Of a stretch of 64,000 nucleotides of DNA, positions 1 to 64,000 are shown piece after piece; positions within the stretch are counted from its first letter, which is position 1, and every line of letters starts with the position of its first letter. The stretch comes from Desulfurivibrio sp. (lineage in GTDB: Bacteria > Desulfobacterota > Desulfobulbia > Desulfobulbales > SURF-16). A model generated the notes under the pieces. It saw only the letters and a list, made by a program, of their open reading frames with translations, was not told the DNA's origin and searched no databases. The stretch lies in assembly GCA_003605035.1 (NCBI GenBank), contig QZKJ01000004.1, forward strand, positions 1-64,000. Direction: 5' to 3'. The translations under genes and the position numbers were made by a program.

Positions 1-25
1 CGAGGTGGAAGCGCCCACCAGATAG
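1..25 (+). CDS. Possible C-terminal end of an upstream gene (partial)
   Basis: One plus-strand frame reads EVEAPTR followed by a TAG at 23-25. A strong plus-strand terminator sits about 30 bases further on, so a plus-strand gene must end near here. Seven residues are too few to identify it, and the frame assignment is inferred from the terminator position only. Confidence 0.3.
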
Positions 26-52
26 TAACCAACCAACTCACCTCTGTTCTCC

Positions 53-87
53 GGCGGCGCATGATCCCCATGCGCCGCCTCTTTTTT
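53..87 (+). terminator. Rho-independent terminator
   Basis: Perfect 11-bp stem (GGCGGCGCATG at 53-63 and its complement at 69-79) with a 5-base loop, followed by a C and a run of six T on the plus strand. It fits termination of a plus-strand gene that enters from outside the window. Confidence 0.85.
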
Positions 88-112
88 CCCCGCCAGACCA
101 TCAATACGTTCA

Positions 113-328
113 TCAACAGCCGTGTTTGATCAGAAAATCCTCAACCATCTCCTGCATGATGTCAAGCTGGCTGCGTCCTGTTTCATGGATGATGATCCAG
201 CTGCAGCGGTGAAATGCCCGGTACAGGTCGGGCCGGATCTTGATTGTAAGCGATTCGAGACAATCGTCCCCTGCCTGCTGCGGCTTATCATCATCCAGGC
301 CGTTCCCGTCATTATTACCTGTTTTCAC
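113..328 (-). CDS. Small protein of ribbon-helix-helix type (putative)
   Basis: 71 aa, starting at a GTG whose bases overlap the TGA of the preceding HD-GYP regulator (GTGA overlap), so it is probably translationally coupled to it; an AAGGA motif lies about 10 bases upstream. The core TIKIRPDLYRAFHRCSWIIIHETG, followed by an amphipathic helix, resembles the strand-helix-helix layout of MetJ/Arc-type DNA-binding proteins (regular alternation TIKIRP, then two helices). The family is inferred by pattern only. It is the last gene of the kinase/regulator operon. It could be an autoregulator or an unrelated small protein. Confidence 0.6.
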   Translation of the reverse strand: MKTGNNDGNGLDDDKPQQAGDDCLESLTIKIRPDLYRAFHRCSWIIIHETGRSQLDIMQEMVEDFLIKHGC

Positions 329-1374
329 GCCAATAATTCCTTTATGCGGATAAACTCCTCTTTTCGTTTAAAGAATGCCTCAACCACCAGGGGATCAAAA
401 TGACGCCCCTTTTCCGCCAGAATAATCCTTTCCGCCTCGGCAACCGGGAAAGCCTTCTTATAGATGCGCACCGTGGTCAAGGCGTCAAAGACATCAGCCA
501 GGGCAACGATGCGCGCCTCCAGGGGAATGGACTCGCCGCGCAAACCGTTGACATAGCCGCTGCCGTCCCATTTTTCATGATGGTAGTAGGCGATATTGCG
601 GGCCATGGGGTCAATCTCCGCGTTATCCAGCATACGGTGGCCGATCACCACGTGCTGTTTCATTGCCTCGAACTCTTCCGGCGTATAGCTGCCCGGCTTT
701 TTGAGAATGGCATCGGCAATGCCGACCTTGCCCACATCATGCAGCGAGGCAAACAGCTTGATCCGCTTGACAAAAGTCCGGTCCGCTCCATAGGTATCCG
801 CCAGCAGCGTGGCATACTCACTCACCCTTCTGATATGATTGCCTGTTTCGTCATCATTGGCCAGGTTGGCGTTTTCCAGCACCGTCACCAGGCCCAGGGT
901 CATTTTTTCAATGGTTTGCGTCTTTTCATCCACCAGATGGGAGAGATGCTCTTCCCGGTTGGCCAGCATATTGTTCTTCTGGCGCAGTTCATCCTGCAGA
1001 TTTTTCAGCCGGAGCTGGGCCTTGACCCTGGCCAGCAGCTCATCCTTGTTAAAGGGCTTGGTCACATAATCCACCCCGCCGTTGCGGAAGGCCTCCACCT
1101 TGCTCTCCACATCCGTTTTGGCGGTGATAAAGATAATCGGAATTTCGCGGGCCTTCTGCTTGTCCTGCAGCAAGCGGGAAACCTGAAAGCCATCCATGCC
1201 CGGCATCATGATATCAAGCAGGATCAGGTCCGGCAGATCATGCTCGATCATGTCGAGCACCGCCGCACCAGTGGCAGCCATGCGGATCTGGCAATCCAGG
1301 CTCTGCACCAGCAGTTCGGCCAGCAGCCTTCGGTTCTGGGCAATATCATCAACGATCAGGATCTTGTTGGGCAT
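325..1374 (-). CDS. Response regulator with HD-GYP phosphodiesterase domain
   Basis: About 349 aa from the ATG at 1374 (MPNKILIVDD); an in-frame ATG at 1392 is an alternative. The N-terminal receiver domain (residues 1-125) has the acidic pair D9/D10 and phospho-acceptor D54 in LILLDIMMPGMDG. A short coiled linker follows, then an HD-GYP domain (from about residue 155) with HDVGK and HHEKWDGSGYVNGL. HD-GYP domains hydrolyse cyclic di-GMP; here the name motif reads GYV instead of GYP, a variant of the loop, while the HD and HHE metal ligands are intact. The start lies inside the 3' end of the upstream hybrid kinase gene, so the two are likely co-translated and partners. Cytoplasmic. Confidence 0.9.
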   Translation of the reverse strand: MPNKILIVDDIAQNRRLLAELLVQSLDCQIRMAATGAAVLDMIEHDLPDLILLDIMMPGMDGFQVSRLLQDKQKAREIPIIFITAKTDVESKVEAFRNGGVDYVTKPFNKDELLARVKAQLRLKNLQDELRQKNNMLANREEHLSHLVDEKTQTIEKMTLGLVTVLENANLANDDETGNHIRRVSEYATLLADTYGADRTFVKRIKLFASLHDVGKVGIADAILKKPGSYTPEEFEAMKQHVVIGHRMLDNAEIDPMARNIAYYHHEKWDGSGYVNGLRGESIPLEARIVALADVFDALTTVRIYKKAFPVAEAERIILAEKGRHFDPLVVEAFFKRKEEFIRIKELLA

Positions 1375-4300
1375 CTTGACACTTGCGGCCATTGGGTAAA
1401 AATGTCTCCAGTTTTCTGATGAGCTGCGGCAGGGCCTCATCATCAAAAGTCGCGGCAATCTGCTGCAGTTCCTGCTGCAGATCGCGTATTTCCTTAATAT
1501 AGACAAAATCGGCAAAAGAGGCGGCCAGCAGACGGATCTGGTCCGGATTAAAAATCTTCAGGTTCTTCTGCAGCACTTCAATGGCCTGGGCAAGATGAAA
1601 ACATAATTCCGGGCTGAGCACAAAGTTCCTGCTGGCCGCAAACGGCTGCCCCGGCGGCTCAGCCCCCATGTTTTCCCGGATGGCCAGGGAAAATCTGTCA
1701 GCCACCAGCAGATACATTTTCCGGTAAAAGATGCCCAGCTCCAGCGGTTTGGCCAGATAATCATTACAGCCGATCTGCAGAAATTTTTCTTTGTCGCCCG
1801 GCATGGCCTCGCCGGTCAGGGCAAGGACATAGAGGCTCTTCAACCGGTCGTTTTCGCGGATGCGCGCAATGGTCTGCATGCCGTCCAGCACCGGCATCTG
1901 CATATCGAGAATCAGCAGATCAAAATCAGCTTCCGCGAGCCGGTCCAGGGCCTCCTGCCCGTTGGCGGCCAGCACCGCATCGAGACCGAGATTGCGCAAC
2001 ATCTCTTTGATGAGATTCTGGTTCATTTCATCGTCTTCAGCCAGCAATACCCGCAATTTTATCCCGGCATGCGCCAGAGCGGCAGTCAGCATTTCCCCGG
2101 AAATGCGGATATCCTGTTCCGGAACAGCGCCCGTCTCGGTTGCCGCCGATTTCTGCAAAGGCAGCCGTACGGTAAAGACGGAGCCCCGGCCGCTATCACT
2201 CTCCAGGCTGATCGAGCCGCTCATCAGCGATACCAGGCGGCTGGTGATGCTGAGGCCAAGCCCTGATCCGCCATACCTGCGAGTGGAGGCGGCATCGCCC
2301 TGCTGGAACTCGGAAAAAATGACCTGCTGCTGTTGCCGGGAAATGCCGATACCCGTATCCGCCACCGTGAAAATTGCCGTGTCCTTCGCATAGCTGCAAT
2401 GCAGGGCAACGCTACCCTTTTCGGTGAACTTGAAACTGTTGCTGAGCAGATTGACCAGAATCTGGTTCAGGCGGATGCTGTCGCCGATCACCCAGTCAGG
2501 CATGTCGACGTTGCCGGAAATGCGGAAATCAATCCCTTTTTCCGCGGCCTGCGGGGAAAATATCTGCCCGAGATCGTTCATGGACTGGCGCAGGGAAAAT
2601 TCCTGGTGCACGATTTCCAGCTTGCCCGCCTCGATTTTGGCAAAGTCAAGAATGTCATTAATCAGGGCCAGCAGGTTCTTGCCGGCGCGGCTGATGGTGG
2701 CAAGCCGCTTTTTGTCCACCGGGCTTTCCGCCTCCATCAGCATCAGATCCGCATAGCCGAGAATGGCATTTAAGGGGGTCCTGATCTCATGGCCCATGTT
2801 CGCCAGGAAAAAGCTTTTCATCCGGCGGGCCTCAACTGCCTCCTGTTTTGCTCGCTGCAGGGAGAGCCCGATCTCCTGCAGCGGGGTGATTTCCCTGCCG
2901 TAGATGCGGATCAACCGGTTTTCCCGGATAAATTTCACCTGCCGCTCAATATTCGCGCCATCGATATCGACTTCATCAGTAAAATCCTGCCACATCTTCT
3001 CATCAAAATGAAGCAGCCTGGAATCGAACCCTGCCAGCAGCGGATGGTCGAGATCATCCCCGGCGTCAGGAAAGCGGTGGCGGGAGGCCGGATTGGCATA
3101 GGTGATCCGGCCATGCAGATTGATCTCAATGATCATTGCGGCATTCTCTTCGGGAAAAGAGGCCAGACGCAGCAGCTCCAGCTGAATTCGCCGCTGTTCG
3201 GATACATCCGCCTTGACCACGGCAAAATGGCTGATCGCTCCATCCCTGTCTTTCAGGGGGGCAATGGAGACATGCTCCCAGTACTTCTCCCCTTCCTTTT
3301 TCCTGCTCAGCACTTCTCCCTGCCAGGGCTGTCCCGAGCGGAGACTTTCCCACATGGCCAGCATCGGTCCTGCGGCCGGTTCGCCGCTGATCTCCCGCAG
3401 ATTCCTGCCTGCGGCCTCCTCAGCCTGGTACCCGGACAGCAGACAGAAGGCCCGGTTGACCATAACAATATCGCCCAGCCGGTCGATGACAAGCAGAGCG
3501 GCACTGCACTGCTGCAAGGCCTGGGAGACCAGAGCATCCTCATCAGCCTGCATCCGGGAACGGCTGCGCAGACCTACCGCCACGCCCAATGCCGCCAGGA
3601 GGGAGAGGGCCGCCCCGGCGATGAAAAACTGCCGGATAAAAACCACATTGTCAGTGCTCAGTGGCCAGGCCTTGAAATGATTGATAATTTTCCAGTAATA
3701 ATCACTGTCAGGGCTGGCGGCAATGCGTATCTCCGCCTGTGCCGCCGAGCCGGTCGCCCCGTTGGGCCTGGCCGGCTGACAGGTGACAAAGGTGACAATC
3801 TCCTGCCGGTCCAGGAACTGCCCGTGGTCAGCGCTGGCGATTTTTCCCCAGCTTTCCGGGTAGCGGATGGCAAATGAGTCATTCCTGCTCTCCGGTACAG
3901 CGGCATCATGAGAGTTGCCGGCCCCGACAAATTCCTTGCCCCACCTGTTCACCAGGGCAATCCTGCCCGGAAAGGCCGCGGCAATCTCCTGCAGTTCCCT
4001 TATAAAATGCTGCGGCCGGCATTCAACCACCACCATCCCCTGGTGGCGCCCCCTGTCGTCAAATACCGGGGCTGCGGCAACCAGCAGCGGTCCGGCTGCG
4101 TCCTTGCCCCCCGCCGTGCCAGCATCCATAGCGGAATCAGCCAGATACATCGCGCCTTTGCCAAGCAGTTTGGTCTGCTGGAAAAAGGTGGCCCGGGAGG
4201 CAGCCGACAGCTTTTCCCCGGTGATCATTGCCGCAGACAGCGCCGCCGAGCCTTCCCTGACCAGAACAACACCGCTGTCAGACAGATAGGTTATGCGGGC

Positions 4301-4669
4301 ATAGCTGTCGCCCCTTGTGGCGACAAAGCCGGCATACTCTTCCGCCAGCCTCTGCCGCGCCTCATCGTCACCGTGCGACAGGAAGGAATGCATGGCCTGA
4401 TGGGTGGCAAGATACCGCAGATCCGCGGCAAGTAGGGAGATGATATTGTCGATGGCGGCATGTACAACCTTGACGCATGCCATGGCCTTTTGCCGCTGCT
4501 GCCGGTTGCCTTCGCGGATATGGGCGTAGGAGCCGGCCAGCACGATGGCCAGAAGAAAAAGAAAGAGCGGGATATAGTGCTTGAGGAAACGTTTGACGGC
4601 AGTGACAAATTGTTTTTTGTCCGGCATCAGCTGGCCTTGAAAATGGATGGGCACATTAACAATTTTCAC
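1349..4669 (-). CDS. Membrane hybrid sensor histidine kinase
   Basis: 1106 aa. The chosen GTG start at 4669 has AGGA five bases upstream; the ATG at 4627 (MPDKKQF) is an alternative with a weaker site. Order: TM helix about 33-49; extracytoplasmic sensor region about 55-345 of double-Cache type; TM helix about 347-372; PAS/PAC about 378-500 (DRLGDIVMVNRAFCLLSGY) and a second degenerate PAS; HisKA with phospho-acceptor His627 in NMGHEIRTPLNAILGY; HATPase_c with GGSGLGLSI; receiver domain with acceptor D922 in LILDMQMPVLDG; then a helical tail of about 110 residues that might be a degenerate Hpt. It overlaps the HD-GYP regulator gene by 26 bases, so the likely output is control of cyclic di-GMP breakdown in response to an external ligand. 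The ligand cannot be told from sequence. Confidence 0.92.
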   Translation of the reverse strand: MKIVNVPIHFQGQLMPDKKQFVTAVKRFLKHYIPLFLFLLAIVLAGSYAHIREGNRQQRQKAMACVKVVHAAIDNIISLLAADLRYLATHQAMHSFLSHGDDEARQRLAEEYAGFVATRGDSYARITYLSDSGVVLVREGSAALSAAMITGEKLSAASRATFFQQTKLLGKGAMYLADSAMDAGTAGGKDAAGPLLVAAAPVFDDRGRHQGMVVVECRPQHFIRELQEIAAAFPGRIALVNRWGKEFVGAGNSHDAAVPESRNDSFAIRYPESWGKIASADHGQFLDRQEIVTFVTCQPARPNGATGSAAQAEIRIAASPDSDYYWKIINHFKAWPLSTDNVVFIRQFFIAGAALSLLAALGVAVGLRSRSRMQADEDALVSQALQQCSAALLVIDRLGDIVMVNRAFCLLSGYQAEEAAGRNLREISGEPAAGPMLAMWESLRSGQPWQGEVLSRKKEGEKYWEHVSIAPLKDRDGAISHFAVVKADVSEQRRIQLELLRLASFPEENAAMIIEINLHGRITYANPASRHRFPDAGDDLDHPLLAGFDSRLLHFDEKMWQDFTDEVDIDGANIERQVKFIRENRLIRIYGREITPLQEIGLSLQRAKQEAVEARRMKSFFLANMGHEIRTPLNAILGYADLMLMEAESPVDKKRLATISRAGKNLLALINDILDFAKIEAGKLEIVHQEFSLRQSMNDLGQIFSPQAAEKGIDFRISGNVDMPDWVIGDSIRLNQILVNLLSNSFKFTEKGSVALHCSYAKDTAIFTVADTGIGISRQQQQVIFSEFQQGDAASTRRYGGSGLGLSITSRLVSLMSGSISLESDSGRGSVFTVRLPLQKSAATETGAVPEQDIRISGEMLTAALAHAGIKLRVLLAEDDEMNQNLIKEMLRNLGLDAVLAANGQEALDRLAEADFDLLILDMQMPVLDGMQTIARIRENDRLKSLYVLALTGEAMPGDKEKFLQIGCNDYLAKPLELGIFYRKMYLLVADRFSLAIRENMGAEPPGQPFAASRNFVLSPELCFHLAQAIEVLQKNLKIFNPDQIRLLAASFADFVYIKEIRDLQQELQQIAATFDDEALPQLIRKLETFLPNGRKCQDAQQDPDR

Positions 4670-4748
4670 AAATTCCTAAGAAATATTCACAGTTATCCTA
4701 ATGCGGCCAGGCGGGGATTGCCAGAAAAAAATCATCCCCTCCCCATGC

Positions 4749-6074
4749 TCACATGTACATCATCTCATACCAGGGGGCATTGCCGACGATCTCGGGAATA
4801 GCCTCCACGGCAAGGCCCAGTCGCCCCATCCTTTGCGCCAGCCTGGCCGTATTTATCTTTTCAATTTCCACCCCGGCCATAAACCATGAGGAAAGCAGGT
4901 CGGCTATATAGACGGCATGCACCAGTTCAGGATTGATAACCGCTCGTTCCGGGTAATGATGGAGGCTGGCCGCCTCACCCAGGTTTTCCGGCAGATTCCA
5001 GATGATTGCCAACTCTTCACCGATCTTCTGGTGGTCGGTGGCAAAGGCCTCCCGCTCAATGCTGATCAGATCCGCCACTCCATCCCGCTGGCTGCAGTAA
5101 AACATCGGCCTGGAGGCAGCCACATACTGGTCCAGCACAATTTTGCCGATGTCATGCAGCAGACCTGCCGTATAGGCGGTCTGCACATCCAGGCCCTCAA
5201 TTTTCCGGGCAATAACCTTGGTCAGATTGGCAACGGCCAGCGCGTGCTTGAAAAGTCCACCCCTGAGCAGGGAATAGCCCCCTTCCTGTTTTTCAAAAAA
5301 ATCCTGCAGCGAAGTGGAAATGACAATCTCCAGCAGCCGGATTTCTCCCAGCACCAGGGTGGCCCTGTCGATGGAGTCGATCTTCCGGTACGGGCTGATC
5401 AAGGCTGAATTGCAATAACTGATGACCTTGGCGCTCAGCACCTGGTCGCGGCTTACCTCGTCGGCAACTTCCTGCATGTCATAATTGCCGCCATGCATGA
5501 GGCGTATCAGCTTGATGGTGATCTGGGGTATCGGTTTGGCTTTGACGATGGCGTCCCGGATATTCTCCGGCGTGGGTTTGACGATCTGTCGGGCACAGTC
5601 ATCCGGATGGAAAAAAGGCGTTATCCTGACCTGCCAGGTCGCCGTCTCGACGGAAATTTTCATGCCGAAACAGCCGCCTGTTTCCGATTTTCTTACCGGG
5701 ATGGCCTTATCTTTCAAAAACCGGTAAACACATTCGCAGGTCCGGCCGCCGATATCAAGATTCAGATCATACTGCGAAAAGGGGATCCCCAGGGCGCCCC
5801 CGGCAACCACCGCCTCAAGCCTGCCTGCATCGGCCCCGCTTTTGATCAGGTCATCGACAAAGAAACCCAGACATGATGAGGCGTAGCTCCTGGGCTGCCA
5901 GGAATTCTCCAGCCCCGGGGAATCAGGCAGCAAAATGTGGCAGAGCCCTCCCACCCGGGCAATCTTATCATAGATGGCAACACCGACGCATGTCAGCAGC
6001 AGGGCCTCAAAAATACGATGCTCGCCGGAGGATTCGATCAGATAATCCCCGGCGCTAACCAGCCTATGCTCCAT
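4749..6074 (-). CDS. CheD-HDOD fusion protein
   Basis: 441 aa; ATG preceded by AAAGGAG. Residues 1 to about 155 match CheD, the chemoreceptor glutamine deamidase: the catalytic Cys and His are present as C29 (LTCVGVAIYD) and H46 (GGLCHILLPDS), with GGRTCECVYRFL further on. Residues about 185-400 are an HDOD domain (MHGGNYDMQEVADEVSRDQ, YCNSALISPYRKIDSIDRA, GLLHDIGKIVLDQY), including an HD-type HDIGK motif. CheD modifies or binds chemoreceptors; HDOD proteins act as signalling adaptors. It sits 80 bases upstream of the hybrid kinase gene on the same strand and may form one signalling unit with it. No chemotaxis genes (cheA, cheY, mcp) are in the window. Confidence 0.9.
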   Translation of the reverse strand: MEHRLVSAGDYLIESSGEHRIFEALLLTCVGVAIYDKIARVGGLCHILLPDSPGLENSWQPRSYASSCLGFFVDDLIKSGADAGRLEAVVAGGALGIPFSQYDLNLDIGGRTCECVYRFLKDKAIPVRKSETGGCFGMKISVETATWQVRITPFFHPDDCARQIVKPTPENIRDAIVKAKPIPQITIKLIRLMHGGNYDMQEVADEVSRDQVLSAKVISYCNSALISPYRKIDSIDRATLVLGEIRLLEIVISTSLQDFFEKQEGGYSLLRGGLFKHALAVANLTKVIARKIEGLDVQTAYTAGLLHDIGKIVLDQYVAASRPMFYCSQRDGVADLISIEREAFATDHQKIGEELAIIWNLPENLGEAASLHHYPERAVINPELVHAVYIADLLSSWFMAGVEIEKINTARLAQRMGRLGLAVEAIPEIVGNAPWYEMMYM

Positions 6075-6262
6075 TGCACTCCTTTGTACGGCAAATTTTC
6101 CGGACAGGCATGAAGAGAGTTACTGCAATTATTATATCATGGAAGAAGGCGCGGCATTTGTCAATCAACCTGGAAGATCCGGCGAAAATCGTGTATTGCC
6201 AAACAGATGGAAGGATTAAGGCAGGACAAATAGCACAGCAAGGCAACGCCCCGGAAAGAGCG

Positions 6263-7177
6263 TTACTGCCGGCGCCAGGTTGCCAGCCGGATGCCGGCCA
6301 CGGCAAGAAAAATCCCGGCAACCTGCACGGCGGAAAGAATCTGCTGCAGAAAGACATGCCCCCAGATGCTGGTCAGCACCGGCTGCAGCAGCAGCAAGGT
6401 TGACGAAACCGCCACCGGCACATGGGGAAGAGCGGTGATGATGAGCCACCAGCCCACCACGGAGGAAAGCAAGGCATGCAGGGCAAGCCAGCCCAAAGCC
6501 GCCCGGCCGGGAATCGTCAGAGTGCCCTCGCCCGCCATGGGCAGCAGCAGAAAAAGAGAGGAGATCGCCGCCACCCAGAAAAGCACCTGCTGGGGAGTGA
6601 TCTGATAATTTCTGAGCAGACGCAGAATAATGAGAAAAAAAGAATAGGTCAGGGCGGTCACCAGCCCATAGATGAGCCCGGGCAGCACGGCCTGGCCGAT
6701 GCCGCGGGTAAGGGTCAGCAGGGCAATGCCCAGCAGGGCCAGCAGGCAGCCTGGCCAGAACCACTTCTGCAGGGCCTCCCGGAAAAAAAACAGCGCCAGA
6801 CCTGAAACGATGAGCACCTGCAGATTGCCCAACAGGGTGGCCGGGCCGGCCCCGAGGAAAATGATGCTGCGATGCCAGGCCCACAGGTCAATGGCAAAGA
6901 AAAACCCCTGCAATATCAAGAGAAAAGCAGCATGGCGGCCGCGCAGGAGGAAAGCGAGTCGGGGACTTGCCGCCTCCTGGGCCGCCTGCCCTTCTGCCTT
7001 CCGATGGGCGACCTGAAACGGACGGGTAAATGGATAGAGTGCCAGCCAGATGAGGGCGGCAAAAAAATTACGGTAAAAAGCGGAAACCGTGGGATGCACG
7101 CCGGACAGAGTGACCAGGATGGCCGAGGTGCTGATGCAGCAGATGCCCAGGACAAGCAGCAGGTACCACCTGTTCAT
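6263..7177 (-). CDS. EamA/DMT-family transporter
   Basis: 304 aa with about ten hydrophobic helices in two five-helix repeats, the EamA (drug/metabolite transporter) architecture. N-terminus MNRWYLLLVLGICCISTSAILVTLSG is the first helix; conserved glycine/proline patterns such as GPATLLGNLQVLIVSG fall in the helix 3-4 region typical of the family. It starts 29 bases after the stop of the HisA-like gene on the same strand, so it is probably the last gene of the fusA operon, although no clear ribosome-binding site is visible. Substrate unknown; members export amino acids, sugars or nucleosides. Confidence 0.85.
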   Translation of the reverse strand: MNRWYLLLVLGICCISTSAILVTLSGVHPTVSAFYRNFFAALIWLALYPFTRPFQVAHRKAEGQAAQEAASPRLAFLLRGRHAAFLLILQGFFFAIDLWAWHRSIIFLGAGPATLLGNLQVLIVSGLALFFFREALQKWFWPGCLLALLGIALLTLTRGIGQAVLPGLIYGLVTALTYSFFLIILRLLRNYQITPQQVLFWVAAISSLFLLLPMAGEGTLTIPGRAALGWLALHALLSSVVGWWLIITALPHVPVAVSSTLLLLQPVLTSIWGHVFLQQILSAVQVAGIFLAVAGIRLATWRRQ

Positions 7178-7206
7178 GGCAGATCAGCGCGGCGACCGGC
7201 AGTCAT

Positions 7207-7983
7207 TCATGCCGGCCCGCAGGATCGGCGATGAAAGGCCACTGCCTCGGCGTAGGTGATGCCGCTGCCGCCGAAGATATCCAGGGCGCTGCCGATGGTG
7301 GCGTCAAGACGGTTCCGGCCGAGGGCCTGCAGCTTTTCCAGATCAGCCAGACTTTGCACGCCGCCGGCATAGGTGGTGGGAATGGGCGTCCAGCGGCCCA
7401 GTTTTTCGGCCAGCTCATCTTCAATGCCCGCGCATTTGCCCTCCACATCAACGGCATGGATCAGAAATTCATGGCAGAAGGAGGCAAAATAGTTCAGCGA
7501 TTCTTCCGTGATGGCTATTGAGGTGAATTTCTGCCAGCGGTCGGTGACGATATAATAATCATTGCCCCTTTTCCGGCAGCTCAGATCCAGCACCAGATGC
7601 TCGCGGCCCACAGCGGCCATCATGCCGGCCAGCCGCTCTTCATGGATCATGCCGTCCTGAAAGACATAGGAGGTGACGATCACCGCTGAGGCCCCTTTGT
7701 CGAGCCAGTCGGCCGCATTGAGGGCATAGATGCCGCCGCCGATCTGCAGCCCGCCCGGCCAGGCGGCCAGGGCCTCTTCGGCAGCCGCCTGGTTGCCCGG
7801 GCCAAGCATGATCACATGGCCGCCGGTCAGCTGGTCGGCCTTATACATTTGCGCGTAATAGGCAGGTGGATGGGGAGAGATAAAATTGGTCGTCAGGGAC
7901 GCAGAAGGGGAATCAGACAGCGTGGAACCGATAATCTGCTTGACGCAGCCGTTATGCAGGTCAATACAGGGACGAAATCTCAT
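7207..7983 (-). CDS. hisA: HisA isomerase, eukaryotic-type
   Basis: 258 aa. Predicted 1-(5-phosphoribosyl)-5-[(5-phosphoribosylamino)methylideneamino]imidazole-4-carboxamide isomerase of histidine biosynthesis. The N-terminus MRFRPCIDLHNGCVKQIIGS and the phosphate-binding GGGIYALNAADWLDKGASAVIVTS and TYAGGVQSLADLEKL segments match the branch of HisA found in plants and fungi (HIS6-like) more than the usual bacterial HisA. Catalytic Asp is in PCIDLHNG; the second acidic residue is likely in FLIHAVDVEGKC. It lies between a P-loop ATPase gene and a transporter gene; no other histidine gene is in the window, so the pathway is scattered. Assignment to the eukaryote-like branch is from motif recognition. 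Confidence 0.82.
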   Translation of the reverse strand: MRFRPCIDLHNGCVKQIIGSTLSDSPSASLTTNFISPHPPAYYAQMYKADQLTGGHVIMLGPGNQAAAEEALAAWPGGLQIGGGIYALNAADWLDKGASAVIVTSYVFQDGMIHEERLAGMMAAVGREHLVLDLSCRKRGNDYYIVTDRWQKFTSIAITEESLNYFASFCHEFLIHAVDVEGKCAGIEDELAEKLGRWTPIPTTYAGGVQSLADLEKLQALGRNRLDATIGSALDIFGGSGITYAEAVAFHRRSCGPA

Positions 7984-8075
7984 AACATTGCCAATGCGGG
8001 CCGGGATTTCCGGATGCTGGATAAAAAGTCAGGGCAATCAATCCATGATCCGGAAACCCGCTCTCCGGAGGAAAA

Positions 8076-8789
8076 TCAACAGTTTTCCAGAATCAGCAAG
8101 GTGGACGGATCAAGAGTCAGACTCGGTTTGGCGCCGCCGACTTTACCATCGCGCTTGATGATATTCAAGGCAATACATTTCTTTTCCGGATCAGGCTGCA
8201 GCAGAATAATGGTGTCAAACAAGGCATCCGCTTCATGGCACGGGGCAGGGACACCGGAGTTGCTGACCCGCTCATCGCCACGGTGGCAGACGGCGGAAAA
8301 CCAGATGCTGATATTCATATCCTGGGCCAGGGCCCGCATCTGCCCAAGCACCTTCTCGGGCGAGATGGAACAGTCAAAACCGTCCACCAGCAGGCAGTCC
8401 GGCTGGAAGATGTTCTGGTCGATGAGGTCTTTCAGCCGCTCCCGCAGCTTGGCGACCCCGAAGCTCTCTTCATTGAAGGTCATGATCATCCGCTGGCACA
8501 TGAGCTCTTCTTCAATTTCGGCGGCATGCTCCAGATTACACGCCGTGGCGATGTCCTTGAAAATATCCTCATACCAGATTTTCGTTTTCTCCAGACTCTG
8601 CCCGATGCTCACGTGCAGCACCTTATTGCCCCGCAGCATGCTGTCCAAGGCAATCTGCACCAGGATAGCGGTCTTTCCCAAGCCGGCACGGGACATAACC
8701 AGTCCCATCTTGGGGGCTTCCGACTTGCCCTGATCCGCCGGACTCAGGACACGAAGCGGATTCTTTTTAATCAGATCCTCTTTCAACAT
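8076..8789 (-). CDS. RecA/DnaB-like P-loop ATPase, function unknown
   Basis: 237 aa. A Walker A motif SRAGLGKTAI lies near residue 35 and a Walker B-like segment LLVDGFDCS near residue 136, giving a RecA/KaiC/DnaB-type ATPase fold. The layout VLHVSIGQSLEKTKIWYEDIF after strand 2 is not one I recognise from a characterised family. The gene starts ten bases after the EF-G stop with AGGGGTG upstream of its ATG, so it is in the fusA operon. Single-domain and cytoplasmic. Conserved association with EF-G would need database comparison. Confidence 0.75.
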   Translation of the reverse strand: MLKEDLIKKNPLRVLSPADQGKSEAPKMGLVMSRAGLGKTAILVQIALDSMLRGNKVLHVSIGQSLEKTKIWYEDIFKDIATACNLEHAAEIEEELMCQRMIMTFNEESFGVAKLRERLKDLIDQNIFQPDCLLVDGFDCSISPEKVLGQMRALAQDMNISIWFSAVCHRGDERVSNSGVPAPCHEADALFDTIILLQPDPEKKCIALNIIKRDGKVGGAKPSLTLDPSTLLILENC

Positions 8790-8799
8790 AGTGTCACCC

Positions 8800-10887
8800 C
8801 TATTTCCCCTGCTCTTTCTTTTTCTTGCGCAACTCTTCGATCAAACCTTCCGCCACATTCCGGGGTACCTGCTTGTAATCGCTGAACTCCATGGTGAATT
8901 CCGCCTTACCCTGGGTAAGGGAACGCAGCACGGTGGAGTAACCGAACATCTCTGACAACGGCACCTCGGCTTCAACAACCGTATAATCCCCCTCTTCCAG
9001 GGTGCCGATAATGATGCCGCGGCGCTGATTCAGACTGCCCATGATCGAACCCTGAAACTCGGTGGGTCCTTCAACGGCAACCTTCATGATCGGTTCCATC
9101 AGCACGGGATTGGCCTTCTTATAGCCTTCCTTGAAGGCGCCGATGGCCGCCAGCTGGAAGGCGATGTCGGAGGAATCCACGGCATGGGCCGCGCCGTCGT
9201 TGATGACGCAGCGCACCCCGCTGACCGGAAATTCCGCCAGGGCGCCTTTCTCCAGGCTCTTCCGAAAGCCTTTATCGCAGGAGGCGATGAATTCCCGGGG
9301 AATGGCACCGCCAACGATATTATCAACAAATTCGTATTCGCCCTCTTCCAGGGGCTCCATGTAGCCGGCCACCCGGCCGAACTGACCGGAACCGCCGGTC
9401 TGCTTCTTATGGGAGTAATTGAACTCCGCCCGCTGGGTAATGGTTTCCCGGTAAGCCACCTGAGGTGCGCCAACCTTGACCTCGGCCCCGTATTCCCGTT
9501 TCATGCGCTCGATGTAGACATCCAGATGCAGTTCGCCCATGCCGGAGACGATGGTTTCATTGGTTTCATGATCCACATAGGTCCTGAAGGTGGGATCTTC
9601 CTTGGTAAAACGGTTGAGCGCTTTGGACATGTTGCTCTGGGCCTTGTTGTCCACCGGGATGATGGCCAGCGAGATGACCGGGTTCGGCACATGCATGGAG
9701 CTCATGGAGTAATTGATGTCACTGGAGGTGAAGGTGTCACCGGAGGCGCAGTCAATGCCGAACAGGGCCACAATATCACCTGAACCGGATTCCTCGATCT
9801 CCTCCATCTCATCGGCATGCATGCGGACCAGACGGCCGATCTTCACCTTTTTGCCGGTGCGGCTGTTGATGATGGTATCGCCCTTCTTCAGATGTCCCTG
9901 ATAATTACGGATATAGGTCAGCTGACCATAGCGTCCGTCCTCCAGCTTGAAGGCCAGGCAGACCAGGGGGTCCTCAGGTTTGGCGGAGAGGACAATCTCA
10001 CTCTCATTATTCTTGAGATCGAGGGCGATGTTTCTGATATCCGTGGGGCAGGGCATATACATGGCAATGGCGTCCAGCAGACACTGCACCCCCTTGTTCT
10101 TGTAAGCGGAACCCATGAAAACCGGCGCCAGCTCGAGGTTCAGCGTGCCCTTGCGCACCGCCTCCTTGATCATCTTCTCGGTGGGCTCGCCCTCGAGAAT
10201 CGCTTCCATCAGTTCATCGGAAAACATGGAGACGGCATCAAGCATTTCTTCCCGCTTTACCATGGCCTCATCCAGCAGGTGCGCCGGAATTTCCGCCTCG
10301 CGGACCTTCTCGCCGTTATCGCCGTCAAAATAGATGGCCTTCATCTTGACCAGATCGATCACCCCTTCCAGGTCACCTTCCAGGCCGATGGGCAGCTGCA
10401 GCATTACCGCGTTCAGTCCCAGCTTGTCGCGGACCTGCTTGGTAACCCTCTCGGGATTGGCGCCGGTCCGGTCGCATTTGTTGATGAACACCACCCGCGG
10501 GACCTTGTAGCGGGACATCTGCCGGTTGACCGTGATGCTCTGGGACTGGACGCCGCCAACGGAGCAGAGAATCAGCACCGCGCCGTCCAGCACCCGGAGT
10601 GCGCGCTCCACCTCGATGGTGAAATCCACGTGACCGGGGGTATCGATGATGTTGATGGAATGGTCCTTCCAGCTGCAGTAGGTTGCGGCCGACTGGATGG
10701 TAATGCCCCTTTCCTTTTCCAGCTCCATGGAATCCATCTTGGCGCCGACGCCATCCTTGCCCCTCACCTCGTGAATGGCATGGATGCGGTCGGTATAATA
10801 AAGAATCCTTTCCGTCAGGGTCGTTTTACCGGAATCAATATGGGCGCTGATTCCAATATTACGAACTTTCGACAAATCTTTCTGCAT
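8800..10887 (-). CDS. fusA: Elongation factor G, EF-G1 (spd/mitochondrial type)
   Basis: 695 aa from ATG 10887 ([20 protein letters not shown]), chosen because GAGGAA lies 7 bases upstream; a longer in-frame reading to 11019 adds a non-homologous leader. GTPase motifs: AHIDSGKTT (G1), DTPGHVDF (G3), NKCDRTG (G4). EF-G domains II-V follow. Segments such as [21 protein letters not shown] and [17 protein letters not shown] resemble mitochondrial EFG1 and the spdEFG1 group of spirochaetes, planctomycetes and deltaproteobacteria, which promote ribosome translocation. Those genomes often encode a second EF-G (spdEFG2) for recycling, not seen here. First gene of a probable operon with the ATPase, hisA and transporter. 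Not located beside rpsL/rpsG/tuf in this window. Confidence 0.93.
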
Positions 10888-10968
10888 CTCTGTTTCCTCA
10901 AACTTTTTTAACTCTGTAACTACATGTCCCCGCCCGCGGGAAAAAAATGACGTTGGGTACATTACAAT

Positions 10969-10998
10969 TAAAAAACGGCCCGCAGAACGGGGCCGTTT
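10969..10998 (-). terminator. Rho-independent terminator of the SLOG-like gene
   Basis: Stem AAACGGCCC at 10973-10981 pairs with GGGCCGTTT at 10990-10998; read on the minus strand the hairpin is followed by a T run (TTTTTTAATTG). It separates the upstream SLOG-like gene from fusA, so fusA probably has its own promoter. Confidence 0.8.
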
Positions 10999-11057
10999 CC
11001 AAATACACATGAGAATCAAGTTACATAAACCATCCGCCGACAGCTTGTCAAGAAAAT

Positions 11058-11615
11058 TTATCGACTGGGCCCGAAGGAACGGGCAAAGAGATCCTCAATG
11101 GCCGCCCTGCCCTCATCGTTCAGATTCCTGGTGCCGGAACCGGCAATGGAATCAAAGGCGATGACAGGGGAATCCGGCTTCCAGGCCCCCTCTTCCCAGG
11201 TGAACCAGGCCTTGCGCTCCTGGTCGTAGACGCTTACCGGACGATTGAAAAGCCGGGCCAGTTCAACCGCCCAGCCGGTGCCGCCCTTGACGGTATCATC
11301 CTCGAGGATCTTGCCGACGGCAAAAACCTGGTGTCCTTTATTGACCATATGAAAAATGGACTGCAGCACCTTCCGGATCTTCTTTTTTTCATAATAGGTG
11401 CGGTTCATCATCTTTGAGGCGAGTTCCATGCTGATGTCGCCCCGGGCGAGTTCATCCTCGGAAAGCACCACCACATTTTTGTCCCTGGCCATGGCATGGC
11501 CCTCATAGGAAAAATTCGTCTCCTGCAGCCCCCATTTTTCGGCAGCCTCGCCAAATGCGGCCTCAGCCCCTTTCATGCCACCACTGTACAGCGTACACCT
11601 TGTCTTCTCTACCAT
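11058..11615 (-). CDS. SLOG-like nucleotide-binding protein (putative)
   Basis: 185 aa. The N-terminus [25 protein letters not shown] carries the SGGxxGA(D)xxF/A pattern of SLOG (SMF/DprA-LOG) Rossmann-like proteins, followed after about 70 residues by a [16 protein letters not shown] segment, as in the YpsA/YAcAr group, where this second motif also lines the nucleotide pocket. SLOG proteins bind or cleave nucleotide-derived ligands. Monocistronic between two terminator-like structures. The exact family is inferred from motif pattern; substrate unknown. Domain ends with a short acidic tail. Confidence 0.65.
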
Positions 11616-11850
11616 AACGCCCCCACCCCACTTTCCTAACGGGTTTCACCTATGACGGCCCGCCACATACACAATGGCCGCCGCTTCAGGCATAAAGTTT
11701 CCCCCAGCCGGGGTATCCATTGCGGTTAAACTGCCACGCCGGTGTAAGCCGGCGTACATATTGTCTGTTGAACGATTGATTAATTAGCGCAGCCGGCAGA
11801 TGCTCTTTCCGGATGTCATGCCGGAAGGCGCCATGCGGCTGAACGGATAG

Positions 11851-11883
11851 AAAAAAGGGGCTGCGCGGTTACGCAACCCCTTT
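11851..11883 (-). terminator. Terminator following the tRNA-Phe-like remnant
   Basis: On the minus strand AAAGGGG...CCCCTTTTTT forms a hairpin of about ten pairs with a T run. It has the same position relative to the tRNA remnant as the terminator of the intact tRNA-Phe gene at 22004-22079. Confidence 0.75.
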
Positions 11884-11891
11884 CATATCTC

Positions 11892-11962
11892 TGGCGCCGA
11901 TACCAGGAACTGTATCAGGGAAACACGGGTCTCCACGGCGTTTACCGCGAATTATCCCCCAT
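11892..11962 (-). pseudogene. Decayed tRNA-Phe copy
   Basis: Read on the minus strand the segment aligns along its whole length with the intact tRNA-Phe at 22004-22079: GGGATA at the acceptor/D side, CCGTGTNTCCCTG in the anticodon/variable part, TTCCTGGTNNCGGCNCCA at the 3' end including the CCA. The T-loop (TTCGA) and the anticodon stem are broken, and no promoter like that of the intact gene is visible upstream. The similarity continues into the spacer (ATATCT) and a terminator, so a segment was copied, not only the tRNA. Function as a tRNA is excluded by the broken stems. Confidence 0.8.
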
Positions 11963-12562
11963 CTGCCGATTTGTTTTTCCCATAAGACGACCCCAGAAGC
12001 ATCAGCACTTTCTTTTCAGTCACGTAATTTAATCGTGAATATATAGCAGAATACCTCTCCTGTGGCAAGAAAATCGTGTTGTCCCAGGAAAAATCTGGTC
12101 GCTCTCTATTTTTGTCAGCGATATCAGAACAGTGCCCTGCCCCTGCCGCGCAGACCAACGCCCCGCAGTTCACTCACCCGCGGCAGGCGGCCGGCATATT
12201 CATGCAAAACAATGTGCAATTCCCCCACGGTTTATCAATCAATTGACGCCCAAAAGAGAATAGGTTATTAAAAAAGAGGTCGCAACTTTCCGACTTGATC
12301 TATTTTGCCGAAATAGCAGTATTTCTGTGACATAATTGTTGCTCCGACCTTGGTCACGGGAATTGCAGAAGACCGGAGACAGAATTCAGAATGATTGATT
12401 TTATTACGTTTTATTCATGCTCTGAGACGGCTTCCCGGTTTCGTGCGGGCCTGCACCGCGCCAGGTGCACGGCCGTGGTCGCACGGTGACCTCCCGGCCT
12501 CGCCAACCACATTTTTTAACAGTTTTCCGATTGAGAAAATCAAGATGGGCGAGTCTCATATA

Positions 12563-12937
12563 ATGACCAAAGCGCTGCTGGTGATGGCAGGCGGAAGTCT
12601 CGGTGCCTTGAGCCGGTATGGCGTGGCATTACTGGCTGTCCGGCTGTTCGGCAGCCGGTTCCCGTGGGGCACCCTGATCGTCAATCTGGCAGGTTGCTTT
12701 TTCATCGGCCTTGCTTTTTCCCTGGCCGAGCGCGGCAGCACCCTCATGAATCCATCGATACGTTTGTTTTTCGTCACCGGTTATCTGGGGGCGCTGACCA
12801 CCTTCTCAACCTTTGCCCTGGAAACCGTAACCGCGGCACAGGCTGAGAGCTTCACGCCCCTGCCGAACTTATTGGTCAATAACATCGCGGGAATGGCCCT
12901 TGTGCTGCTGGGCATGTGGGTGGGCCGCTTCAGATAA
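12563..12937 (+). CDS. crcB: Fluoride ion channel CrcB/Fluc
   Basis: 124 aa from ATG 12563 (MTKALLVMAGGSLGALSRYG); ATG 12545 is an alternative. Four TM helices with the Fluc signatures GGSLGALSRYG, the pore-lining NLAGCFFIG (Asn) and GYLGALTTFSTFALE (central Na+ site and phenylalanine box). Fluc exports toxic fluoride by channel conduction as a dual-topology dimer. The start lacks a good ribosome-binding site. It is followed 23 bases later by a DUF190-CBS gene; crcB-DUF190 pairing is a common arrangement. Inner membrane. Confidence 0.93.
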   Translation: MTKALLVMAGGSLGALSRYGVALLAVRLFGSRFPWGTLIVNLAGCFFIGLAFSLAERGSTLMNPSIRLFFVTGYLGALTTFSTFALETVTAAQAESFTPLPNLLVNNIAGMALVLLGMWVGRFR

Positions 12938-12960
12938 GAGGCTTGCAGGAGACTGACATC

Positions 12961-14247
12961 ATGCTGCAATACAGAACGATCGAAATATTCACCAGCGAAG
13001 AGGCGCGGTGGCACGGCAAGTCTTTAAACGTGGCAATCATGCACTATGTGCGGGATTTGAAGATTGCCGCCCGCTGCCTGGTGACCAGGGCCATCGACGG
13101 CTGCTACGAGAACGGTGAGGTCGCCACCTGGAGACTGGAGGCCCTTTCCTACAATATGCCCCTGCACATCGTCATCGTCCTGCCCGCCTCCGCGCTCGAC
13201 CGGGTGCTGCCGGACATCGAGGCGATGGTAACGGACGGCATCGTGGCGGTGCAGCAGCTGAACGTCATCTCGCACAAAACACGAAAATCCATGCTGCCCA
13301 GGCACACGCGGGTGCGGGATATCATGACCGCCCAGCCCCGGAAGGTTGCGCTGGCAACCCCCCTCGACGAGGTGGCCCGGCTGCTGCTCTCTTCGCTTTT
13401 TACCGGCCTGCCGGTGGTCGATGAAAATGACCGGCCGCGGGGCGTCATCAGCCAGGGGGACTTAATCAACAAGGCCGGCCTGCCCATGCGGCTCGGCCTG
13501 CTCGCCGCATCGAACGGCGACAAGCTTGCGGCAATCCTGGCGGCGCTTGCCGGAAAAAAGGCCGAAGAGGTCATGACCAGGCCGGCGGTTCTTATTGAGG
13601 AGGGGCGGCTGGCCTCCGAGGCCGTTGACCTCATGCTCGAAAACCGCGTCAAACGTCTGCCGGTCGTCAATGGCGACGGGCGACTCGTCGGCATGCTGTC
13701 GCGTATTGACATTTTCCGCACAATCATGAAAGAAGCGCCGGACTGGAAGACTTTTCAGGAACAGCATGTCGAGATCGGCAATCTGCGTCTTGTCGCCGAT
13801 ATCATGCGCCGGGACACGCGCACGGTGCGGCCCGACACCTCGGTTGAAGAGGTCATCCGGATTATCGACGCCAATGATATCCAGCGGGTTGCCGTGGTCG
13901 ATCAGGATGGCCGTTTTCTCGGCCTGATTTCGGACCGGGATCTCCTGGTCATCTTCTCGCCCGCCCATTACGAGGGCATCTGGAACTATTTCGTGAGCAA
14001 GATCCCGTTCACGGAGCGGGGCCGGCAATGCCGGGAATTCCGGGAGCTGCTGCAGGCGAAAACCGCCGCCGAGGTGATGAACACGCACATCGTCACCGTC
14101 ATGGAGGACGCTCCCATCGACGAGGCCATCAGGCTGATGACCGAAAAGGGGCTCAAGCGCCTGCCGGTCCTTGACCCGCAAGGAATATTCAAGGGGATGA
14201 TCAACCGCGATTCACTCTTGCGCACCGGTTTTGGGCGTGGCGGATAA
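12961..14247 (+). CDS. DUF190-CBS domain protein of the fluoride operon
   Basis: 428 aa; ATG 12961 with AGGAG upstream. Residues 1 to about 105 are a DUF190 domain (GKSLNVAIMHYVRDLKIAARCLVTRAI), a ferredoxin-like, PII-resembling fold often encoded beside crcB. Then come four CBS motifs: about 118-175 (VRDIMTAQPRKVALATPLDEVA), 205-265 (AEEVMTRPAVLIEEGRLASEA), 278-335 (VADIMRRDTRTVRPDTSVEE) and 372-425 (AAEVMNTHIVTVMEDAPIDEA). CBS pairs usually bind adenine nucleotides. Together this suggests a ligand-responsive accessory protein of fluoride export. Most DUF190 proteins are about 110 aa; this is a fourfold longer fusion. Cytoplasmic. Confidence 0.9.
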   Translation: MLQYRTIEIFTSEEARWHGKSLNVAIMHYVRDLKIAARCLVTRAIDGCYENGEVATWRLEALSYNMPLHIVIVLPASALDRVLPDIEAMVTDGIVAVQQLNVISHKTRKSMLPRHTRVRDIMTAQPRKVALATPLDEVARLLLSSLFTGLPVVDENDRPRGVISQGDLINKAGLPMRLGLLAASNGDKLAAILAALAGKKAEEVMTRPAVLIEEGRLASEAVDLMLENRVKRLPVVNGDGRLVGMLSRIDIFRTIMKEAPDWKTFQEQHVEIGNLRLVADIMRRDTRTVRPDTSVEEVIRIIDANDIQRVAVVDQDGRFLGLISDRDLLVIFSPAHYEGIWNYFVSKIPFTERGRQCREFRELLQAKTAAEVMNTHIVTVMEDAPIDEAIRLMTEKGLKRLPVLDPQGIFKGMINRDSLLRTGFGRGG

Positions 14248-14286
14248 AATCGGCCAGCGCCGCAGGCACAGCTGAACGGCTTCCCG

Positions 14287-14332
14287 CCTGTTGCAGAATG
14301 ATACACGAATTTCATTCTGCAACAAACAGGCC
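14287..14332. promoter_or_regulatory. Long palindrome, possible enhancer site
   Basis: Perfect 13-bp inverted repeat: TGTTGCAGAATGA at 14289-14301 and its complement at 14312-14324, separated by 10 bases. No T run follows on either strand, so it is not a typical terminator. It lies about 260 bases upstream of a strong sigma-54 promoter, which fits an upstream binding site for an NtrC-family activator. A bidirectional terminator for the CBS gene is the alternative. Confidence 0.5.
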
Positions 14333-14566
14333 GGCCGACAGGCAGTTACCCCATCCTCCCCGGGGGAACTGACAACCTCGCGGCGCAGGCGGACTTGCCC
14401 GGCAGGCTGACCGCGCCCAGTTCTCCTTCATCATTTCCCTGCCCCTTCACTCTTTTGTTGCACCACGCAACACCTGGACCCTCCCTCAAGCCGGGAACTG
14501 CACCGTACACCACTATTTCATCTGCAATTATACAATTTTACTCAATAATTTTCAGCCCAAACAAGC

Positions 14567-14583
14567 TGGCACGATTGATGCTT
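14567..14583 (+). promoter_or_regulatory. Sigma-54 promoter of the UspA-like gene
   Basis: TGGCACGATTGATGCTT has the -24 GG at 14568-14569 and the -12 GC at 14580-14581 with exactly 10 bases between, and a full match to the TGGCACG -24 block. Expected start of transcription is near 14593, giving a leader of about 80 bases before the ATG at 14674. Confidence 0.85.
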
Positions 14584-14673
14584 TTCCTGTCAGCGACAGA
14601 GATTAACCATCATGCCACTATGTTTTCAGCAATGTTACATCGTTATTATGACATGAATAAACGGAGGAACAGT

Positions 14674-15219
14674 ATGCCTTTTTACAACTGGCTAAAGCCA
14701 GGCAAAGACAAGGATGTCAACGTTGTCAAACTGCCGGAGGAACACATCGGCATCGGTGAAATGGCTGCCGGCCACCCGACCGGCGCCGCAGCCGCCATCA
14801 AAAGAATGATGGAGCAGAAAAACGGAACAGCCAAGATACTGGTGGTGGGCGATGGCCGCTACTCCAAAAAACTGCGCGACTACAGCCTGAAGCTGGCCCA
14901 ACGCCTTGATTGTGATATCGTGGCCCTCAACGTCGCTGAGTCCCCCCTGCCTTTTGCCGGCGGAAAACCGGGTACGGAAGTCGGCATGTTCCCGGAACCA
15001 CAGGCCAATAACCTGGGGCAGTTCATCGAGCAGTCACAGGCCATGGGGGTAAACGTCAAGCCTGTCATGCAGCCCGGCGACCGGGAGCAGGTGATAGCCG
15101 AACTGAGCGCCCAGGATCCAACCATCCGTTACGTGGTGAGCGAACCTGATTGTATCAAAGAAAAAGGGATCGGCGATTTCCCGCTGCTGGATATTGATCT
15201 GGGCTATTCACGGCTGTAA
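14674..15219 (+). CDS. UspA-like universal stress domain protein
   Basis: 181 aa; ATG 14674 with GGAGGAAC upstream, hence shorter than the open frame that begins at 14395. Residues about 50-181 resemble the universal stress protein fold: a first strand AKILVVGDGRYSKKLRDYSLKLAQRLDCDIVALNV, then an extended middle, and IAELSAQDPTIRYVVSEPD near the end. The ATP-binding GxxGxxxxxxxxG(S/T) motif of UspA is not evident, so it may not bind ATP. Controlled by the sigma-54 promoter at 14567. Stand-alone gene ending in a terminator. Cytoplasmic by lack of signals. Confidence 0.75.
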   Translation: MPFYNWLKPGKDKDVNVVKLPEEHIGIGEMAAGHPTGAAAAIKRMMEQKNGTAKILVVGDGRYSKKLRDYSLKLAQRLDCDIVALNVAESPLPFAGGKPGTEVGMFPEPQANNLGQFIEQSQAMGVNVKPVMQPGDREQVIAELSAQDPTIRYVVSEPDCIKEKGIGDFPLLDIDLGYSRL

Positions 15220-15244
15220 CAAATCTGGCTGCAGAAAAGAGAGT

Positions 15245-15290
15245 TACCAAAGGGCCTCCGCTTCCCGGCGGCAGGTCCTTTGGTATTTTA
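15245..15290 (+). terminator. Terminator of the UspA-like gene
   Basis: TACCAAAGG at 15245-15253 pairs with CCTTTGGTA at 15277-15285, with further pairing inside; TTTT follows. It starts 25 bases after the stop codon. Confidence 0.75.
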
Positions 15291-15419
15291 AGCGACCAGG
15301 CCCCTTGGATTCTAGCCGCCACAATGGAGTTGCCGGATGGCTGCCATGAAGTTGCACCTGTTGCGCAATAGCCAGCAGTGATGGAGGAGGCCATTGCCGG
15401 TTTTCTGCGGTAAAAACGC

Positions 15420-15555
15420 CCCCACATCGAACTGAAAAGGCCCGGGGAGGAAAAGGCGGCCGCCGCAGTGGTCACTTTGCTGGCCTCCGAGGCGGGCTTC
15501 CTTTGTCAATGGCGCCACTTACCGGGCGGATGGCGGTTCCGTGGCCAGCGTCTGA
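15420..15555 (+). pseudogene. C-terminal remnant of a short-chain dehydrogenase
   Basis: In one frame the sequence reads RPGEEKAAAAVVTLLASEA, then after a shift of frame SFVNGATYRADGGSVASV and a stop at 15553-15555. This is the C-terminal signature of SDR oxidoreductases (RPEEIAxAVxFLASxEAxFVTGxxxxVDGG). The rest of the gene is missing or beyond recognition upstream to the terminator. It is a broken fragment; nothing functional is expected. Confidence 0.7.
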
Positions 15556-15604
15556 CCAGCGGCAACCGCTGACGCCTTCCAGCGGCCGGGGCTACATGAT
15601 CAGA

Positions 15605-16078
15605 TCAGAATTTCTCCGAGGCCTTGTCAAAGGCCTGCTGCAGCGCATGGTAGCTGTCGACAAAGCCTTTTCTCATTTCGTCCCAGGCTCCGGCGGAACT
15701 GTGCTTCATACCTCCGTACCATTCGGCAATGTCATTGCGTTTCCTGCGCAGTTCACGGAGCGCCTGCCGGCTTTGCTCCCGGCTCGCCTCGCTCATGTTC
15801 TGCCACTGCTCGCTGCTTCGTTTTTCCAGCTCATCGATCTTTACATCCATTTTATCCAGCACATCTTTGGCCTTGGCCATCACCTGCTCTTTTTTATCAA
15901 TGGAATACTCCTTGATTGCCTGCAGGGTGTCGTCCGCTTCCTGCCGAACCTGGGCCATCTCCTTGTTTTCATCCTTGGGCATCTGTTCCGCGGCGCGGAG
16001 AACCGTGCCGGGGATAAACACGAAAAATGACAGAGCCAGCGCCCAGCACTTCATGGTGCGCTTCCGTGGTTTCAGCAT
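15605..16078 (-). CDS. Secreted coiled-coil protein
   Basis: 157 aa; ATG 16078 with GGAGAG upstream. An N-terminal signal peptide (positively charged MLKPRKRTMK, then a hydrophobic stretch, cleavage near AAEQM) is followed by about 125 residues that are almost entirely charged, helical heptad-like sequence (QEADDTLQAIKEYSIDKKEQ; EASREQSRQALRELRRKRND). It looks like a periplasmic coiled-coil or apolipoprotein-like helical protein. Function unknown. One copy of the 93-bp repeat lies directly upstream, 45 bases before the start codon. Confidence 0.75.
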   Translation of the reverse strand: MLKPRKRTMKCWALALSFFVFIPGTVLRAAEQMPKDENKEMAQVRQEADDTLQAIKEYSIDKKEQVMAKAKDVLDKMDVKIDELEKRSSEQWQNMSEASREQSRQALRELRRKRNDIAEWYGGMKHSSAGAWDEMRKGFVDSYHALQQAFDKASEKF

Positions 16079-16122
16079 AGCCGCTCTCCTGTTTTGAACT
16101 GGTTTATTCTACTGTTTTGGCA

Positions 16123-16215
16123 GTGAAAATTCCGCATTGCGTGATTTCTGCCAATACCCATTCCAACCACCTCATTGCCCCAAAAAGTCAACATATCCCT
16201 TCTTGAAAAAAGTCA
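16123..16215 (+). repeat. Imperfect direct repeat, copy A
   Basis: Begins GTGAAAATTCCGCATTG and ends CCCTTCTTGAAAAAAGTCA. It matches the copy at 18166-18260 at most positions over its whole length in the same orientation. On the minus strand it contains a weak sigma-54-like block (GG at 16151-16152, GC at 16139-16140, 10 bases apart) in front of the coiled-coil gene. Confidence 0.8.
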
Positions 16216-16255
16216 CAATATTGCAAACAGCAGGGAGATTTGTTGACTTTTTTGG
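16179..16255. repeat. Inverted repeat at the edge of repeat A
   Basis: CCAAAAAGTCAACA inside repeat A (about 16180-16193) is the near-complement of TGTTGACTTTTTTGG at about 16240-16254; the spacer is about 47 bases. Repeat B lacks the second arm. It may be an element end or a regulatory dyad. Confidence 0.55.
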
Positions 16256-16306
16256 CATAATCAACAAAGAGATCTGCTCCGGTTTTATTGTTATTGTTTC
16301 TCCCGA

Positions 16307-17050
16307 TCACTTTTCCTCAAAGAATCGCACGGCATTGAGCAACTCAGGGAAATTATAAATAATATAGTCAGGCTCAACGCCCTTTTTTTCCTGCGTCCCC
16401 TGGTTTGATTTAAAAAACACCGTCTTCATGCCGAGCTCCTTTGCCCCATATATATCGCGGTACATGTCATTGCCCACAAACAAGACCTCTGCCGGCGCCA
16501 TCTGCAGAGCGGTCAACGCGCTTTCGAACATCCGCTTATCCGGCTTGCGATAACCTAAGTCCCCTGAGACCGTAACCGTCTCAAAATAGTCCGCCAACCC
16601 CACCGCGTTCAACTCAGGAACCGCGTAGGCCGTCTGGCCGTCAGATATGGCCGCTAAACGATAGTTCGGGATCAGTTGTTTTATGGTGTTTTCCACCCCG
16701 GGATAAAGCTGCAGTCTGAAGCGAGATGCGGCACGATACGTCTCGGCAAGAAACAGCGGAAGCTGTTCAAGCTTTCCGGGTGGTAGACGCTGCGTAAACT
16801 CTGTCGAGTTCCGCGCTATCATCTCGCGGAAAATACCGACCACGTCAAACTCGGGATGTCGCTCAACGCTCGCCGCCCGCTGTTCCTTCATAATCTGAAA
16901 ATACAATTCTTTCACCGTGTCTGGGTCAAGAAATATCCCCTGATAGGAAAGCAGATTGCTGATTACGCGATAGATATCGTCGTGCATCTCGTTGGTGTGG
17001 ATATCCGTGAGCGTTCCGTTGATATCAAAAATTATTCCCTTTACAAGCAT
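16307..17050 (-). CDS. HAD-family hydrolase with altered motif I
   Basis: 247 aa from ATG 17050, chosen because GGAGG precedes it and it overlaps the stop of the kinase gene (TGATG). Motif I reads FDINGTLTD: the nucleophile Asp is present but the second Asp of DxD is Asn. Motif II is AAISDGQ, motif III RKPDKRMF and motif IV FVGNDMYRDIYGAKE, so the rest is a normal HAD core with a helical cap (about residues 15-100). HAD enzymes are usually phosphatases; the Asn may lower or alter activity. Coupled to the APH-like kinase gene, so the two probably act on the same substrate. Confidence 0.85.
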   Translation of the reverse strand: MLVKGIIFDINGTLTDIHTNEMHDDIYRVISNLLSYQGIFLDPDTVKELYFQIMKEQRAASVERHPEFDVVGIFREMIARNSTEFTQRLPPGKLEQLPLFLAETYRAASRFRLQLYPGVENTIKQLIPNYRLAAISDGQTAYAVPELNAVGLADYFETVTVSGDLGYRKPDKRMFESALTALQMAPAEVLFVGNDMYRDIYGAKELGMKTVFFKSNQGTQEKKGVEPDYIIYNFPELLNAVRFFEEK

Positions 17051-18060
17051 CAAAACCTCCGCAAACATTCCTTTGCTTCGTTGATGAGGCGGCGGCGGTA
17101 TGGCGGGTCGACCCAATTATTCCGCGCGATACGCAGCAGAGTGATGCCAATGTAGAACTGCGTCCTGCCGGTTATCGATTTGAAGGCACTTTCGCGGTCT
17201 GGAAAATGGCAGGCGTATTCCCACAGGAAATGACCGATAAAAGAATCAGCGGCATCCTTGTTGCCCGTCGCCCGCATGAAGAAATGCTTCAGCTCGCCGG
17301 CAATGCGTCCTGTATCGAAAACACGATCCGCGCGCTTGGTTCGTTCCAGATCGAAGGCGATCACGTTCAACCCGTCATCGAACATGAAATTATCCGGCGT
17401 CGCGTCTCCATGCACGAGCACCTTCTGATCCTCCCACATCCTGGGTTGATTGCGCCACTGATCGCGCAACCAATACAGTTCGCGCGTTTCGTCCCTGCTG
17501 ATCGCTCCGATGGCAAGGAGCCTGTCTATCAGCAAGTCCATATAATCGCAGTCCTGATTGAAGTTGACTCCCACGCCAAAGGCCGTCCGATTATGAAAGG
17601 CCGACAGAAAATACGCCAGGGCCGTCAGTTTGCCATAGAGGTACCCTGCGTCCCTGCCTTGGATCACGGACTGTATCACTTCACTGAGCAGTTCGCCTTC
17701 GCAATATTCAGTGACCAGCAGGGCGCTCAGCGAATTGTTGCGCCCCAACGGCCTGACAACGTGGTGAGGATAGCCATCCATCCCGTAATCGCGCATAAGA
17801 CAGAGATTGTTGAATTCGCTCGTCAAGCGCGAGAAAGCCTTCTTCGAGTCCCATTTCCGCGACGAAAGAAAGAACTTGCCGACGACCTTCACCCCGGTGC
17901 GTCTGTCCTCGTACAGGTAAACATCATTAGATCCATGCAGCCTGAAAACCCGGTATGCCGCATGGCCTGTCGAGCCGTTGATCAATGGCTGGATATCATA
18001 CTGGAGATAACCGTGCAAAGGGTCGTTCTCCGGCAATCGCCCAAGGTAATTCTTACTCAT
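17050..18060 (-). CDS. Aminoglycoside phosphotransferase-family kinase
   Basis: 336 aa; ATG 18060 with AAAGGAA upstream. Kinase signatures: VKVVGKFFL (ATP-binding Lys region, about residue 60), VLVHGDATPDNFMFDDG (Brenner catalytic motif, about 216-232) and VIAFDLERT (metal-binding Asp). APH-fold kinases phosphorylate small molecules (antibiotics, choline, sugars, homoserine). Substrate here unknown; resistance cannot be inferred. It is the first gene of a two-gene unit with the HAD gene and the unit lies between two copies of a direct repeat. Confidence 0.85.
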   Translation of the reverse strand: MSKNYLGRLPENDPLHGYLQYDIQPLINGSTGHAAYRVFRLHGSNDVYLYEDRRTGVKVVGKFFLSSRKWDSKKAFSRLTSEFNNLCLMRDYGMDGYPHHVVRPLGRNNSLSALLVTEYCEGELLSEVIQSVIQGRDAGYLYGKLTALAYFLSAFHNRTAFGVGVNFNQDCDYMDLLIDRLLAIGAISRDETRELYWLRDQWRNQPRMWEDQKVLVHGDATPDNFMFDDGLNVIAFDLERTKRADRVFDTGRIAGELKHFFMRATGNKDAADSFIGHFLWEYACHFPDRESAFKSITGRTQFYIGITLLRIARNNWVDPPYRRRLINEAKECLRRF

Positions 18061-18165
18061 TGTCGATTATTCCTTTACTTTTCAACGTGATAGCATCTTG
18101 CGGCGCGATTCGCAGGATCAATGGTGTTAAGCGAGCCGGTCCGGAGAGTTTGGACAGATCGTTAC

Positions 18166-18260
18166 GTGAAAATTCCGCTTTGAGTGATTCCTTCCAACTT
18201 CCCATTTTAACAACCTGATTGCTCCAAAAAAGTCACCAGATCCCTTCTTGAAAAAAGTCA
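18166..18260 (+). repeat. Imperfect direct repeat, copy B
   Basis: Begins GTGAAAATTCCGCTTTG and ends CCCTTCTTGAAAAAAGTCA; the same order of blocks as copy A at 16123-16215. It lies between the start of the kinase gene and the end of the small-protein gene at 18265. Confidence 0.8.
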
Positions 18261-18264
18261 GCCC

Positions 18265-18471
18265 TCAATTCGACGCCTTGTTGCTGGCCTCGCTGCTCAA
18301 CACGATGCCCTGTTTTATTTTGATTTCTCTGGTCTTGGCCATAATCTCATCATGGGTCAGGATCCCTTTCTCAACCAGCACGTCGATCAACGCCTGATTG
18401 ATGATCATCTCCATCTGCAGCGCTTCGGCCAAAGCTATCAACTGCTGTTCTTTATCCGGTTTTTCACTCAT
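18265..18471 (-). CDS. Small helical protein, unknown function
   Basis: 68 aa. The ATG overlaps the TGA of the CvfB-like gene (ATGA), so it is translationally coupled. Sequence is acidic/helical (EQQLIALAEALQMEMIINQA; VLVEKGILTHDEIMAKTREI). The phrase VLVEKGILTxxEIxxK resembles short regulatory helices seen in other small proteins but I recognise no family. Last gene of the 18.3-21.3 kb operon; its stop is 5 bases from repeat B. Confidence 0.7.
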   Translation of the reverse strand: MSEKPDKEQQLIALAEALQMEMIINQALIDVLVEKGILTHDEIMAKTREIKIKQGIVLSSEASNKASN

Positions 18472-19367
18472 CTTCTCTCTCGCGTCCGCGTATCGTTTGC
18501 CGCCACGGTATGCGATGCGGCGGCTTTTTGCTCACCGCCGGCAAGGCTGATACCGCTGGGGTCGAGGGTGATAAGTCTTTTTTTGTACAGGGCGCCGATG
18601 GCCTTTTTGAAGGTTTTTTTGCTTACCCCGAACAGGGAGTAGATATCTTCCGGCGGGCTTTTATCGGTGACGGCAATCCGGCCGCCATGGTCTTTTACAG
18701 CCCGCAGAATGGCCTGGGCAATATCATCCACTTCCTGGTAGCCAGGTTTCTGCAGGCTTAAGTCGATTTTGAGGTCTTCGCGTATTTTTTTTATGTAGCC
18801 TTTCAGCTGCCGGCCAATGTGAAGCTGCTGGAACACCTCATTTTTATAAAGCATGCCGCTGTGGGAATGGTTGACAATCGCCTTATAGCCCAGATCTGTT
18901 TTCTCATAGATGAGAAGGTCCACCTCTTCTCCCTCTGCATAGTTCGGGGGCTGCGGACTGAGGAATTTGTCCAGCCTTGCCGAGGCGGTGATGCGGCTGG
19001 TTTTTTCATCAAGGAAGACAAAGACAACATATGATTTGCCTTCCGCCATTATCTCCTGCTGTTCACTCTTCGGCACAAACAGATCTTTTTCCAGCCCCCA
19101 GTGCAGAAAGGCGCCCGACGAGGTGCTTGCCACCACCCGCAATCCGGCAAACTGACCGACCATGGCCCGGGGTTTGCGGGTGGTGGCCCGCAGATGATCC
19201 TCCCGGTCCGTGTAAACAAAGACCTCAATCTCATCACCGGCCTGGCACTGCTCGGGGACGTCCCTGATGGGCAGGAGAATATCTCCCAACTCACCGCCAT
19301 CAAGGTGGGCGCCGTAGTCCCGCGTTCTTTTTACCCTAAGCCTGTTTATTCTGCCGAGTTGTGCCAT
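18468..19367 (-). CDS. CvfB/YitL-family S1-like RNA-binding protein
   Basis: 299 aa; ATG with AGGGG upstream. The layout is three S1-like OB folds followed by a winged helix, the CvfB family. Segment 1 GRINRLRVKRTRDYGAHLDGGELGDILLP, segment 2 GAFLHWGLEKDLFVPKSEQ, segment 3 GYKAIVNHSHSGMLYKNEVFQ, and a C-terminal winged helix GVSKKTFKKAIGALYKKRLI. CvfB proteins bind RNA and affect virulence-factor or general gene expression in firmicutes; here a post-transcriptional role is inferred. The gene overlaps the end of the GNAT gene by 22 bases. Cytoplasmic. Confidence 0.9.
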   Translation of the reverse strand: MAQLGRINRLRVKRTRDYGAHLDGGELGDILLPIRDVPEQCQAGDEIEVFVYTDREDHLRATTRKPRAMVGQFAGLRVVASTSSGAFLHWGLEKDLFVPKSEQQEIMAEGKSYVVFVFLDEKTSRITASARLDKFLSPQPPNYAEGEEVDLLIYEKTDLGYKAIVNHSHSGMLYKNEVFQQLHIGRQLKGYIKKIREDLKIDLSLQKPGYQEVDDIAQAILRAVKDHGGRIAVTDKSPPEDIYSLFGVSKKTFKKAIGALYKKRLITLDPSGISLAGGEQKAAASHTVAANDTRTRERR

Positions 19368-19906
19368 TTTTTCCCCTGATTTTTTTTGCGCGGTGGCCGA
19401 GATCCGGCGCCGCCTCCCACACCCCGGGTGCCGATGCTGAACTCCGCTTCATAGCCCACCGTGAACTGGCTCGCTGTGTTATTGCGAAGACTCAGGAAAT
19501 GGGCATTATCTTTAGCAAAGGGACAAAGCGGCATGGCACAGGGCGCAAAGCCGAATTTTTGAAAAAAACGGGGATCACCCAGGACAAAGATGGTATTTGC
19601 CTTGATGACCTCCTGCCGCAAGGCAAAGCGCAGCAACTCGGAGCCTATTCCCTGCCCTTGCAACTCCGGCTTTACCGCCAGCGGGGCCAGATGCAGACCG
19701 CAAACCGCAGCGCCGTCATAGGCATTGGAAAAAGCGATATAGGCGATGACCGTATTGATGTGAATACACACCCACGCATGCACGGCCTTGCCATGCGCAT
19801 GGAGATTTTCAACTACTTGCACCTCATAGGTGCTGCCGGGGAATGCCTGCCGCAACAAGGCGGAAACCTTGGCATGATTTTCAGGGGTGAGTTTGCGTAT
19901 CTTCAT
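19346..19906 (-). CDS. GNAT N-acetyltransferase (YhbS-like)
   Basis: 186 aa. GNAT fold: N-terminal IRKLTPENHAKVSALLRQAFPGS, the acetyl-CoA-binding motif VKPELQGQGIGSELLRFAL (Q/RxxGxG/A), and FVLGDPRFFQKFGFAP, typical of the YhbS branch. Substrate unknown. The start overlaps the stop of DUF6178 (ATGA) and the 3' end runs into the CvfB start, so expression is coupled. The last about 25 residues are basic and low-complexity, probably a tail caused by the gene overlap. Confidence 0.85.
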   Translation of the reverse strand: MKIRKLTPENHAKVSALLRQAFPGSTYEVQVVENLHAHGKAVHAWVCIHINTVIAYIAFSNAYDGAAVCGLHLAPLAVKPELQGQGIGSELLRFALRQEVIKANTIFVLGDPRFFQKFGFAPCAMPLCPFAKDNAHFLSLRNNTASQFTVGYEAEFSIGTRGVGGGAGSRPPRKKNQGKKWHNSAE

Positions 19907-21288
19907 TGCTTTGCTATTGAGCGGTCAATTGCCTCCCTTGCCGAAGATCCGACCTGGCGGCAGATCTGCTCGACCAGCCGTTTCAGGCGGACACGGGCTG
20001 CCTCGATATCGGCAAGGCAGGCAAAGGCCTTGACGTCCTCGGCCTTGGCCGGATCAAACCCGCCGTGCAAGGGGTGACGGCCGAGCAGTGCGCTCACAAA
20101 GGCGCGCTCCAGCCGATCAAGTGGCTCATCCGACTGTTGCGTGTCCGCCAGCTCATACCAGGCACGAAAGCGGGGCTCGCGCAGGGCATGCCGCACCTCC
20201 TGCTGCAGCCCCTGGGTCGCGGCAAAGCCGTGCCGGAACAGATCGGTCATGTCCCAGACCACCAGCAGGTCGGCTGCCTTGGCTGCTGCTTCCGGGCCAT
20301 CCGGCGGGCAGTTGGATTCCTGCTTTGCCAGCAGTGATTCCAGGCCCAGGGAAATGGTGTCACGCACCCGCTCGGCAATGTCCGTGATCTGCTTGATGTC
20401 CTGCGTTTTTTCCCCATAGGCGATGATCGCGCTGTTGATGGCCCAGACGATTTCCTGCTCCAGGCGGGACAGAAATTCCTGGTCAGTAATCAGGGACAGG
20501 GCCTGCTGCAACAGGGTGGTGGCGAGCAAGGTGCCGGCATACACGGACGGCACCCGGGTGAGTACGCTGTCCAGCGGTTTCTGCGGCCGGGACAACGGCT
20601 GCCGCATGGCTGGCCTGGAGAAGAGAACCGAGGCCTCGTCCGGGGTGACAAAGCCCATATCCTGCATGCGGTCGTTACGGAAGCGCAAGGCCTCTTCCTC
20701 GATCTGAGTCGGCAGATCCACCCGGACCTGACTGAGGAGTTGCTGGGCACCGGCAGGATCATATTGGTACATGGCATCCAGCAAAGTAAAGGGATGGATC
20801 TTCAGGGCCATTTCGGTTTTCAACTCCAGGAGATAGAAGCCGTCCGGGGTCATGGCCCGGGGCTTGCCGTTCTCCCCGTCCTCCCGGGGAACCTGATCCG
20901 TATCAGGATCATATACCGTGACGGTCTGGGTCAAAAAGAGGAGCTGCACCACATAATCCAGAGAGAAAAAAGCCGTGGCCAGGGCTTCGGGGCCGGCCAG
21001 CGCAAAGGCGGCCAGCCATTCATCCAGACTGTCGACGGCAAAGTCGTAGCGGTTCCAGCAATCCAGATCGATACTGGCCTGCAATTGTTCGTGACTGAGC
21101 TGGAGGAGGATGGGCAAGGCCTGCCCCAGACCGATCTCCCTGACGATATAGTATGCTTCCAGGGGTTCGAGGATCGCGACCTCGTCGGCCAGGTCGTTCG
21201 AGGCCAGCAGCCGCTCCCCCCGGCGTGCCAGGGCACGGGTCAGATCAATACGGAACGGAGTTAATTCGATGATATTATCTGCTGTCAT
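19903..21288 (-). CDS. DUF6178 family protein
   Basis: 461 aa, helical, cytoplasmic. The N-terminus (LLASNDLADEVAILEPLEAYYIVREIGLGQALPIL) and FRNDRMQDMGFVTPDEASVLFSRP in the middle match a family common in Geobacter and other deltaproteobacteria, known to me as DUF6178, without an assigned function. First gene of the coupled set DUF6178-GNAT-CvfB-small protein. Assignment is from recollection of the family pattern. Confidence 0.72.
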   Translation of the reverse strand: MTADNIIELTPFRIDLTRALARRGERLLASNDLADEVAILEPLEAYYIVREIGLGQALPILLQLSHEQLQASIDLDCWNRYDFAVDSLDEWLAAFALAGPEALATAFFSLDYVVQLLFLTQTVTVYDPDTDQVPREDGENGKPRAMTPDGFYLLELKTEMALKIHPFTLLDAMYQYDPAGAQQLLSQVRVDLPTQIEEEALRFRNDRMQDMGFVTPDEASVLFSRPAMRQPLSRPQKPLDSVLTRVPSVYAGTLLATTLLQQALSLITDQEFLSRLEQEIVWAINSAIIAYGEKTQDIKQITDIAERVRDTISLGLESLLAKQESNCPPDGPEAAAKAADLLVVWDMTDLFRHGFAATQGLQQEVRHALREPRFRAWYELADTQQSDEPLDRLERAFVSALLGRHPLHGGFDPAKAEDVKAFACLADIEAARVRLKRLVEQICRQVGSSAREAIDRSIAKQ

Positions 21289-21379
21289 GTTCTCTTGTCA
21301 TTTGGAGTTGATGGAAGCCGGCAACAAAACGGAAACCGCGGCATTTTTTTGTCCCGGGATTTGAGCCCTTCCCCCACTG

Positions 21380-21685
21380 TTACTCTTTGCCGGCAATGTC
21401 CATTATCGTCTGAAGGCAATAAGCCAAAACCAGACAGTATCCCGAATTGAACACTCCGTATTTGTGGGGGCTATATGTATTTAAAATCTTTTGCCACTCA
21501 TTAAGAAGATACGCTTGATCTTTCTGGTTAACAAATGTCTTAAAATCAGGGAGTTGCTTGCCAAGCATATCAAAAATTGTTCCTGCAGCAATGGCATCAG
21601 CCGTTTCATTAAGCGGCAGACTCTTGCCTGAATCTATAGTTTCGTTAAGAAGATAAGACAGATGGACCAAGTTACTAATTTTCAT
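21380..21685 (-). CDS. Orphan small protein, unknown function
   Basis: 101 aa; ATG with AAGGA about 8 bases upstream. No family recognised. Sequence is helical (NLVHLSYLLNETIDSGKSLPLNETADAIAAG; YGVFNSGYCLVLAYCLQTIMDIAG). The local sequence is more AT-rich than its neighbours, which hints at recent acquisition, but there is no adjacent mobility gene. Confidence 0.55.
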   Translation of the reverse strand: MKISNLVHLSYLLNETIDSGKSLPLNETADAIAAGTIFDMLGKQLPDFKTFVNQKDQAYLLNEWQKILNTYSPHKYGVFNSGYCLVLAYCLQTIMDIAGKE

Positions 21686-21961
21686 TTTATTTTTCCTTTT
21701 TACTTCATTTTGACCAATTCCGGGTCAATTCCGTGGACACAATACTTTATCAGGCCATCCGGGTTAAAACACAAGGGAAGCAAATCTCACGAACCTATAC
21801 ATACCACCAATATGCACTTTAAGGTAATAATTTGCTATGGAAAATGGCGGGACAGAGAGGCGGGGCTTGACAGGCCGGCGATCCAATGATTTGCAATGAA
21901 AATGAACCGCAGAAGGGGGGACCGAACAGGCGGGAAATTGACGCAGGGGAGGCTGAAACGG

Positions 21962-21997
21962 AAAAAGGGTTTACAGCAGAAATGCTGCAAACCCTTT
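21962..21997 (-). terminator. Terminator of tRNA-Phe
   Basis: On the minus strand AAAGGGTTT/AAACCCTTT with inner CAGCA/TGCTG pairing forms a long hairpin followed by T residues, 7 bases after the tRNA 3' end. Confidence 0.85.
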
Positions 21998-22003
21998 AAT
22001 ATC

Positions 22004-22079
<76 letters not shown>

Positions 22080-22090
22080 GTAAAGGCGCT

Positions 22091-22119
22091 AAAGTATCGA
22101 AATCGGGTGTCCTTGTCAA
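22091..22119 (-). promoter_or_regulatory. Sigma-70 promoter of tRNA-Phe
   Basis: Minus strand: -35 TTGACA (22119-22114), 17-base spacer, -10 TACTTT (22096-22091), about 12 bases before the tRNA 5' end. Confidence 0.75.
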
Positions 22120-22175
22120 GATTTTTTTCTCAGGAGCCTCTTGCAAAATGAACGTCGTAGCGAGCGGCTCTGAGG

Positions 22176-22676
22176 TTACAGATAAATGACCCGGCTGCAG
22201 GCCAGCTTGTCGTGCCAGGCGGCATGCTGCTGATCCACGGCGGCCCACAGAAAGCCGGCCCCGAACGGCACGCCTGACAGGATATAGCCGACCAGCCGCA
22301 GAAACGAAGCGTCGAGGGATAGCATCCGACCCTCCTCGGAGACGACCATGATGCCCATGAAAACCTTGCCCAGGGTCTGCCCGCCGAAACTGTGCAGCAC
22401 GATAAAATAAAATCCGGCCAGCAGGAGGGGCCAGACCAGCAGCAGAATTCCGGAAAAAAGCAGCAGTGAAAGCAGACGCTGCCAGTCTGCCGGCGGTTGC
22501 AGCATCACCGCCCTGGCAAAGAAAAAAAGCGTAAAGCCGACCAGACAGGCCAGGAAAACAGCATCAATCAGCAGGGCCATGCTGCGGGCGCTGAAATCGG
22601 CCGCCGTCCCGCTCAGTTCTTGATGATCCGCTTCGGCGTAAGCGGCCGGCGTTAATTCGTTCGCAATCATTTCCAC
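22176..22676 (-). CDS. RDD-family membrane protein
   Basis: 166 aa. An N-terminal cytoplasmic arm, then the RDD signature (FSARSMALLIDAVFLACLVGFTL; Arg and two Asp in the first helices), two more TM helices, and the GGQTLGKVFMGIMVV motif; the end WAAVDQQHAAWHDKLACSRVI is also typical. RDD proteins are poorly understood, some act in ion transport or as assembly factors. It begins 5 bases after the acidic zinc-ribbon gene and is likely cotranscribed with it. Confidence 0.88.
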   Translation of the reverse strand: MEMIANELTPAAYAEADHQELSGTAADFSARSMALLIDAVFLACLVGFTLFFFARAVMLQPPADWQRLLSLLLFSGILLLVWPLLLAGFYFIVLHSFGGQTLGKVFMGIMVVSEEGRMLSLDASFLRLVGYILSGVPFGAGFLWAAVDQQHAAWHDKLACSRVIYL

Positions 22677-22681
22677 GGCAC

Positions 22682-23686
22682 CTACAGTTCAAGATCCGGC
22701 CGATCCTTTGCCTTTTTATCCTTCCCCTGCCGCTCCTGCTCCTCATCGCCCAGATCAAGATCCTCCATGGTCAGATCCATGGGGGCATCCGCATCATTGC
22801 CCTTGCCGACACTGAGAAAGTCTTCCAGATCAAGCGCCGTGTCCTCCGGCCGCCCGGCTTCCTCCTCCTTGGCTCCGGATTCGTCGATGACCAGATCGGA
22901 CATGTCGATGTCTTCCAGATTAAAGACCATCTCTTCCTCCGGCGGCTCACCTTCCTCCAGATCGACATCAATATCCAGGTCCAGACCAGGGCCTTTCGCG
23001 GCTGCCCTTTCCCCAGCCGGGGGCTCCTCCTCTATCTCAGGCTGATCACCGCCTTCAAGCTCCAGCGCCTCCCCGGCCTCGCCGCCCATCTCAAGCTCCA
23101 GCTCCGGCAGGGATTCCTCGGTTTCCAGGGCAGCGGCCTCCGACTCTTCCTCCAGCGCCAGCGCCGCTCCGCCCAACTCTTCCAAGGCCTCTTCGCCGCC
23201 TGCTTCCTGCATGGCAAGATCGCGCCCCGGGGCTGCCCCGGGCTGCAGTTTCTCCTGCGCCGCTGCGCCGCCAAAACTGAAATCTATGGTGCCCGGCATG
23301 CCTGACTCATCTTCCTCGCCGGCAAGCTGAGCGGCCCCTTCCTCTTCCACGGCCTCTTCCCCGCCGGGCATGGCGAAACTGATGCCGGCCTCCTCCTCAG
23401 CAGCCGCCGGCTGCTCAAAGGGAGACAGATCCACCACGGGAATCTCATCCTCAGCCAGAGCAATTTCCACCTCGGCATCCGGCACTGCCTCCGACAGATC
23501 GAATTCCACCTCTTCGGCAGCCTCCTGCTGCCCCGCCTGTCCTAATATGGAAGCAAGAAACAAAGGCTCTTCCACCCTGACTGCCGTTCCGGCAAGGGTT
23601 CTGCTGATTTCAGCCAGACTTGCATCGCATCTGGTACAGGTTTCCTCGCGATCAAAAGAGATATATCCGCATTTTGGGCAGCGCAT
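22682..23686 (-). CDS. Zinc-ribbon protein with a long acidic tail
   Basis: 334 aa. Residues 1-25 contain a zinc ribbon (MRCPKCGYISFDREETCTRCDAS; two CxxC pairs). The remaining 300 residues are extremely rich in Glu, Asp and Ala with few hydrophobic patches, so probably disordered; a block around LDLDIDVDLEEGEPPEEE is repetitive. Charge pattern suggests an interaction with basic partners. Similar ribbon-plus-acidic proteins occur in Geobacter-like genomes; function unknown. Operon with the RDD gene. Confidence 0.78.
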   Translation of the reverse strand: MRCPKCGYISFDREETCTRCDASLAEISRTLAGTAVRVEEPLFLASILGQAGQQEAAEEVEFDLSEAVPDAEVEIALAEDEIPVVDLSPFEQPAAAEEEAGISFAMPGGEEAVEEEGAAQLAGEEDESGMPGTIDFSFGGAAAQEKLQPGAAPGRDLAMQEAGGEEALEELGGAALALEEESEAAALETEESLPELELEMGGEAGEALELEGGDQPEIEEEPPAGERAAAKGPGLDLDIDVDLEEGEPPEEEMVFNLEDIDMSDLVIDESGAKEEEAGRPEDTALDLEDFLSVGKGNDADAPMDLTMEDLDLGDEEQERQGKDKKAKDRPDLEL

Positions 23687-23996
23687 TGCAATTGTCCTTC
23701 ATAAAATTTATTATGAACAAATTTGTGACTGTCTCGTATGTATGGCCCATGGAATGAGAAAAAACCACTTGCCAGCCGTTACGGGCATGATTAAGTCGAG
23801 GATTTTCCCAAAAATATATAATAAATTATTATAATTCCCTCCACAAGGTCAAGACATTCCCGGTCAGGCCCCTCCATTTTTTATGGTTTTCCCACGATTA
23901 ACCTTGCACCCTGCGTTGAAATCTTGCAAAAATCAATCCTACAGGATATTTATAGGAGAATCACGCTCCCCTTATAAAAACTTTACCGTGCGAACA

Positions 23997-24395
23997 ATGG
24001 AACTAATGATACAGAGAATCCTTTCAGCATCGCTGCTCATCTTCTGCCTGTCTTTTCTGCCCGGCTGTTTTTTTAATGCGCCTGTCCGCCATCTGGCCTC
24101 CGATGTCTGCCTGCTCAGCCAGGGCACCACCCGGCAGGAGGTCATGAGGTACATGGGGCCGCCGGATGACCAGCAGGTCGACCAGTATGGAGAAATGTGG
24201 ATTTACTACCAGGTGAACAAGAGCCTGCTGCGCAAGACCCCCTTTATCGGCGACGGATTGGGGACTGAGGATGTTGATGTGGTAACCATCCGCTTTCAGG
24301 AGGACCAGGTCACCGCCTGCGCTTACCGGTCACTCACAGCTGACGAGTTCAAAAAATCCGGAATTGCTTCAACCCCTGCCCCCGATGTCGAATAA
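23997..24395 (+). CDS. BamE/SmpA-like lipoprotein
   Basis: 132 aa from ATG 23997. Signal peptide with lipobox FLPGC near residue 22. The mature part has LSQGTTRQEVMRYMGPPDDQQVDQYGEMWIYY, the BamE-type pattern (I/L-x-x-G-x-T-x-x-E-V-x-x-x-L/M-G-x-P...W-x-Y). BamE is a small accessory of the outer-membrane beta-barrel assembly machine; this may instead be a paralogous lipoprotein. The gene overlaps the start of pcm by 11 bases. Confidence 0.75.
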   Translation: MELMIQRILSASLLIFCLSFLPGCFFNAPVRHLASDVCLLSQGTTRQEVMRYMGPPDDQQVDQYGEMWIYYQVNKSLLRKTPFIGDGLGTEDVDVVTIRFQEDQVTACAYRSLTADEFKKSGIASTPAPDVE

Positions 24396-25032
24396 CTACG
24401 AACTGGCCAGAGCCAGGATGGTGCGGGAGCAGCTCATTCCGCGAGACATAACTGATCAGCGCGTCCTGCAGGCCATGGGCACGGTGCCCAGGCATGTGTT
24501 TGTCGAGGATGCCCTGCAGAGCCAGGCCTATGGTGATTTTCCGCTGCCCATCGGCGAAGGGCAGACCATCTCCCAGCCCTATATCGTCGCCCTGATGACC
24601 CAGGCCCTGGCCCTGCAGGGCCAGGAAAAGGTGCTGGAGATCGGCACCGGCTGCGGTTATCAGAGCGCCATCCTGGCCAGCCTCTGCGACCGCGTCTATA
24701 CGGTGGAGCGCATCAAAAACCTCTACATCAAGGCCCGCCGCATCTTTGACCGGCTGAAACTGCTCAACATCGTCTGTAAAATCGATGACGGCACCCTGGG
24801 CTGGCCGGAATATGGTCCCTATGACGCCATCATCGTCACCGCCGCCGGGCCGCAGATTCCCGCCCCTTTGCTGGCCCAGCTGGCTGATCCGGGCCGCCTG
24901 GTGATCCCGGTGGGCGACCGCGCCAGCCAGGATCTGCTTGCCGTCACCAAAAAGGACGGCGTCATCACCGAGAAATGCATCGAAAAGGTCCGTTTCGTCA
25001 GCCTGATCGGCAGCGCCGGCTGGGCCGCGTAG
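24385..25032 (+). CDS. pcm: Protein-L-isoaspartate O-methyltransferase
   Basis: 215 aa; ATG 24385 (MSNNYELARARMVREQL). SAM-binding motif I VLEIGTGCGYQSAILA, plus the Pcm signatures ISQPYIVALMTQAL and PYDAIIVTAAGPQIP. It repairs isoaspartyl residues in aged proteins using S-adenosylmethionine. The start lies within the lipoprotein gene, so translation is probably coupled. Full-length compared with the family (about 210 aa). Confidence 0.95.
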   Translation: MSNNYELARARMVREQLIPRDITDQRVLQAMGTVPRHVFVEDALQSQAYGDFPLPIGEGQTISQPYIVALMTQALALQGQEKVLEIGTGCGYQSAILASLCDRVYTVERIKNLYIKARRIFDRLKLLNIVCKIDDGTLGWPEYGPYDAIIVTAAGPQIPAPLLAQLADPGRLVIPVGDRASQDLLAVTKKDGVITEKCIEKVRFVSLIGSAGWAA

Positions 25033-25047
25033 CACCCCTTCTCCCCG

Positions 25048-25743
25048 TCACATCACCAGCTTCAATACGGCAAAGCCGCCGACCAGCAGCACCACAAAGG
25101 CGACACAGAGCAGGTTGAAGTAGCGGTCGATGAAGGCCTTGGCGGGTTTGCCCCATTTCTTCAGCACCCAGGCCACGGCAAAAAAACGGGTGGCCCGGGC
25201 CGCGATCGAGGTCACAATGAAAATGGGCAGATTGATCTTGGCCACGCCCGCGGTGATGGTGACCAGCTTGTAGGGCAGCGGCGTCAGCCCGAAGATATAG
25301 ACGATCCAGGCATTCCACTTGTCATATACCTGAAAGAGATACTCCCCGCCCAGGCTCTGGCCCATGGCATTGACGATGTATGACGGCAGGGCGATATCCT
25401 CCCTGCCGTTGACCGTTACCAGCTGCACATGGGTGATGTTTTCCACAATCCATTTGCCCACCGTCTCCCAGGCAAACACGCCGATGCCATACCCGGCGAT
25501 GCCGCCCAGCGCCGAGGCGACGGTGCACCAGAGGGCAAAGCGCCACCAGCGCGTGCTGGAGCCCAGCACCAGGGCGATGAGCAGAATATCCGGCGGAATG
25601 GGGAAAAAACTGCTCTCCGCAAAGGAGATCAGCATGAGGGCGGGCAGACCGTAGGGGGTGTCCGCCCAGTGCAGAACCCAGTCGTAGAGCCTGCGGTGAA
25701 TATGCCAGGCTGGCGTTGCCGCCGCGCTTGTGTCGTGATTCAT
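25048..25743 (-). CDS. YqaA/VTT-domain membrane protein
   Basis: 231 aa with about five membrane segments. The YqaA branch of the DedA/VTT group is recognised from ALMLISFAESSFFPIPPDILLIAL (the conserved E/FxPxP signature) and GLTPLPYKLVTITAGVAKI. DedA-type proteins are thought to act as lipid scramblases or proton-dependent transporters. No partner is evident; it faces the pcm gene tail to tail with a 15-base gap. Confidence 0.88.
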   Translation of the reverse strand: MNHDTSAAATPAWHIHRRLYDWVLHWADTPYGLPALMLISFAESSFFPIPPDILLIALVLGSSTRWWRFALWCTVASALGGIAGYGIGVFAWETVGKWIVENITHVQLVTVNGREDIALPSYIVNAMGQSLGGEYLFQVYDKWNAWIVYIFGLTPLPYKLVTITAGVAKINLPIFIVTSIAARATRFFAVAWVLKKWGKPAKAFIDRYFNLLCVAFVVLLVGGFAVLKLVM

Positions 25744-25775
25744 CTTCGTCTTCTGCTTGAATAATTGTTGAATGG

Positions 25776-27092
25776 TTACAAGGGGTGGCGAATCCCGCCG
25801 ACCTCTGCCGCCATGCGGCGCACCACCTCCATAGCTTCCGCCACGTCAAAAGTCAATATCTTCCTGTCGGCCATGATGAGCCGGCCGTTGATGATGACGC
25901 TCTGCACATCCGCGCCGCTGGCCGCATAAACCAGATTATCCACCGCATAAAAGGGGGTGAGGTGGGGTTGGTCCAGCCTGACCAGGATGACATCGGCCGG
26001 CATGCCGGCGGCCAGGACGCCGCCCCCGGCAAATCCCGGCAGACCGGCGCCCTGGACAGTGGCCATGCGCAGCACCTCCCTGGCCTTGACCGCGGCCGGG
26101 TTCAGGGCCTGCACCTTGTGCAGCTTGGCGCAGGTGTCCATTTCACTGAAGAGATCCAGATCGTTATTGCTGGCGCAGCCATCCGTGCCCAGCCCGACCC
26201 GGATGCCGGCGGCGAGCAGCTCGGCCACCGGGGCAATGCCGGCGGCCAGTTTCATATTGCTCTGCGGGCAGGTGACCACCGCGGCCCGGCTTGCGGCAAG
26301 CAGCGCGATATCGTGTTCATCAAGCCAGACAGCATGGACGCAGACGGTCTGGCTGTCAAGCAGGCCAAGGGAGTGCAGGTAGGAGGTGGGCGAGCCCTGC
26401 CATTTTTCCGCAAGCAGCGCCCTCTCGGCCCCTGTTTCGGCCAGATGAATGAAAAAGGGGACCTGTCTGGCCCGGGCCAGCTCCTTGGCCGCCACCAGGG
26501 TGCGGCTTGAGCAGGTGTAGGGCGAATGGGCAAAAACAGCAGGCACAAGCAGCTCATGCCCCTGCCAGCGCTCGATAAAACGGGCGGCCGCCGCCACATT
26601 TTCCGCGGGATCAGGCACCCCGGGCGCCGGGAAATCGATGACCCCCTGGGCCGCCACAGCGCGCATGCCGCTCTCCACCAGGGCCCTGGCCGCTTCATCC
26701 TCATAAAAATAGGCATCGGCCACGGTGGTGGTGCCGGACATGATCATCTCGGCCGCGGCCAGCCTGGTGCACCAGTAAACCATCTCCGGCGTGACGAAAC
26801 GGGCCTCAGCCGGGAAAATATGCTGCGTAAGCCAGTCCATCAGCGGCAGATCATCCGCCATGCCCCGGAACAGGGTCATGGCCGCATGATTATGGCCGTT
26901 GACCAGCCCGGGCATGACCAGGTCCCCGCGGGCGTCGATCACCTCGGCAGCCGGGGACGGCACATAGCCCGCCATGGGGCCGAGCGCGCTGATGCGGCCG
27001 GCGGCGATGCTGATAAAGCCGTCCGCCGTAAACCCTTCAGCCGTGTCGGGAGCGAAAAGCCTGGCGTTGATGATGGTAATTTCTCCGTGCAT
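25776..27092 (-). CDS. mtaD: 5-methylthioadenosine/S-adenosylhomocysteine deaminase-type amidohydrolase
   Basis: 438 aa from ATG 27092 (MHGEITIINARLFAPD); the longer open frame is not homologous. Metal site: GLVNGHNHAAMTLFRG (HxH), the IHLAETGAE region (His), CVHAVWLDEHD (His), and VGLGTDGCASNNDLDLF (Asp), all typical of the amidohydrolase superfamily's MtaD group. It would deaminate MTA, SAH or related adenosines to the inosine form in SAM-cycle salvage. Alternative: another amidohydrolase such as a guanine or chloroatrazine-type deaminase. Cytoplasmic. Confidence 0.87.
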   Translation of the reverse strand: MHGEITIINARLFAPDTAEGFTADGFISIAAGRISALGPMAGYVPSPAAEVIDARGDLVMPGLVNGHNHAAMTLFRGMADDLPLMDWLTQHIFPAEARFVTPEMVYWCTRLAAAEMIMSGTTTVADAYFYEDEAARALVESGMRAVAAQGVIDFPAPGVPDPAENVAAAARFIERWQGHELLVPAVFAHSPYTCSSRTLVAAKELARARQVPFFIHLAETGAERALLAEKWQGSPTSYLHSLGLLDSQTVCVHAVWLDEHDIALLAASRAAVVTCPQSNMKLAAGIAPVAELLAAGIRVGLGTDGCASNNDLDLFSEMDTCAKLHKVQALNPAAVKAREVLRMATVQGAGLPGFAGGGVLAAGMPADVILVRLDQPHLTPFYAVDNLVYAASGADVQSVIINGRLIMADRKILTFDVAEAMEVVRRMAAEVGGIRHPL

Positions 27093-27133
27093 GAGCTGAA
27101 AAATACCGTATGGAGACTGATTGCGCAAACAAC

Positions 27134-27280
27134 TTAGGGGTCGAGCAAAAATAAGTTGAGACCTTGGCTGCCGATTTTTCCACATCCTGCCGGAGTACCA
27201 GGATGAAATATTGACATCAGCACCATGCTTCAGTACATTTCAACCCAGATTCCCTGAGATCAAATCCCGCTGACCCCTAA
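27134..27280. mobile_element. MITE-like or REP-type element
   Basis: 147-bp segment bounded by a perfect inverted repeat TTAGGGGTC (27134-27142) and GACCCCTAA (27272-27280); a few more matching bases follow inwards (GAGC/GCTG). No coding frame inside. It sits in the gap between mtaD and the HIT gene. It looks like the terminal-repeat arrangement of a non-autonomous element; similar AGGGGTC ends occur in RAYT/IS200-associated palindromes. The right arm ends 14 bases before the HIT start codon. Confidence 0.5.
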
Positions 27281-27294
27281 CCGAGGAGTTTCCC

Positions 27295-27639
27295 ATGCAC
27301 CCGAACTGCCTGTTCTGCAAAATCATCAACGGCGACATCCCGGCCAGCAAACTCTATGAGGATGACGAGGTGACGGCTTTCTGGGACATCGCCCCCCAGG
27401 CGCCCAGACATTTTCTGGTCATCCCGAAAAAACACATCACCGGCCCCGCGGCCCTGGGCAGCGAAGACGAGCAGCTCATCGGCAAGGTCATGCGGACCGG
27501 GGCCAGACTGGCGGCGGAGAATGGCATCGGCGACGGCTTCCGGATGGTGTTCAACAACGGCGCCGAGGCCGGCCAGACCGTCTTCCACCTCCACATGCAT
27601 GTTCTGGGCGGCCGCGCGATGAACTGGCCGCCGGGCTGA
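27295..27639 (+). CDS. HIT-family protein
   Basis: 114 aa; ATG with GAGGAG upstream. Hint-like HIT domain: FCKIINGDIPASKLYEDDEV at the start, FLVIPKKHI in the middle, and the histidine triad as HLHMHVLGG. These enzymes hydrolyse nucleoside phosphoramidates (AMP-lysine and relatives). It is directly followed by mobA one base later, so probably cotranscribed; no functional link to molybdenum cofactor synthesis is known. Confidence 0.92.
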   Translation: MHPNCLFCKIINGDIPASKLYEDDEVTAFWDIAPQAPRHFLVIPKKHITGPAALGSEDEQLIGKVMRTGARLAAENGIGDGFRMVFNNGAEAGQTVFHLHMHVLGGRAMNWPPG

Positions 27640-27640
27640 T

Positions 27641-28258
27641 ATGCCGGCCGCGGCAAGCATAAGCACAGAAACCACTGGAGTCATTCTGGCCGGCGGCGCA
27701 AGCTCCCGGTTCGGCAGCAACAAGGCCCTGGCCCTGCTGCAGGGCAGCCATGTCATCCAGCATGCGGCAACGGTCCTGACAAAACTCTTCCCCCAGCTGC
27801 TGCTGGTCACCAATTCCCCGGACAGTTACCGTTTTCTCGACTGGCGGATGACAGGCGATATCTATGCCGACAGCGGGCCGCTGGCCGGCATCCATGCCGC
27901 CCTGCGCACCATAACCACGCCCCAGGCCTTTATTGTCGGCTGCGACATGCCAAACCTTGACATCCGGCTGATTGCCTATCTGTGTAATCTGGCCGGGGAC
28001 TGGGACGCTGCCCTGCCCTGGCTTGACGCCGGTCCCGAACCGCTCTACGCGGTCTACCGCAAAAGCTGCCTGCCGGTTATCGAGCGGCAGCTGCAGGCAA
28101 GACAGAGAAAAATCAGCCTTGCCCTGGAACAGCTCAGGCTGCGCAAGGTAAGCCAGCAGGAGGTGCTGGGCATAACCCGCGATCTCATGACCTTTCACAA
28201 CATCAACCGCATGGGGGATCTGCAGCTTCTCCTGGAAAATGAGCCCGGGCGTGACTGA
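27641..28258 (+). CDS. mobA: Molybdenum cofactor guanylyltransferase
   Basis: 205 aa. The nucleotide-binding motif GVILAGGASSRFGSNKAL is the MobA signature (LAGGxSxRxGxxK); then GPLAGIHAAL and the metal-binding VGCDMPNLD. MobA attaches GMP to molybdopterin to make the bis-MGD cofactor used by formate dehydrogenases and other oxidoreductases. It starts one base after the HIT stop and overlaps moeA by 20 bases. Confidence 0.93.
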   Translation: MPAAASISTETTGVILAGGASSRFGSNKALALLQGSHVIQHAATVLTKLFPQLLLVTNSPDSYRFLDWRMTGDIYADSGPLAGIHAALRTITTPQAFIVGCDMPNLDIRLIAYLCNLAGDWDAALPWLDAGPEPLYAVYRKSCLPVIERQLQARQRKISLALEQLRLRKVSQQEVLGITRDLMTFHNINRMGDLQLLLENEPGRD

Positions 28259-29426
28259 ACCTCTCTCCCTGGCAGCCGCCAGAAAACTCATCACCGGCCA
28301 CGCCTGTCCGCTGCCCGGAGAAACCCTTCCCCTGCAGGACTGCCTGCACAGGAGGCCTGCGCGCAATTTGCTCTCCGCCATCCCGGTCCCCCACTTCTGC
28401 CAGTCCACCATGGACGGCTACGCCATCAACGGCGGCAGCATGGCCGGCAGCAAGCCCCCGCTGGAACTGCCCGTTGTCGGAGAAATTGCGGCAGGCTGCA
28501 CGGAAATCGTTGCCCTGGCGGGCGGGGAGGCGGTGCGCATCATGACCGGCGGCTCCGTGCCTGCCGGCGCCGACCGGGTCATCCCCTTTGAATGGTGCCG
28601 GGAGGCAGATGGCCTGGTCATCATTTTCAGGTTGGGCAGCAAGGGCAGCCATATCAGGCAGGTTGGCACCGACCTGCGGAAAGGCCAGCTGATTATCCGC
28701 CAAGGAGAGGTCATTTTCCCCTGCCATCTGCATCTGCTGGCCACCTCCGGCATGGCCCGGATCCGGGTCTTTGCCAGACCGTCCGTCCTCTTTGTCTGCA
28801 CCGGCAGCGAGCTTGTCGAAAAAAGTCCCCTGCCCGGGCAGATCATCAGCGGCAACAGGGCCCTGCTCCACGGCCTGATCACCGAGGCGGGCGGCAACCC
28901 CGGCTATTTAGGGGCGGCGCTTGACGACACGGACCAAATTGCCATGAAATTACAGGAGGCGGGGCAGGCCAGCATCATCATCACCACCGGCGGCATGGGG
29001 CCGGGGAAATATGATCTGATGGGGGAGGTGCTGGAGAAGATCGGGGTGCAGATCCTTTACCGCTCCCTGCAGGTAAGACCCGGCCGGGCCACCATTTTCG
29101 GGGTCAGGGAGCAGACTATGTTCTTCAGTCTGCCGGGGCCGCCGCCCGCGGTGCAGATCCTCTTCAACGAGCTGGTGCGGCCGGCGATTTTTGCCCTGCA
29201 GGGCAAGCGGGGTGGGCCGGCAAAGGTACGGGCCATCCTGGATCAGGATATTGTCAGCCGCAAAAAAGGGGTGCTGAATCTGAAAAACGGCATCACCAGC
29301 GTCCGCTCAGGTCTCTTCTGTGTGCGGCCGGCCGGCCTTACTGAACCATCCACCGCCACCATTCTCATTCCGGGCAATCGCCGTCTGATCCGCGCCGGAG
29401 AGAAGGTGACCGTTCATCTGCATTAG
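28239..29426 (+). CDS. moeA: Molybdopterin molybdenumtransferase
   Basis: 395 aa. MoeA: domain I/II with PVPHFCQSTMDGYAING and GGEAVRIMTGGSVPAGADRVIPFE, domain III (MPT-binding) with ISGNRALLHGLITEAGG and TTGGMGPGKYDLMGEVLE, and a C-terminal beta domain. Inserts molybdate (or tungstate) into the adenylated dithiolene. Full-length. Its gene ends inside the last 4 bases of the convergent PP2C gene. No mogA or moaA gene in the window. Confidence 0.95.
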   Translation: MSPGVTEPLSLAAARKLITGHACPLPGETLPLQDCLHRRPARNLLSAIPVPHFCQSTMDGYAINGGSMAGSKPPLELPVVGEIAAGCTEIVALAGGEAVRIMTGGSVPAGADRVIPFEWCREADGLVIIFRLGSKGSHIRQVGTDLRKGQLIIRQGEVIFPCHLHLLATSGMARIRVFARPSVLFVCTGSELVEKSPLPGQIISGNRALLHGLITEAGGNPGYLGAALDDTDQIAMKLQEAGQASIIITTGGMGPGKYDLMGEVLEKIGVQILYRSLQVRPGRATIFGVREQTMFFSLPGPPPAVQILFNELVRPAIFALQGKRGGPAKVRAILDQDIVSRKKGVLNLKNGITSVRSGLFCVRPAGLTEPSTATILIPGNRRLIRAGEKVTVHLH

Positions 29427-30184
29427 CAGAACACCACCACCGCCGTAATATTATCCTTGCCGCCCGCCACATTGGCCTGCCGGACAAGATTGTCGCAGGC
29501 CTCCTCAGGGGAGCTGGCCAGCTCAAGGGTCTGATGCATCTCCTCATCGCTGACCATGCCCCACAGGCCGTCGGAACAGAGCAGCATCTTGTTGCCCGCC
29601 GACAGCGGCACCCGGTGAAATTCCGGGTCTTCGGCAAAGGCAAAGCCGATGCCCCTGGTGATGATATTGCGGCCCGCCCCCCTGCCCCCATCCTGCAGGC
29701 CCAGGGTCTGGTCCGCCACCAGCGAATGGTCGGTGGTGAGCTGTTTCAGCATATAGCCATCATCAAGATAGGCGCGGACATCCCCCACATGGCAGAGATA
29801 GGCCACGCCGTTATCGATCAGACAGGCCACCAGGGTGCAGCCCATGCCGCGCAGCTCCGCATTTTCCGCCGCCAGGCCCATCACCTTGTCATTGGTTTTA
29901 TAAAAGCTGGCGATGAGTCCATGCTGAATGGCCGCGGGATTGCCCTGGATTTCCCGGATTTTCTCGATGGAAAAATAGTTGATCAGATACTCCGTTGCCA
30001 CCCGGCTGGCAATTTCTCCCGCCTGATGGCCTCCCATGCCGTCCGCCACCACAAACAGGTTCCGTTCAACCAGAATGGCAAAATTATCCTCATTGTTTTT
30101 CCGCACCAGGCCGGTATCCGTGCGGCCGAAACAGGCCAGGCTGCCCTGTGGTGCCCCAAAAAATTTCTTCAGAAACTGCAGCAT
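29423..30184 (-). CDS. PP2C-family Ser/Thr protein phosphatase
   Basis: 253 aa from ATG 30184 (GGAGG upstream), the shorter of the possible starts. PP2C motifs: GRTDTGLVRKNNEDNFAI, FVVADGMGGHQAGEIAS, CHVGDVRAYL, LLCSDGLWGMVSDEE and GGKDNITAVVV. Metal-dependent phosphatase that removes phosphates from Ser/Thr. It lies downstream of the Ser/Thr kinase gene on the same strand with 120 bases between them, so it is the likely reset enzyme. Cytoplasmic. Confidence 0.93.
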   Translation of the reverse strand: MLQFLKKFFGAPQGSLACFGRTDTGLVRKNNEDNFAILVERNLFVVADGMGGHQAGEIASRVATEYLINYFSIEKIREIQGNPAAIQHGLIASFYKTNDKVMGLAAENAELRGMGCTLVACLIDNGVAYLCHVGDVRAYLDDGYMLKQLTTDHSLVADQTLGLQDGGRGAGRNIITRGIGFAFAEDPEFHRVPLSAGNKMLLCSDGLWGMVSDEEMHQTLELASSPEEACDNLVRQANVAGGKDNITAVVVFC

Positions 30185-30307
30185 GCTGCCTCCATGGTAA
30201 GGGAAGGCGAACATATGTTCCCGCCTATCCCTGTGCCGGGTCCTTACGGAGTAAATTTTTCCTCGTATGAAGAGCGTATCCGCCAAAAAACAGCCGCGGA
30301 CAAGCTG

Positions 30308-32776
30308 TTATAAGCTGCGCAAGGCCGAAGGCAGCCCGTCATCAAACTCCAGGTGATAGATAACACTCCACATGACAATGGCGCCGTCCTGGCGGCCGGA
30401 AAGAAAGGTGTGCGGTTTGGGTCCCGGCGCCAGGCTGCAGACGCCGTCTCCCCGGGCGTCGAGCAGCTGGTTGCATTTGCCGGTCTGCCAGTTCCACAGC
30501 CGGATGATGTCATCCTCACAGCCGGAAACCACCGTCTGCCCATCCTCAAGAAATAAAACCGAGGTCACTGCGTCTTCATGGCCGTCGATGGTCAGCAGAC
30601 AGCGGCCGACCGTGCAATCCCATATCCTGACCAGCCGGTCCGCCCCTCCAGTGGCGATTCGCGTCCCATCAGCACTCACCGCCATGGCGGCCACCGGCAG
30701 GGCATGGGCCTCGAGTTCCCGCCGGCACTCACCGGAGCGGCCATCGTAAAAACGCAGGGAGCCGTCTTCACAGGAGACGGCAAAACCGCCATCCTTCAGC
30801 CAGGCAAGACCGCGTACCCCGCCCCCGCCGGAGAGGCCGATCTTCTTCAGTTTGCCGTCCGCCGTCGCAAAAACCATAAGATTGCCGTCCGCCATTCCAG
30901 CCAGCAGTTGCCGGCCGTCGGGACTGAATGACAGCGACTGAATGGCGCTTTTGCCGAATGCCACCTCATGCTGCTCGCCGGTCTTGAAGCAGCGGAACCT
31001 GACCGCACCATTTTTCTGCCCCACGGCCAGTGAGGAGAGACCGGCGGCCAGGGCGGTAACGGGCTCTGGCGTCTCGACAAAAAGCACACTCTTTTTTCTC
31101 TCCCCCACGCTCCGCACCTGTACCATGGTGTCGGAAGTGGCGGAAAAAACAAGTTTTCTTGCCGGCAGAGTGGCCAGAAAGGTAACAGGACCGGCCTCGC
31201 CATCCGCATGGGTCATCAGCCGCTGCACCGTGGACAGCGCCCGTTTACGCCCCTCGGGCAGCAATTGTTCATAAATCTTGTAATAGAACTTGTCCTTCTT
31301 GAACTGTTCATTGCTCCAGCTGACCAGCAGGGTGTCATAGCATTCCGTCAACCGCCTGTTCTGCAGGAGGGTAAGGATATTATGGTGCACCGAGCCGCGC
31401 AGCTGGGCATCCCGGAAAATCTCCATGGGCGCCTTGGGGAAGCAGAGCAGCAGCTGGGGTTCCCTGTTGCGCTCCTTGCGCTGCACCTCCCCTTCCAGCT
31501 CGATATAGTCGCCAATCTCCCTTTCAAGCTCGTCGAAGATGGAGAGCTTGGGAAATCGCTTTTTGCTTGCCTCAATGCGGCGCAGCAGACGCTCCGGGTT
31601 TTCCTCGCTCTTGCACCACTTCATCATATAGGAGTTGTAGAGGGCCTCGGTCAGCGCGTCATTGATCTCCAGGGTGCGGTCAAGATAGCCGACCGCCTCC
31701 TTGTATTTGCCCAGTTCCGCCAGGGAAACCGCCCGGTTATTCATGTTTTCGGCGCGCAGATCGATTTTGCCCATGATGGCATAGGGGCAGGCCACCTGGA
31801 AAAGTTCGAGATAAACCTGATTCAGGGCCTCCTTCAGTTCGGTAAAATCATGAAAACGGTGGTCCGGCTGATAGGCCACGCTCTTTTTCAGAATATCTTT
31901 CAGGGTCTCAGACAGGATAATCTGTGCTTTGGCCGGCTCGGGTTCCGGACACTCCTCGCCCTGGGCATTATGCTTATAGGGTCTTTTGCCGCAGAACATC
32001 ATCCACAGGCAGAGGCCGAAGGAATATGTATCCGTCCGTCTGTCCACCTGATGGGCATTGCGCAGCTGTTCCGGGGAGGCATAATTGGGGGTACCGCGAA
32101 AACCGACGGTGTCATTTGCGCCCTGGCCTTTTTTCCGGGGAGTGTCAAGCTCCCTGCTTTTATCATCAATGAGGCGCAGGATGCCGAAATCGGTGATTTT
32201 CACCAGGCCGTCCTTGGAGAGCAGGATATTCTGGGGTTTGATGTCGCGGTGGATGAAGCCCTTGGAATGGGTATACTCCATGCCGTTGCAGAACTGGATG
32301 GCGATGGACAGAGCGGTGCGCATGTCCTGGCAGCGTCCCCGGTTGATCCATTCCTCCAGCGTGCCGCCAGCCACATATTCGATGAAAATATGGGGTATGC
32401 CGACAATGGACTTGACGTAATAGCAGGAGGCGATGTTGGGGTGCAGACCGAGACGGACCCAGCTGTTGGCCTCCCGCAGAATGCGCTGCAGACCCTCGCG
32501 GTCCGCCCACACCTCGGGTTTGGGCGCCTTGATGGCCATCCAGATGCCCCAGGACAGGTGTTCGGCAATATAGACCTTGCCCATGGCGCCGCTGAAGATG
32601 CGGTCGATGCGGTAGCGGTCCTGGACAACTTCACCCGGCAGCCAGTTCAGCTGGTGGGCCAGGCCGGCGTCAGGCGGCGCGGAGACAATTTCGGTGGCAT
32701 CGGCCGGCGGGGTGAATCCCGCGGCCTCCTGTCCCCGGAAACCCTTGCTTATTCTTTTTAAAAAACGGGTCAGCAT
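30308..32776 (-). CDS. Ser/Thr protein kinase with TPR and WD40 repeats
   Basis: 822 aa. Eukaryotic-type kinase domain about residues 52-320: glycine loop SGAMGKVY, catalytic Lys in WMAIKAPK, HRD-type FIHRDIKPQNILL, and DFG in ITDFGILR. A short TPR-like segment about 345-410 (NRAVSLAELGKYKEAVGYLDRTLEIND), a helical spacer, then about seven WD40 repeats at 525-822 (RIWDCTVGRCLLTIDGHEDAV; IRLWNWQTGKCNQLLDARGD). No TM segment, so it is cytoplasmic, with WD40 as a substrate or adaptor platform. First of the kinase/phosphatase pair; FHA genes lie upstream. Confidence 0.93.
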   Translation of the reverse strand: MLTRFLKRISKGFRGQEAAGFTPPADATEIVSAPPDAGLAHQLNWLPGEVVQDRYRIDRIFSGAMGKVYIAEHLSWGIWMAIKAPKPEVWADREGLQRILREANSWVRLGLHPNIASCYYVKSIVGIPHIFIEYVAGGTLEEWINRGRCQDMRTALSIAIQFCNGMEYTHSKGFIHRDIKPQNILLSKDGLVKITDFGILRLIDDKSRELDTPRKKGQGANDTVGFRGTPNYASPEQLRNAHQVDRRTDTYSFGLCLWMMFCGKRPYKHNAQGEECPEPEPAKAQIILSETLKDILKKSVAYQPDHRFHDFTELKEALNQVYLELFQVACPYAIMGKIDLRAENMNNRAVSLAELGKYKEAVGYLDRTLEINDALTEALYNSYMMKWCKSEENPERLLRRIEASKKRFPKLSIFDELEREIGDYIELEGEVQRKERNREPQLLLCFPKAPMEIFRDAQLRGSVHHNILTLLQNRRLTECYDTLLVSWSNEQFKKDKFYYKIYEQLLPEGRKRALSTVQRLMTHADGEAGPVTFLATLPARKLVFSATSDTMVQVRSVGERKKSVLFVETPEPVTALAAGLSSLAVGQKNGAVRFRCFKTGEQHEVAFGKSAIQSLSFSPDGRQLLAGMADGNLMVFATADGKLKKIGLSGGGGVRGLAWLKDGGFAVSCEDGSLRFYDGRSGECRRELEAHALPVAAMAVSADGTRIATGGADRLVRIWDCTVGRCLLTIDGHEDAVTSVLFLEDGQTVVSGCEDDIIRLWNWQTGKCNQLLDARGDGVCSLAPGPKPHTFLSGRQDGAIVMWSVIYHLEFDDGLPSALRSL

Positions 32777-32941
32777 CTTTCACAAACCCAGGCAGATATA
32801 GACCAAGGCAGAGAGAAGGAAATACCTTCTGCGCTCTGTTCAGCATCATGGGGAAAAGCGTTGTTAACCGGCCGCAAGCCTTGCGGCAAAGCCACTGGAC
32901 CCGGCTGCCAAGGCAGAGCATTGCGGGGAAAGGGGCGGCGG

Positions 32942-33643
32942 TTATTCAAATCGGATCTGGACCCCGCGGATCTGGATAATATCGCCCTTGTGCAGCTCCC
33001 GCTCCTGTCGCACCGCATCCCCGTTCACCGTGGTCTTTACCCAGCTGCGCTGCGGGACAAGATAAAACTTCTTATCACGGTTGATGATGTAACACTGGGC
33101 CTGGGCCACAAACCAGCCCGTCACCCGCAGGTCGCAGTTGATGTCCTTGCCGATTTTCACGCTGCTGCGGCCCAGCAGGGGAACCTCCGCCGGGCTGCCA
33201 TCGCCCTGGATTACCGTCAGATGGTGAGGGGCTTTCCCCTTTTCCTTGGTCTTCTGGGCAGGGGTCGACTTGTTGCCCGACCGGGTGACGAAAACCGTTT
33301 CATCGCCATAATCCAGCGGCGCGCTCTGGGAGGCGAATTTGGCATCCTTCAACGCCTCGGCCGGCAGCAGCAGAAATTTACCGATTTCAATGACATCATC
33401 ATCAAAAAGCTGGACACATGAATCGATCTTCTTGCCATTGACCATGGTACCGTTCAGGCTGCCGAGATCCTCCAGGAAATAGACCCCGCTTCTTTTCTCA
33501 AGAGCCGTATGCTTGCGGGAAATAGCCGTATTATCAACCACGACGTCCGCTTCAGAACTCCTGCCGATCACCAGACGTTCACCATCCTCAATGGCAAACT
33601 GCTTAACAACCTTGTCATGAAGCTTAATTGCCCATACAGCCAT
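32942..33643 (-). CDS. Protein with two FHA domains
   Basis: 233 aa from ATG 33643 (GAGGAG upstream). FHA 1 about residues 20-90 (LVIGRSSEADVVVDNTAISRKHTAL, LEDLGSLNGTMVNG). A linker with basic residues follows, then a second, less regular FHA-like domain about 140-230 (VPLLGRSSVKIGKDINCD). FHA domains bind phosphothreonine peptides, so this may be a substrate/adaptor of the neighbouring kinase. Upstream of the kinase gene on the same strand, with a 165-base gap. Confidence 0.88.
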   Translation of the reverse strand: MAVWAIKLHDKVVKQFAIEDGERLVIGRSSEADVVVDNTAISRKHTALEKRSGVYFLEDLGSLNGTMVNGKKIDSCVQLFDDDVIEIGKFLLLPAEALKDAKFASQSAPLDYGDETVFVTRSGNKSTPAQKTKEKGKAPHHLTVIQGDGSPAEVPLLGRSSVKIGKDINCDLRVTGWFVAQAQCYIINRDKKFYLVPQRSWVKTTVNGDAVRQERELHKGDIIQIRGVQIRFE

Positions 33644-33910
33644 AATACACTCCTCGGCCAGCCACTGCGCCGAAATGAAAATTAACATTCCCGCCTGCCG
33701 CCCTTCCGACAGGTAAGCCGTTGTAAAAAAATAACTGCAGGATCGAAGCACCTTGAACGGCATAAGGCGCCGTAAGCAAATGGTTCGACATATAATGGTT
33801 ATTCCGCAACGGCCCCTAAAATCAGACAACCTGCGGACGACAAACATCTTCCTGATCCATCGTCCCTATCCCAACTATGTCACACAATTTAGCAAATGTC
33901 ATTTCCGAGC

Positions 33911-34885
33911 TTATTTTTTCAGCAAAGATTTCCATTTGCACAGATATTGCCGGAGATTTGCAAAGGAAATACCATAGGTCCGCAGGGATTCGCTCTTGCC
34001 TTTGACCGTATAGGTCTGGGGGGTAAAATATGCCGAGGCATCTTTGAGCTGCAGGTAGGTGGTCTCGCCGAGAATCACATCTATCTTCTGGCGGGAGGTG
34101 ATCTCCTGCAACCGGAAGGCCACATTGACCACATCGCCGACAATGGTGAAATCCCGCTGCCCGTCAACCCCGATATTGCCCATCACCGCTTCACCGCTGT
34201 TTACCGCGGCCCCGATCTTCAACTCCCGGCTGATGCCCGGCACACTCTGGCCGAGCTTGCTCGTCAGGAGGCTGATTTCCAGGGCGGAAAGCAAAGCCAT
34301 GGCCACGGCGGTGAAATCCGCGCCATCGGGCCACACGGCAAGCACCGCATCTCCGATGAACTTGTCAACCTGGCCGCCGTTTTTCTGCACCACCCCATCC
34401 ACCTTCCTGGTCCACTGGGCCAGCAACTGCGATACCGGGCCGGCGCCCACCTCCTCTGACAGCGGGGTAAACTGCCGGATATCGCAGACGAGGATGGTCA
34501 CCTGGTTTTTCTGCAGAAAGGCGACGGTTTCGTCGCCGGTTGCGCTGGTGTCATCCCCGGACTGCTCGACAGCCCGGTTTTCCTGCAGGAAAATCAGCTC
34601 CGATCTGCCTATTTTGACATGGTCATTGCTGCTTAATCTGGTGGGGGTATAGACGCGCCGGTTATTGACAAAGGTGCCGTTGGCACTGCCGAGATCCACG
34701 ATATTGTGGCTGAAATTGGCCTCCATCTGGATCATGGCATGCTGGCGGGACACCCAGGGGTAGGGCAGGAGAATATCACTCCCTTCGCCGCGGCCCACGC
34801 GGTAGGTGCTTTTTCCGGCCAGGGTCCAGGTTTGTTCTTCTCCACCTGCTACAAGTTTGAAAAACGCTTTGGGTGAATCGCTCAT
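33911..34885 (-). CDS. FHA-domain class III adenylate/guanylate cyclase
   Basis: 324 aa. N-terminal FHA (about 20-100: YRVGRGEGSDILLPYPWVSR, IVDLGSANGTFVNN) followed by a class III cyclase catalytic domain (about 125-305): VTILVCDIRQFTP (first metal Asp), VDKFIGDAVLAVW (Lys of adenine recognition plus second metal Asp) and FTIVGDVVNVAFRLQEI. The Lys-Asp combination points to ATP as substrate, so cAMP is likely. FHA may couple cyclase activity to the Ser/Thr kinase. Monocistronic at the upstream end of the island; cytoplasmic. Confidence 0.9.
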   Translation of the reverse strand: MSDSPKAFFKLVAGGEEQTWTLAGKSTYRVGRGEGSDILLPYPWVSRQHAMIQMEANFSHNIVDLGSANGTFVNNRRVYTPTRLSSNDHVKIGRSELIFLQENRAVEQSGDDTSATGDETVAFLQKNQVTILVCDIRQFTPLSEEVGAGPVSQLLAQWTRKVDGVVQKNGGQVDKFIGDAVLAVWPDGADFTAVAMALLSALEISLLTSKLGQSVPGISRELKIGAAVNSGEAVMGNIGVDGQRDFTIVGDVVNVAFRLQEITSRQKIDVILGETTYLQLKDASAYFTPQTYTVKGKSESLRTYGISFANLRQYLCKWKSLLKK

Positions 34886-35108
34886 TGTTCTCTTTTTCTG
34901 CGGAAATCAGGGCGGCTGACAGGCACCCATCCGACATCCGCAGGGTATGGATGCCATGGTCCGGCAGGCTGCCTCCGGCTTCCCGGGAGAAAGGCCCATA
35001 CCGGCGGAGAATGTTGCCCCTATAGTGTGGCAATTCTTTTTTTTTTCCCGTATAATACCATGTTATCGGGGCAGGGTATAATTTTTTAACCAGTTAAATG
35101 ATTATAAA

Positions 35109-36623
35109 ATGACAGAAACGCCAGGCAAACCATCCGGGAAATTAGCTGAAATTTTTGCCAAGATCAACATGAGTGAACTGCCTGCCATGTCGAATCATGT
35201 GCAGGAGCTCATCTCCCTGGCACACAGCAGCCGCAGCGCCTCCTATGACCTGTCGCGGGTTATCCTGAAAGACTACTCCCTGACTAACAAAGTCCTGCAG
35301 GTGGTCAATTCCGCCTATTACTCCCTGGGCCAATCGGTCAGCTCCATCTCCAAGGCGGTCACCATTCTCGGTTTTGATGCGGTGCGTGATCTGGCCACGG
35401 CCATCGCAATTTTTGAAGATTTCATCAAATCCGGGGTCGAAAAGGAGGGAATCACCAAACTGATGACCCGCTCCTTTCTCAGCGCCCTGCACTGCAGGGA
35501 CCTGGCCGGCGAGAAAAATCTCAACGTGCTGCCTGAAGAGGCTTTCATCTGCGGGCTGCTCCACCATCTCGGCAGGATTATCTCCTTCATCTACCTGCCC
35601 GAGATCTATAAAAAAATTGAGCGCGATGTCGCACTGGGCATCCCTGAAGAAAACGCCACCCGGGCCCTGCTCGAGGATCTCACCTTTGCCGAGCTGGGGA
35701 AGGAGATTGCGAAATTCTGGAATCTCTCCCATAAGGTGATCATCTCCATGGAAACCCATCCGGCCAAACCAAGGAGCGCCTACGACGCTGAAGGATACCT
35801 GCAGAATCTCGCCGATTTCAGCAACCGCTTCGTTGATCTGGTATGCAACGAAGAGGACACCAGCGAACTGCTGAACCACTACGCCGATGTCATTTCCATC
35901 AATCAGGAACAGGCCCTGGCCCTGCTGAACAAAGGGGTGGAGGCCTCCCAGGACATCTCCGACTCGATCCGCTACGGCCTGTCGAAACTGAAAATCCACA
36001 GCAGGCTGGAAAAAGCCGCCAAACGCGAGCCGGCGGCCGCCGACCAGGCCCAGGCCGCCAAAAAGCCCCAAAAACCCGGGCCGGACATTGAGGAACTGGA
36101 TGAATTACCCTCCAGCGACAAGTCCATCAACGATTTTATCAAGGAAATGGCCGAGACGCTGATGGGGCCCTTTCAACTCAATGAATTTTATGCCAACCTG
36201 CTGGAAGCCATCTACCGGGGGGTGGGCTTTGACCGGGTAATTCTCTGCGTGATGAGCATTCAGGCCACAAAAATCGTTTTATCCGGGCGCTTCGGCTTAG
36301 GCGACATAGACGCCGCGGATATTGCCAATTTCGAACAGCCGCTGGCCAATGTGGATCAGGTCATCCCGCGGGCCATGAAGCAATGCAAGGACATTGCCGT
36401 GACAGCTGATACGCCGGGAGTTTTTCCGGAAAACATGCATTACCTGGTCAAAGGCAGAACCATTTACCTTTTCCCCATTGTCGTCAATAACAAGGCCATC
36501 GCCCTGCTCTACATGGATCGCAAGGCAGGCAGGCCCAAACTGAACAAAGAGCGCATCAAGGCCCTCAGGCTTTTCCGTGATTTTGCCGCCATGGCCATCA
36601 AGAAAAGCAGCAAAAAAGGATAA
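35109..36623 (+). CDS. HDOD-GAF signalling protein
   Basis: 504 aa. HDOD domain about 18-290 (LPAMSNHVQELISLAHSSRS, ILKDYSLTNKVLQVVNSAYY, EEAFICGLLHHLGRIISFIYLPE). A Pro/Ala-rich linker about 305-335 is followed by a C-terminal GAF-like domain (about 345-500: GFDRVILCVMSIQATKIVLSGRFG). HDOD proteins serve as output or adaptor modules; enzyme activity is not expected. A close paralogue lies at the right end of the window. The gene runs directly into serS, 6 bases later. A TATAAT at 35077-35082 is a possible -10 without a clear -35. Confidence 0.88.
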   Translation: MTETPGKPSGKLAEIFAKINMSELPAMSNHVQELISLAHSSRSASYDLSRVILKDYSLTNKVLQVVNSAYYSLGQSVSSISKAVTILGFDAVRDLATAIAIFEDFIKSGVEKEGITKLMTRSFLSALHCRDLAGEKNLNVLPEEAFICGLLHHLGRIISFIYLPEIYKKIERDVALGIPEENATRALLEDLTFAELGKEIAKFWNLSHKVIISMETHPAKPRSAYDAEGYLQNLADFSNRFVDLVCNEEDTSELLNHYADVISINQEQALALLNKGVEASQDISDSIRYGLSKLKIHSRLEKAAKREPAAADQAQAAKKPQKPGPDIEELDELPSSDKSINDFIKEMAETLMGPFQLNEFYANLLEAIYRGVGFDRVILCVMSIQATKIVLSGRFGLGDIDAADIANFEQPLANVDQVIPRAMKQCKDIAVTADTPGVFPENMHYLVKGRTIYLFPIVVNNKAIALLYMDRKAGRPKLNKERIKALRLFRDFAAMAIKKSSKKG

Positions 36624-36629
36624 GAAACC

Positions 36630-37898
36630 ATGCTGGAACTCCGTTTCATCCGGGAAAATATCGACCTGGTTAAGGACAAAATGAAACTCCGCGGCATTAC
36701 CAACAGCCGTATTGATGAATTTGTCGACATTGACCGCAGTCGCCGGGAACTCCTCGCCGAGGTTGAGGACCTGCGCAACCGCCGCAAGACCGTCTCCCAG
36801 GAGATCGCTGATCTGAAAAAAAGGCAGGCCGACGCGGAAGGGCTGATGGCCGAGATGCGCCGGGTGAACGAGCGGATCAAGGTGATTGAGGAGAGTCTGT
36901 CTGCCATTGAGGAGGATCTGCAGCAGATCGTCATGGATATCCCCAACATCTGCCACGATTCGCTGCCGGTCGGCAAGGATGACGGAGACAACCTTGAGGT
37001 GAAAAAATGGGGGGAGCCCCCCTCTTTTACCTTTCCGCCCAAGGCCCACTGGGAGCTTGGCGAAGCGGACGGCACCATGGACTTCAAACGGGCCGCGAAA
37101 ATTTCGGGAGCCCGTTTCGCCCTGCTGAAAGGTTTTGCCTCCCGGCTTGAGCGCGCCCTGATCAACTTCATGCTGGACCTGCATACCCAGAAGCACGGCT
37201 ACCAGGAGGTGCTGCCGCCCTTTCTGGTCAACAGCGCCACCATGACCGCCACCGGCCAGCTGCCGAAATTCGAGGAAGACCTCTTTAACGCCAGAGGCTG
37301 GGATCTCTATCTGATTCCCACCGCCGAGGTGCCGGTTACCAACATCCACCGGGACGAAACCCTGGCCGCTGACCAACTGCCCATCAAATACTGCGCCTAC
37401 ACCCCCTGTTTCCGCTCGGAAGCCGGCTCTTACGGTAAGGATACCAAGGGCCTCATCCGCCAGCACCAGTTCGACAAGGTGGAACTGGTCAAATTCACCA
37501 CCCCCGAGACCTCCGAGGCCGAACTTGAATCCCTGCTCAGCGATGCCGAGGAAGTTCTGCAGCTCTTACAACTCCCTTACAGAGTGGTGGTGCTCTGCAC
37601 CGGCGATCTGGGCTTTTCCGCCACCAAAACCTATGACATCGAGGTATGGATGCCGGCCCAGGACAGGTACCGGGAAATCTCGTCCTGCAGCAATTTCCTC
37701 GATTTCCAGGCCAGAAGGGGCGGCATCCGCTACCGCCCCAAGGGCGAGAAAAAAAGCGCGCTCGTCCATACCTTAAACGGCAGCGGCCTGGCGGTAGGCC
37801 GCACCCTGGCCGCCATCTATGAGAATTACCAGCAGCAGGACGGCACCATCAAACTCCCGGCCGTGCTTGCCCCCTATTTTACCAACCACTTCGCCTGA
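36630..37898 (+). CDS. serS: Seryl-tRNA synthetase
   Basis: 422 aa, full-length. N-terminal coiled-coil arm (about 30-100: [21 protein letters not shown]), class II catalytic core with motif 2 [20 protein letters not shown] and motif 3 [18 protein letters not shown]; the [13 protein letters not shown] segment is typical. Charges tRNA-Ser with serine; two tRNA-Ser genes occur 11 kb away. It follows the HDOD-GAF gene with a 6-base gap and AAGGA upstream, so it is probably cotranscribed with that gene. Confidence 0.97.
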
Positions 37899-37915
37899 TT
37901 AAACCAAACAGCATC

Positions 37916-37956
37916 GCGTTCCCGTCTGCCCGCCGCAAAAGGGTAAGCGGGAACGC
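37916..37956 (+). terminator. Hairpin after serS
   Basis: GCGTTCCCG pairs with CGGGAACGC around a 23-base loop with further partial pairing. No T run follows, so it may be a stability hairpin or a weak terminator. Confidence 0.5.
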
Positions 37957-38116
37957 TCTCCTGACAGCCCGCGGCAGCCCTTATTTTCTCCCTTTCCGGC
38001 ATCCCGGAATCATTCCTCCACAAACCTGAAAACCTCACAACTGCTTCCTCTCGCCCTCCACTGACAAAAAGCGGCAACCAAGCGATAACGCGGCAAAATG
38101 TCTCACTCGTATCATC

Positions 38117-38133
38117 TGGCACGAACAATGCTT
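38117..38133 (+). promoter_or_regulatory. Sigma-54 promoter of the PEP-CTERM gene
   Basis: TGGCACGAACAATGCTT: GG at 38118-38119 and GC at 38130-38131 with a 10-base gap; the -24 block is a full consensus match. Predicted start near 38143, leaving an 85-base leader with AAAGGAG before the ATG at 38228. PEP-CTERM genes are known to be controlled by sigma-54 with PrsR-type activators in some lineages. Confidence 0.85.
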
Positions 38134-38227
38134 ATGTATCAAGACACGTTACAGCGGGATAATGAGGGATCCCCGGGAAACCAGACTGCTTGATGATTTG
38201 CCGGAGCATGAAGCAAAGGAGTGAAAA

Positions 38228-39007
38228 ATGAAAAGGACAAGGTTCATGATTTTAAAAAAATACGCAGGTCAAGCCATTGTTGCCCTGATAATAGCAGGCG
38301 CAGCCTGCCAGCCGGCAAATGCCGCCCCCATCACCACCGTTTTTGACGCAGGCTGGACCCAGATTGCATCCGAAGATTACGTCGGCGCAAGCGGCTATGT
38401 CAATCCCGGCTATGGCGGCCAGGATTTCGATGCCGAGTACCTTTACTACAAACTGTCCGGCACTACTCTTTCCATCGGACTGCAGTCAGGCTTCGACCTG
38501 ATTGACGGCAGTGTTTACTACAGCGGCAAAACATATTATGCCGGCGACCTGGCGCTCTCCTTTGACAACAACAAATCCGTCTATGAGTATGCCTTTGATT
38601 TCGGCCTGCTCACCAAAGACTATTACGACCGTTTGGTTGATGCCGACCTGGCAGCAAGCGACGGCAAAGATGCAGCCGGCCTCTATGCGGTCTCGCAATG
38701 GAATAACAGTATCTACTTCACCGCCGCAACCCCCTTTGCCATGGATGGCGGCAGCCTGATAAGCTCTGGTGCCACATCAGCCGGCTACGACGGCACACTT
38801 GATTCCTATTGGCGCATCGTTTCCTTTGACATCACGTCAATCGGCGATTTCGATGGCCTGGACGCCCACTGGACCATGTCGTGCGGCAATGACGTTATTG
38901 ATGGACACGCTGCCGCCCCGGTGCCCGAGCCGGCGACCATGCTGCTCTTCGGTACCGGCATCACCGGCCTGGCCGCCTGGCAGCGTCGCAGGTTCAGAAA
39001 AGCATAA
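38228..39007 (+). CDS. PEP-CTERM sorting-signal protein
   Basis: 259 aa. A signal peptide (about 1-32, cleavage near ANA-AP) is followed by a beta-rich secreted domain of about 190 residues with many aromatic and Asp/Gly residues. The C-terminus is a PEP-CTERM signal: VPEPATMLLFGTGITGLAAW then basic RRRFRKA. Such proteins are processed by exosortase and usually belong to an exopolysaccharide/biofilm envelope system; no exosortase is encoded in the window. Function of the main domain unknown. Driven by a sigma-54 promoter and closed by a strong terminator. Confidence 0.92.
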   Translation: MKRTRFMILKKYAGQAIVALIIAGAACQPANAAPITTVFDAGWTQIASEDYVGASGYVNPGYGGQDFDAEYLYYKLSGTTLSIGLQSGFDLIDGSVYYSGKTYYAGDLALSFDNNKSVYEYAFDFGLLTKDYYDRLVDADLAASDGKDAAGLYAVSQWNNSIYFTAATPFAMDGGSLISSGATSAGYDGTLDSYWRIVSFDITSIGDFDGLDAHWTMSCGNDVIDGHAAAPVPEPATMLLFGTGITGLAAWQRRRFRKA

Positions 39008-39035
39008 AATACCCCCACCATCTCTTCTTTCCCCT

Positions 39036-39063
39036 GGCGGAGCCACCCGGCTCCGCCTTTTTT
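39036..39063 (+). terminator. Terminator of the PEP-CTERM gene
   Basis: GGCGGAGCC (39036-39044) and GGCTCCGCC (39049-39057) form a perfect 9-bp stem with a 4-base loop, followed by a run of six T. Confidence 0.92.
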
Positions 39064-39147
39064 ATTCCCCGCACCAAACCCCGGCATGCCCCACCCCGAC
39101 TATCTGACAAATCCACCGGCATCCCCCACTCATTGGCGAAATCCTCA

Positions 39148-39264
39148 GCTGTTTTTGGGCATATCACCCAGCAATTCCTGCCACGGGAATGCGGCAGCCA
39201 GTAGGAGCAGGCCAGAAGCAGTCAGAGCAAATGGCATCATATCAATAAGTTAGCCAAAAACAGC
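39148..39264. repeat. Inverted pair of 11-bp sites upstream of a sigma-54 promoter
   Basis: GCTGTTTTTGG at 39148-39158 and its exact complement CCAAAAACAGC at 39254-39264, centres 106 bases apart. Relative to the predicted start (about 39319) they lie near -165 and -60. This is where enhancer sites for a sigma-54 activator would be. Confidence 0.5.
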
Positions 39265-39292
39265 CGCCAGCATACAGGGCGGAACAGCAAAG

Positions 39293-39309
39293 TGGCACCC
39301 TTATTGCTT
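39293..39309 (+). promoter_or_regulatory. Sigma-54 promoter of the 64-aa protein gene
   Basis: TGGCACCCTTATTGCTT: GG at 39294-39295, GC at 39306-39307, spacing 10; matches TGGCAC and TTGCT at both elements. Predicted start about 39319, about 38 bases before the ATG. Confidence 0.88.
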
Positions 39310-39356
39310 TTACCCCCTGCACAACACCAACAAACCTAGGCAAAGAGGTGCAAGCC

Positions 39357-39551
39357 ATGTTTACCCGAGAAAACGGCCAGATATGGGTGAAAAGCCCGGA
39401 AGCGGATGGGACGACAGCAAAAGGGGTGTGGGTCTACCCCAGTGAAGACATTGAATGGCATTATGCCTGCACCCCGCTGGGCATGCTGGTGACCGGCTAC
39501 ACCATCAAACCCTCCCGCATCGACAGCCAGGCCCTCAACGAGGCGCAGTAA
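39357..39551 (+). CDS. Small conserved-looking protein under sigma-54 control
   Basis: 64 aa from ATG 39357 with AGAGGTG 7 bases upstream (a GTG at 39348 is less likely). No family recognised: MFTRENGQIWVKSPEADGTT, then GVWVYPSEDIEWHYACTPLG and GYTIKPSRIDSQ. No TM segment or signal. The sigma-54 promoter and two upstream inverted sites show that it is expressed in a regulated way. Ends one base before the convergent ddl gene. Confidence 0.7.
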   Translation: MFTRENGQIWVKSPEADGTTAKGVWVYPSEDIEWHYACTPLGMLVTGYTIKPSRIDSQALNEAQ

Positions 39552-39552
39552 C

Positions 39553-40491
39553 CTATTGCCGTTCCAGCGCCAGCCCGATCAGCAGGTCAAGGAGTTCAGA
39601 AAAGCTGTAACCCACCGCCTGCGCAGCCTGAGGCAGCAGACTGGTTGGCGTCATCCCCGGGATGGTATTTGTTTCAATAACATATACTTCCCCCCCCTCC
39701 GACACGATCATATCGGTCCGGCTGTAACCCCGCAGATGCAAGGCGCCATGGGCTCGCACGGCATAATCCTGGGCCTGGCGGGTTATTTCTTCGGGAAAAT
39801 CAGCGGGACAGATCTCCCTGGTGGCGCCGGCCTTGTACTTGGCCTCATAATCAAAAAACGCATACTCCTTGCCGGGAATGATCTCAACCAGCGGCAGGGC
39901 CTGCAGGTCATCATTGCCGAGCACCCCGCCGGTGATTTCCCGGCCGCGGATAAATTCCTCCACCATAACCTCGCGGTCATAGCCAAAGGCCCGCCCAAGC
40001 CCTGCGGCAAGCTCCCCATTATCTCGGGCGATGCTCATGCCGAGGCTGGACCCCTGCCCCACTGGTTTCACCACCAGCGGGAAACGCAGCGGCGCTGACA
40101 GATTTTCCGGCCGCTCGATATCCCCGGGCGAGGCCATCCGCCACTCCGCCACCCGCAAGCCCGCCTGTTTGTAGTGAATTTTAGCCAGATTTTTATTCAT
40201 GGCCAGGGCGCTGCCCAGCACCCCGGACCCCTGATAGGGCAGCCCCAGCAGATCGAGAAAACCCTGCATGGTGCCATCCTCGCCAAAGGGGCCATGCAGG
40301 AGGATAAAGGCCATGTCAAGACCAGCCGCATCCGCCGCCAGCCTGGCCAGGTCACTGGCCGGGTCATACTGACGCACATCATATTTCTGCTTATCAAGAG
40401 CAGCCAGCACACCCCGTGCGCCGGCCAGGGAAACTTCACGTTCGCCGGATTTGCCGCCGGCCAGCAGGGCAACCCGCAATCTCGTCGTCAT
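39553..40491 (-). CDS. ddl: D-alanine--D-alanine ligase
   Basis: 312 aa from ATG 40491 (GAGG upstream; ATG 40503 lacks a site). ATP-grasp ligase: N-terminal GGKSGEREVSLAGA, FILLHGPFGEDGTMQGFLDLLGLPYQGSG, VVKPVGQGSSLGM, and the C-terminal ATP/Mg site SRTDMIV...YVIETNTIPGMTPTSLLP. Makes the D-Ala-D-Ala dipeptide of peptidoglycan precursors. Divergent from the GlcD-like gene and separate from the mur cluster. Confidence 0.95.
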   Translation of the reverse strand: MTTRLRVALLAGGKSGEREVSLAGARGVLAALDKQKYDVRQYDPASDLARLAADAAGLDMAFILLHGPFGEDGTMQGFLDLLGLPYQGSGVLGSALAMNKNLAKIHYKQAGLRVAEWRMASPGDIERPENLSAPLRFPLVVKPVGQGSSLGMSIARDNGELAAGLGRAFGYDREVMVEEFIRGREITGGVLGNDDLQALPLVEIIPGKEYAFFDYEAKYKAGATREICPADFPEEITRQAQDYAVRAHGALHLRGYSRTDMIVSEGGEVYVIETNTIPGMTPTSLLPQAAQAVGYSFSELLDLLIGLALERQ

Positions 40492-40565
40492 AATCGTCCT
40501 CATTTCTTAATAGTGATCCTGTTTGGGCTTGCATATTACATTTTCCACAATACATTAGCAAGGTG

Positions 40566-41945
40566 ATGAAACGTGAAATTGTCAAACAACTGCAACGCAT
40601 CGTCGGCAAAGACTATTTGACCACCGCCCCGGAAGAGCTGCTCTGCTACTCCTATGACGGCACCGGCCGGGAGTTTCCGCCGGAAGCCGTAGCCTTTCCC
40701 GCGGACGCCGAAGAGATAAGCGCCATCATGCGCCTGGCCAACGCCGCGCTGTTTCCCGTGGTGCCGCGGGGAGCCGGCAGCGGCATGACCGGCGGGTCCT
40801 TGCCGGTTGCCGGCGGCGTGGTTCTCTCCTTGAGCCGGCTCAACCGGATACTGGAGATCGACGAAGCCAACCAGATAGCCGTGGTTGAGCCGGGCGTCAT
40901 CACCGGCGACCTGCGCAAAACCGTGGCAAAGAGAGGGCTCTATTACCCCCCTGATCCGGCCAGCCTGAAATTCTGCACCATGGGGGGCAATGTCGCCGAA
41001 TGCGCCGGCGGTCCCAGCGCGGTGAAATACGGGGTGACCCGTGATTATGTGCTGGGCCTGGAGGTCGTGCTGCCCGACGGCCGCATTGTTCAAACCGGCG
41101 TCAGAACCGCCAAGGGGGTAGTGGGCTACGACCTCACCCGGCTGTTTATCGGCTCAGAGGGCACCCTGGGCATTATCACCCGGATAACGGTGCGACTCAT
41201 CCCCCATCCCGGCGCCAAAAAGACCTTCCTCATCCTGTGCAGCAGCATCAGCCAGGCCGCCACGCTGGTAGCCGAGATCCTGACCAGACATCGCCCCTGC
41301 ACCCTCGAGTACATGGATCGCACGGCCATCCGGATCGTCCGGGACAAGCTGCCCTTTGCCTTGCCCGAGGGGACGGAGGCTCTGCTGCTGCTCGAGGTGG
41401 ATGGCGATGCCCCCGGGGTCGGCATCCAGGCGGCGGCCCTGCAGGAGTTTCTCGCCGCCAGAAGCGACCTGCTGGCCGTGCGGCAGGCCGACCAGGCCGC
41501 GGAGATCGACGCCCTGTGGACCGCCCGCCGCGCCGTCTCCCCAGCCGCCTTTTCCTTGCAGCCGCACAAGATCAGCGAAGACGTGGTGGTGCCCCGCAGC
41601 AGGATTCCGGAACTGGTTTTGTTTGTGGAAAGCCTGGCCGCGGAACACGATTTGACGATTTTCACCTTCGGCCACGCCGGGGACGGCAATATCCATGTCA
41701 ACATCATGCTGGACAAAAGCCAGTCCCGGCAGGTCAGCCATGCCGAAATGGCCACCAGAGCCCTGCTTGAGCGGGTGATCAGGCTGGGCGGCACCCTTTC
41801 CGGCGAGCATGGCATCGGCATCACCAAGGCGGCGTTTCTGCCCCTGGAGCTTGATGCGGCAAGCCTGGCGGTCATGCGGGGCATCAAGAATTTTTTTGAC
41901 CCGAACAATATCCTCAATCCGGGAAAGATCTTTCCCGCCGCATGA
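40566..41945 (+). CDS. FAD-binding oxidase of the GlcD/lactate dehydrogenase type
   Basis: 459 aa. N-terminal PCMH FAD-binding domain (VVPRGAGSGMTGGSLPVAGGVVLSLSRL; FCTMGGNVAECAGGPSAVKYGVTRDYVLGLEVVLPDG; FIGSEGTLGIITRI) and C-terminal FAD-oxidase C domain ending GGTLSGEHGIGITKAAFLPLEL. The GlcD subfamily oxidises glycolate or D-lactate, reducing an electron-transfer partner. A GlcF-type Fe-S partner is not adjacent, so it may work with a separate subunit. Divergent from ddl. Confidence 0.9.
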   Translation: MKREIVKQLQRIVGKDYLTTAPEELLCYSYDGTGREFPPEAVAFPADAEEISAIMRLANAALFPVVPRGAGSGMTGGSLPVAGGVVLSLSRLNRILEIDEANQIAVVEPGVITGDLRKTVAKRGLYYPPDPASLKFCTMGGNVAECAGGPSAVKYGVTRDYVLGLEVVLPDGRIVQTGVRTAKGVVGYDLTRLFIGSEGTLGIITRITVRLIPHPGAKKTFLILCSSISQAATLVAEILTRHRPCTLEYMDRTAIRIVRDKLPFALPEGTEALLLLEVDGDAPGVGIQAAALQEFLAARSDLLAVRQADQAAEIDALWTARRAVSPAAFSLQPHKISEDVVVPRSRIPELVLFVESLAAEHDLTIFTFGHAGDGNIHVNIMLDKSQSRQVSHAEMATRALLERVIRLGGTLSGEHGIGITKAAFLPLELDAASLAVMRGIKNFFDPNNILNPGKIFPAA

Positions 41946-41959
41946 CCCTTAAAAAACGA

Positions 41960-41989
41960 TTGACAAAGCAGGCGAAGTTAGATTATAAA
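41960..41989 (+). promoter_or_regulatory. Sigma-70 promoter of rpsU
   Basis: TTGACA at 41960-41965, 18-base spacer, TATAAA at 41984-41989; a 17-base spacing to TTATAA is also possible. rpsU starts 84 bases further on. Confidence 0.7.
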
Positions 41990-42072
41990 TTTTTGTTTTT
42001 TACGGAATGTAAAAGGCAGATACTTCTGCGCCACATAGAATAATTTAACAAATTCATTTTTTCGGAGTTACC

Positions 42073-42270
42073 ATGATCGAGGTTGAGGTACGAGGAGACA
42101 TCGAATACGCCATTCGTCAGCTGAAGAAAAAACTGCAGCTTGACGGCATCAAAAAAGAGCTGAAACGCCGCGAGCATTACGAAAAACCCAGCGTGAGAAA
42201 ACGCCGCAAACAAGCGGAAGCAAAACGCAAGCTCCGCAAGGTCATGTACCGCATCGAGCGGGAAGGATAA
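42073..42270 (+). CDS. rpsU: Ribosomal protein S21
   Basis: 65 aa; MIEVEVRGDIEYAIRQLKKKLQLDGIKKELKRREHYEKPS then KRRKQAEAKRKLRK, a typical S21 with basic helical tail. Assembles late into the 30S head and helps start-site interaction. GGAG precedes the ATG at suitable distance. Promoter at 41960. Followed 16 bases later by the Xer recombinase gene. Confidence 0.96.
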   Translation: MIEVEVRGDIEYAIRQLKKKLQLDGIKKELKRREHYEKPSVRKRRKQAEAKRKLRKVMYRIEREG

Positions 42271-42286
42271 TTCCCGCACTCCTCGG

Positions 42287-43273
42287 ATGATAAGAAAACG
42301 GGGAACTTCTCCACCTCCCTCGCCCTCTGCGCCTCTTTATCAGAACAGGTCTCCTGGCAGCATCCTCCCTGCTGAACTGCATCGCTGCCAGGACCTGTTT
42401 CTTCATTATCTGGCCGCCGAAAAAAGACTTGCCGACAACACGATCCGCTCCTACCAGGCTGATCTCGAATCATTTCTCGCCTTTCTTGCCGAAAGCAAGA
42501 CTCCCCTGCCGCAAACCAGCCCTGCCCAGATCAGGGACTATTTCTCCGCCAGCAAAAAAAAAGGGCTGGCAAACCGCAGTAATGCCAGACGCCTTTCCTG
42601 CCTCAGAAGCTTTTACCGTTTTCTGCTGGCTGAAAAAATCATCGAGCACGATCCGACCAGCATCCTGGAAATCCCCAAAAGCAGCCGCACTCTGCCCGAA
42701 GACCTGTCGGTGGCCGAGGTGGATCAGCTGCTGGCCGGCCAGGGCGACAAAACCCCTCTTACCATCCGCAACACGGCCATGCTCCATCTGCTTTACGCGA
42801 CCGGCCTGCGGGTTTCCGAACTGGTCAATCTGCCCTTCATGGCGCTCAACCTGAACGCGGGCTTTGTCCGGGTGATCGGCAAGGGCAGCAAGGAGAGGCT
42901 GGTCCCCTTTGGCGAGGAGGCCAAGGAGAAGCTGGTTTTCTACCTGCAGCACAGCAGGGCCAGACTGCTGGGCGCCAGAAAAAGCCGCGCCCTGTTTATC
43001 ACCAGCCGGGGCACCACCATGACCCGCCTGCGCTTCTGGCAGATCATCCAGGAAACCGCCTATAAATCCGGCATCGCCAAAAAAATCAGCCCCCACATGC
43101 TGCGCCACTCCTTTGCCACCCATCTGCTGGCCCATGGCGCCGATCTCAGATCAGTGCAGCTCATGCTCGGCCATGCCGACATCTCCACCACCCAGATATA
43201 CACCCATGTGGACAGCAGCCGGCTCAAAGCCATCCATCAGCGATTCCATCCGCGCAGCACCAGGAAAAAGTGA
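42287..43273 (+). CDS. xerD: Xer-family tyrosine recombinase
   Basis: 328 aa, about 30 residues longer than usual at the N-terminus, so the true start may lie inside. N-terminal SAM-like DNA-binding domain ([31 protein letters not shown]) and catalytic domain with Arg in [10 protein letters not shown], Lys in [11 protein letters not shown], HxxR in [16 protein letters not shown], the second His in [12 protein letters not shown] and nucleophile Tyr in QIYTHV. Resolves chromosome dimers with a partner at dif. Symbol is by similarity; XerC and XerD cannot be told apart firmly here. Not near an integron or phage. Downstream of rpsU. Confidence 0.88.
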
Positions 43274-43349
43274 CGGCAGATCCGCCAACATGCCTCTTTA
43301 CTTTCCAGCTGACATCAAGCATTATGCCTGCAAGGGAGCTTAACTGCCG

Positions 43350-45995
43350 ATGGAAGTCATCACCACTCATTTAAATGCCGATTTCGACAGCATGGCCTCA
43401 ATGGTTGCCGCGAAAAAACTCTACCCCGAGGCAATCCTGGCCTTTTCCGGTTCACAGGAAAGAAACCTGCGCAAATTTTTTGTCCAGTCGCTGATGATTT
43501 ATGAATTCCAGCGCCTGAAAAACATTGATCTGGAAAAGGTAAGCAGATTGATCGTGGTCGATACCAGACAGGCCTCACGCATCGGCAACTTTGCCAAATG
43601 CCTGGACAATCCCGGCATCCAGGTCCATCTTTACGACCACCATCCCGACGCTCCCGGCGACATGAAAGGCGACGTGGAGGTGGTGCGGCCGGTAGGCTCC
43701 ACCGCGACCGTCTTCATCGAAATCTTTCAGCAGCGGGGCATCTCCATCAGCAAGGAGGAAGCCACCCTGCTGGCCATGGCGGTGCATGAAGACACCGGCT
43801 CCTTCACCTTCAGCACCACCACCCCGGCCGACCTGCTCGCCATGGCCTGGCTGCTCGAATGCGGAGCCGAGCTGCATACCGTTACGCAGCATATTGTCCA
43901 TGAACTGACCAGCTACGATATCTCCCTGCTGCATGAACTGATCAAGTCGTCCACCACCTATACGATCCAGTCCATCCCCATCACCGTCACCCGCATCGCC
44001 TGCAAAAAGTATGTTGATGAATTTTCCCTGATCGTCCGCCAGTTCATGAGCATGGAAAATCTCAACGTCATCTTTGCCCTGGCCAGCATGGGAGAACGGA
44101 TCTATCTCATTGCCAGAAGCAGAATCCCCGAGGTCAACGTGGGCAAGATCGCCATGGAGTTCAACGGCGGCGGGCATGCCTCGGCGGCGGCGGCAACGAT
44201 TAACGACATGACCCTGATCGAGGCGGAAGAAAAACTGATCCGTTTGCTGCACAAGCATGTACGGCCCGAGAGCAAGGCCTGGGAGCTGATGTCCTCGCCC
44301 ATTATTTCCGCAGGCGCCGAGCTGACCACCATGGACGCCTACGATATACTCATCCGTTACGGCATCACCATGCTGCCCATCATGAAGGACGGCAGGATGC
44401 TGGGTCTTTTTTCCCGGCGGGATGCCAGCAAGGCCATCTACCACAATCTGGGGCACCTGCCGGTCACGGAATTCATGACCACGGAATTCGCCACCCTGCC
44501 GCCCTCCGCCACCCTGGGCGACATCCAGGAACTGATCATTGAGCACCGGCAGCGCTTCATTCCCATTGTGGAAAACGACACCCTGGTTGGGGTGATCACC
44601 CGCACGGATCTGTTCAATCTGCTGGTCAACGATCCGACCTATCTTCCCAGCCTGAATACCACCCAGAGCGAGCCCTCAGTGGAACGTAACAGAAATCTGA
44701 CCAACCTGCTCACCCAGACCCTCAAACGGGACACCCTCATTCTGCTGCAGACTATCGGCGAGGTGGCCCGGGAGAACCATTTCACCGCCTATGCGGTGGG
44801 AGGTTTTGTCCGCGATCTGCTGCTGCATGTTGAAAATCATGACCTGGATATCGTCATCGAAGGCGACGGCATCATCTTTGCCAAGAAACTGGCCCAGGCA
44901 GTGGGCGGCATTGTGCGCACCCATGTCAAATTCAACACCGCCATGGTGAAGCTGCCCAATGGCCTGAAAGTCGATATCGCCACCGCCCGTCTTGAATACT
45001 ATGAATACCCGGCCGCCATGCCGACGGTTGAGCTGAGCTCCATCAAGCTGGATCTCTTCCGCCGCGATTTCACCATCAATGCCATGGCGATCCACTTAAA
45101 TCCCGGCAAATTCGGCATCCTAGTTGACTTCTTCAACTGCCAGAACGATTTGAAGGACAGACGGATCCGCATCATCCACAACCTGAGTTTTGTTGAAGAC
45201 CCGACCCGGATCTTCCGGGCCATTCGCCTGGAGCAGCGCATGGGTTTCACCCTGGGCAGTTTAACGGAAAGGCAGCTGAAGAATGCGGTGAAAATGAATC
45301 TGTTTGACCAGAAACTGGGCCGCCGCTATTTCCACGAGATCCAGCTGATTCTTTCCGAGCATAATCCCCTGCCAGCCATCCAGCGCATGGACCAGTTCGA
45401 CCTGCTGAAATTCCTGCATCACTCCCTGATCCTCGATCCGCGCCTGATGCAAATCCTGGAGGAGACCCAGCGCGCCGTTTCCTGGCACAAACTCCTCTAT
45501 CTCTCCGAAAGCTGCCAACCGTGGATTGTCTACCTGCTGGCCCTGATGTCCCGCATCCAGACCAGGGCCATGCTCTCCTTCTGCAGGAAATTCGAGGTGC
45601 CGGAGCGATACACCCAGATTCTCATCAAGGAAAAGATTGAGGCAAAACGGATCGTCCGCATCCTGGAACGCCGCGCCCACCTGTGCCCCAGTGAAATCTA
45701 CTGGCTCCTCAAGGGGTTAACCCACGAGGGGCTGCTGTTTGTCATGGCCCTCTGCCGGAACAAAATGGGAAAGCAGGCTGTCTCCCTGTATGTAACCCAA
45801 CTGCGCAACATGCGCACCTCCCTGCGCGGCGAGGACCTGAAAAAGCTGGGATACCGGCCAGGACCGCAATTCCAGACCATGCTGAATCACCTGCTGGAAA
45901 ATAAACTGAACGGGGAGCTGCACACCAGGGAGGACGAGTGCAGGTTTCTTGAGAGAGAATACCCTCTGCCAGAGAAAAATAAGGGCTCCAAATGA
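43350..45995 (+). CDS. DHH-CBS-tRNA nucleotidyltransferase (A-adding type)
   Basis: 881 aa. N-terminal DHH phosphoesterase fold (about 1-300: [39 protein letters not shown]), then two CBS domains (about 310-440), then a class II nucleotidyltransferase core (about 475-800): [25 protein letters not shown] with DxD metal residues, [32 protein letters not shown]. In lineages with split CCA addition (Aquifex, Deinococcus, some deltaproteobacteria) the A-adding enzyme has this DHH-CBS extension. So terminal A addition is the favoured role; a full CCA or poly(A) role is possible. tRNAs here carry CCA in the gene, so the enzyme is for repair. Confidence 0.88.
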
Positions 45996-46606
45996 ACCTC
46001 ATGCAACAGATCATCATCCTTGCGCCACCCTTTCTTTTCGCGCTCACCATCCATGAGTACTGTCATGGGCTGGTGGCGTACCGCCTGGGTGATCCTACCG
46101 CAAGCAACCTGGGACGCCTGACCTTGAATCCGCTGAAACACCTGGATCCCCTAGGCGTGCTTGCCTTTATCATCATGAAAATAGGCTGGGCCAAACCGGT
46201 GCCGGTCAATCCGCGTTACTTCAAAAATCCCTTGAAAGATATGATATGGGTCGCGCTGGCCGGGCCAGCGGCAAATCTGATGACTGCTATGGCGAGCAGC
46301 CTGGTGGCGCAACTGCTTGGACTCTTGGCGGCCTTTATCCCCAAGGCCATTCTTGTCCCCCTCTTTCAGATGGTGGGGGCGAGTATCTGGATCAATATCG
46401 TACTGGCGGTTTTTAATCTGCTGCCTATTCCACCCCTGGACGGCAGCAAGGTTCTGATGGGCATCCTGCCGCCCCGCCAGGCGGCCTCCTTTGCCCGGCT
46501 CGAACCATTCGGCTTTCTCATCCTGCTGGCCCTCTTCTATACCGGCTTCCTGCAGAAGGTGCTCATGCCGATCATCGGCTTTGCCGAGCGCATGATAACA
46601 GGCTGA
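45992..46606 (+). CDS. M50 (site-2 protease) family membrane metalloprotease
   Basis: 204 aa. The zinc motif HEYCH (HExxH) lies in the first helices (residues ~21-25), and the third ligand in NLLPIPPLDGSKVL (NxxPxPPLDG). Short, YwhC/sll0528-like form with about five TM segments and no PDZ domain. Its start overlaps the stop of the nucleotidyltransferase gene (ATGA). Substrate unknown; inner membrane. Confidence 0.92.
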   Translation: MNLMQQIIILAPPFLFALTIHEYCHGLVAYRLGDPTASNLGRLTLNPLKHLDPLGVLAFIIMKIGWAKPVPVNPRYFKNPLKDMIWVALAGPAANLMTAMASSLVAQLLGLLAAFIPKAILVPLFQMVGASIWINIVLAVFNLLPIPPLDGSKVLMGILPPRQAASFARLEPFGFLILLALFYTGFLQKVLMPIIGFAERMITG

Positions 46607-46621
46607 TCAGCCCGGATTGCC

Positions 46622-46744
46622 TTATCTGGCAAGCCCATCATACAAGGCGCAAAACTCATTGACAAGTTTCCTTCTTGCCGCAACATCAAGCCGGAAGTAG
46701 ATGGGGCTCAGCATCAGAACTCTAATTGCCTGTCGAGGTGTCAT
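46622..46744 (-). CDS. 40-aa protein, unknown function
   Basis: ATG 46744 has GGGAGGA 6 bases upstream, a near-ideal ribosome-binding site. Sequence: MTPRQAIRVLMLSPIYFRLD then VAARRKLVNEFCALYDGLAR; a compact amphipathic helical protein. A longer reading from 46813 has no good site. The motif set RxAIRxLMLSPxYxRLxxxxRxxLVxEFC appears composed and conserved in type, but I know no family name. Convergent with the M50 gene, 15 bases between. Confidence 0.6.
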   Translation of the reverse strand: MTPRQAIRVLMLSPIYFRLDVAARRKLVNEFCALYDGLAR

Positions 46745-47033
46745 AATGGTCCTCCCTTGCATGGCATGAATGAACTTGCTCATATAATTTAGCAATTTCC
46801 GGACCACCAACACCAGTTATTGTAAAACATATATAATTCCGGCATGTTGCCCAGCCAACTCCTCCTGTTCAATCAACAACTTTTCCCCATTTTTCTGCCT
46901 TTTCCTGCCGTTTTTTCGGAAAACAGGAAAAGCGAATTCAGCCTGTCCATTTTCCCGGAATACCCGCGGCAAAGGGCCAATAAAGCGTTGGCTTTTTTTT
47001 TGCATTCTTTATATGGTGAGATATGGTGACCCT
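46745..47033. other. Non-coding gap before the radA operon
   Basis: About 290 bases. A dyad is visible around 46918-46956 (GGAAAACAGGAAAAGCGAATTC region with a T-rich partner), otherwise no recognised gene. It must hold the promoter of the 89-aa gene and the upstream region of the 40-aa gene. Confidence 0.5.
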
Positions 47034-47303
47034 ATGAACGAACCAACAGCGCAAACCAAAATAGAAAAGAGTAGAGAACTGGCCCGGATCCAGACCTACA
47101 AGCTCTACTATGAAAGCAAAATCGCCTGCCTGAGCAACAAACGGCTGTCCCCCGCGCTGCACCTCCTTGCCTGCAAAGACGCCCCGGTGGAACGGACAAA
47201 CCTTGATTCCACCTGGCAGCGCGGCCGCTACATCAGCAAATGCCTGCGCTATTACAAAAAAAAGTTAAACGAATTGGAAAAAGAACTAAAGAAAATTAAA
47301 TGA
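47034..47303 (+). CDS. 89-aa protein upstream of radA
   Basis: 89 aa from ATG 47034 (the upstream GTG/ATG readings add a few residues). Strongly basic and helical: IEKSRELARIQTYKLYYESKI, SKCLRYYKKKLNELEKELKKIK. Its last codons overlap the start of radA (ATGA). No family recognised. Composition fits a nucleic-acid- or membrane-binding small protein. Confidence 0.7.
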   Translation: MNEPTAQTKIEKSRELARIQTYKLYYESKIACLSNKRLSPALHLLACKDAPVERTNLDSTWQRGRYISKCLRYYKKKLNELEKELKKIK

Positions 47304-48664
47304 AAGAAGGCAAAGCAAAAACCCTCTTTGCCTGTGAAAACTGCGGCGCAACCTTCCGTAAATGGGCTGGTCAATGCCCTGACTGCCTGGAGTGGAACTC
47401 CGTCAAGGAGCAGAAACAGGCTCCCGCATCCTCCCCTTACCATGGCTACAGCGGGGAAATCTCCGCCGTGCAGCCGATCTCCCAGGTCGCTCTCACCAGC
47501 ACACCAAGAATCAGTACCGGCATGTCCGAATTTGACCGGGTGCTGGGCGGCGGTCTGGTCCGGGGATCGGTGGTGCTGGTGGGTGGCGATCCCGGTGTCG
47601 GCAAAAGCACCTGCCTTTTGCAGGTCTGCTGCCGACTCAGCGAAGAAATGAAGGTGCTGTATGTCACCGGCGAAGAATCGCCCCAGCAGATTGCCATGCG
47701 GGCTAAAAGGCTCCGTCTGCCGAGCCAGCATCTGCTGCTCATGGCGGAGACAGAGGTGGAAAATATCTGCGCCACCGCCTACCAGCAACAACCGCAGGTC
47801 ATGGTGATCGATTCGATCCAGACCATGCATACCGCCACCATCTCTTCCGCCCCGGGCAGCGTGTCCCAGGTGCGCGAATCCGCCGCCCAGCTCACCCATT
47901 TTGCCAAGCACCACGATCTGGCCATTTTTCTGGTCGGTCATGTCACCAAATCAGGAGATCTTGCCGGCCCCCGCGTGCTTGAGCATATCATCGATGTGGT
48001 CTGCTATTTTGAAGGGAACAGCGACAGCCGCTACCGCGTCATGCGGGCTGTCAAGAACCGCTATGGCGCGGTAAACGAACTGGGCGTCTTTGCCATGACG
48101 GAAAGCGGCTTGAAAGAAATCAGCAATCCCTCGGCCATCTTTCTCAGCCGCCTCGCCGAACCCATGCCGGGCAGCGCCGTCATGGTCATCTGGGAGGGCA
48201 GCCGCCCCCTGCTGGTTGAGGTGCAGGCCCTGGTTGATGAAAGCCATGCGGAAAACTCCCGCCGGATCACGGTGGGTATTGACCAGAACCGGCTCGTCAT
48301 GCTCCTGGCCGTACTCCATCGGCATGGCGGCATCAGCACCTTCAATCAGGATGTCTTCGTCAATGTGGTGGGAGGGGTCAAGATCAATGAAACAGGGGCG
48401 GATCTGGCCATTGTCCTGGCAATCACCTCAAGCCTGCAGGACAAGCCGCTGCCGACTGATCTGATCATCTTCGGCGAAATCGGTCTGGCCGGAGAAATAC
48501 GGCCGGTGCCCAACGGCCAGGAGCGGCTCAAGGAAGCAGCCAAGCACGGCTTTCGCCGGGCCATCATTCCCAAGGCAAACGCCCCGCAGGAAAAATTTGC
48601 CGGGCTCACCGTCTTTCCCGTGGAAAAATTACACGATGCCCTGGCGGCGATTCCTGGCTTATAA
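47300..48664 (+). CDS. radA: DNA repair protein RadA
   Basis: 454 aa. N-terminal C4 zinc finger (CENCGATFRKWAGQCPDCLEWN), RecA-like core with Walker A GGDPGVGKSTCLLQ, the RadA-specific KNRYG motif (VKNRYGAVNELGVF), and a Lon-protease-like C-terminal domain (FNQDVFVNVVGGVKINETGADLAIVLAIT). Helps branch migration in homologous recombination. Overlaps the upstream 89-aa gene. The gene ends about 100 bases before the tRNA promoter. Confidence 0.96.
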   Translation: MKEGKAKTLFACENCGATFRKWAGQCPDCLEWNSVKEQKQAPASSPYHGYSGEISAVQPISQVALTSTPRISTGMSEFDRVLGGGLVRGSVVLVGGDPGVGKSTCLLQVCCRLSEEMKVLYVTGEESPQQIAMRAKRLRLPSQHLLLMAETEVENICATAYQQQPQVMVIDSIQTMHTATISSAPGSVSQVRESAAQLTHFAKHHDLAIFLVGHVTKSGDLAGPRVLEHIIDVVCYFEGNSDSRYRVMRAVKNRYGAVNELGVFAMTESGLKEISNPSAIFLSRLAEPMPGSAVMVIWEGSRPLLVEVQALVDESHAENSRRITVGIDQNRLVMLLAVLHRHGGISTFNQDVFVNVVGGVKINETGADLAIVLAITSSLQDKPLPTDLIIFGEIGLAGEIRPVPNGQERLKEAAKHGFRRAIIPKANAPQEKFAGLTVFPVEKLHDALAAIPGL

Positions 48665-48766
48665 AAAGCGTACCCCCTTTCCCCCCACCTGCGGCCGCTG
48701 TGGAAAAACACCAAAGATTCCGGGGCAGAATTTTCCTTTCATTGCTCGGCAAAGGAACTTCTAACA

Positions 48767-48795
48767 TTGACATGAAAATGTTGAAATGGTAAATA
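48767..48795 (+). promoter_or_regulatory. Sigma-70 promoter of the tRNA-Ser pair
   Basis: TTGACA at 48767-48772, 17-base spacer, TAAATA at 48790-48795; the first tRNA begins 17 bases after the -10. Confidence 0.8.
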
Positions 48796-48811
48796 ACGGG
48801 GCAAATAACGT

Positions 48812-48897
48812 GGAGGAATGGCCGAGTGGTTTAAGGCGGCGGTCTTGAAAACCGTTGAACGAAAGTTCCGTGGGTTCGAATCCTACTTCCTCCGCCA
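48812..48897 (+). tRNA. tRNA-Ser(UGA)
   Basis: 86 bases including encoded CCA. Acceptor GGAGGAA/TTCCTCC, long variable arm typical of class II tRNAs, anticodon loop CTTGAAA with anticodon TGA, T arm GGGTTCGAATCC. Confidence 0.96.
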
Positions 48898-48915
48898 TTC
48901 CAAGCTGCTGATTAC

Positions 48916-49008
48916 GGAGAGATGACCGAGAGGCCGATGGTGCTCGCCTGCTAAGCGAGTGTAGGGTCAAAAGCTCTACCGAGGGTTCGAATCCCTCTCT
49001 CTCCGCCA
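48916..49008 (+). tRNA. tRNA-Ser(GCU)
   Basis: 93 bases with CCA. Acceptor GGAGAGA/TCTCTCC, long variable arm (TGTAGGGTCAAAAGCTCTACC), anticodon loop CTGCTAA with anticodon GCT, T arm GGGTTCGAATCCC. It is 18 bases downstream of tRNA-Ser(UGA) and likely cotranscribed. Confidence 0.95.
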
Positions 49009-49015
49009 CACTTGA

Positions 49016-49047
49016 GACCTGATTCTGTCACAGAAAGGGTCTTTTTT
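49016..49047 (+). terminator. Terminator of the tRNA-Ser operon
   Basis: Outer GACC/GGTC and inner TTCTGT/ACAGAA stems followed by a run of six T. Confidence 0.8.
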
Positions 49048-49340
49048 ATGCGCCCCTTGCCGTTACAGGCACCATAAAAATTTTTCAGCCTTCCTGCATC
49101 ATTTCCGGCCAGCCAGTAAATCTGCAACAATATCGACGCACTCCTGCGCAAGAATAGATCCAGCCCTTTCTTCAGCCGGACAAACAACTGCATAAAATTA
49201 CCAGGAAAAGTCCCTGCCGCCTTCGCGTATTCACTGCACTAACTCTTTACTTTCATGCAATTGTTTTGATAGAATTTAACATATGTTTGCGTGCTCATCA
49301 CTTACCCACAGCCGTCTGGCCGGATACGACATCACCGCTT
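49048..49340. other. Non-coding gap before the pseudopilin gene
   Basis: About 290 bases without a gene. A possible -10 (TAGAAT near 49270) lies in front of the pseudopilin; no strong -35 was identified. Nothing else recognised. Confidence 0.5.
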
Positions 49341-49868
49341 ATGAAATCTCCCATTGCCTTCTTCACCAGGCTGCTGTGCCGCAAAAGCAGCGCCGCCTTG
49401 CATCCGGACGGCAATAAATCTAAGACCGCAACCGCCGGTTTTACCCTCATTGAAATCTTAATCGCCATTGCCATTATGGGAACGCTGACAGCCATCGCCA
49501 TGCCTTATTTTACCTCCTATATAGAAATGGTGAAGGTGAAGAAGGTCCTGATCGACATCCGCATGCTGGAAAAGGAGATCAACATTTTTCATGATACTTA
49601 TGGCCGCTATCCACAGAATCTGGCCGAGATCGGCCTGGACGACATGAAAGACGCCTGGGGCAATCCCTATCGTTATCTGCCGGTGGAGGGCTCGCCGCCC
49701 GGCAAGTTGCGCAAGGACCACTTCATGGTGCCGGTCAACTCGGATTTTGATCTTTACAGTGTGGGCAAAGACGGCAAAACCGCCTCGCCTTTTACCTCCA
49801 AAAACAGCCGGGACGACATTGTCCGGGCCAATGACGGACAATATTTAGGACTTGTTTCAGGATATTAG
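49341..49868 (+). CDS. Type II secretion/type IV pilin-like major pseudopilin (GspG-like)
   Basis: 175 aa from ATG 49341. A 34-residue basic leader ends at TAG before FTLIEILIAIAIMGTLTAIAMPYF, the type III prepilin cleavage site plus hydrophobic N1 helix. The soluble part (DTYGRYPQNLAEIGLDDMKDAWGNPYRYLPVEG and a C-terminal FDLYSVGKDGKTAS) matches the GspG fold with its Ca-binding loop. A prepilin peptidase gene (56232-57014) is 6.4 kb away; other T2SS genes are absent. It may work with a distant secretion or pilus system. Leader is longer than usual. Confidence 0.85.
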   Translation: MKSPIAFFTRLLCRKSSAALHPDGNKSKTATAGFTLIEILIAIAIMGTLTAIAMPYFTSYIEMVKVKKVLIDIRMLEKEINIFHDTYGRYPQNLAEIGLDDMKDAWGNPYRYLPVEGSPPGKLRKDHFMVPVNSDFDLYSVGKDGKTASPFTSKNSRDDIVRANDGQYLGLVSGY

Positions 49869-49925
49869 CAGCACCTGCCGCCCCTGCGTGAGCTTTTTTC
49901 GGATATCACCGTTCAGGAGAAAAAA

Positions 49926-52034
49926 ATGAATTTTGCCTCTGGTTTTCTGCGCAGCAAAGTAGCCCGCCGGTTTTTTCTGTTATTTATCTGCTGCGCCCTG
50001 CTTCCCATGATTGCGCTGACCATCCTTTCCTTTAACCAGGTCATCAGGCAGCTTGAGGTGCAAAGCCACAAAAGGCTGCAGGAACAGACCAAATCCTATG
50101 GCATGTCCGTTTACGAACGTCTCATGCTGCTTGATACGGACCTGGAGGTCATGGCTGCCCATGCCCTGATGGCAAGCACAACAAGCAACACCACCGAACA
50201 TTTCCATGACCGCCTGCAACAGCGCTTTGCCGCCATCAGCGAGCACCGCGCCGGCCAGCCCGTGATCAACATTGTCGGCCAGCTGAGCGACCCGCCGGCA
50301 TTAGACCCGGCGGAAACCGACGCCCTCCACAAAGGGAAAACCGTCATCGTCGCCCATCCTCTCCCGCACCAGCCGGCCCGGCTTTTCATCATAAAACCGG
50401 TTCATGCGGGCGCGCCTGGCGAGTTTTTTCTCTATGGTGAGATTATCCCTTCCTATGTCTGGGGGCTGGGTTTTGAGAACTTCCTGCCCTCGCAGACCGA
50501 GCTTTTTGTCCTCGATATGACCAAGAAAGTGCTGGTCAACTCCCACCCTGTCCCGGAAAACCTGGCCCGCAAGGTGGCGCTGCGTCAGGAGGGGGCGGTG
50601 GTCCGCCAGTTCGAATATCAACATGACAATGCGAACTATCTTGCCAGCTACTGGCCCATCTTTCTCAAATCCAAATTTTTTGCCCAGCCCTGGACGGTGG
50701 TGCTCGGCCAGGCAACAACCGAGGTGCTCGCACCTCTTGCCCATTTCAGAAAAATCTTCCCCCTGGTGGTGCTCCTCTCGCTGTGGATTGTCCTGCTGCT
50801 CAGCCTGATCTTTATCAGGCGGACCCTGGCCCCGGTGGAAGTCCTCAAGGAAGGCACCAGGAAAGTAGCCGGACGCGATTTCAGCACCAGGGTTTCCGTC
50901 AACAGCGGGGATGAATTTCAGGAACTGGCCTCATCCTTTAACAACATGACCAGGCAGCTTGACCAGCAATTCAAGGCCATGGGCACCAGGGCCGAGATTG
51001 ACCGGGCCATCCTCTCCTCGCTTGACAGCGGCAAAATCATCAATACGGCCCTGACCAGCATGTATGATTTTTTCGGCTGCGACCTGATTGCCTTCAGCCT
51101 GATAAACCCCTTGCAGGAAAATACCGCCCAGCTTTTCTCCCTGCAGGGCGCTCAGCAGAAGAAACCCGCCATGGAAACCATAAAAATTTCCGCGGCTGAC
51201 ACGGAGCTGTTAACAAAAAATCCCCAGTATCTTTTATGTGATAATCCCCGGGCCACCCCGGAGCATCTTGCGGTTTTCAGCGAAAAAGGCCTTCATGCCT
51301 TTCTGCTGCTGCCGGTCTTTCTGAAAAGCCGCCTGGCCGGGTTTATCACCCTGGGCAGCAGGCAGCAGTGCGCGGTTGAGGAGGAAAAACTGCAGCAGGC
51401 CCGCCACCTGGCCGACCAGCTGGCCGTTGCCCTGTCCAACGCCCGGCTGATTGAAGACATGGAGCATCTCACCCTGGGCACCATCGAGGCCCTGGCCCGC
51501 ACCGTTGACGCCAAATCCTCCTGGACCTCCGGTCACTCGGAACGGGTGGCGGAAATGGCGGTGAAAATCGCCAGGGCCATGGGCTGGGCGGACAGACAGG
51601 TGGAAACCCTGTTCAGGGGCGGGCTCCTGCACGACATCGGCAAGATCGGCATTCCGCTGGCCATCCTGGATAAACCTGGCAAACTCACCGATGAAGAATA
51701 CGCCAAAGTCAAGGACCATTCCGCCATTGGCGCCAAAATTCTTGAACCGATCAAGGCCTATGCCGATATTATCCCCATGGTCATCCAGCATCACGAACGA
51801 TATGACGGCAAAGGCTATCCCTCCGGCCTGGCCGGCCAGGCCATTGACATCAATGCCCGCATTCTTGCTGTTGCCGATGTCTACGACGCCCTCATATCCA
51901 GCAGACCGTACCGGCAGGGCTGGATTGAAGACAAGGTGATCACCCTGCTGAAAAACGAAGCGGGCCGCCAGTTTGATCCCCAGGTGGTGGAGGCCTTTCT
52001 CGGCATTTTAGCAACCCGCAGCATGCATATCTGA
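49926..52034 (+). CDS. Membrane HD-GYP phosphodiesterase with HAMP and GAF
   Basis: 702 aa; AGGAG precedes the ATG. TM helix about 14-36; extracytoplasmic sensor about 40-275; TM helix about 278-300; HAMP about 302-355 (APVEVLKEGTRKVAGRDFSTR); GAF-like region about 360-510; HD-GYP about 525-700 with SGHSERVAEMAVKIA, LLHDIGKIGIP, QHHERYDGKGYPSGL. Complete catalytic motifs, so cyclic di-GMP (or cGAMP) hydrolysis is expected. The sensed signal is unknown. Follows the pseudopilin gene by about 57 bases and may be cotranscribed. Confidence 0.94.
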   Translation: MNFASGFLRSKVARRFFLLFICCALLPMIALTILSFNQVIRQLEVQSHKRLQEQTKSYGMSVYERLMLLDTDLEVMAAHALMASTTSNTTEHFHDRLQQRFAAISEHRAGQPVINIVGQLSDPPALDPAETDALHKGKTVIVAHPLPHQPARLFIIKPVHAGAPGEFFLYGEIIPSYVWGLGFENFLPSQTELFVLDMTKKVLVNSHPVPENLARKVALRQEGAVVRQFEYQHDNANYLASYWPIFLKSKFFAQPWTVVLGQATTEVLAPLAHFRKIFPLVVLLSLWIVLLLSLIFIRRTLAPVEVLKEGTRKVAGRDFSTRVSVNSGDEFQELASSFNNMTRQLDQQFKAMGTRAEIDRAILSSLDSGKIINTALTSMYDFFGCDLIAFSLINPLQENTAQLFSLQGAQQKKPAMETIKISAADTELLTKNPQYLLCDNPRATPEHLAVFSEKGLHAFLLLPVFLKSRLAGFITLGSRQQCAVEEEKLQQARHLADQLAVALSNARLIEDMEHLTLGTIEALARTVDAKSSWTSGHSERVAEMAVKIARAMGWADRQVETLFRGGLLHDIGKIGIPLAILDKPGKLTDEEYAKVKDHSAIGAKILEPIKAYADIIPMVIQHHERYDGKGYPSGLAGQAIDINARILAVADVYDALISSRPYRQGWIEDKVITLLKNEAGRQFDPQVVEAFLGILATRSMHI

Positions 52035-52045
52035 GGTGGCGGGCA

Positions 52046-52483
52046 GTGAAGTCTACGGGAAGGAAAAAGAAAAAGGAAATAATCGCCAGGAAACCCGGCA
52101 GGACAGGCCTGCTGGTCACTGTCATTGCCGGACTATGCATCGCGATATTTCTTTTCTGGGTTACCAGAAAAGAGATTACCAGGTGGGAAGTTCCGGGCTA
52201 TCTTGTCGGCCGCTGGATTTCCTCCGCCCCCGGTTACCAGGAGAGATATCTTGAAATCAGTGACGTATCACTGATTTTTGCCACCAGCCCGACCACCGTG
52301 TCGGAATATTTCATTACCAACATTAGCACGACAGCAACGGCGAAAGAGACATCCCTGGCCATTGAAAGCAAGGACGCCCAGGACATCACCTACCATTTTG
52401 CCCTGACCTATCAGCCGGTCCAGGGCGGCCTGCTTTTTTTCAAAAACCAGCCGCACATCATCTGGAAGAAAGAGTCTTCCTGA
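52046..52483 (+). CDS. Membrane-anchored protein, unknown function
   Basis: 145 aa from GTG 52046 with GAGGTG upstream, 11 bases after the HD-GYP gene. Very basic N-terminus (KSTGRKKKKEIIARKPG), one TM helix (about 22-40), and an extracytoplasmic beta-rich domain (EISDVSLIFATSPTTVSEYF). Probably cotranscribed with the HD-GYP gene; could be its periplasmic accessory. No family recognised. Confidence 0.7.
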   Translation: MKSTGRKKKKEIIARKPGRTGLLVTVIAGLCIAIFLFWVTRKEITRWEVPGYLVGRWISSAPGYQERYLEISDVSLIFATSPTTVSEYFITNISTTATAKETSLAIESKDAQDITYHFALTYQPVQGGLLFFKNQPHIIWKKESS

Positions 52484-52510
52484 GAGGGCAAAGGCCTGCC
52501 AAGCAAAAAG

Positions 52511-52948
52511 CTACCAGCCCCACAGCAGACTCCGCAGCATCCAGCCGGTGACATCTTCCTCCTCATGTCTGACCTTGACCCAGTCACCCTTAGTGCCCAC
52601 GGTCCGGAATACCACTCCCTGCAGGGCCTGGCGGACAATGCGGTAATTTTCCCCTGGCCCGCTGCGGATGTTGACGGCTTTGATTTTCACCACCATATAG
52701 GCCTTGTCAGCGACCTGATTTCTCTGTACCCAGCCGGTGTCATCCTCATAATCCACTACCTGCAGCCAATCGCCCTGCTCCGCGATAACCTGTAAGGGGT
52801 AACCCTTGCCCAGCTCCCACAATACCTCGTAATGATCGCCCGGACCGGAGCGCATGTTGACCATCTCCCCGGCAATACTGACCATGTTTGCCTGCGCCGT
52901 CGCGATCCAGCCCAGGAGAAGCAGTATTGTCAGCGCAATCCGTTTCAT
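52511..52948 (-). CDS. Secreted protein with two bacterial SH3 domains
   Basis: 145 aa. Signal peptide MKRIALTILLLLGWIATAQA, then SH3b 1 (about 25-75: VNMRSGPGDHYEVLWELGKGYPL) and SH3b 2 (about 85-140: VNIRSGPGENYRIVRQALQG; WMLRSLLWGW). The repeated NxRSGPGxxY is the SH3b hallmark. Likely periplasmic cell-wall or protein binding. Last gene of the polyferredoxin operon (24 bases after its stop); start at ATG 52948 with AGGAG at a long 12-base distance. Confidence 0.88.
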   Translation of the reverse strand: MKRIALTILLLLGWIATAQANMVSIAGEMVNMRSGPGDHYEVLWELGKGYPLQVIAEQGDWLQVVDYEDDTGWVQRNQVADKAYMVVKIKAVNIRSGPGENYRIVRQALQGVVFRTVGTKGDWVKVRHEEEDVTGWMLRSLLWGW

Positions 52949-52974
52949 TTTCTTGTCCACTCCTGCCAGCCGGC

Positions 52975-53871
52975 TTATGGGATTTTCGTTGCCACAGGTT
53001 TGCGTACATCGCCGGCCCGCAAGGGGATGCCCCCCACGGTCAGCGATATCGCGTCAAATTTACAGGCCCGGTCCATGCAGGCAAGACAGGTGATACATTC
53101 AAAATCGTCCGGCGACTCATTAAACTTGACCCCCATGGGGCAGACATGATGGCAGGCTTCGCATCTGGTGCACTTTTCCTGATCCAGCTGCAGCTTCACC
53201 AGACGGACGCGGGTGAACAGCGCATAAAATGCCCCCAGCGGGCAGGCCACCCGGCAGAACGGCCGGCTGGCCACTACACTCCAGCCCATAAAAAAGACCA
53301 GGATCGCCAGCTTGTTATAAAAGAGCAGGCCGACCGTCTTCCGGAGATCCGGCTGCAGCCAGAGCAAAGGCAGCCCGGCCTCAAGGGTGCCGGCCGGACA
53401 GATATACTTGCAGAACCACGGGTTGCCCAGGCCAAAATCATTGACGACCAAGAGCGGCAGGAGGAACACAAAGAAGAGCAACAGGCCGAATTTGATATAG
53501 CGCAATGGCCGGGGCACGGCAAACTTGCGCGAGGGTATCTTATGGAGCAGCTCCTGGAAAAAACCGAAAGGGCAGGCCCAGCCGCAGACCAGCCGGCCGA
53601 GAAAGGCCCCCACCACGCCGATGCAGCCCAGCACATACCAGCCCAGGAAATACTGGGCGTTTTCCAGGTTGAAGCGCAGGGTCATCATCAACTGCTGCAG
53701 GGCGCCCAGAGGACAATAGGTGGTGGCGGCCGGGCAGGAGTAACAGTTCAACCCCGGGGAACAGACCACCTTGAGCGGCCCCTGGTAGATGGTCTTGGTG
53801 ACGGGAAATCCCCAGTAGCCATTGGTCAGCATGGCGATGACCAGCTGCACCCACTTTCGTGCCAGTTCCAT
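52975..53871 (-). CDS. NapH/CcoG-like membrane polyferredoxin
   Basis: 298 aa. Several TM helices with Cys clusters: CSPGLNCYSCPAATTYCPLGAL at the N-terminus, CGWACPFGFFQELL, WFCKYICPAGTLEAG, CRVACPLGAFYALF, and two 4Fe-4S ferredoxin motifs, CTRCEACHHVCPMGV and CITCLACMDRACKFDAI. Arrangement resembles NapH/NosR/YccM quinol-oxidising proteins. Electron transfer between a quinone pool and a soluble partner is likely. The ATG follows the stop of the 49-aa CxxC gene by one base, so it is coupled. Confidence 0.88.
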   Translation of the reverse strand: MELARKWVQLVIAMLTNGYWGFPVTKTIYQGPLKVVCSPGLNCYSCPAATTYCPLGALQQLMMTLRFNLENAQYFLGWYVLGCIGVVGAFLGRLVCGWACPFGFFQELLHKIPSRKFAVPRPLRYIKFGLLLFFVFLLPLLVVNDFGLGNPWFCKYICPAGTLEAGLPLLWLQPDLRKTVGLLFYNKLAILVFFMGWSVVASRPFCRVACPLGAFYALFTRVRLVKLQLDQEKCTRCEACHHVCPMGVKFNESPDDFECITCLACMDRACKFDAISLTVGGIPLRAGDVRKPVATKIP

Positions 53872-53872
53872 G

Positions 53873-54022
53873 TCAGCCGATCCCTATGCAGCTCAGACAG
53901 ATCTGCCAGGACTGCTCAAGGACCCGCGAAGGTTCCCCGCTGATCACGCCGGCCAGGAAGAGGATGAGAAAAAACATCAGGACAATGAAGGGAAGTTTTT
54001 GCAAGGGCTTTTTCTTTCTCAT
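53873..54022 (-). CDS. 49-aa CD1871A-type CxxC membrane protein
   Basis: 49 aa, too short for most tracks. Basic start MRKKKPLQK, one TM helix (LPFIVLMFFLILFLAGVIS), and the C-terminal GEPSRVLEQSWQICLSCIGIG. The EPxxVLxxxxxICLxCIGIG pattern with a CxxC is that of the CD1871A family of short proteins, which recur beside NapH-like ferredoxins. ATG 54022; ribosome-binding site weak, so it may be coupled to the upstream thiamine-binding gene. The stop is one base from the next ATG. Confidence 0.85.
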   Translation of the reverse strand: MRKKKPLQKLPFIVLMFFLILFLAGVISGEPSRVLEQSWQICLSCIGIG

Positions 54023-54046
54023 GACGGAGAACCGGGCAGGCCTCCG

Positions 54047-54343
54047 TTACAGTCTTTTGCGCACCGCATCAACCTTATCTCCTATGCCGACCTTTTTGTC
54101 CCGCCGGTCATCGATGACCAGCTGGGTCACCACCCGCCTGGCCCCTTTCTGAAACGGCAGCTCATAAATTCTTGCCACCAGGGCCAGCAATTCTCCGGCC
54201 TCACCCTCTATCACCGTCCCCATGTCGTGCAACTGAAAGCGAACCTTCTCTTTTTCCAGGGCTCTCTGAATATCGGCCACATACTCGCCGACACCGGGAG
54301 TCCCCGTTCCAAGCGGAATCACTGTGAGCTGTAAAAGTGCCAT
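54047..54343 (-). CDS. MTH1187-family thiamine-binding protein
   Basis: 98 aa. The family pattern is plain: QLTVIPLGTGTPGVGEYVADIQRALEKEKV and HDMGTVIEGEAGELLALVARIYELPF, then RRVVTQLVIDDRRDKK. Ferredoxin-like alpha/beta fold that binds thiamine or its precursors in related proteins. First gene of the CxxC-polyferredoxin-SH3b operon. Cytoplasmic. A role in ligand sensing is inferred. Confidence 0.88.
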   Translation of the reverse strand: MALLQLTVIPLGTGTPGVGEYVADIQRALEKEKVRFQLHDMGTVIEGEAGELLALVARIYELPFQKGARRVVTQLVIDDRRDKKVGIGDKVDAVRKRL

Positions 54344-54369
54344 GACAAACTCCTCAATTGCAATACCAG

Positions 54370-54753
54370 CTATTCGACAAAGGATCCTTCCGGAATGTTC
54401 TCCGTCAGTTCATTTTCCACCTGGTCCGGATCATTGGCATTATAATAAACGATATTCTTCAAATGAAAAAACGTATCAATATCGATTTCTTCAAAATGAA
54501 TGCCGACTCCTTTATCATCCTGGCGCACCACTTTGCCGGCCATGTTCAGCTTCAATTCGCTGCTGGTACCGGTCAGAAAAAGCGCCACCTCACACTTTTC
54601 TCCCTGGCGGCGCCCGGAGATCCCCGCGAGATAAACGCCCCGCAGGCTCAAATCGCCTATGGCAAGCCGCTCAAAGACCTCGCCGGCAAAGTGGACAGTG
54701 GCTGTTGTATGAAAGACGACTCTGGTATTTTTTCTTCTTTCCTCATGTGTCAT
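54370..54753 (-). CDS. PilZ-domain protein
   Basis: 127 aa. The RRxxR cyclic di-GMP motif is RRKNTR at residues 6-11 and the DxSxxG partner is GDLSLRGVYLAG at about 33-44. A standalone PilZ protein, likely a receptor for cyclic di-GMP. It lies 22 bases downstream of the 452-aa gene on the same strand. Two HD-GYP enzymes in the window could set its ligand level. Cytoplasmic. Confidence 0.9.
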   Translation of the reverse strand: MTHEERRKNTRVVFHTTATVHFAGEVFERLAIGDLSLRGVYLAGISGRRQGEKCEVALFLTGTSSELKLNMAGKVVRQDDKGVGIHFEEIDIDTFFHLKNIVYYNANDPDQVENELTENIPEGSFVE

Positions 54754-54775
54754 GACAGTATCCCCGCAAAAATTA

Positions 54776-56134
54776 TCATACCATGGTCAGAAATCCTTCC
54801 CGCCGCAATATGGAAACGACATTCAACAGGGGCAGCTCAAGGCCGGCCTCGGAAAACCCGACTCCCAGAAAATCACCGTTCTTGGCGCTCTTGAACTTGA
54901 CCATGGTAACCGGCTCTTTTGCCACCTCCGCGCAGACAATAACCCCGTTCCACTGGCCATTGGTCACAAACATCAGCTGCCGGCCATTCTCATCGGGAAC
55001 ATCCGCCAGCAAATACCCGGTGGGAACCATGATCGGCAGGGTAAGCTTTTTCAGTTTCTTATCCGGGATGGCGGCCAGCGATCCCTTGAATTGCTTTGAC
55101 AGTCGCTTGAAAAAACCAGCAAAATCCTTGAGCGGCACATTGCTGTTACGCAGATACTCCTGCAATCTGTCCTTGGGCACCTCCCGGACCAGGGAAATGG
55201 CATTTTCCTGAACAAAGGCCGGAGAACCCGCCAGGGTAATGCCGCGCAGTTCGGTTGCCGGGCAATTTTTAATATCCTCAGCAGCAACCGGCGCGGGCGC
55301 CGATCCGGCGTCCTCGCCAGCTGGAATCGGCTGCTGGGCCCCGGCACCGATATCCGCGGCGCCATCTTCAGCAAGGTCCTCCTCCATATCGGCAGGGCCA
55401 TCCTCATAAATCCCGGGTTCAGTTTTCCCGACAGCCGCTTTGGCCCTGACCTGCAACAGCTCGGTCAACAGCTGCCTGATGGTTTCCCCCACATATTCGG
55501 CCCGCTCCAGCGAATTCTGCAGGTCCTGCACCAGCCGGTCCACCTCGGAACGGTCAAGGGACAGCTCGCTTTCCTGCAGGTTGAGCACCTTCCGGCGCAA
55601 CTGATCGATATTTTCCGGTACCAGCGCCTCTTCATCAAAATCATCCTCCGGCGCCGCCAGCTGCCTGGCGCCGGCCTGGGAGGCGGGAGGTCCGGCCGCT
55701 TCCGCCGCCCCTTGAGTTTTTCCCGCCTTAATTTTTTCTTTCAGGCTGTTAAAGCGGAAATAGAGGCCCTTGAAAAGCTTTTCATCCTTTTCCGGATCAA
55801 ACTCGTCCGCCTCATAGAGATTAACGATATGGGCCATGGCCTCCTTGAGAAAATCAATGGATTCCGAAGGGGTGCTTTCCCCCTTGCGCTTCACATACTC
55901 CAGCACGCTGCCGGCCATGATCAGAATGGCATGGGCGGCCTTTCTGTTCTTGAACCGCTGTTTCAGACAGAAAAAGGCAGCCTCCAGCAGCTCAATCCTT
56001 TTGGCGGAGAGCCCCCAATCCTGGGCAATAATTTCTACCTTGAGCCGCTTGATCGACTCGCTGATGGACAATTGAATCACTTTTTTCTCCCTGGAAGAAG
56101 CCTGCTGAAGAGTTCGTTTTTCATTGTATGCCAT
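54776..56134 (-). CDS. Large hypothetical protein with a possible CheW-like end
   Basis: 452 aa from ATG 56134; a TTG at 56161 is a weaker alternative. The first about 150 residues are helical (LSAKRIELLEAAFFCLKQRFKNRKAAHAILIMAG), then an Ala/Glu/Pro-rich linker (about 150-320), then about 110 residues ending FLGVGFSEAGLELPLLNVVSILRREG. The final part has a pattern like CheW-fold proteins, but I am not certain. It starts close to the divergent prepilin peptidase gene. Likely cotranscribed with the PilZ gene. Function unknown. Confidence 0.6.
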   Translation of the reverse strand: MAYNEKRTLQQASSREKKVIQLSISESIKRLKVEIIAQDWGLSAKRIELLEAAFFCLKQRFKNRKAAHAILIMAGSVLEYVKRKGESTPSESIDFLKEAMAHIVNLYEADEFDPEKDEKLFKGLYFRFNSLKEKIKAGKTQGAAEAAGPPASQAGARQLAAPEDDFDEEALVPENIDQLRRKVLNLQESELSLDRSEVDRLVQDLQNSLERAEYVGETIRQLLTELLQVRAKAAVGKTEPGIYEDGPADMEEDLAEDGAADIGAGAQQPIPAGEDAGSAPAPVAAEDIKNCPATELRGITLAGSPAFVQENAISLVREVPKDRLQEYLRNSNVPLKDFAGFFKRLSKQFKGSLAAIPDKKLKKLTLPIMVPTGYLLADVPDENGRQLMFVTNGQWNGVIVCAEVAKEPVTMVKFKSAKNGDFLGVGFSEAGLELPLLNVVSILRREGFLTMV

Positions 56135-56231
56135 AAATGAATTTTGTGGTATTCTTAACAATATTTTTTCTCAGGTGCAAGCAGCAAGCGCTGCCGGGAA
56201 CATATGCAATACTAACAAATTATACATAAAG

Positions 56232-57014
56232 ATGTTCTTATATCCTAGCTTTCTCATTGCCTTTCTTTTCGGCCTGGCGGTCGGCAGCTTTCTTAATGTG
56301 GCGATCCTGCGTCTTCCCCACCCCGACCAGTCCGTGGTTTTTCCCGCCTCGCACTGTCCTGCCTGTCAAACCCCGCTCAAGTGGTATGACAATATTCCCC
56401 TGCTGAGCTTTCTTCTCCTCAGGCGGAAATGCCGCCATTGCCAGGCCCCCATTTCCTGGCAGTATCCCCTGGTCGAGCTGGCCATGGGGCTTTTTTCTCT
56501 GGCCCTGTTCTATCGTTTCCCCTTCCCCTGGCCGTTCATTGGATTTTTTCTTTTCACCGCAGCCCTGCTGGTGATCATTGTCATCGATTGTAAACACCAG
56601 CTCATTCCCGACGTCATCAGCCTGCCTGGCATCATCATGGGTTTTGCCTTCTCTTTCCTCAACCCAGCTCTTTCCTGGAGCGATTCCGGTCTGGGCATTC
56701 TCTTTGGCGGCGGCATCCTTTTCCTCATCGCCTGGGGCTACTATTTTCTCACCAAACGGGTGGGCATGGGCGGCGGGGATATCAAGCTGCTGGCCATGAT
56801 CGGCGCCTTTCTCGGTTACCAGTCGCTGCCTTTTGTCATCTTCAGCAGTTCCCTGCTCGGCACGCTTGCCGGCGTCGGCGCCATGCTCAAGCAGAAAAAA
56901 GGCGGGCAAACCGTCATCTCCTATGGACCTTTTCTTGCCGCCGGCGCCCTTATTTATCTTTTTTTTGAAGCGCGGATTCAAATTTATTTACGATCCCTTT
57001 TACTCCCGGCCTAG
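56232..57014 (+). CDS. pilD: Prepilin leader peptidase/N-methyltransferase
   Basis: 260 aa from ATG 56232. N-terminal methyltransferase region with two CxxC pairs (CPACQTPLKWYDN and CRHCQAPISW), then the peptidase region with catalytic aspartates in VIDCKHQLIPD and MGGGDIKLLAMIGAFLG. Seven to eight TM helices. Cleaves and N-methylates pilin-like precursors, including probably the pseudopilin at 49341. It ends 150 bases before the sigma-54 activator gene. Confidence 0.94.
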   Translation: MFLYPSFLIAFLFGLAVGSFLNVAILRLPHPDQSVVFPASHCPACQTPLKWYDNIPLLSFLLLRRKCRHCQAPISWQYPLVELAMGLFSLALFYRFPFPWPFIGFFLFTAALLVIIVIDCKHQLIPDVISLPGIIMGFAFSFLNPALSWSDSGLGILFGGGILFLIAWGYYFLTKRVGMGGGDIKLLAMIGAFLGYQSLPFVIFSSSLLGTLAGVGAMLKQKKGGQTVISYGPFLAAGALIYLFFEARIQIYLRSLLLPA

Positions 57015-57167
57015 CTTATGGTATTGTCTATTATTATAAAGACGAAACCGGGACATCCGGCAGTCTCCAGCCACGAGACGGAACCTGCGGAGAGAGACTT
57101 CATGATGCTGACAGGAACTGCCTCGGTAAACTTTTTTACCAATGAGCAACGAAACAGCTGACATTCT

Positions 57168-58145
57168 ATGGAAGTCCAACATCCGTACAACTTCTCGAAT
57201 ATAATCGCCCGCAGCCACAAAATGCAGGCAATTTTTAATACCATCAAAAAAATTGCCGATTTCAAGACCTCCATCCTGATCACCGGCGAATCCGGGACAG
57301 GCAAAGAGCTGATTGCCAAGGCGATTCATTACAACAGCAAACGCCGCGAGTCTCCCATGATCGCGGTCAACTGTGGCGGCATTCCGGAAACCCTGCTGGA
57401 AAGCGAACTGTTCGGCCACACCAAAGGGGCCTTTACCGACGCCTACCGGGTCAAGAAAGGGCTGTTTGAGGAGGCCGACGGCGGCACCCTGTTTCTCGAT
57501 GAAATGGGGGAACTGCCGCTGTCACTGCAGGTGAAACTGCTGCGGGCCCTGCAGGAGGACGAGATCCGGCCCCTGGGCGACAGCAAAACCGTCAAGGTGG
57601 ATGTGCGCATCATCACCGCCACGGCCAGAAACCTGGGCGACATGGTCAACAAGGGCCTTTTCCGCGAAGATCTCTTCTACCGCATCAACGTGCTGACCAT
57701 CGAGGTGCCGCCTCTGCGGGAACGGCGGGAGGATGTTCCCCTGCTGGTGGAGCACTTTGTGCAGAAATACAACACTCGCTTGGGCCTCGAGATCAAGGAG
57801 GTCCACCCTGACTGCCTGCAGCGGCTGATCAATTATGACTGGCCCGGCAATGTCAGGGAACTGGAAAATGTGGTGGAAAGAAGCATGGTGCTGGCCGAGA
57901 AAGATGTGCTGACCACCGAAATCCTGCCGCCGGAACTGCTGCGTCAAAGCGGCAGCTCAGCCCGTGACGATGTTTTTTTCTGGGACGAATTTTCCATCAA
58001 GACCAACACCAAAAAACTGGAAAGGCAGCTTATCAGCAAGGCCCTGGCCGAGACGAGAGGCAATAAAACCAAAGCCGCCAGCAAGCTGGAAATCAGCCTT
58101 CCCGCCCTGTTATACAAAATCAAGGAATACAATATCGAAAGCTGA
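57168..58145 (+). CDS. Sigma-54-dependent activator (AAA+ and Fis-type HTH, no receiver)
   Basis: 325 aa. AAA+ core from residue 15: Walker A GESGTGKE, the sigma-54-contacting loop as GAFTDA (canonical GAFTGA), Walker B GGTLFLDEMGELP, and R-finger region FREDLFYRINVL. C-terminal Fis-type helix-turn-helix (LAETRGNKTKAASKLEISLPALLYKIKEY). It has no N-terminal receiver or GAF domain, so activity must be set by something else, perhaps expression or a partner protein. Candidate activator for the three sigma-54 promoters found in the window, but that link is only inferred. Confidence 0.94.
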   Translation: MEVQHPYNFSNIIARSHKMQAIFNTIKKIADFKTSILITGESGTGKELIAKAIHYNSKRRESPMIAVNCGGIPETLLESELFGHTKGAFTDAYRVKKGLFEEADGGTLFLDEMGELPLSLQVKLLRALQEDEIRPLGDSKTVKVDVRIITATARNLGDMVNKGLFREDLFYRINVLTIEVPPLRERREDVPLLVEHFVQKYNTRLGLEIKEVHPDCLQRLINYDWPGNVRELENVVERSMVLAEKDVLTTEILPPELLRQSGSSARDDVFFWDEFSIKTNTKKLERQLISKALAETRGNKTKAASKLEISLPALLYKIKEYNIES

Positions 58146-58268
58146 TTGCTTTCCCGCCCGGCAGATTTCTTTGCATGAGATATTAGGCAATCCTAGCCGA
58201 TCATTTTATCATATTTTTTTTATCTCTTTTTTTTCCTTGACTTTTTCCGCTCAGAAAGCGAATTCTAC

Positions 58269-58297
58269 TTGACAAGCAGTTTGATTTTTAATAGTTT
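58269..58297 (+). promoter_or_regulatory. Possible sigma-70 promoter of the cyd operon
   Basis: TTGACA at 58269-58274, 17-base spacer, TAGTTT at 58292-58297, about 29 bases before the DUF4492 start. Confidence 0.5.
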
Positions 58298-58325
58298 CAG
58301 CTAACTACTAATAACTATTATCAAT

Positions 58326-58541
58326 ATGCTTACTCGAATACTCCAGTTCTATGTCGACGGATTCCGCTCGATGAAGGTCGGCCGCAAGTTGTGGGCCATC
58401 ATCTTCATCAAGCTGTTCATCATGTTTGCCATTCTCAAGGTCTTTTTCTTCCCCGATTATCTGCAGACAAATTTTACAAATGACGAGGAGAGGGCCGCCC
58501 ATGTTTTCAAGAACATTACCCGGCTCTCTCAAAACAAATAA
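58326..58541 (+). CDS. DUF4492 protein of the cytochrome bd operon
   Basis: 71 aa. One TM helix (LWAIIFIKLFIMFAILKVFFF) after FYVDGFRSMKVGRK, and NDEERAAHVFKNI at the end. The pattern FYxxGFxxMxxGRxLWxIIxIKLFIxFxxLKxFFFP is that of DUF4492, a family that nearly always precedes cydAB in Bacteroidota and some proteobacteria. Probably a small assembly or accessory factor of the oxidase. No strong ribosome-binding site seen. Confidence 0.88.
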   Translation: MLTRILQFYVDGFRSMKVGRKLWAIIFIKLFIMFAILKVFFFPDYLQTNFTNDEERAAHVFKNITRLSQNK

Positions 58542-58556
58542 CAAGCGGAGGTTATA

Positions 58557-60092
58557 ATGGTTGAACAAATCGATCTCACACAGGTCAATTGGGCCAGGGC
58601 TCAGTTTGCTCTCACCGCCATGTACCATTGGATCTTTGTCCCCCTCACCCTGGGACTGTCCTTTCTGGTGGCGTTTTTTGAGAGCATTTACGTGCGCACT
58701 GGCAATGAAGAGTGGAAACGGCTCACCAAGTTCTGGATGACGCTGTTCGGCATCAACTTCGCCATCGGCGTTGCCACCGGCATCATCCTGGAATTCCAGT
58801 TCGGCACCAACTGGTCCAACTACTCCTGGATGGTGGGTGATATCTTCGGCGCCCCCCTGGCGGTTGAGGGGATCTTTGCCTTTTTCCTGGAAGCCACCTT
58901 CTTTGCCGTGATGTTTTTCGGCTGGAACAGGGTTTCCAAGGGTTTCCATCTCTTTTCGACCTGGATGGTGGCCTTCGGTTCCAACCTATCAGCTCTGTGG
59001 ATTCTGGTTGCCAACGGCTGGATGCAGTTTCCCACCGGCATGAAATTCAATCTGGATACCGCCCGCTTTGAAATGCAGAATTTCTGGGAAGTACTTTTCT
59101 CGCCGGTGGCCATCAGCAAATTCACCCATGCCACCAGCTCCGGCTTTCTGCTGGCCTCCCTTTTCGTGGTGGGCATCTCCTGCTGGTACCTGCTCAATGA
59201 ACGGCACCAGACCATGGCCAAGCGCAGCATCATCGTGGCCGCGGTCTTCGGTCTGCTCTCCGCAACCTATGTGATCTTCACCGGTGATGAAGCCGCCTAT
59301 ACCGTTGCCCAGAAGCAACCGATGAAACTGGCGGCCATGGAAGGCCTGTATGTCGGCCAGGAAAGCGCGCCGCTGGTTGCCGCGGGACTGATCAACAGCG
59401 CCAAACTGCCCGGCGACAACATGGACCCTTTTGCCCTGGAAGTCAAGATACCCGGCCTGCTGTCGCTGCTGGCCAACCGCGACCCCGGCTCCTTTGTCCC
59501 CGGCATCAATGATCTGGTGTTCGGCAACCAGGAGCAGCGGGTTATCGGCGCCGCCGAGCGGATTGAAAAGGGCAAAATAGCCCTGGAACTGCTCCGCACT
59601 TACAAGGACGCCCGCAAAAGCGGCGATCAGGCCGGCGCCGAGGCGGCCCAGCAGGCCTTTGCCGGCTATAAGGATCACCTGGGGTACGGCTATCTGAACA
59701 GCCCCTCCGAGGCGGTGCCGCCGGTTGGCCTCACCTTTTATGCCTTCCATATCATGGTGATAACCGGATCGATCTTCCCGCTGGTGCTGCTGCTCATCCT
59801 CTACTTTCAGATCAAGGGCAACCTGGCCTCCCATCGGTGGCTGCTCTATCTCGGCATCCTCTGCGTGCCGCTGGGATACGTTTCCAGCCAGGCCGGCTGG
59901 GTGCTGGCCGAAGTGGGCCGTCAGCCCTGGGCCATTTACGGGTTGCTGCCGGTAACCGTAGCCAACTCAAACCTGACCACCGGCGCCGTACTGACCACCT
60001 TCATGATCTTTCTCGCCATCTTCACCCTGCTGCTGGTTGCGGAAATAAGCATCATGGCGAAACAAATAAATATCGGACCGGAGGAAAACTGA
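58557..60092 (+). CDS. cydA: Cytochrome bd oxidase subunit I
   Basis: 511 aa; GGAGG precedes the ATG. The heme-ligand region MYHWIFVPLTLGLSF contains the N-terminal His (heme b595), and the second b-type heme region with GRQPWAIYGLLP, the GQ/Q-loop signature. The loop between helices 6 and 7 is long (about residues 255-390), resembling the long Q-loop type. Quinol oxidase using O2, high affinity; in an anaerobe it would protect against oxygen. Operon with DUF4492, cydB and the 30-aa protein. Confidence 0.96.
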   Translation: MVEQIDLTQVNWARAQFALTAMYHWIFVPLTLGLSFLVAFFESIYVRTGNEEWKRLTKFWMTLFGINFAIGVATGIILEFQFGTNWSNYSWMVGDIFGAPLAVEGIFAFFLEATFFAVMFFGWNRVSKGFHLFSTWMVAFGSNLSALWILVANGWMQFPTGMKFNLDTARFEMQNFWEVLFSPVAISKFTHATSSGFLLASLFVVGISCWYLLNERHQTMAKRSIIVAAVFGLLSATYVIFTGDEAAYTVAQKQPMKLAAMEGLYVGQESAPLVAAGLINSAKLPGDNMDPFALEVKIPGLLSLLANRDPGSFVPGINDLVFGNQEQRVIGAAERIEKGKIALELLRTYKDARKSGDQAGAEAAQQAFAGYKDHLGYGYLNSPSEAVPPVGLTFYAFHIMVITGSIFPLVLLLILYFQIKGNLASHRWLLYLGILCVPLGYVSSQAGWVLAEVGRQPWAIYGLLPVTVANSNLTTGAVLTTFMIFLAIFTLLLVAEISIMAKQINIGPEEN

Positions 60093-60093
60093 A

Positions 60094-61230
60094 ATGATCG
60101 GAAATCTTGATTATTCTACCCTGCAGCAGATCTGGTGGATCATTGCCTCCCTGGTCGGCTCGCTTTTTCTTTTTCTCACCTTTGTGCAGGGCGGCCAGAC
60201 CCTGTTGTTCACCGTCCCCAGGGGCGACGAGGAAAAGGCGCTGATCATCAATTCCCTGGGCCGCAAATGGGAGTTGACCTTCACCACCCTGGTGCTGTTC
60301 GGCGGCGCCCTGTTTGCCGCTTTCCCCAAATTTTACGCCACCAGCTTCGGCGGCGCTTACTGGGTGTGGATGCTGATCCTGTTCACCTTCGTCATCCAGG
60401 CGGTCAGCTATGAATACCGTAAAAAACCCTGGAATTTTCTCGGCGCCACCACCTACGAGGCCTTTCTGTTCGCCAACGGCAGCATCGGCATTCTGCTCAT
60501 CGGCGCGGCAGTCGGCACCTTTTTCACCGGCTCAAGCTTCTCGCTCAATGACCTCAATCAGGTCACCTGGCAGACCCCCTACCGGGGGCTTGAGGCGGCC
60601 CGGAATTTTTTCAATCTTTCCCTCGGCCTCTTTCTGGTTTTCAACGCCAGGGTGCTCGGCGCCATGTACCTGATCAACAATATTGACCACAAAGCCCTCA
60701 CCGACCGCTGCCGGAAATCGGCCTGGAAGAGTTTTCTCTGGTCCCTGCCCTTTCTGCTCTATGTGCTGGTCAACCTGCTGTTCATGCAGGGGTATGCCCG
60801 CAACCCGGAAACCGGTGAGATCTTCCTGCAGAGCGGCAAATATCTGCAGAACCTGTTCGGCTGCCCCATTACTCTGGTGCTGCTGCTGCTCGGCCTGCTG
60901 TTTGTCATCTACGGGGTGGCCATCACCTGTTTCCGCGGCAGAAACAACGGCATCTGGTTCGGCGGCATCGGCACGGTGCTGGTCGGGCTGGCCGTTTTTT
61001 TCCTGGCCGGCTTCAACAATACCGCCTTTTACCCGTCCAGCTATGATCTGCAGAGCAGCCTGACCATTTACAATGCCTCGAGCAGCCATTACACGCTGAC
61101 CGCCATGACCTATGTGGCCCTGGCAGTACCCTTTGTCCTGGCCTATATTGCCTATGTCTGGTGGCAGATGGACAGCAGGCGGCTGACCATTGACGAGCTG
61201 CAGAGCGAAAACGCCGAGGAAATGTATTAA
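60094..61230 (+). CDS. cydB: Cytochrome bd oxidase subunit II
   Basis: 378 aa. Starts one base after the cydA stop. About eight to nine TM helices; the N-terminus LDYSTLQQIWWIIASLVGSLFLFLTFVQGGQTLL is typical CydB, as is RKKPWNFLGATTYEAFLFANGS. Pairs with CydA in the membrane. Followed 20 bases later by the CydX-like gene. Confidence 0.96.
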   Translation: MIGNLDYSTLQQIWWIIASLVGSLFLFLTFVQGGQTLLFTVPRGDEEKALIINSLGRKWELTFTTLVLFGGALFAAFPKFYATSFGGAYWVWMLILFTFVIQAVSYEYRKKPWNFLGATTYEAFLFANGSIGILLIGAAVGTFFTGSSFSLNDLNQVTWQTPYRGLEAARNFFNLSLGLFLVFNARVLGAMYLINNIDHKALTDRCRKSAWKSFLWSLPFLLYVLVNLLFMQGYARNPETGEIFLQSGKYLQNLFGCPITLVLLLLGLLFVIYGVAITCFRGRNNGIWFGGIGTVLVGLAVFFLAGFNNTAFYPSSYDLQSSLTIYNASSSHYTLTAMTYVALAVPFVLAYIAYVWWQMDSRRLTIDELQSENAEEMY

Positions 61231-61250
61231 TACCCTAAAGGAGAATAACG

Positions 61251-61343
61251 ATGTCCGCCATACTCATCTTAAGCTGGATTGCCCTGGTCGCCTTTTCCTA
61301 CCTGGGGGCCATGGTCATTCTGAAACTGACTGACTGTCTGTAA
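61251..61343 (+). CDS. 30-aa CydX-like small subunit of cytochrome bd
   Basis: 30 aa from ATG 61251, preceded by AAAGGAG at ideal distance, 20 bases after cydB. One hydrophobic helix covering almost the whole protein (ILILSWIALVAFSYLGAMVI) with a Trp at position 9 and a short polar C-terminus (KLTDCL). CydX/CbdX-type small subunits stabilise the heme site of bd oxidases; this is shorter than CydX of E. coli (37 aa) and shares no clear residue pattern beyond the helix and position. Position and ribosome-binding site make it a real gene. Confidence 0.8.
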   Translation: MSAILILSWIALVAFSYLGAMVILKLTDCL

Positions 61344-61360
61344 AACGGCAGGACCTGCGG

Positions 61361-61392
61361 CGCCGGGAAATGACGAAAGGCATTTCCCGGCG
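61361..61392 (+). terminator. Perfect hairpin after the cyd operon
   Basis: CGCCGGGAAATG (61361-61372) and its exact complement (61381-61392) form a 12-bp stem with an 8-base loop. No T run follows, so it might end transcription with help, or stabilise the 3' end. Confidence 0.6.
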
Positions 61393-61464
61393 GTGCGGCC
61401 GTTGTTGGATGCCAGGCCGCGGTCCGGCCCGGCTTTGCAATAAAGGATAGCTCTCCTGTCCCGC

Positions 61465-62790
61465 TTATAATTTTGCCCGCACTTCCTCGGCTTTCTTCTT
61501 CTCGCCCATCTCCTCATAGAGCGCGGCCAGTTCTTCCAGCACCCGCGGCTCCTCGCCATTTTTTTCCACGAGCTGCTGGCAGCATTTCTCCGCCTGGGCA
61601 AAGTCATTCTTGAAGCGGTAGGCCTTGGCCATGCCGAGCAGGGCAAACTGGTCATAACCGATCTTCAGGCTCAGCTGGTAATGCTCCAGCGCCTCATCGA
61701 GCCGGCCCAGAATAACCATGGCATCACCGACCCGGGAATGGAGATTCTGGTTGTGCGGCTCCTTTTCCAGGATCTTCAGCCAGTAAAAGACCGAAGTTTC
61801 ATAATTCTGCAAGCCGCGCTGGGAGTCGCCCATGCCATACAGGGCAAAGATGTTCCAGGGCTCCTGCTTCAAGGCCTTTTCATAGAAGTAGGCCGCCTTC
61901 TCATACTGCTTGCGGCGGCGGTAGATGTTGCCGGCCATGGTGAGGACGGCGATGTAGGTTTCATCGAGCTCGATGAATTTCTCGAAATAGGCCAGGGCCT
62001 TGTCATGGTCCGCCAGCTTGTAATAGAGATTGCCGATGCCGCGCAGGGCGTATTTATCGGTGCCGTCCAGGGACAGGGCTTTGAGGTAGAGGGCCTCGGA
62101 TTCGGAAAAGTTGCCGATTTTCACATAGGAATCGGCCAGCCGGGTGAGCACGTGAATATCATCATGGTTCTGCTGCAGGTAGCGCTGCCAGAAGGAAATG
62201 GCCTTGCCCGCCTGGCCCAGGCCGCGGTAGGCGTCACCTACCCCGCGCAGGGCGAACATGTTCATGGGATCGATTTCCAGGGTCTTCTCATAAAAGCCGA
62301 TGGCCTTATGATACTTGCCCGTCTCCCGGTGCAGGTCGCCCAGGCCGACCAGCACATAGGTGTTCTCGCTGTCAATGGCCAGGGCTTCCTGAAAGGCGTT
62401 CTCCGCCTCCTTCCAGTTCCTTTTCTTGAGGAAATCCGAGCCCTGCCGGGAAAGTTCGATGGCCTTCTTATGATCAGACTGCATGTTGCCCTTGGCCCAC
62501 TGCAGATACTCGGCCATGACATGCTCCGCCTCCACAGTGATCCACTGCGGCAGCTCATAGGGATGCTTTTCCTTGAGCCATATCTCGAACCTGCCGGCAT
62601 TCTTGGCCAGAAACTTGAAGGTGATGCGGTATTCTTCATCGCGCTCCAGATTTTCCTGCCACAGATAATAGGAGCGGATCGGCCCGTCAATCTGGGCACA
62701 GGCAGCCAGCCGTTCGTTCACTGCCTCGCTGGCCAGCTTTTCCGCCTCTTCAAGGGTAGCAATCGTTGTCCATCCAATATACATTATCAT
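61465..62790 (-). CDS. CutA1-TPR fusion protein
   Basis: 441 aa. Residues 1-103 are a CutA1 domain (IGWTTIATLEEAEKLASEAV, NERLAACAQIDGPIRSYYLWQ, EHPYELPQWITVEAEH-like KEKHPYELPQWITVEA). From about residue 105 to the end are nine or so TPRs (AENAFQEALAIDSENTYVLVGLGDLHRETGKY; KALSLDGTDKYALRGIGNLYYK). CutA1 is a trimeric protein linked to divalent-cation tolerance; the fused TPR array probably mediates protein binding. Starts 6 bases after the HDOD-GAF stop, so the two are cotranscribed. Confidence 0.9.
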   Translation of the reverse strand: MIMYIGWTTIATLEEAEKLASEAVNERLAACAQIDGPIRSYYLWQENLERDEEYRITFKFLAKNAGRFEIWLKEKHPYELPQWITVEAEHVMAEYLQWAKGNMQSDHKKAIELSRQGSDFLKKRNWKEAENAFQEALAIDSENTYVLVGLGDLHRETGKYHKAIGFYEKTLEIDPMNMFALRGVGDAYRGLGQAGKAISFWQRYLQQNHDDIHVLTRLADSYVKIGNFSESEALYLKALSLDGTDKYALRGIGNLYYKLADHDKALAYFEKFIELDETYIAVLTMAGNIYRRRKQYEKAAYFYEKALKQEPWNIFALYGMGDSQRGLQNYETSVFYWLKILEKEPHNQNLHSRVGDAMVILGRLDEALEHYQLSLKIGYDQFALLGMAKAYRFKNDFAQAEKCCQQLVEKNGEEPRVLEELAALYEEMGEKKKAEEVRAKL

Positions 62791-62796
62791 TTTGGC

Positions 62797-64000
62797 CTAC
62801 TCTTTTTTGCTTTTCATCTCAATTGCCTGCTGGGCAAAATCGCGAAATCTTCTTACCTGTTGCACCTGGTCGCTGGCAAGCCTCGGCTTCTCCTGGCTGC
62901 GGTCCAGATAGAGCAGGGCAATCCCCTTTTCCTTCAGACAGACAGGGAAGAGATATACCGTGCGATACGCCACGAGAAACTGCAGTTCATCAGGCAGGGC
63001 CTCAACTTTATCCGCTGCAAGGGCAATGTCCTTGCACATTGTCAAAGATTTCTGCACCAGATTCGGCGTTGTGCGGGAAAACGCCACCTGGAACTTCTTG
63101 AGCTGGTCCGGGGTAATATCGCCTCGTCCCAGCTGACCGATCAGCACCTTGCCCTCCCCCCGCGACTGCAGCATGGCAAAAACAGCCCGGTCGACACCCA
63201 CGCCAAAACAGAACGCATCAAGCAGCAGGGGGAAAAAGTCATTGAGCCGGAAAGGCCCCTTTACCATCTCCTGGGTTTCCCGCCAGAAATCATCGACACT
63301 TTTGCCGCGGACAAAGGAAGCCTCCAGGGCGCTTCTGGCCTGAATCTCCTCAAGTCTCTTGCGAAAATCAAATTTGAGGATCCCCGGCCGGATCGAATCA
63401 AAAATCGTCTCCGAGGCCTGGGTGGCGACAATCAGCATCTCCACCGCCTCCTGCTCATCCAGGGAAAGAGGATAGCCGTATTTTTCCGTCAATGGCTCGA
63501 TACTGTGCTGAAACCACAGACAGTCGACATAGCGGTTGCTGAAATCAACAATACTGTGCAGATATTTTTCAACATCATGGTCGCTTTCCGGCACCGGCGG
63601 GTCCGGTTCCATACATCTTATCACACTTTCCGTCATATTCCAGAAAATAGCAACCTCCCTGCCGACCCCGGCATAGGTCAGTCCATCGAGCAGGGACATG
63701 GCAGCCTCGTCCTCGGATACTCCTTTTGCCGTTTCATTTTTAATGGAGCTGTAAATAACCGGCAGATAGATGCAGGCAATGATTTTCCCCAGATTGCGCA
63801 TGAGACCGCAGATAAAGGCCTCCTCCGGCAGCACCTTCAGATAGCGGGATTCCGCTATGCTGCGGGCCAGCAGGGCGGCCAGAAATGAGCGGCCGAGCAG
63901 TTCGCTGATCTCCTCGGTATTGACCCCGGCCTGAATGAAATCATCAAAAAGCGCGATGCCGAGAGCCAGATCGCGCACCGTATCAAAACCCAGCACCGCC
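62797..64000 (-). CDS. HDOD-GAF signalling protein (partial, 5' end beyond window)
   Basis: At least 399 aa; the beginning of the gene lies outside. Residues visible from MLGFDTVRDLALGIALFDDFIQAGV match the HDOD domain of the paralogue at 35109-36623, including RYLKVLPEEAFICGLMRNLGKIIACIYLPVIY; the C-terminal part (FGVGVDRAVFAMLQSRGEGKVLIGQLGRGDI; RRFRDFAQQAI) matches its GAF-like domain. So the two are full-length paralogues. Here the final Gly/Lys tail is QQAIEMKSKKE. Operon with the CutA-TPR gene. Confidence 0.9.
   Translation of the reverse strand, partial: AVLGFDTVRDLALGIALFDDFIQAGVNTEEISELLGRSFLAALLARSIAESRYLKVLPEEAFICGLMRNLGKIIACIYLPVIYSSIKNETAKGVSEDEAAMSLLDGLTYAGVGREVAIFWNMTESVIRCMEPDPPVPESDHDVEKYLHSIVDFSNRYVDCLWFQHSIEPLTEKYGYPLSLDEQEAVEMLIVATQASETIFDSIRPGILKFDFRKRLEEIQARSALEASFVRGKSVDDFWRETQEMVKGPFRLNDFFPLLLDAFCFGVGVDRAVFAMLQSRGEGKVLIGQLGRGDITPDQLKKFQVAFSRTTPNLVQKSLTMCKDIALAADKVEALPDELQFLVAYRTVYLFPVCLKEKGIALLYLDRSQEKPRLASDQVQQVRRFRDFAQQAIEMKSKKE

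Follow-up and report, generated by a model that had tools for sequence, protein, structure and literature searches.

In Desulfovibrio vulgaris, the orp promoters (DVU2106, sigma-54, IHF) carry an activator site at -131 or -88, a sigma-54 element at about -12 and an IHF site between them (PMC3897727); the E. coli IHF consensus is given in the same work as WATCARN4TTR. A second related case is the PrsK/PrsR system, in which activator motif 1 has TTTACA as its last bases and stands about 63 nt upstream of the sigma-54 element (Haft et al. 2006, PMC1569441). We analyzed a 64,000-nucleotide stretch (the window; contig QZKJ01000004.1) of a Desulfurivibrio sp. assembly of 4.22 Mb in 118 contigs, and identified a gene for a 64-aa orphan protein preceded by an upstream activating sequence (UAS), an IHF-like site and a sigma-54 promoter (Table 1). 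With a probability of about 0.7, this gene is driven by a sigma-54 two-component system that also regulates its own operon; the kinase and regulator of this system, encoded on contig C100 of the same genome (G000), would act at the UAS. The elements, their spacing, their conservation and the co-occurrence of the regulator were read directly from the sequence, and binding, phosphorylation, IHF action and the role of the protein are predicted from them.

Table 1. Positions of the features discussed. Plain numbers refer to the window; L086 and L043 are loci of the same genome, with their own numbering.
Feature	Position	Strand	Basis or remark
Sigma-54-type promoter TGGCACGAACAATGCT of PEP-CTERM gene 38228-39007	38117-38132	+	No UAS of the TGGGCATATCACCCA kind
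11-bp site 1 (GCTGTTTTTGG)	39148-39158	+	Exact copy, about -166; shares its final three bases with the start of the UAS; apart from that, judged incidental
UAS TGGGCATATCACCCA, near-palindromic, 15 bp	39156-39170		Putative binding site of the response regulator
IHF-like site TATCAATAAGTTA (WATCARN4TTR)	39240-39252	+	Best match; at a constant place between UAS and promoter in 7/7 orthologues
11-bp site 2 (GCTGTTTTTGG inverted)	39254-39264	-	Exact copy, about -60; judged incidental, not conserved
Sigma-54 (-24/-12) promoter TGGCACCCTTATTGCT	39293-39308	+	Consensus match; predicted transcription start at about 39319
Ribosome-binding site AGAGGTG (GAGG at 39345-39348)	39344-39350	+	Sequence; ATG 6 bases further on
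ORF of the 64-aa orphan protein	39357-39551	+	ATG at 39357, stop at 39551; orthologues, third-codon-position bias
ddl (D-alanine--D-alanine ligase), convergent neighbour	39553-40503	-	Pfam Dala_Dala_lig_C, E=9.7e-54
Histidine kinase	G000:C100, L086 8116-6257	-	PAS-HisKA-HATPase after a GAF-like N-terminus; no obvious membrane segment
NtrC/AtoC-type regulator	L086 about 6240-4798	-	Directly downstream of the kinase gene
67-aa Cys-rich basic orphan protein (MSVWRF...MMCGSL)	L043 1219-1017 (G000:C86:16782-16982)	- (L043)	UAS and sigma-54 promoter

The 64-aa gene and its promoter region

A sequence-only reading of the window had proposed a tiny unknown protein at this locus, and the gene proved to be real. 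Orthologues were detected in six genomes, all within one family (four from the same genus and the others from two further genera, 68-92% identity), and no orthologue was found outside this family in a search of 258 genomes of the order. The relatives found by protein are metagenome-assembled genomes labelled Proteobacteria, Deltaproteobacteria or Desulfobulbaceae. Because the differences from orthologues fall mostly at third codon positions (first/second/third, 3/1/15 against G001 and 15/7/36 against G018), the protein is under purifying selection. It is an acidic polypeptide of 7.2 kDa (pI 4.8), with no membrane segment by hydropathy, no signal peptide and no family in Pfam, NCBIfam or PHROGs. 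When it was compared by sequence with solved structures, the best match reached only E=0.15. Its AlphaFold model, which was beta-rich and of moderate confidence (mean pLDDT 73, pTM 0.50), matched no solved fold at E<=0.001. A phage origin, and provisionally also a plasmid origin, was rejected, as there was no PHROGs match and no relative among viral contigs, and a non-coding RNA at this locus was likewise rejected, no Rfam match coming close to the gathering score.

The promoter had been described as matching the consensus in both elements, and this was confirmed: TGGCACCCTTATTGCT contains the GG-N10-GC element and is a full match to TGGCACN5TTGCW. This strict pattern occurs at 22 sites in the genome, compared to none for the reversed pattern, and the element is kept in all seven orthologous promoters (TGGCAC in six, TGGCAT in G005). 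Several of the 22 sites precede plausible genes, such as ammonium-transporter-like and flagellar-hook-like genes recognized from their translations, and control by sigma-54 is thus common here. The genome encodes 37 strong sigma-54 activator domains, so a shared sigma-54 does not imply a shared activator.

Alignment of the seven upstream regions revealed three conserved blocks, namely TGGnnATnTnnCCCA, a match to the IHF consensus and the sigma-54 element; the tight sigma-54 control that had been suggested for such a small protein is supported. The UAS was found in 7/7 promoters, at distances from the -24 element of 137, 137, 138, 137, 137, 124 and 138 bp (thus 137-138 bp upstream in six of them). 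For the IHF-like block, the mismatches to WATCAAN4TTR summed to 5 over the seven orthologues and 0 of 2000 dinucleotide-preserving shuffles were as good.

Exact matches to TGGGCAWATMACCCA occur at two places in the genome, one at the 64-aa gene and one on C86; the latter precedes by 112 bp a further strict sigma-54 promoter, behind which a 67-aa orphan protein is encoded. Three more matches have one mismatch, and two of these form a tandem pair upstream of the histidine kinase gene on C100. A loosened search for the bare UAS yielded 143 matches (reversed control, 35) in genomes carrying the C100 regulator and 120 (reversed control, 44) in genomes lacking it, a count that is uninformative on the link to the regulator and has an imperfect control. 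Since the bare UAS is over-represented in both groups, it is not specific by itself; only its combination with the promoter and the sites upstream of the operon are specific.

The candidate activator and its targets

The C100 kinase contains HisKA (8e-15), HATPase_c (1.2e-25) and PAS (5e-13) domains, and its ORF adjoins that of the regulator on the same strand; the regulator is composed of Response_reg (4.8e-28), Sigma54_activat (2.9e-68) and HTH_8 (1.4e-16) domains. Between the UAS pair and the kinase gene lies AGGTATGGATTTTGCT, a weaker sigma-54 element (AGGTAY-N5-TTGCW). The tandem pair, with its two sites 39-44 bp apart, and this promoter are kept in G000, G001, G003, G005, G010 and G011, and a weaker tandem pair is present at the operon in G018. 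Two of the five UAS matches at <=1 mismatch in the genome are located upstream of this operon, compared to about 0.02 expected by our own estimate, which allots some 400 bp of upstream DNA to each of the 37 activator genes.

Orthologues of the kinase (at least 80% identity) were detected in the genome itself and in G001, G003, G005, G011 and G018, and those of the regulator in the same genomes plus G002 and G010; the kinase is missing from G002 because the contig starts just before the regulator. Among 22 genomes of the family, the regulator was present in 7/7 genomes with the 64-aa gene (at least 80% identity) versus 3/15 without it (61-80%), giving p=0.0007 in a Fisher test that ignores shared ancestry. 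In G010, which lacks the 64-aa gene, the kinase orthologue is broken by three stops (two TGA, one TAG; G010:C34:4872-5733), and the adjoining regulator is intact. Directly downstream of the C100 operon, a PEP-CTERM/VPLPA-type exported protein is encoded on the minus strand (L086 4280-3618), with a sigma-54-like element at 4486.

In the circuit that we propose, the C100 kinase would phosphorylate the NtrC/AtoC-type regulator encoded directly downstream. The regulator would in turn bind the palindrome TGGGCATATCACCCA, which lies some 137 bp before the -24 element; the DNA between this site and the promoter may be bent by IHF, and the ATPase of the regulator would open the sigma-54 RNA-polymerase complex, so that the 64-aa protein is made. 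By the same reading, the regulator would also occupy the tandem pair that precedes its own operon, together with a small number of promoters elsewhere. That it binds the UAS at the 64-aa gene is suggested by the operon-upstream sites and by its co-occurrence with the gene.

The same promoter anatomy could be served by another of the sigma-54 activators of the genome, which number about 36 besides the C100 regulator; the latter would then share or compete for similar sites. The 37 activator domains of the genome leave room for such a protein, and in G008, which lacks the C100 regulator, a perfect UAS with a sigma-54 promoter adjoins another NtrC-type regulator, which has a DNA-binding helix (DTLRYQVKKFGL) similar to that of C100 (DTLRYRIKKFGL); a paralogue could therefore bind the UAS. 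However, it is the C100 regulator that matches the distribution of the 64-aa gene, and its operon was the only activator operon found with the UAS in its own upstream region. We consider another activator unlikely and retain the C100 regulator as the probable activator.

Additional candidate targets were found by searching for the composite of UAS and sigma-54 promoter, which occurs at 12 places among the matches listed in 14 genomes, compared to 0 for the reversed pattern. Six of the 12 places, namely G013, C7 of the genome itself, G005 C56, G002 C187, G002 C298 and G005 C10, had neither been used to define the motif nor been found earlier. The composite recovers the 67-aa gene in the genome itself (C86) and, in another genus, in G013; the UAS at this gene is also present in G001 and G003. 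The 67-aa protein has no match in Pfam, NCBIfam or PHROGs. Its family was detected in 24 of 30 sampled genomes of the order, often in two copies, one of them under a UAS and a sigma-54 promoter. Two small conserved orphan proteins, of 64 and 67 aa, appear to be part of one signalling response.

Other composites precede multihaem cytochrome c-like genes, on C7 of the genome itself (G000:C7:78428-78553, L104) and on C56 of G005 (G005:C56:1919-2039, L111), a hint that the reach of the two-component system extends to extracellular electron transfer. Secreted proteins follow the composites at G002 C187, G002 C298 and G005 C10, and the G008 composite, already seen in the UAS search, precedes a receiver-PilZ-like gene next to the NtrC-type regulator. 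On C27 of the genome itself, a tandem UAS is followed by a TGGTAT-N5-TTGCT element, with a gene for a LigT-type 2'-5' RNA ligase about 330 nt downstream. We infer that the C100 system drives the 64-aa gene and a few others, including the 67-aa orphan, multihaem cytochromes and secreted proteins.

The sequence-only reading had grouped the 64-aa gene with the PEP-CTERM and universal stress protein (USP) genes of the window in one sigma-54 regulon of small genes. A wider sigma-54 regulon that includes a second small orphan is supported by our data, but the grouping with these two genes did not hold. The USP gene has a sigma-54-type promoter at 14567, as the PEP-CTERM gene has its own, yet neither promoter had a UAS (<=3 mismatches) or an 11-bp site (<=2 mismatches) in the 350 bp upstream, and a shared regulon with them was rejected. 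Past the PEP-CTERM gene, a strong terminator with a 9-bp stem and a T-run (39036-39057) shields the promoter region of the small gene from upstream transcription. The window also encodes a sigma-54 activator (57168-58145) whose called ORF comprises just AAA+ and HTH domains and lacks a receiver. This activator gene directly follows one for a prepilin-peptidase-like protein, and its product may be a pilus regulator truncated at the N-terminus.

Role of the product and other readings of the locus

As to the function of the 64-aa protein, our best guess, and it is a guess, is that this small protein is soluble, stays in the cytoplasm and assists or modulates the two-component response. It is distinctly less likely to be, instead of an ordinary target, a lineage-specific, sigma-54-induced regulator that acts back on the kinase and its partner regulator or, combined with the antisense transcript into ddl, ties signalling to cell-wall precursor synthesis.

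The stops of the 64-aa gene and the convergent ddl gene are separated by 1 bp, with no plus-strand terminator between them, and the spacing in the relatives is 2, 2, 2, 2, 80 and -6. As the two stops lie within 1-2 bp of each other in five genomes and the genes overlap in G018, antisense read-through into ddl has to be taken seriously, either as an alternative or as an added effect. In its strong form, the transcript would act mainly as an antisense RNA into the 3' end of ddl, damping D-Ala-D-Ala ligase, and the short ORF would be secondary. This we regard as very improbable, as the third-codon-position bias and the retention of the protein at 68-92% identity point to a coding function and the two genes are 80 bp apart in G011.

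The two exact inverted copies of GCTGTTTTTGG on which the sequence-only reading had centred are present, 106 bp apart, at about -166 and -60, and the window holds seven copies at <=1 mismatch versus 1.9 expected. That this pair binds the activator or forms a loop controlling the promoter is nevertheless hardly credible, as the sites are kept in no relative, even in G001 with its 92% identical protein, exact copies in the 4.2-Mb genome number 10 versus 7 for the reversed control, and no such site lies near any of the 21 remaining strict sigma-54 promoters. Conservation points to TGGGCATATCACCCA, accompanied by the IHF-like site, as the activator site; the 11-bp sites were rejected in this role by conservation and the genome-wide counts.

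Comparison with known systems

The locus belongs to uncultured relatives of sulfate reducers, in which most of the many sigma-54 activators have no known targets. An unannotated small ORF has here been turned into a testable circuit, in which a putative activator is named, its 15-bp site, the IHF-like site and the promoter are located, and a few genes are listed as probably co-regulated. To our knowledge, the UAS and most of the targets belong to no named system.

Compared to PrsK/PrsR, the C100 system is also two-component and sigma-54-dependent, and PEP-CTERM genes adjoin both the 64-aa gene and the regulator operon. However, the PrsK/PrsR motif ends in TTTACA at about 63 nt, whereas at the 64-aa gene about 122 nt separate TGGGCATATCACCCA from the sigma-54 element. 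The C100 regulator scored below the PrsR cut-off (TIGR02915, 368.3 versus 502.6 bits) and the kinase below the PrsK cut-off (TIGR02916, 88.9 versus 300 bits). With scores under the cut-offs and a different motif, identity with PrsK/PrsR was rejected.

The orp operons of D. vulgaris have the same order of activator, IHF and sigma-54 elements as the promoter of the 64-aa gene, at similar distances, but differ in the activator, the palindrome and the target genes. The main text of the papers on the D. vulgaris sigma-54 regulon contains no matching motifs.

The closest general likeness is to the NtrC/AtoC/ZraR-type regulons (group I enhancer-binding proteins), which similarly combine a receiver-AAA+-Fis-type helix-turn-helix regulator with a PAS/HisKA kinase, palindromic upstream sites, an IHF-like site, a -24/-12 promoter and an autoregulated operon. 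Neither C100 protein reaches the NCBIfam equivalog cut-offs of AtoS, ZraS, AtoC, NtrC and ZraR (for AtoS/AtoC, 477 versus 714 with the regulator and 306 versus 646 with the kinase). The proposed circuit is a new, well-delimited regulon of a known type, ending in an orphan protein.
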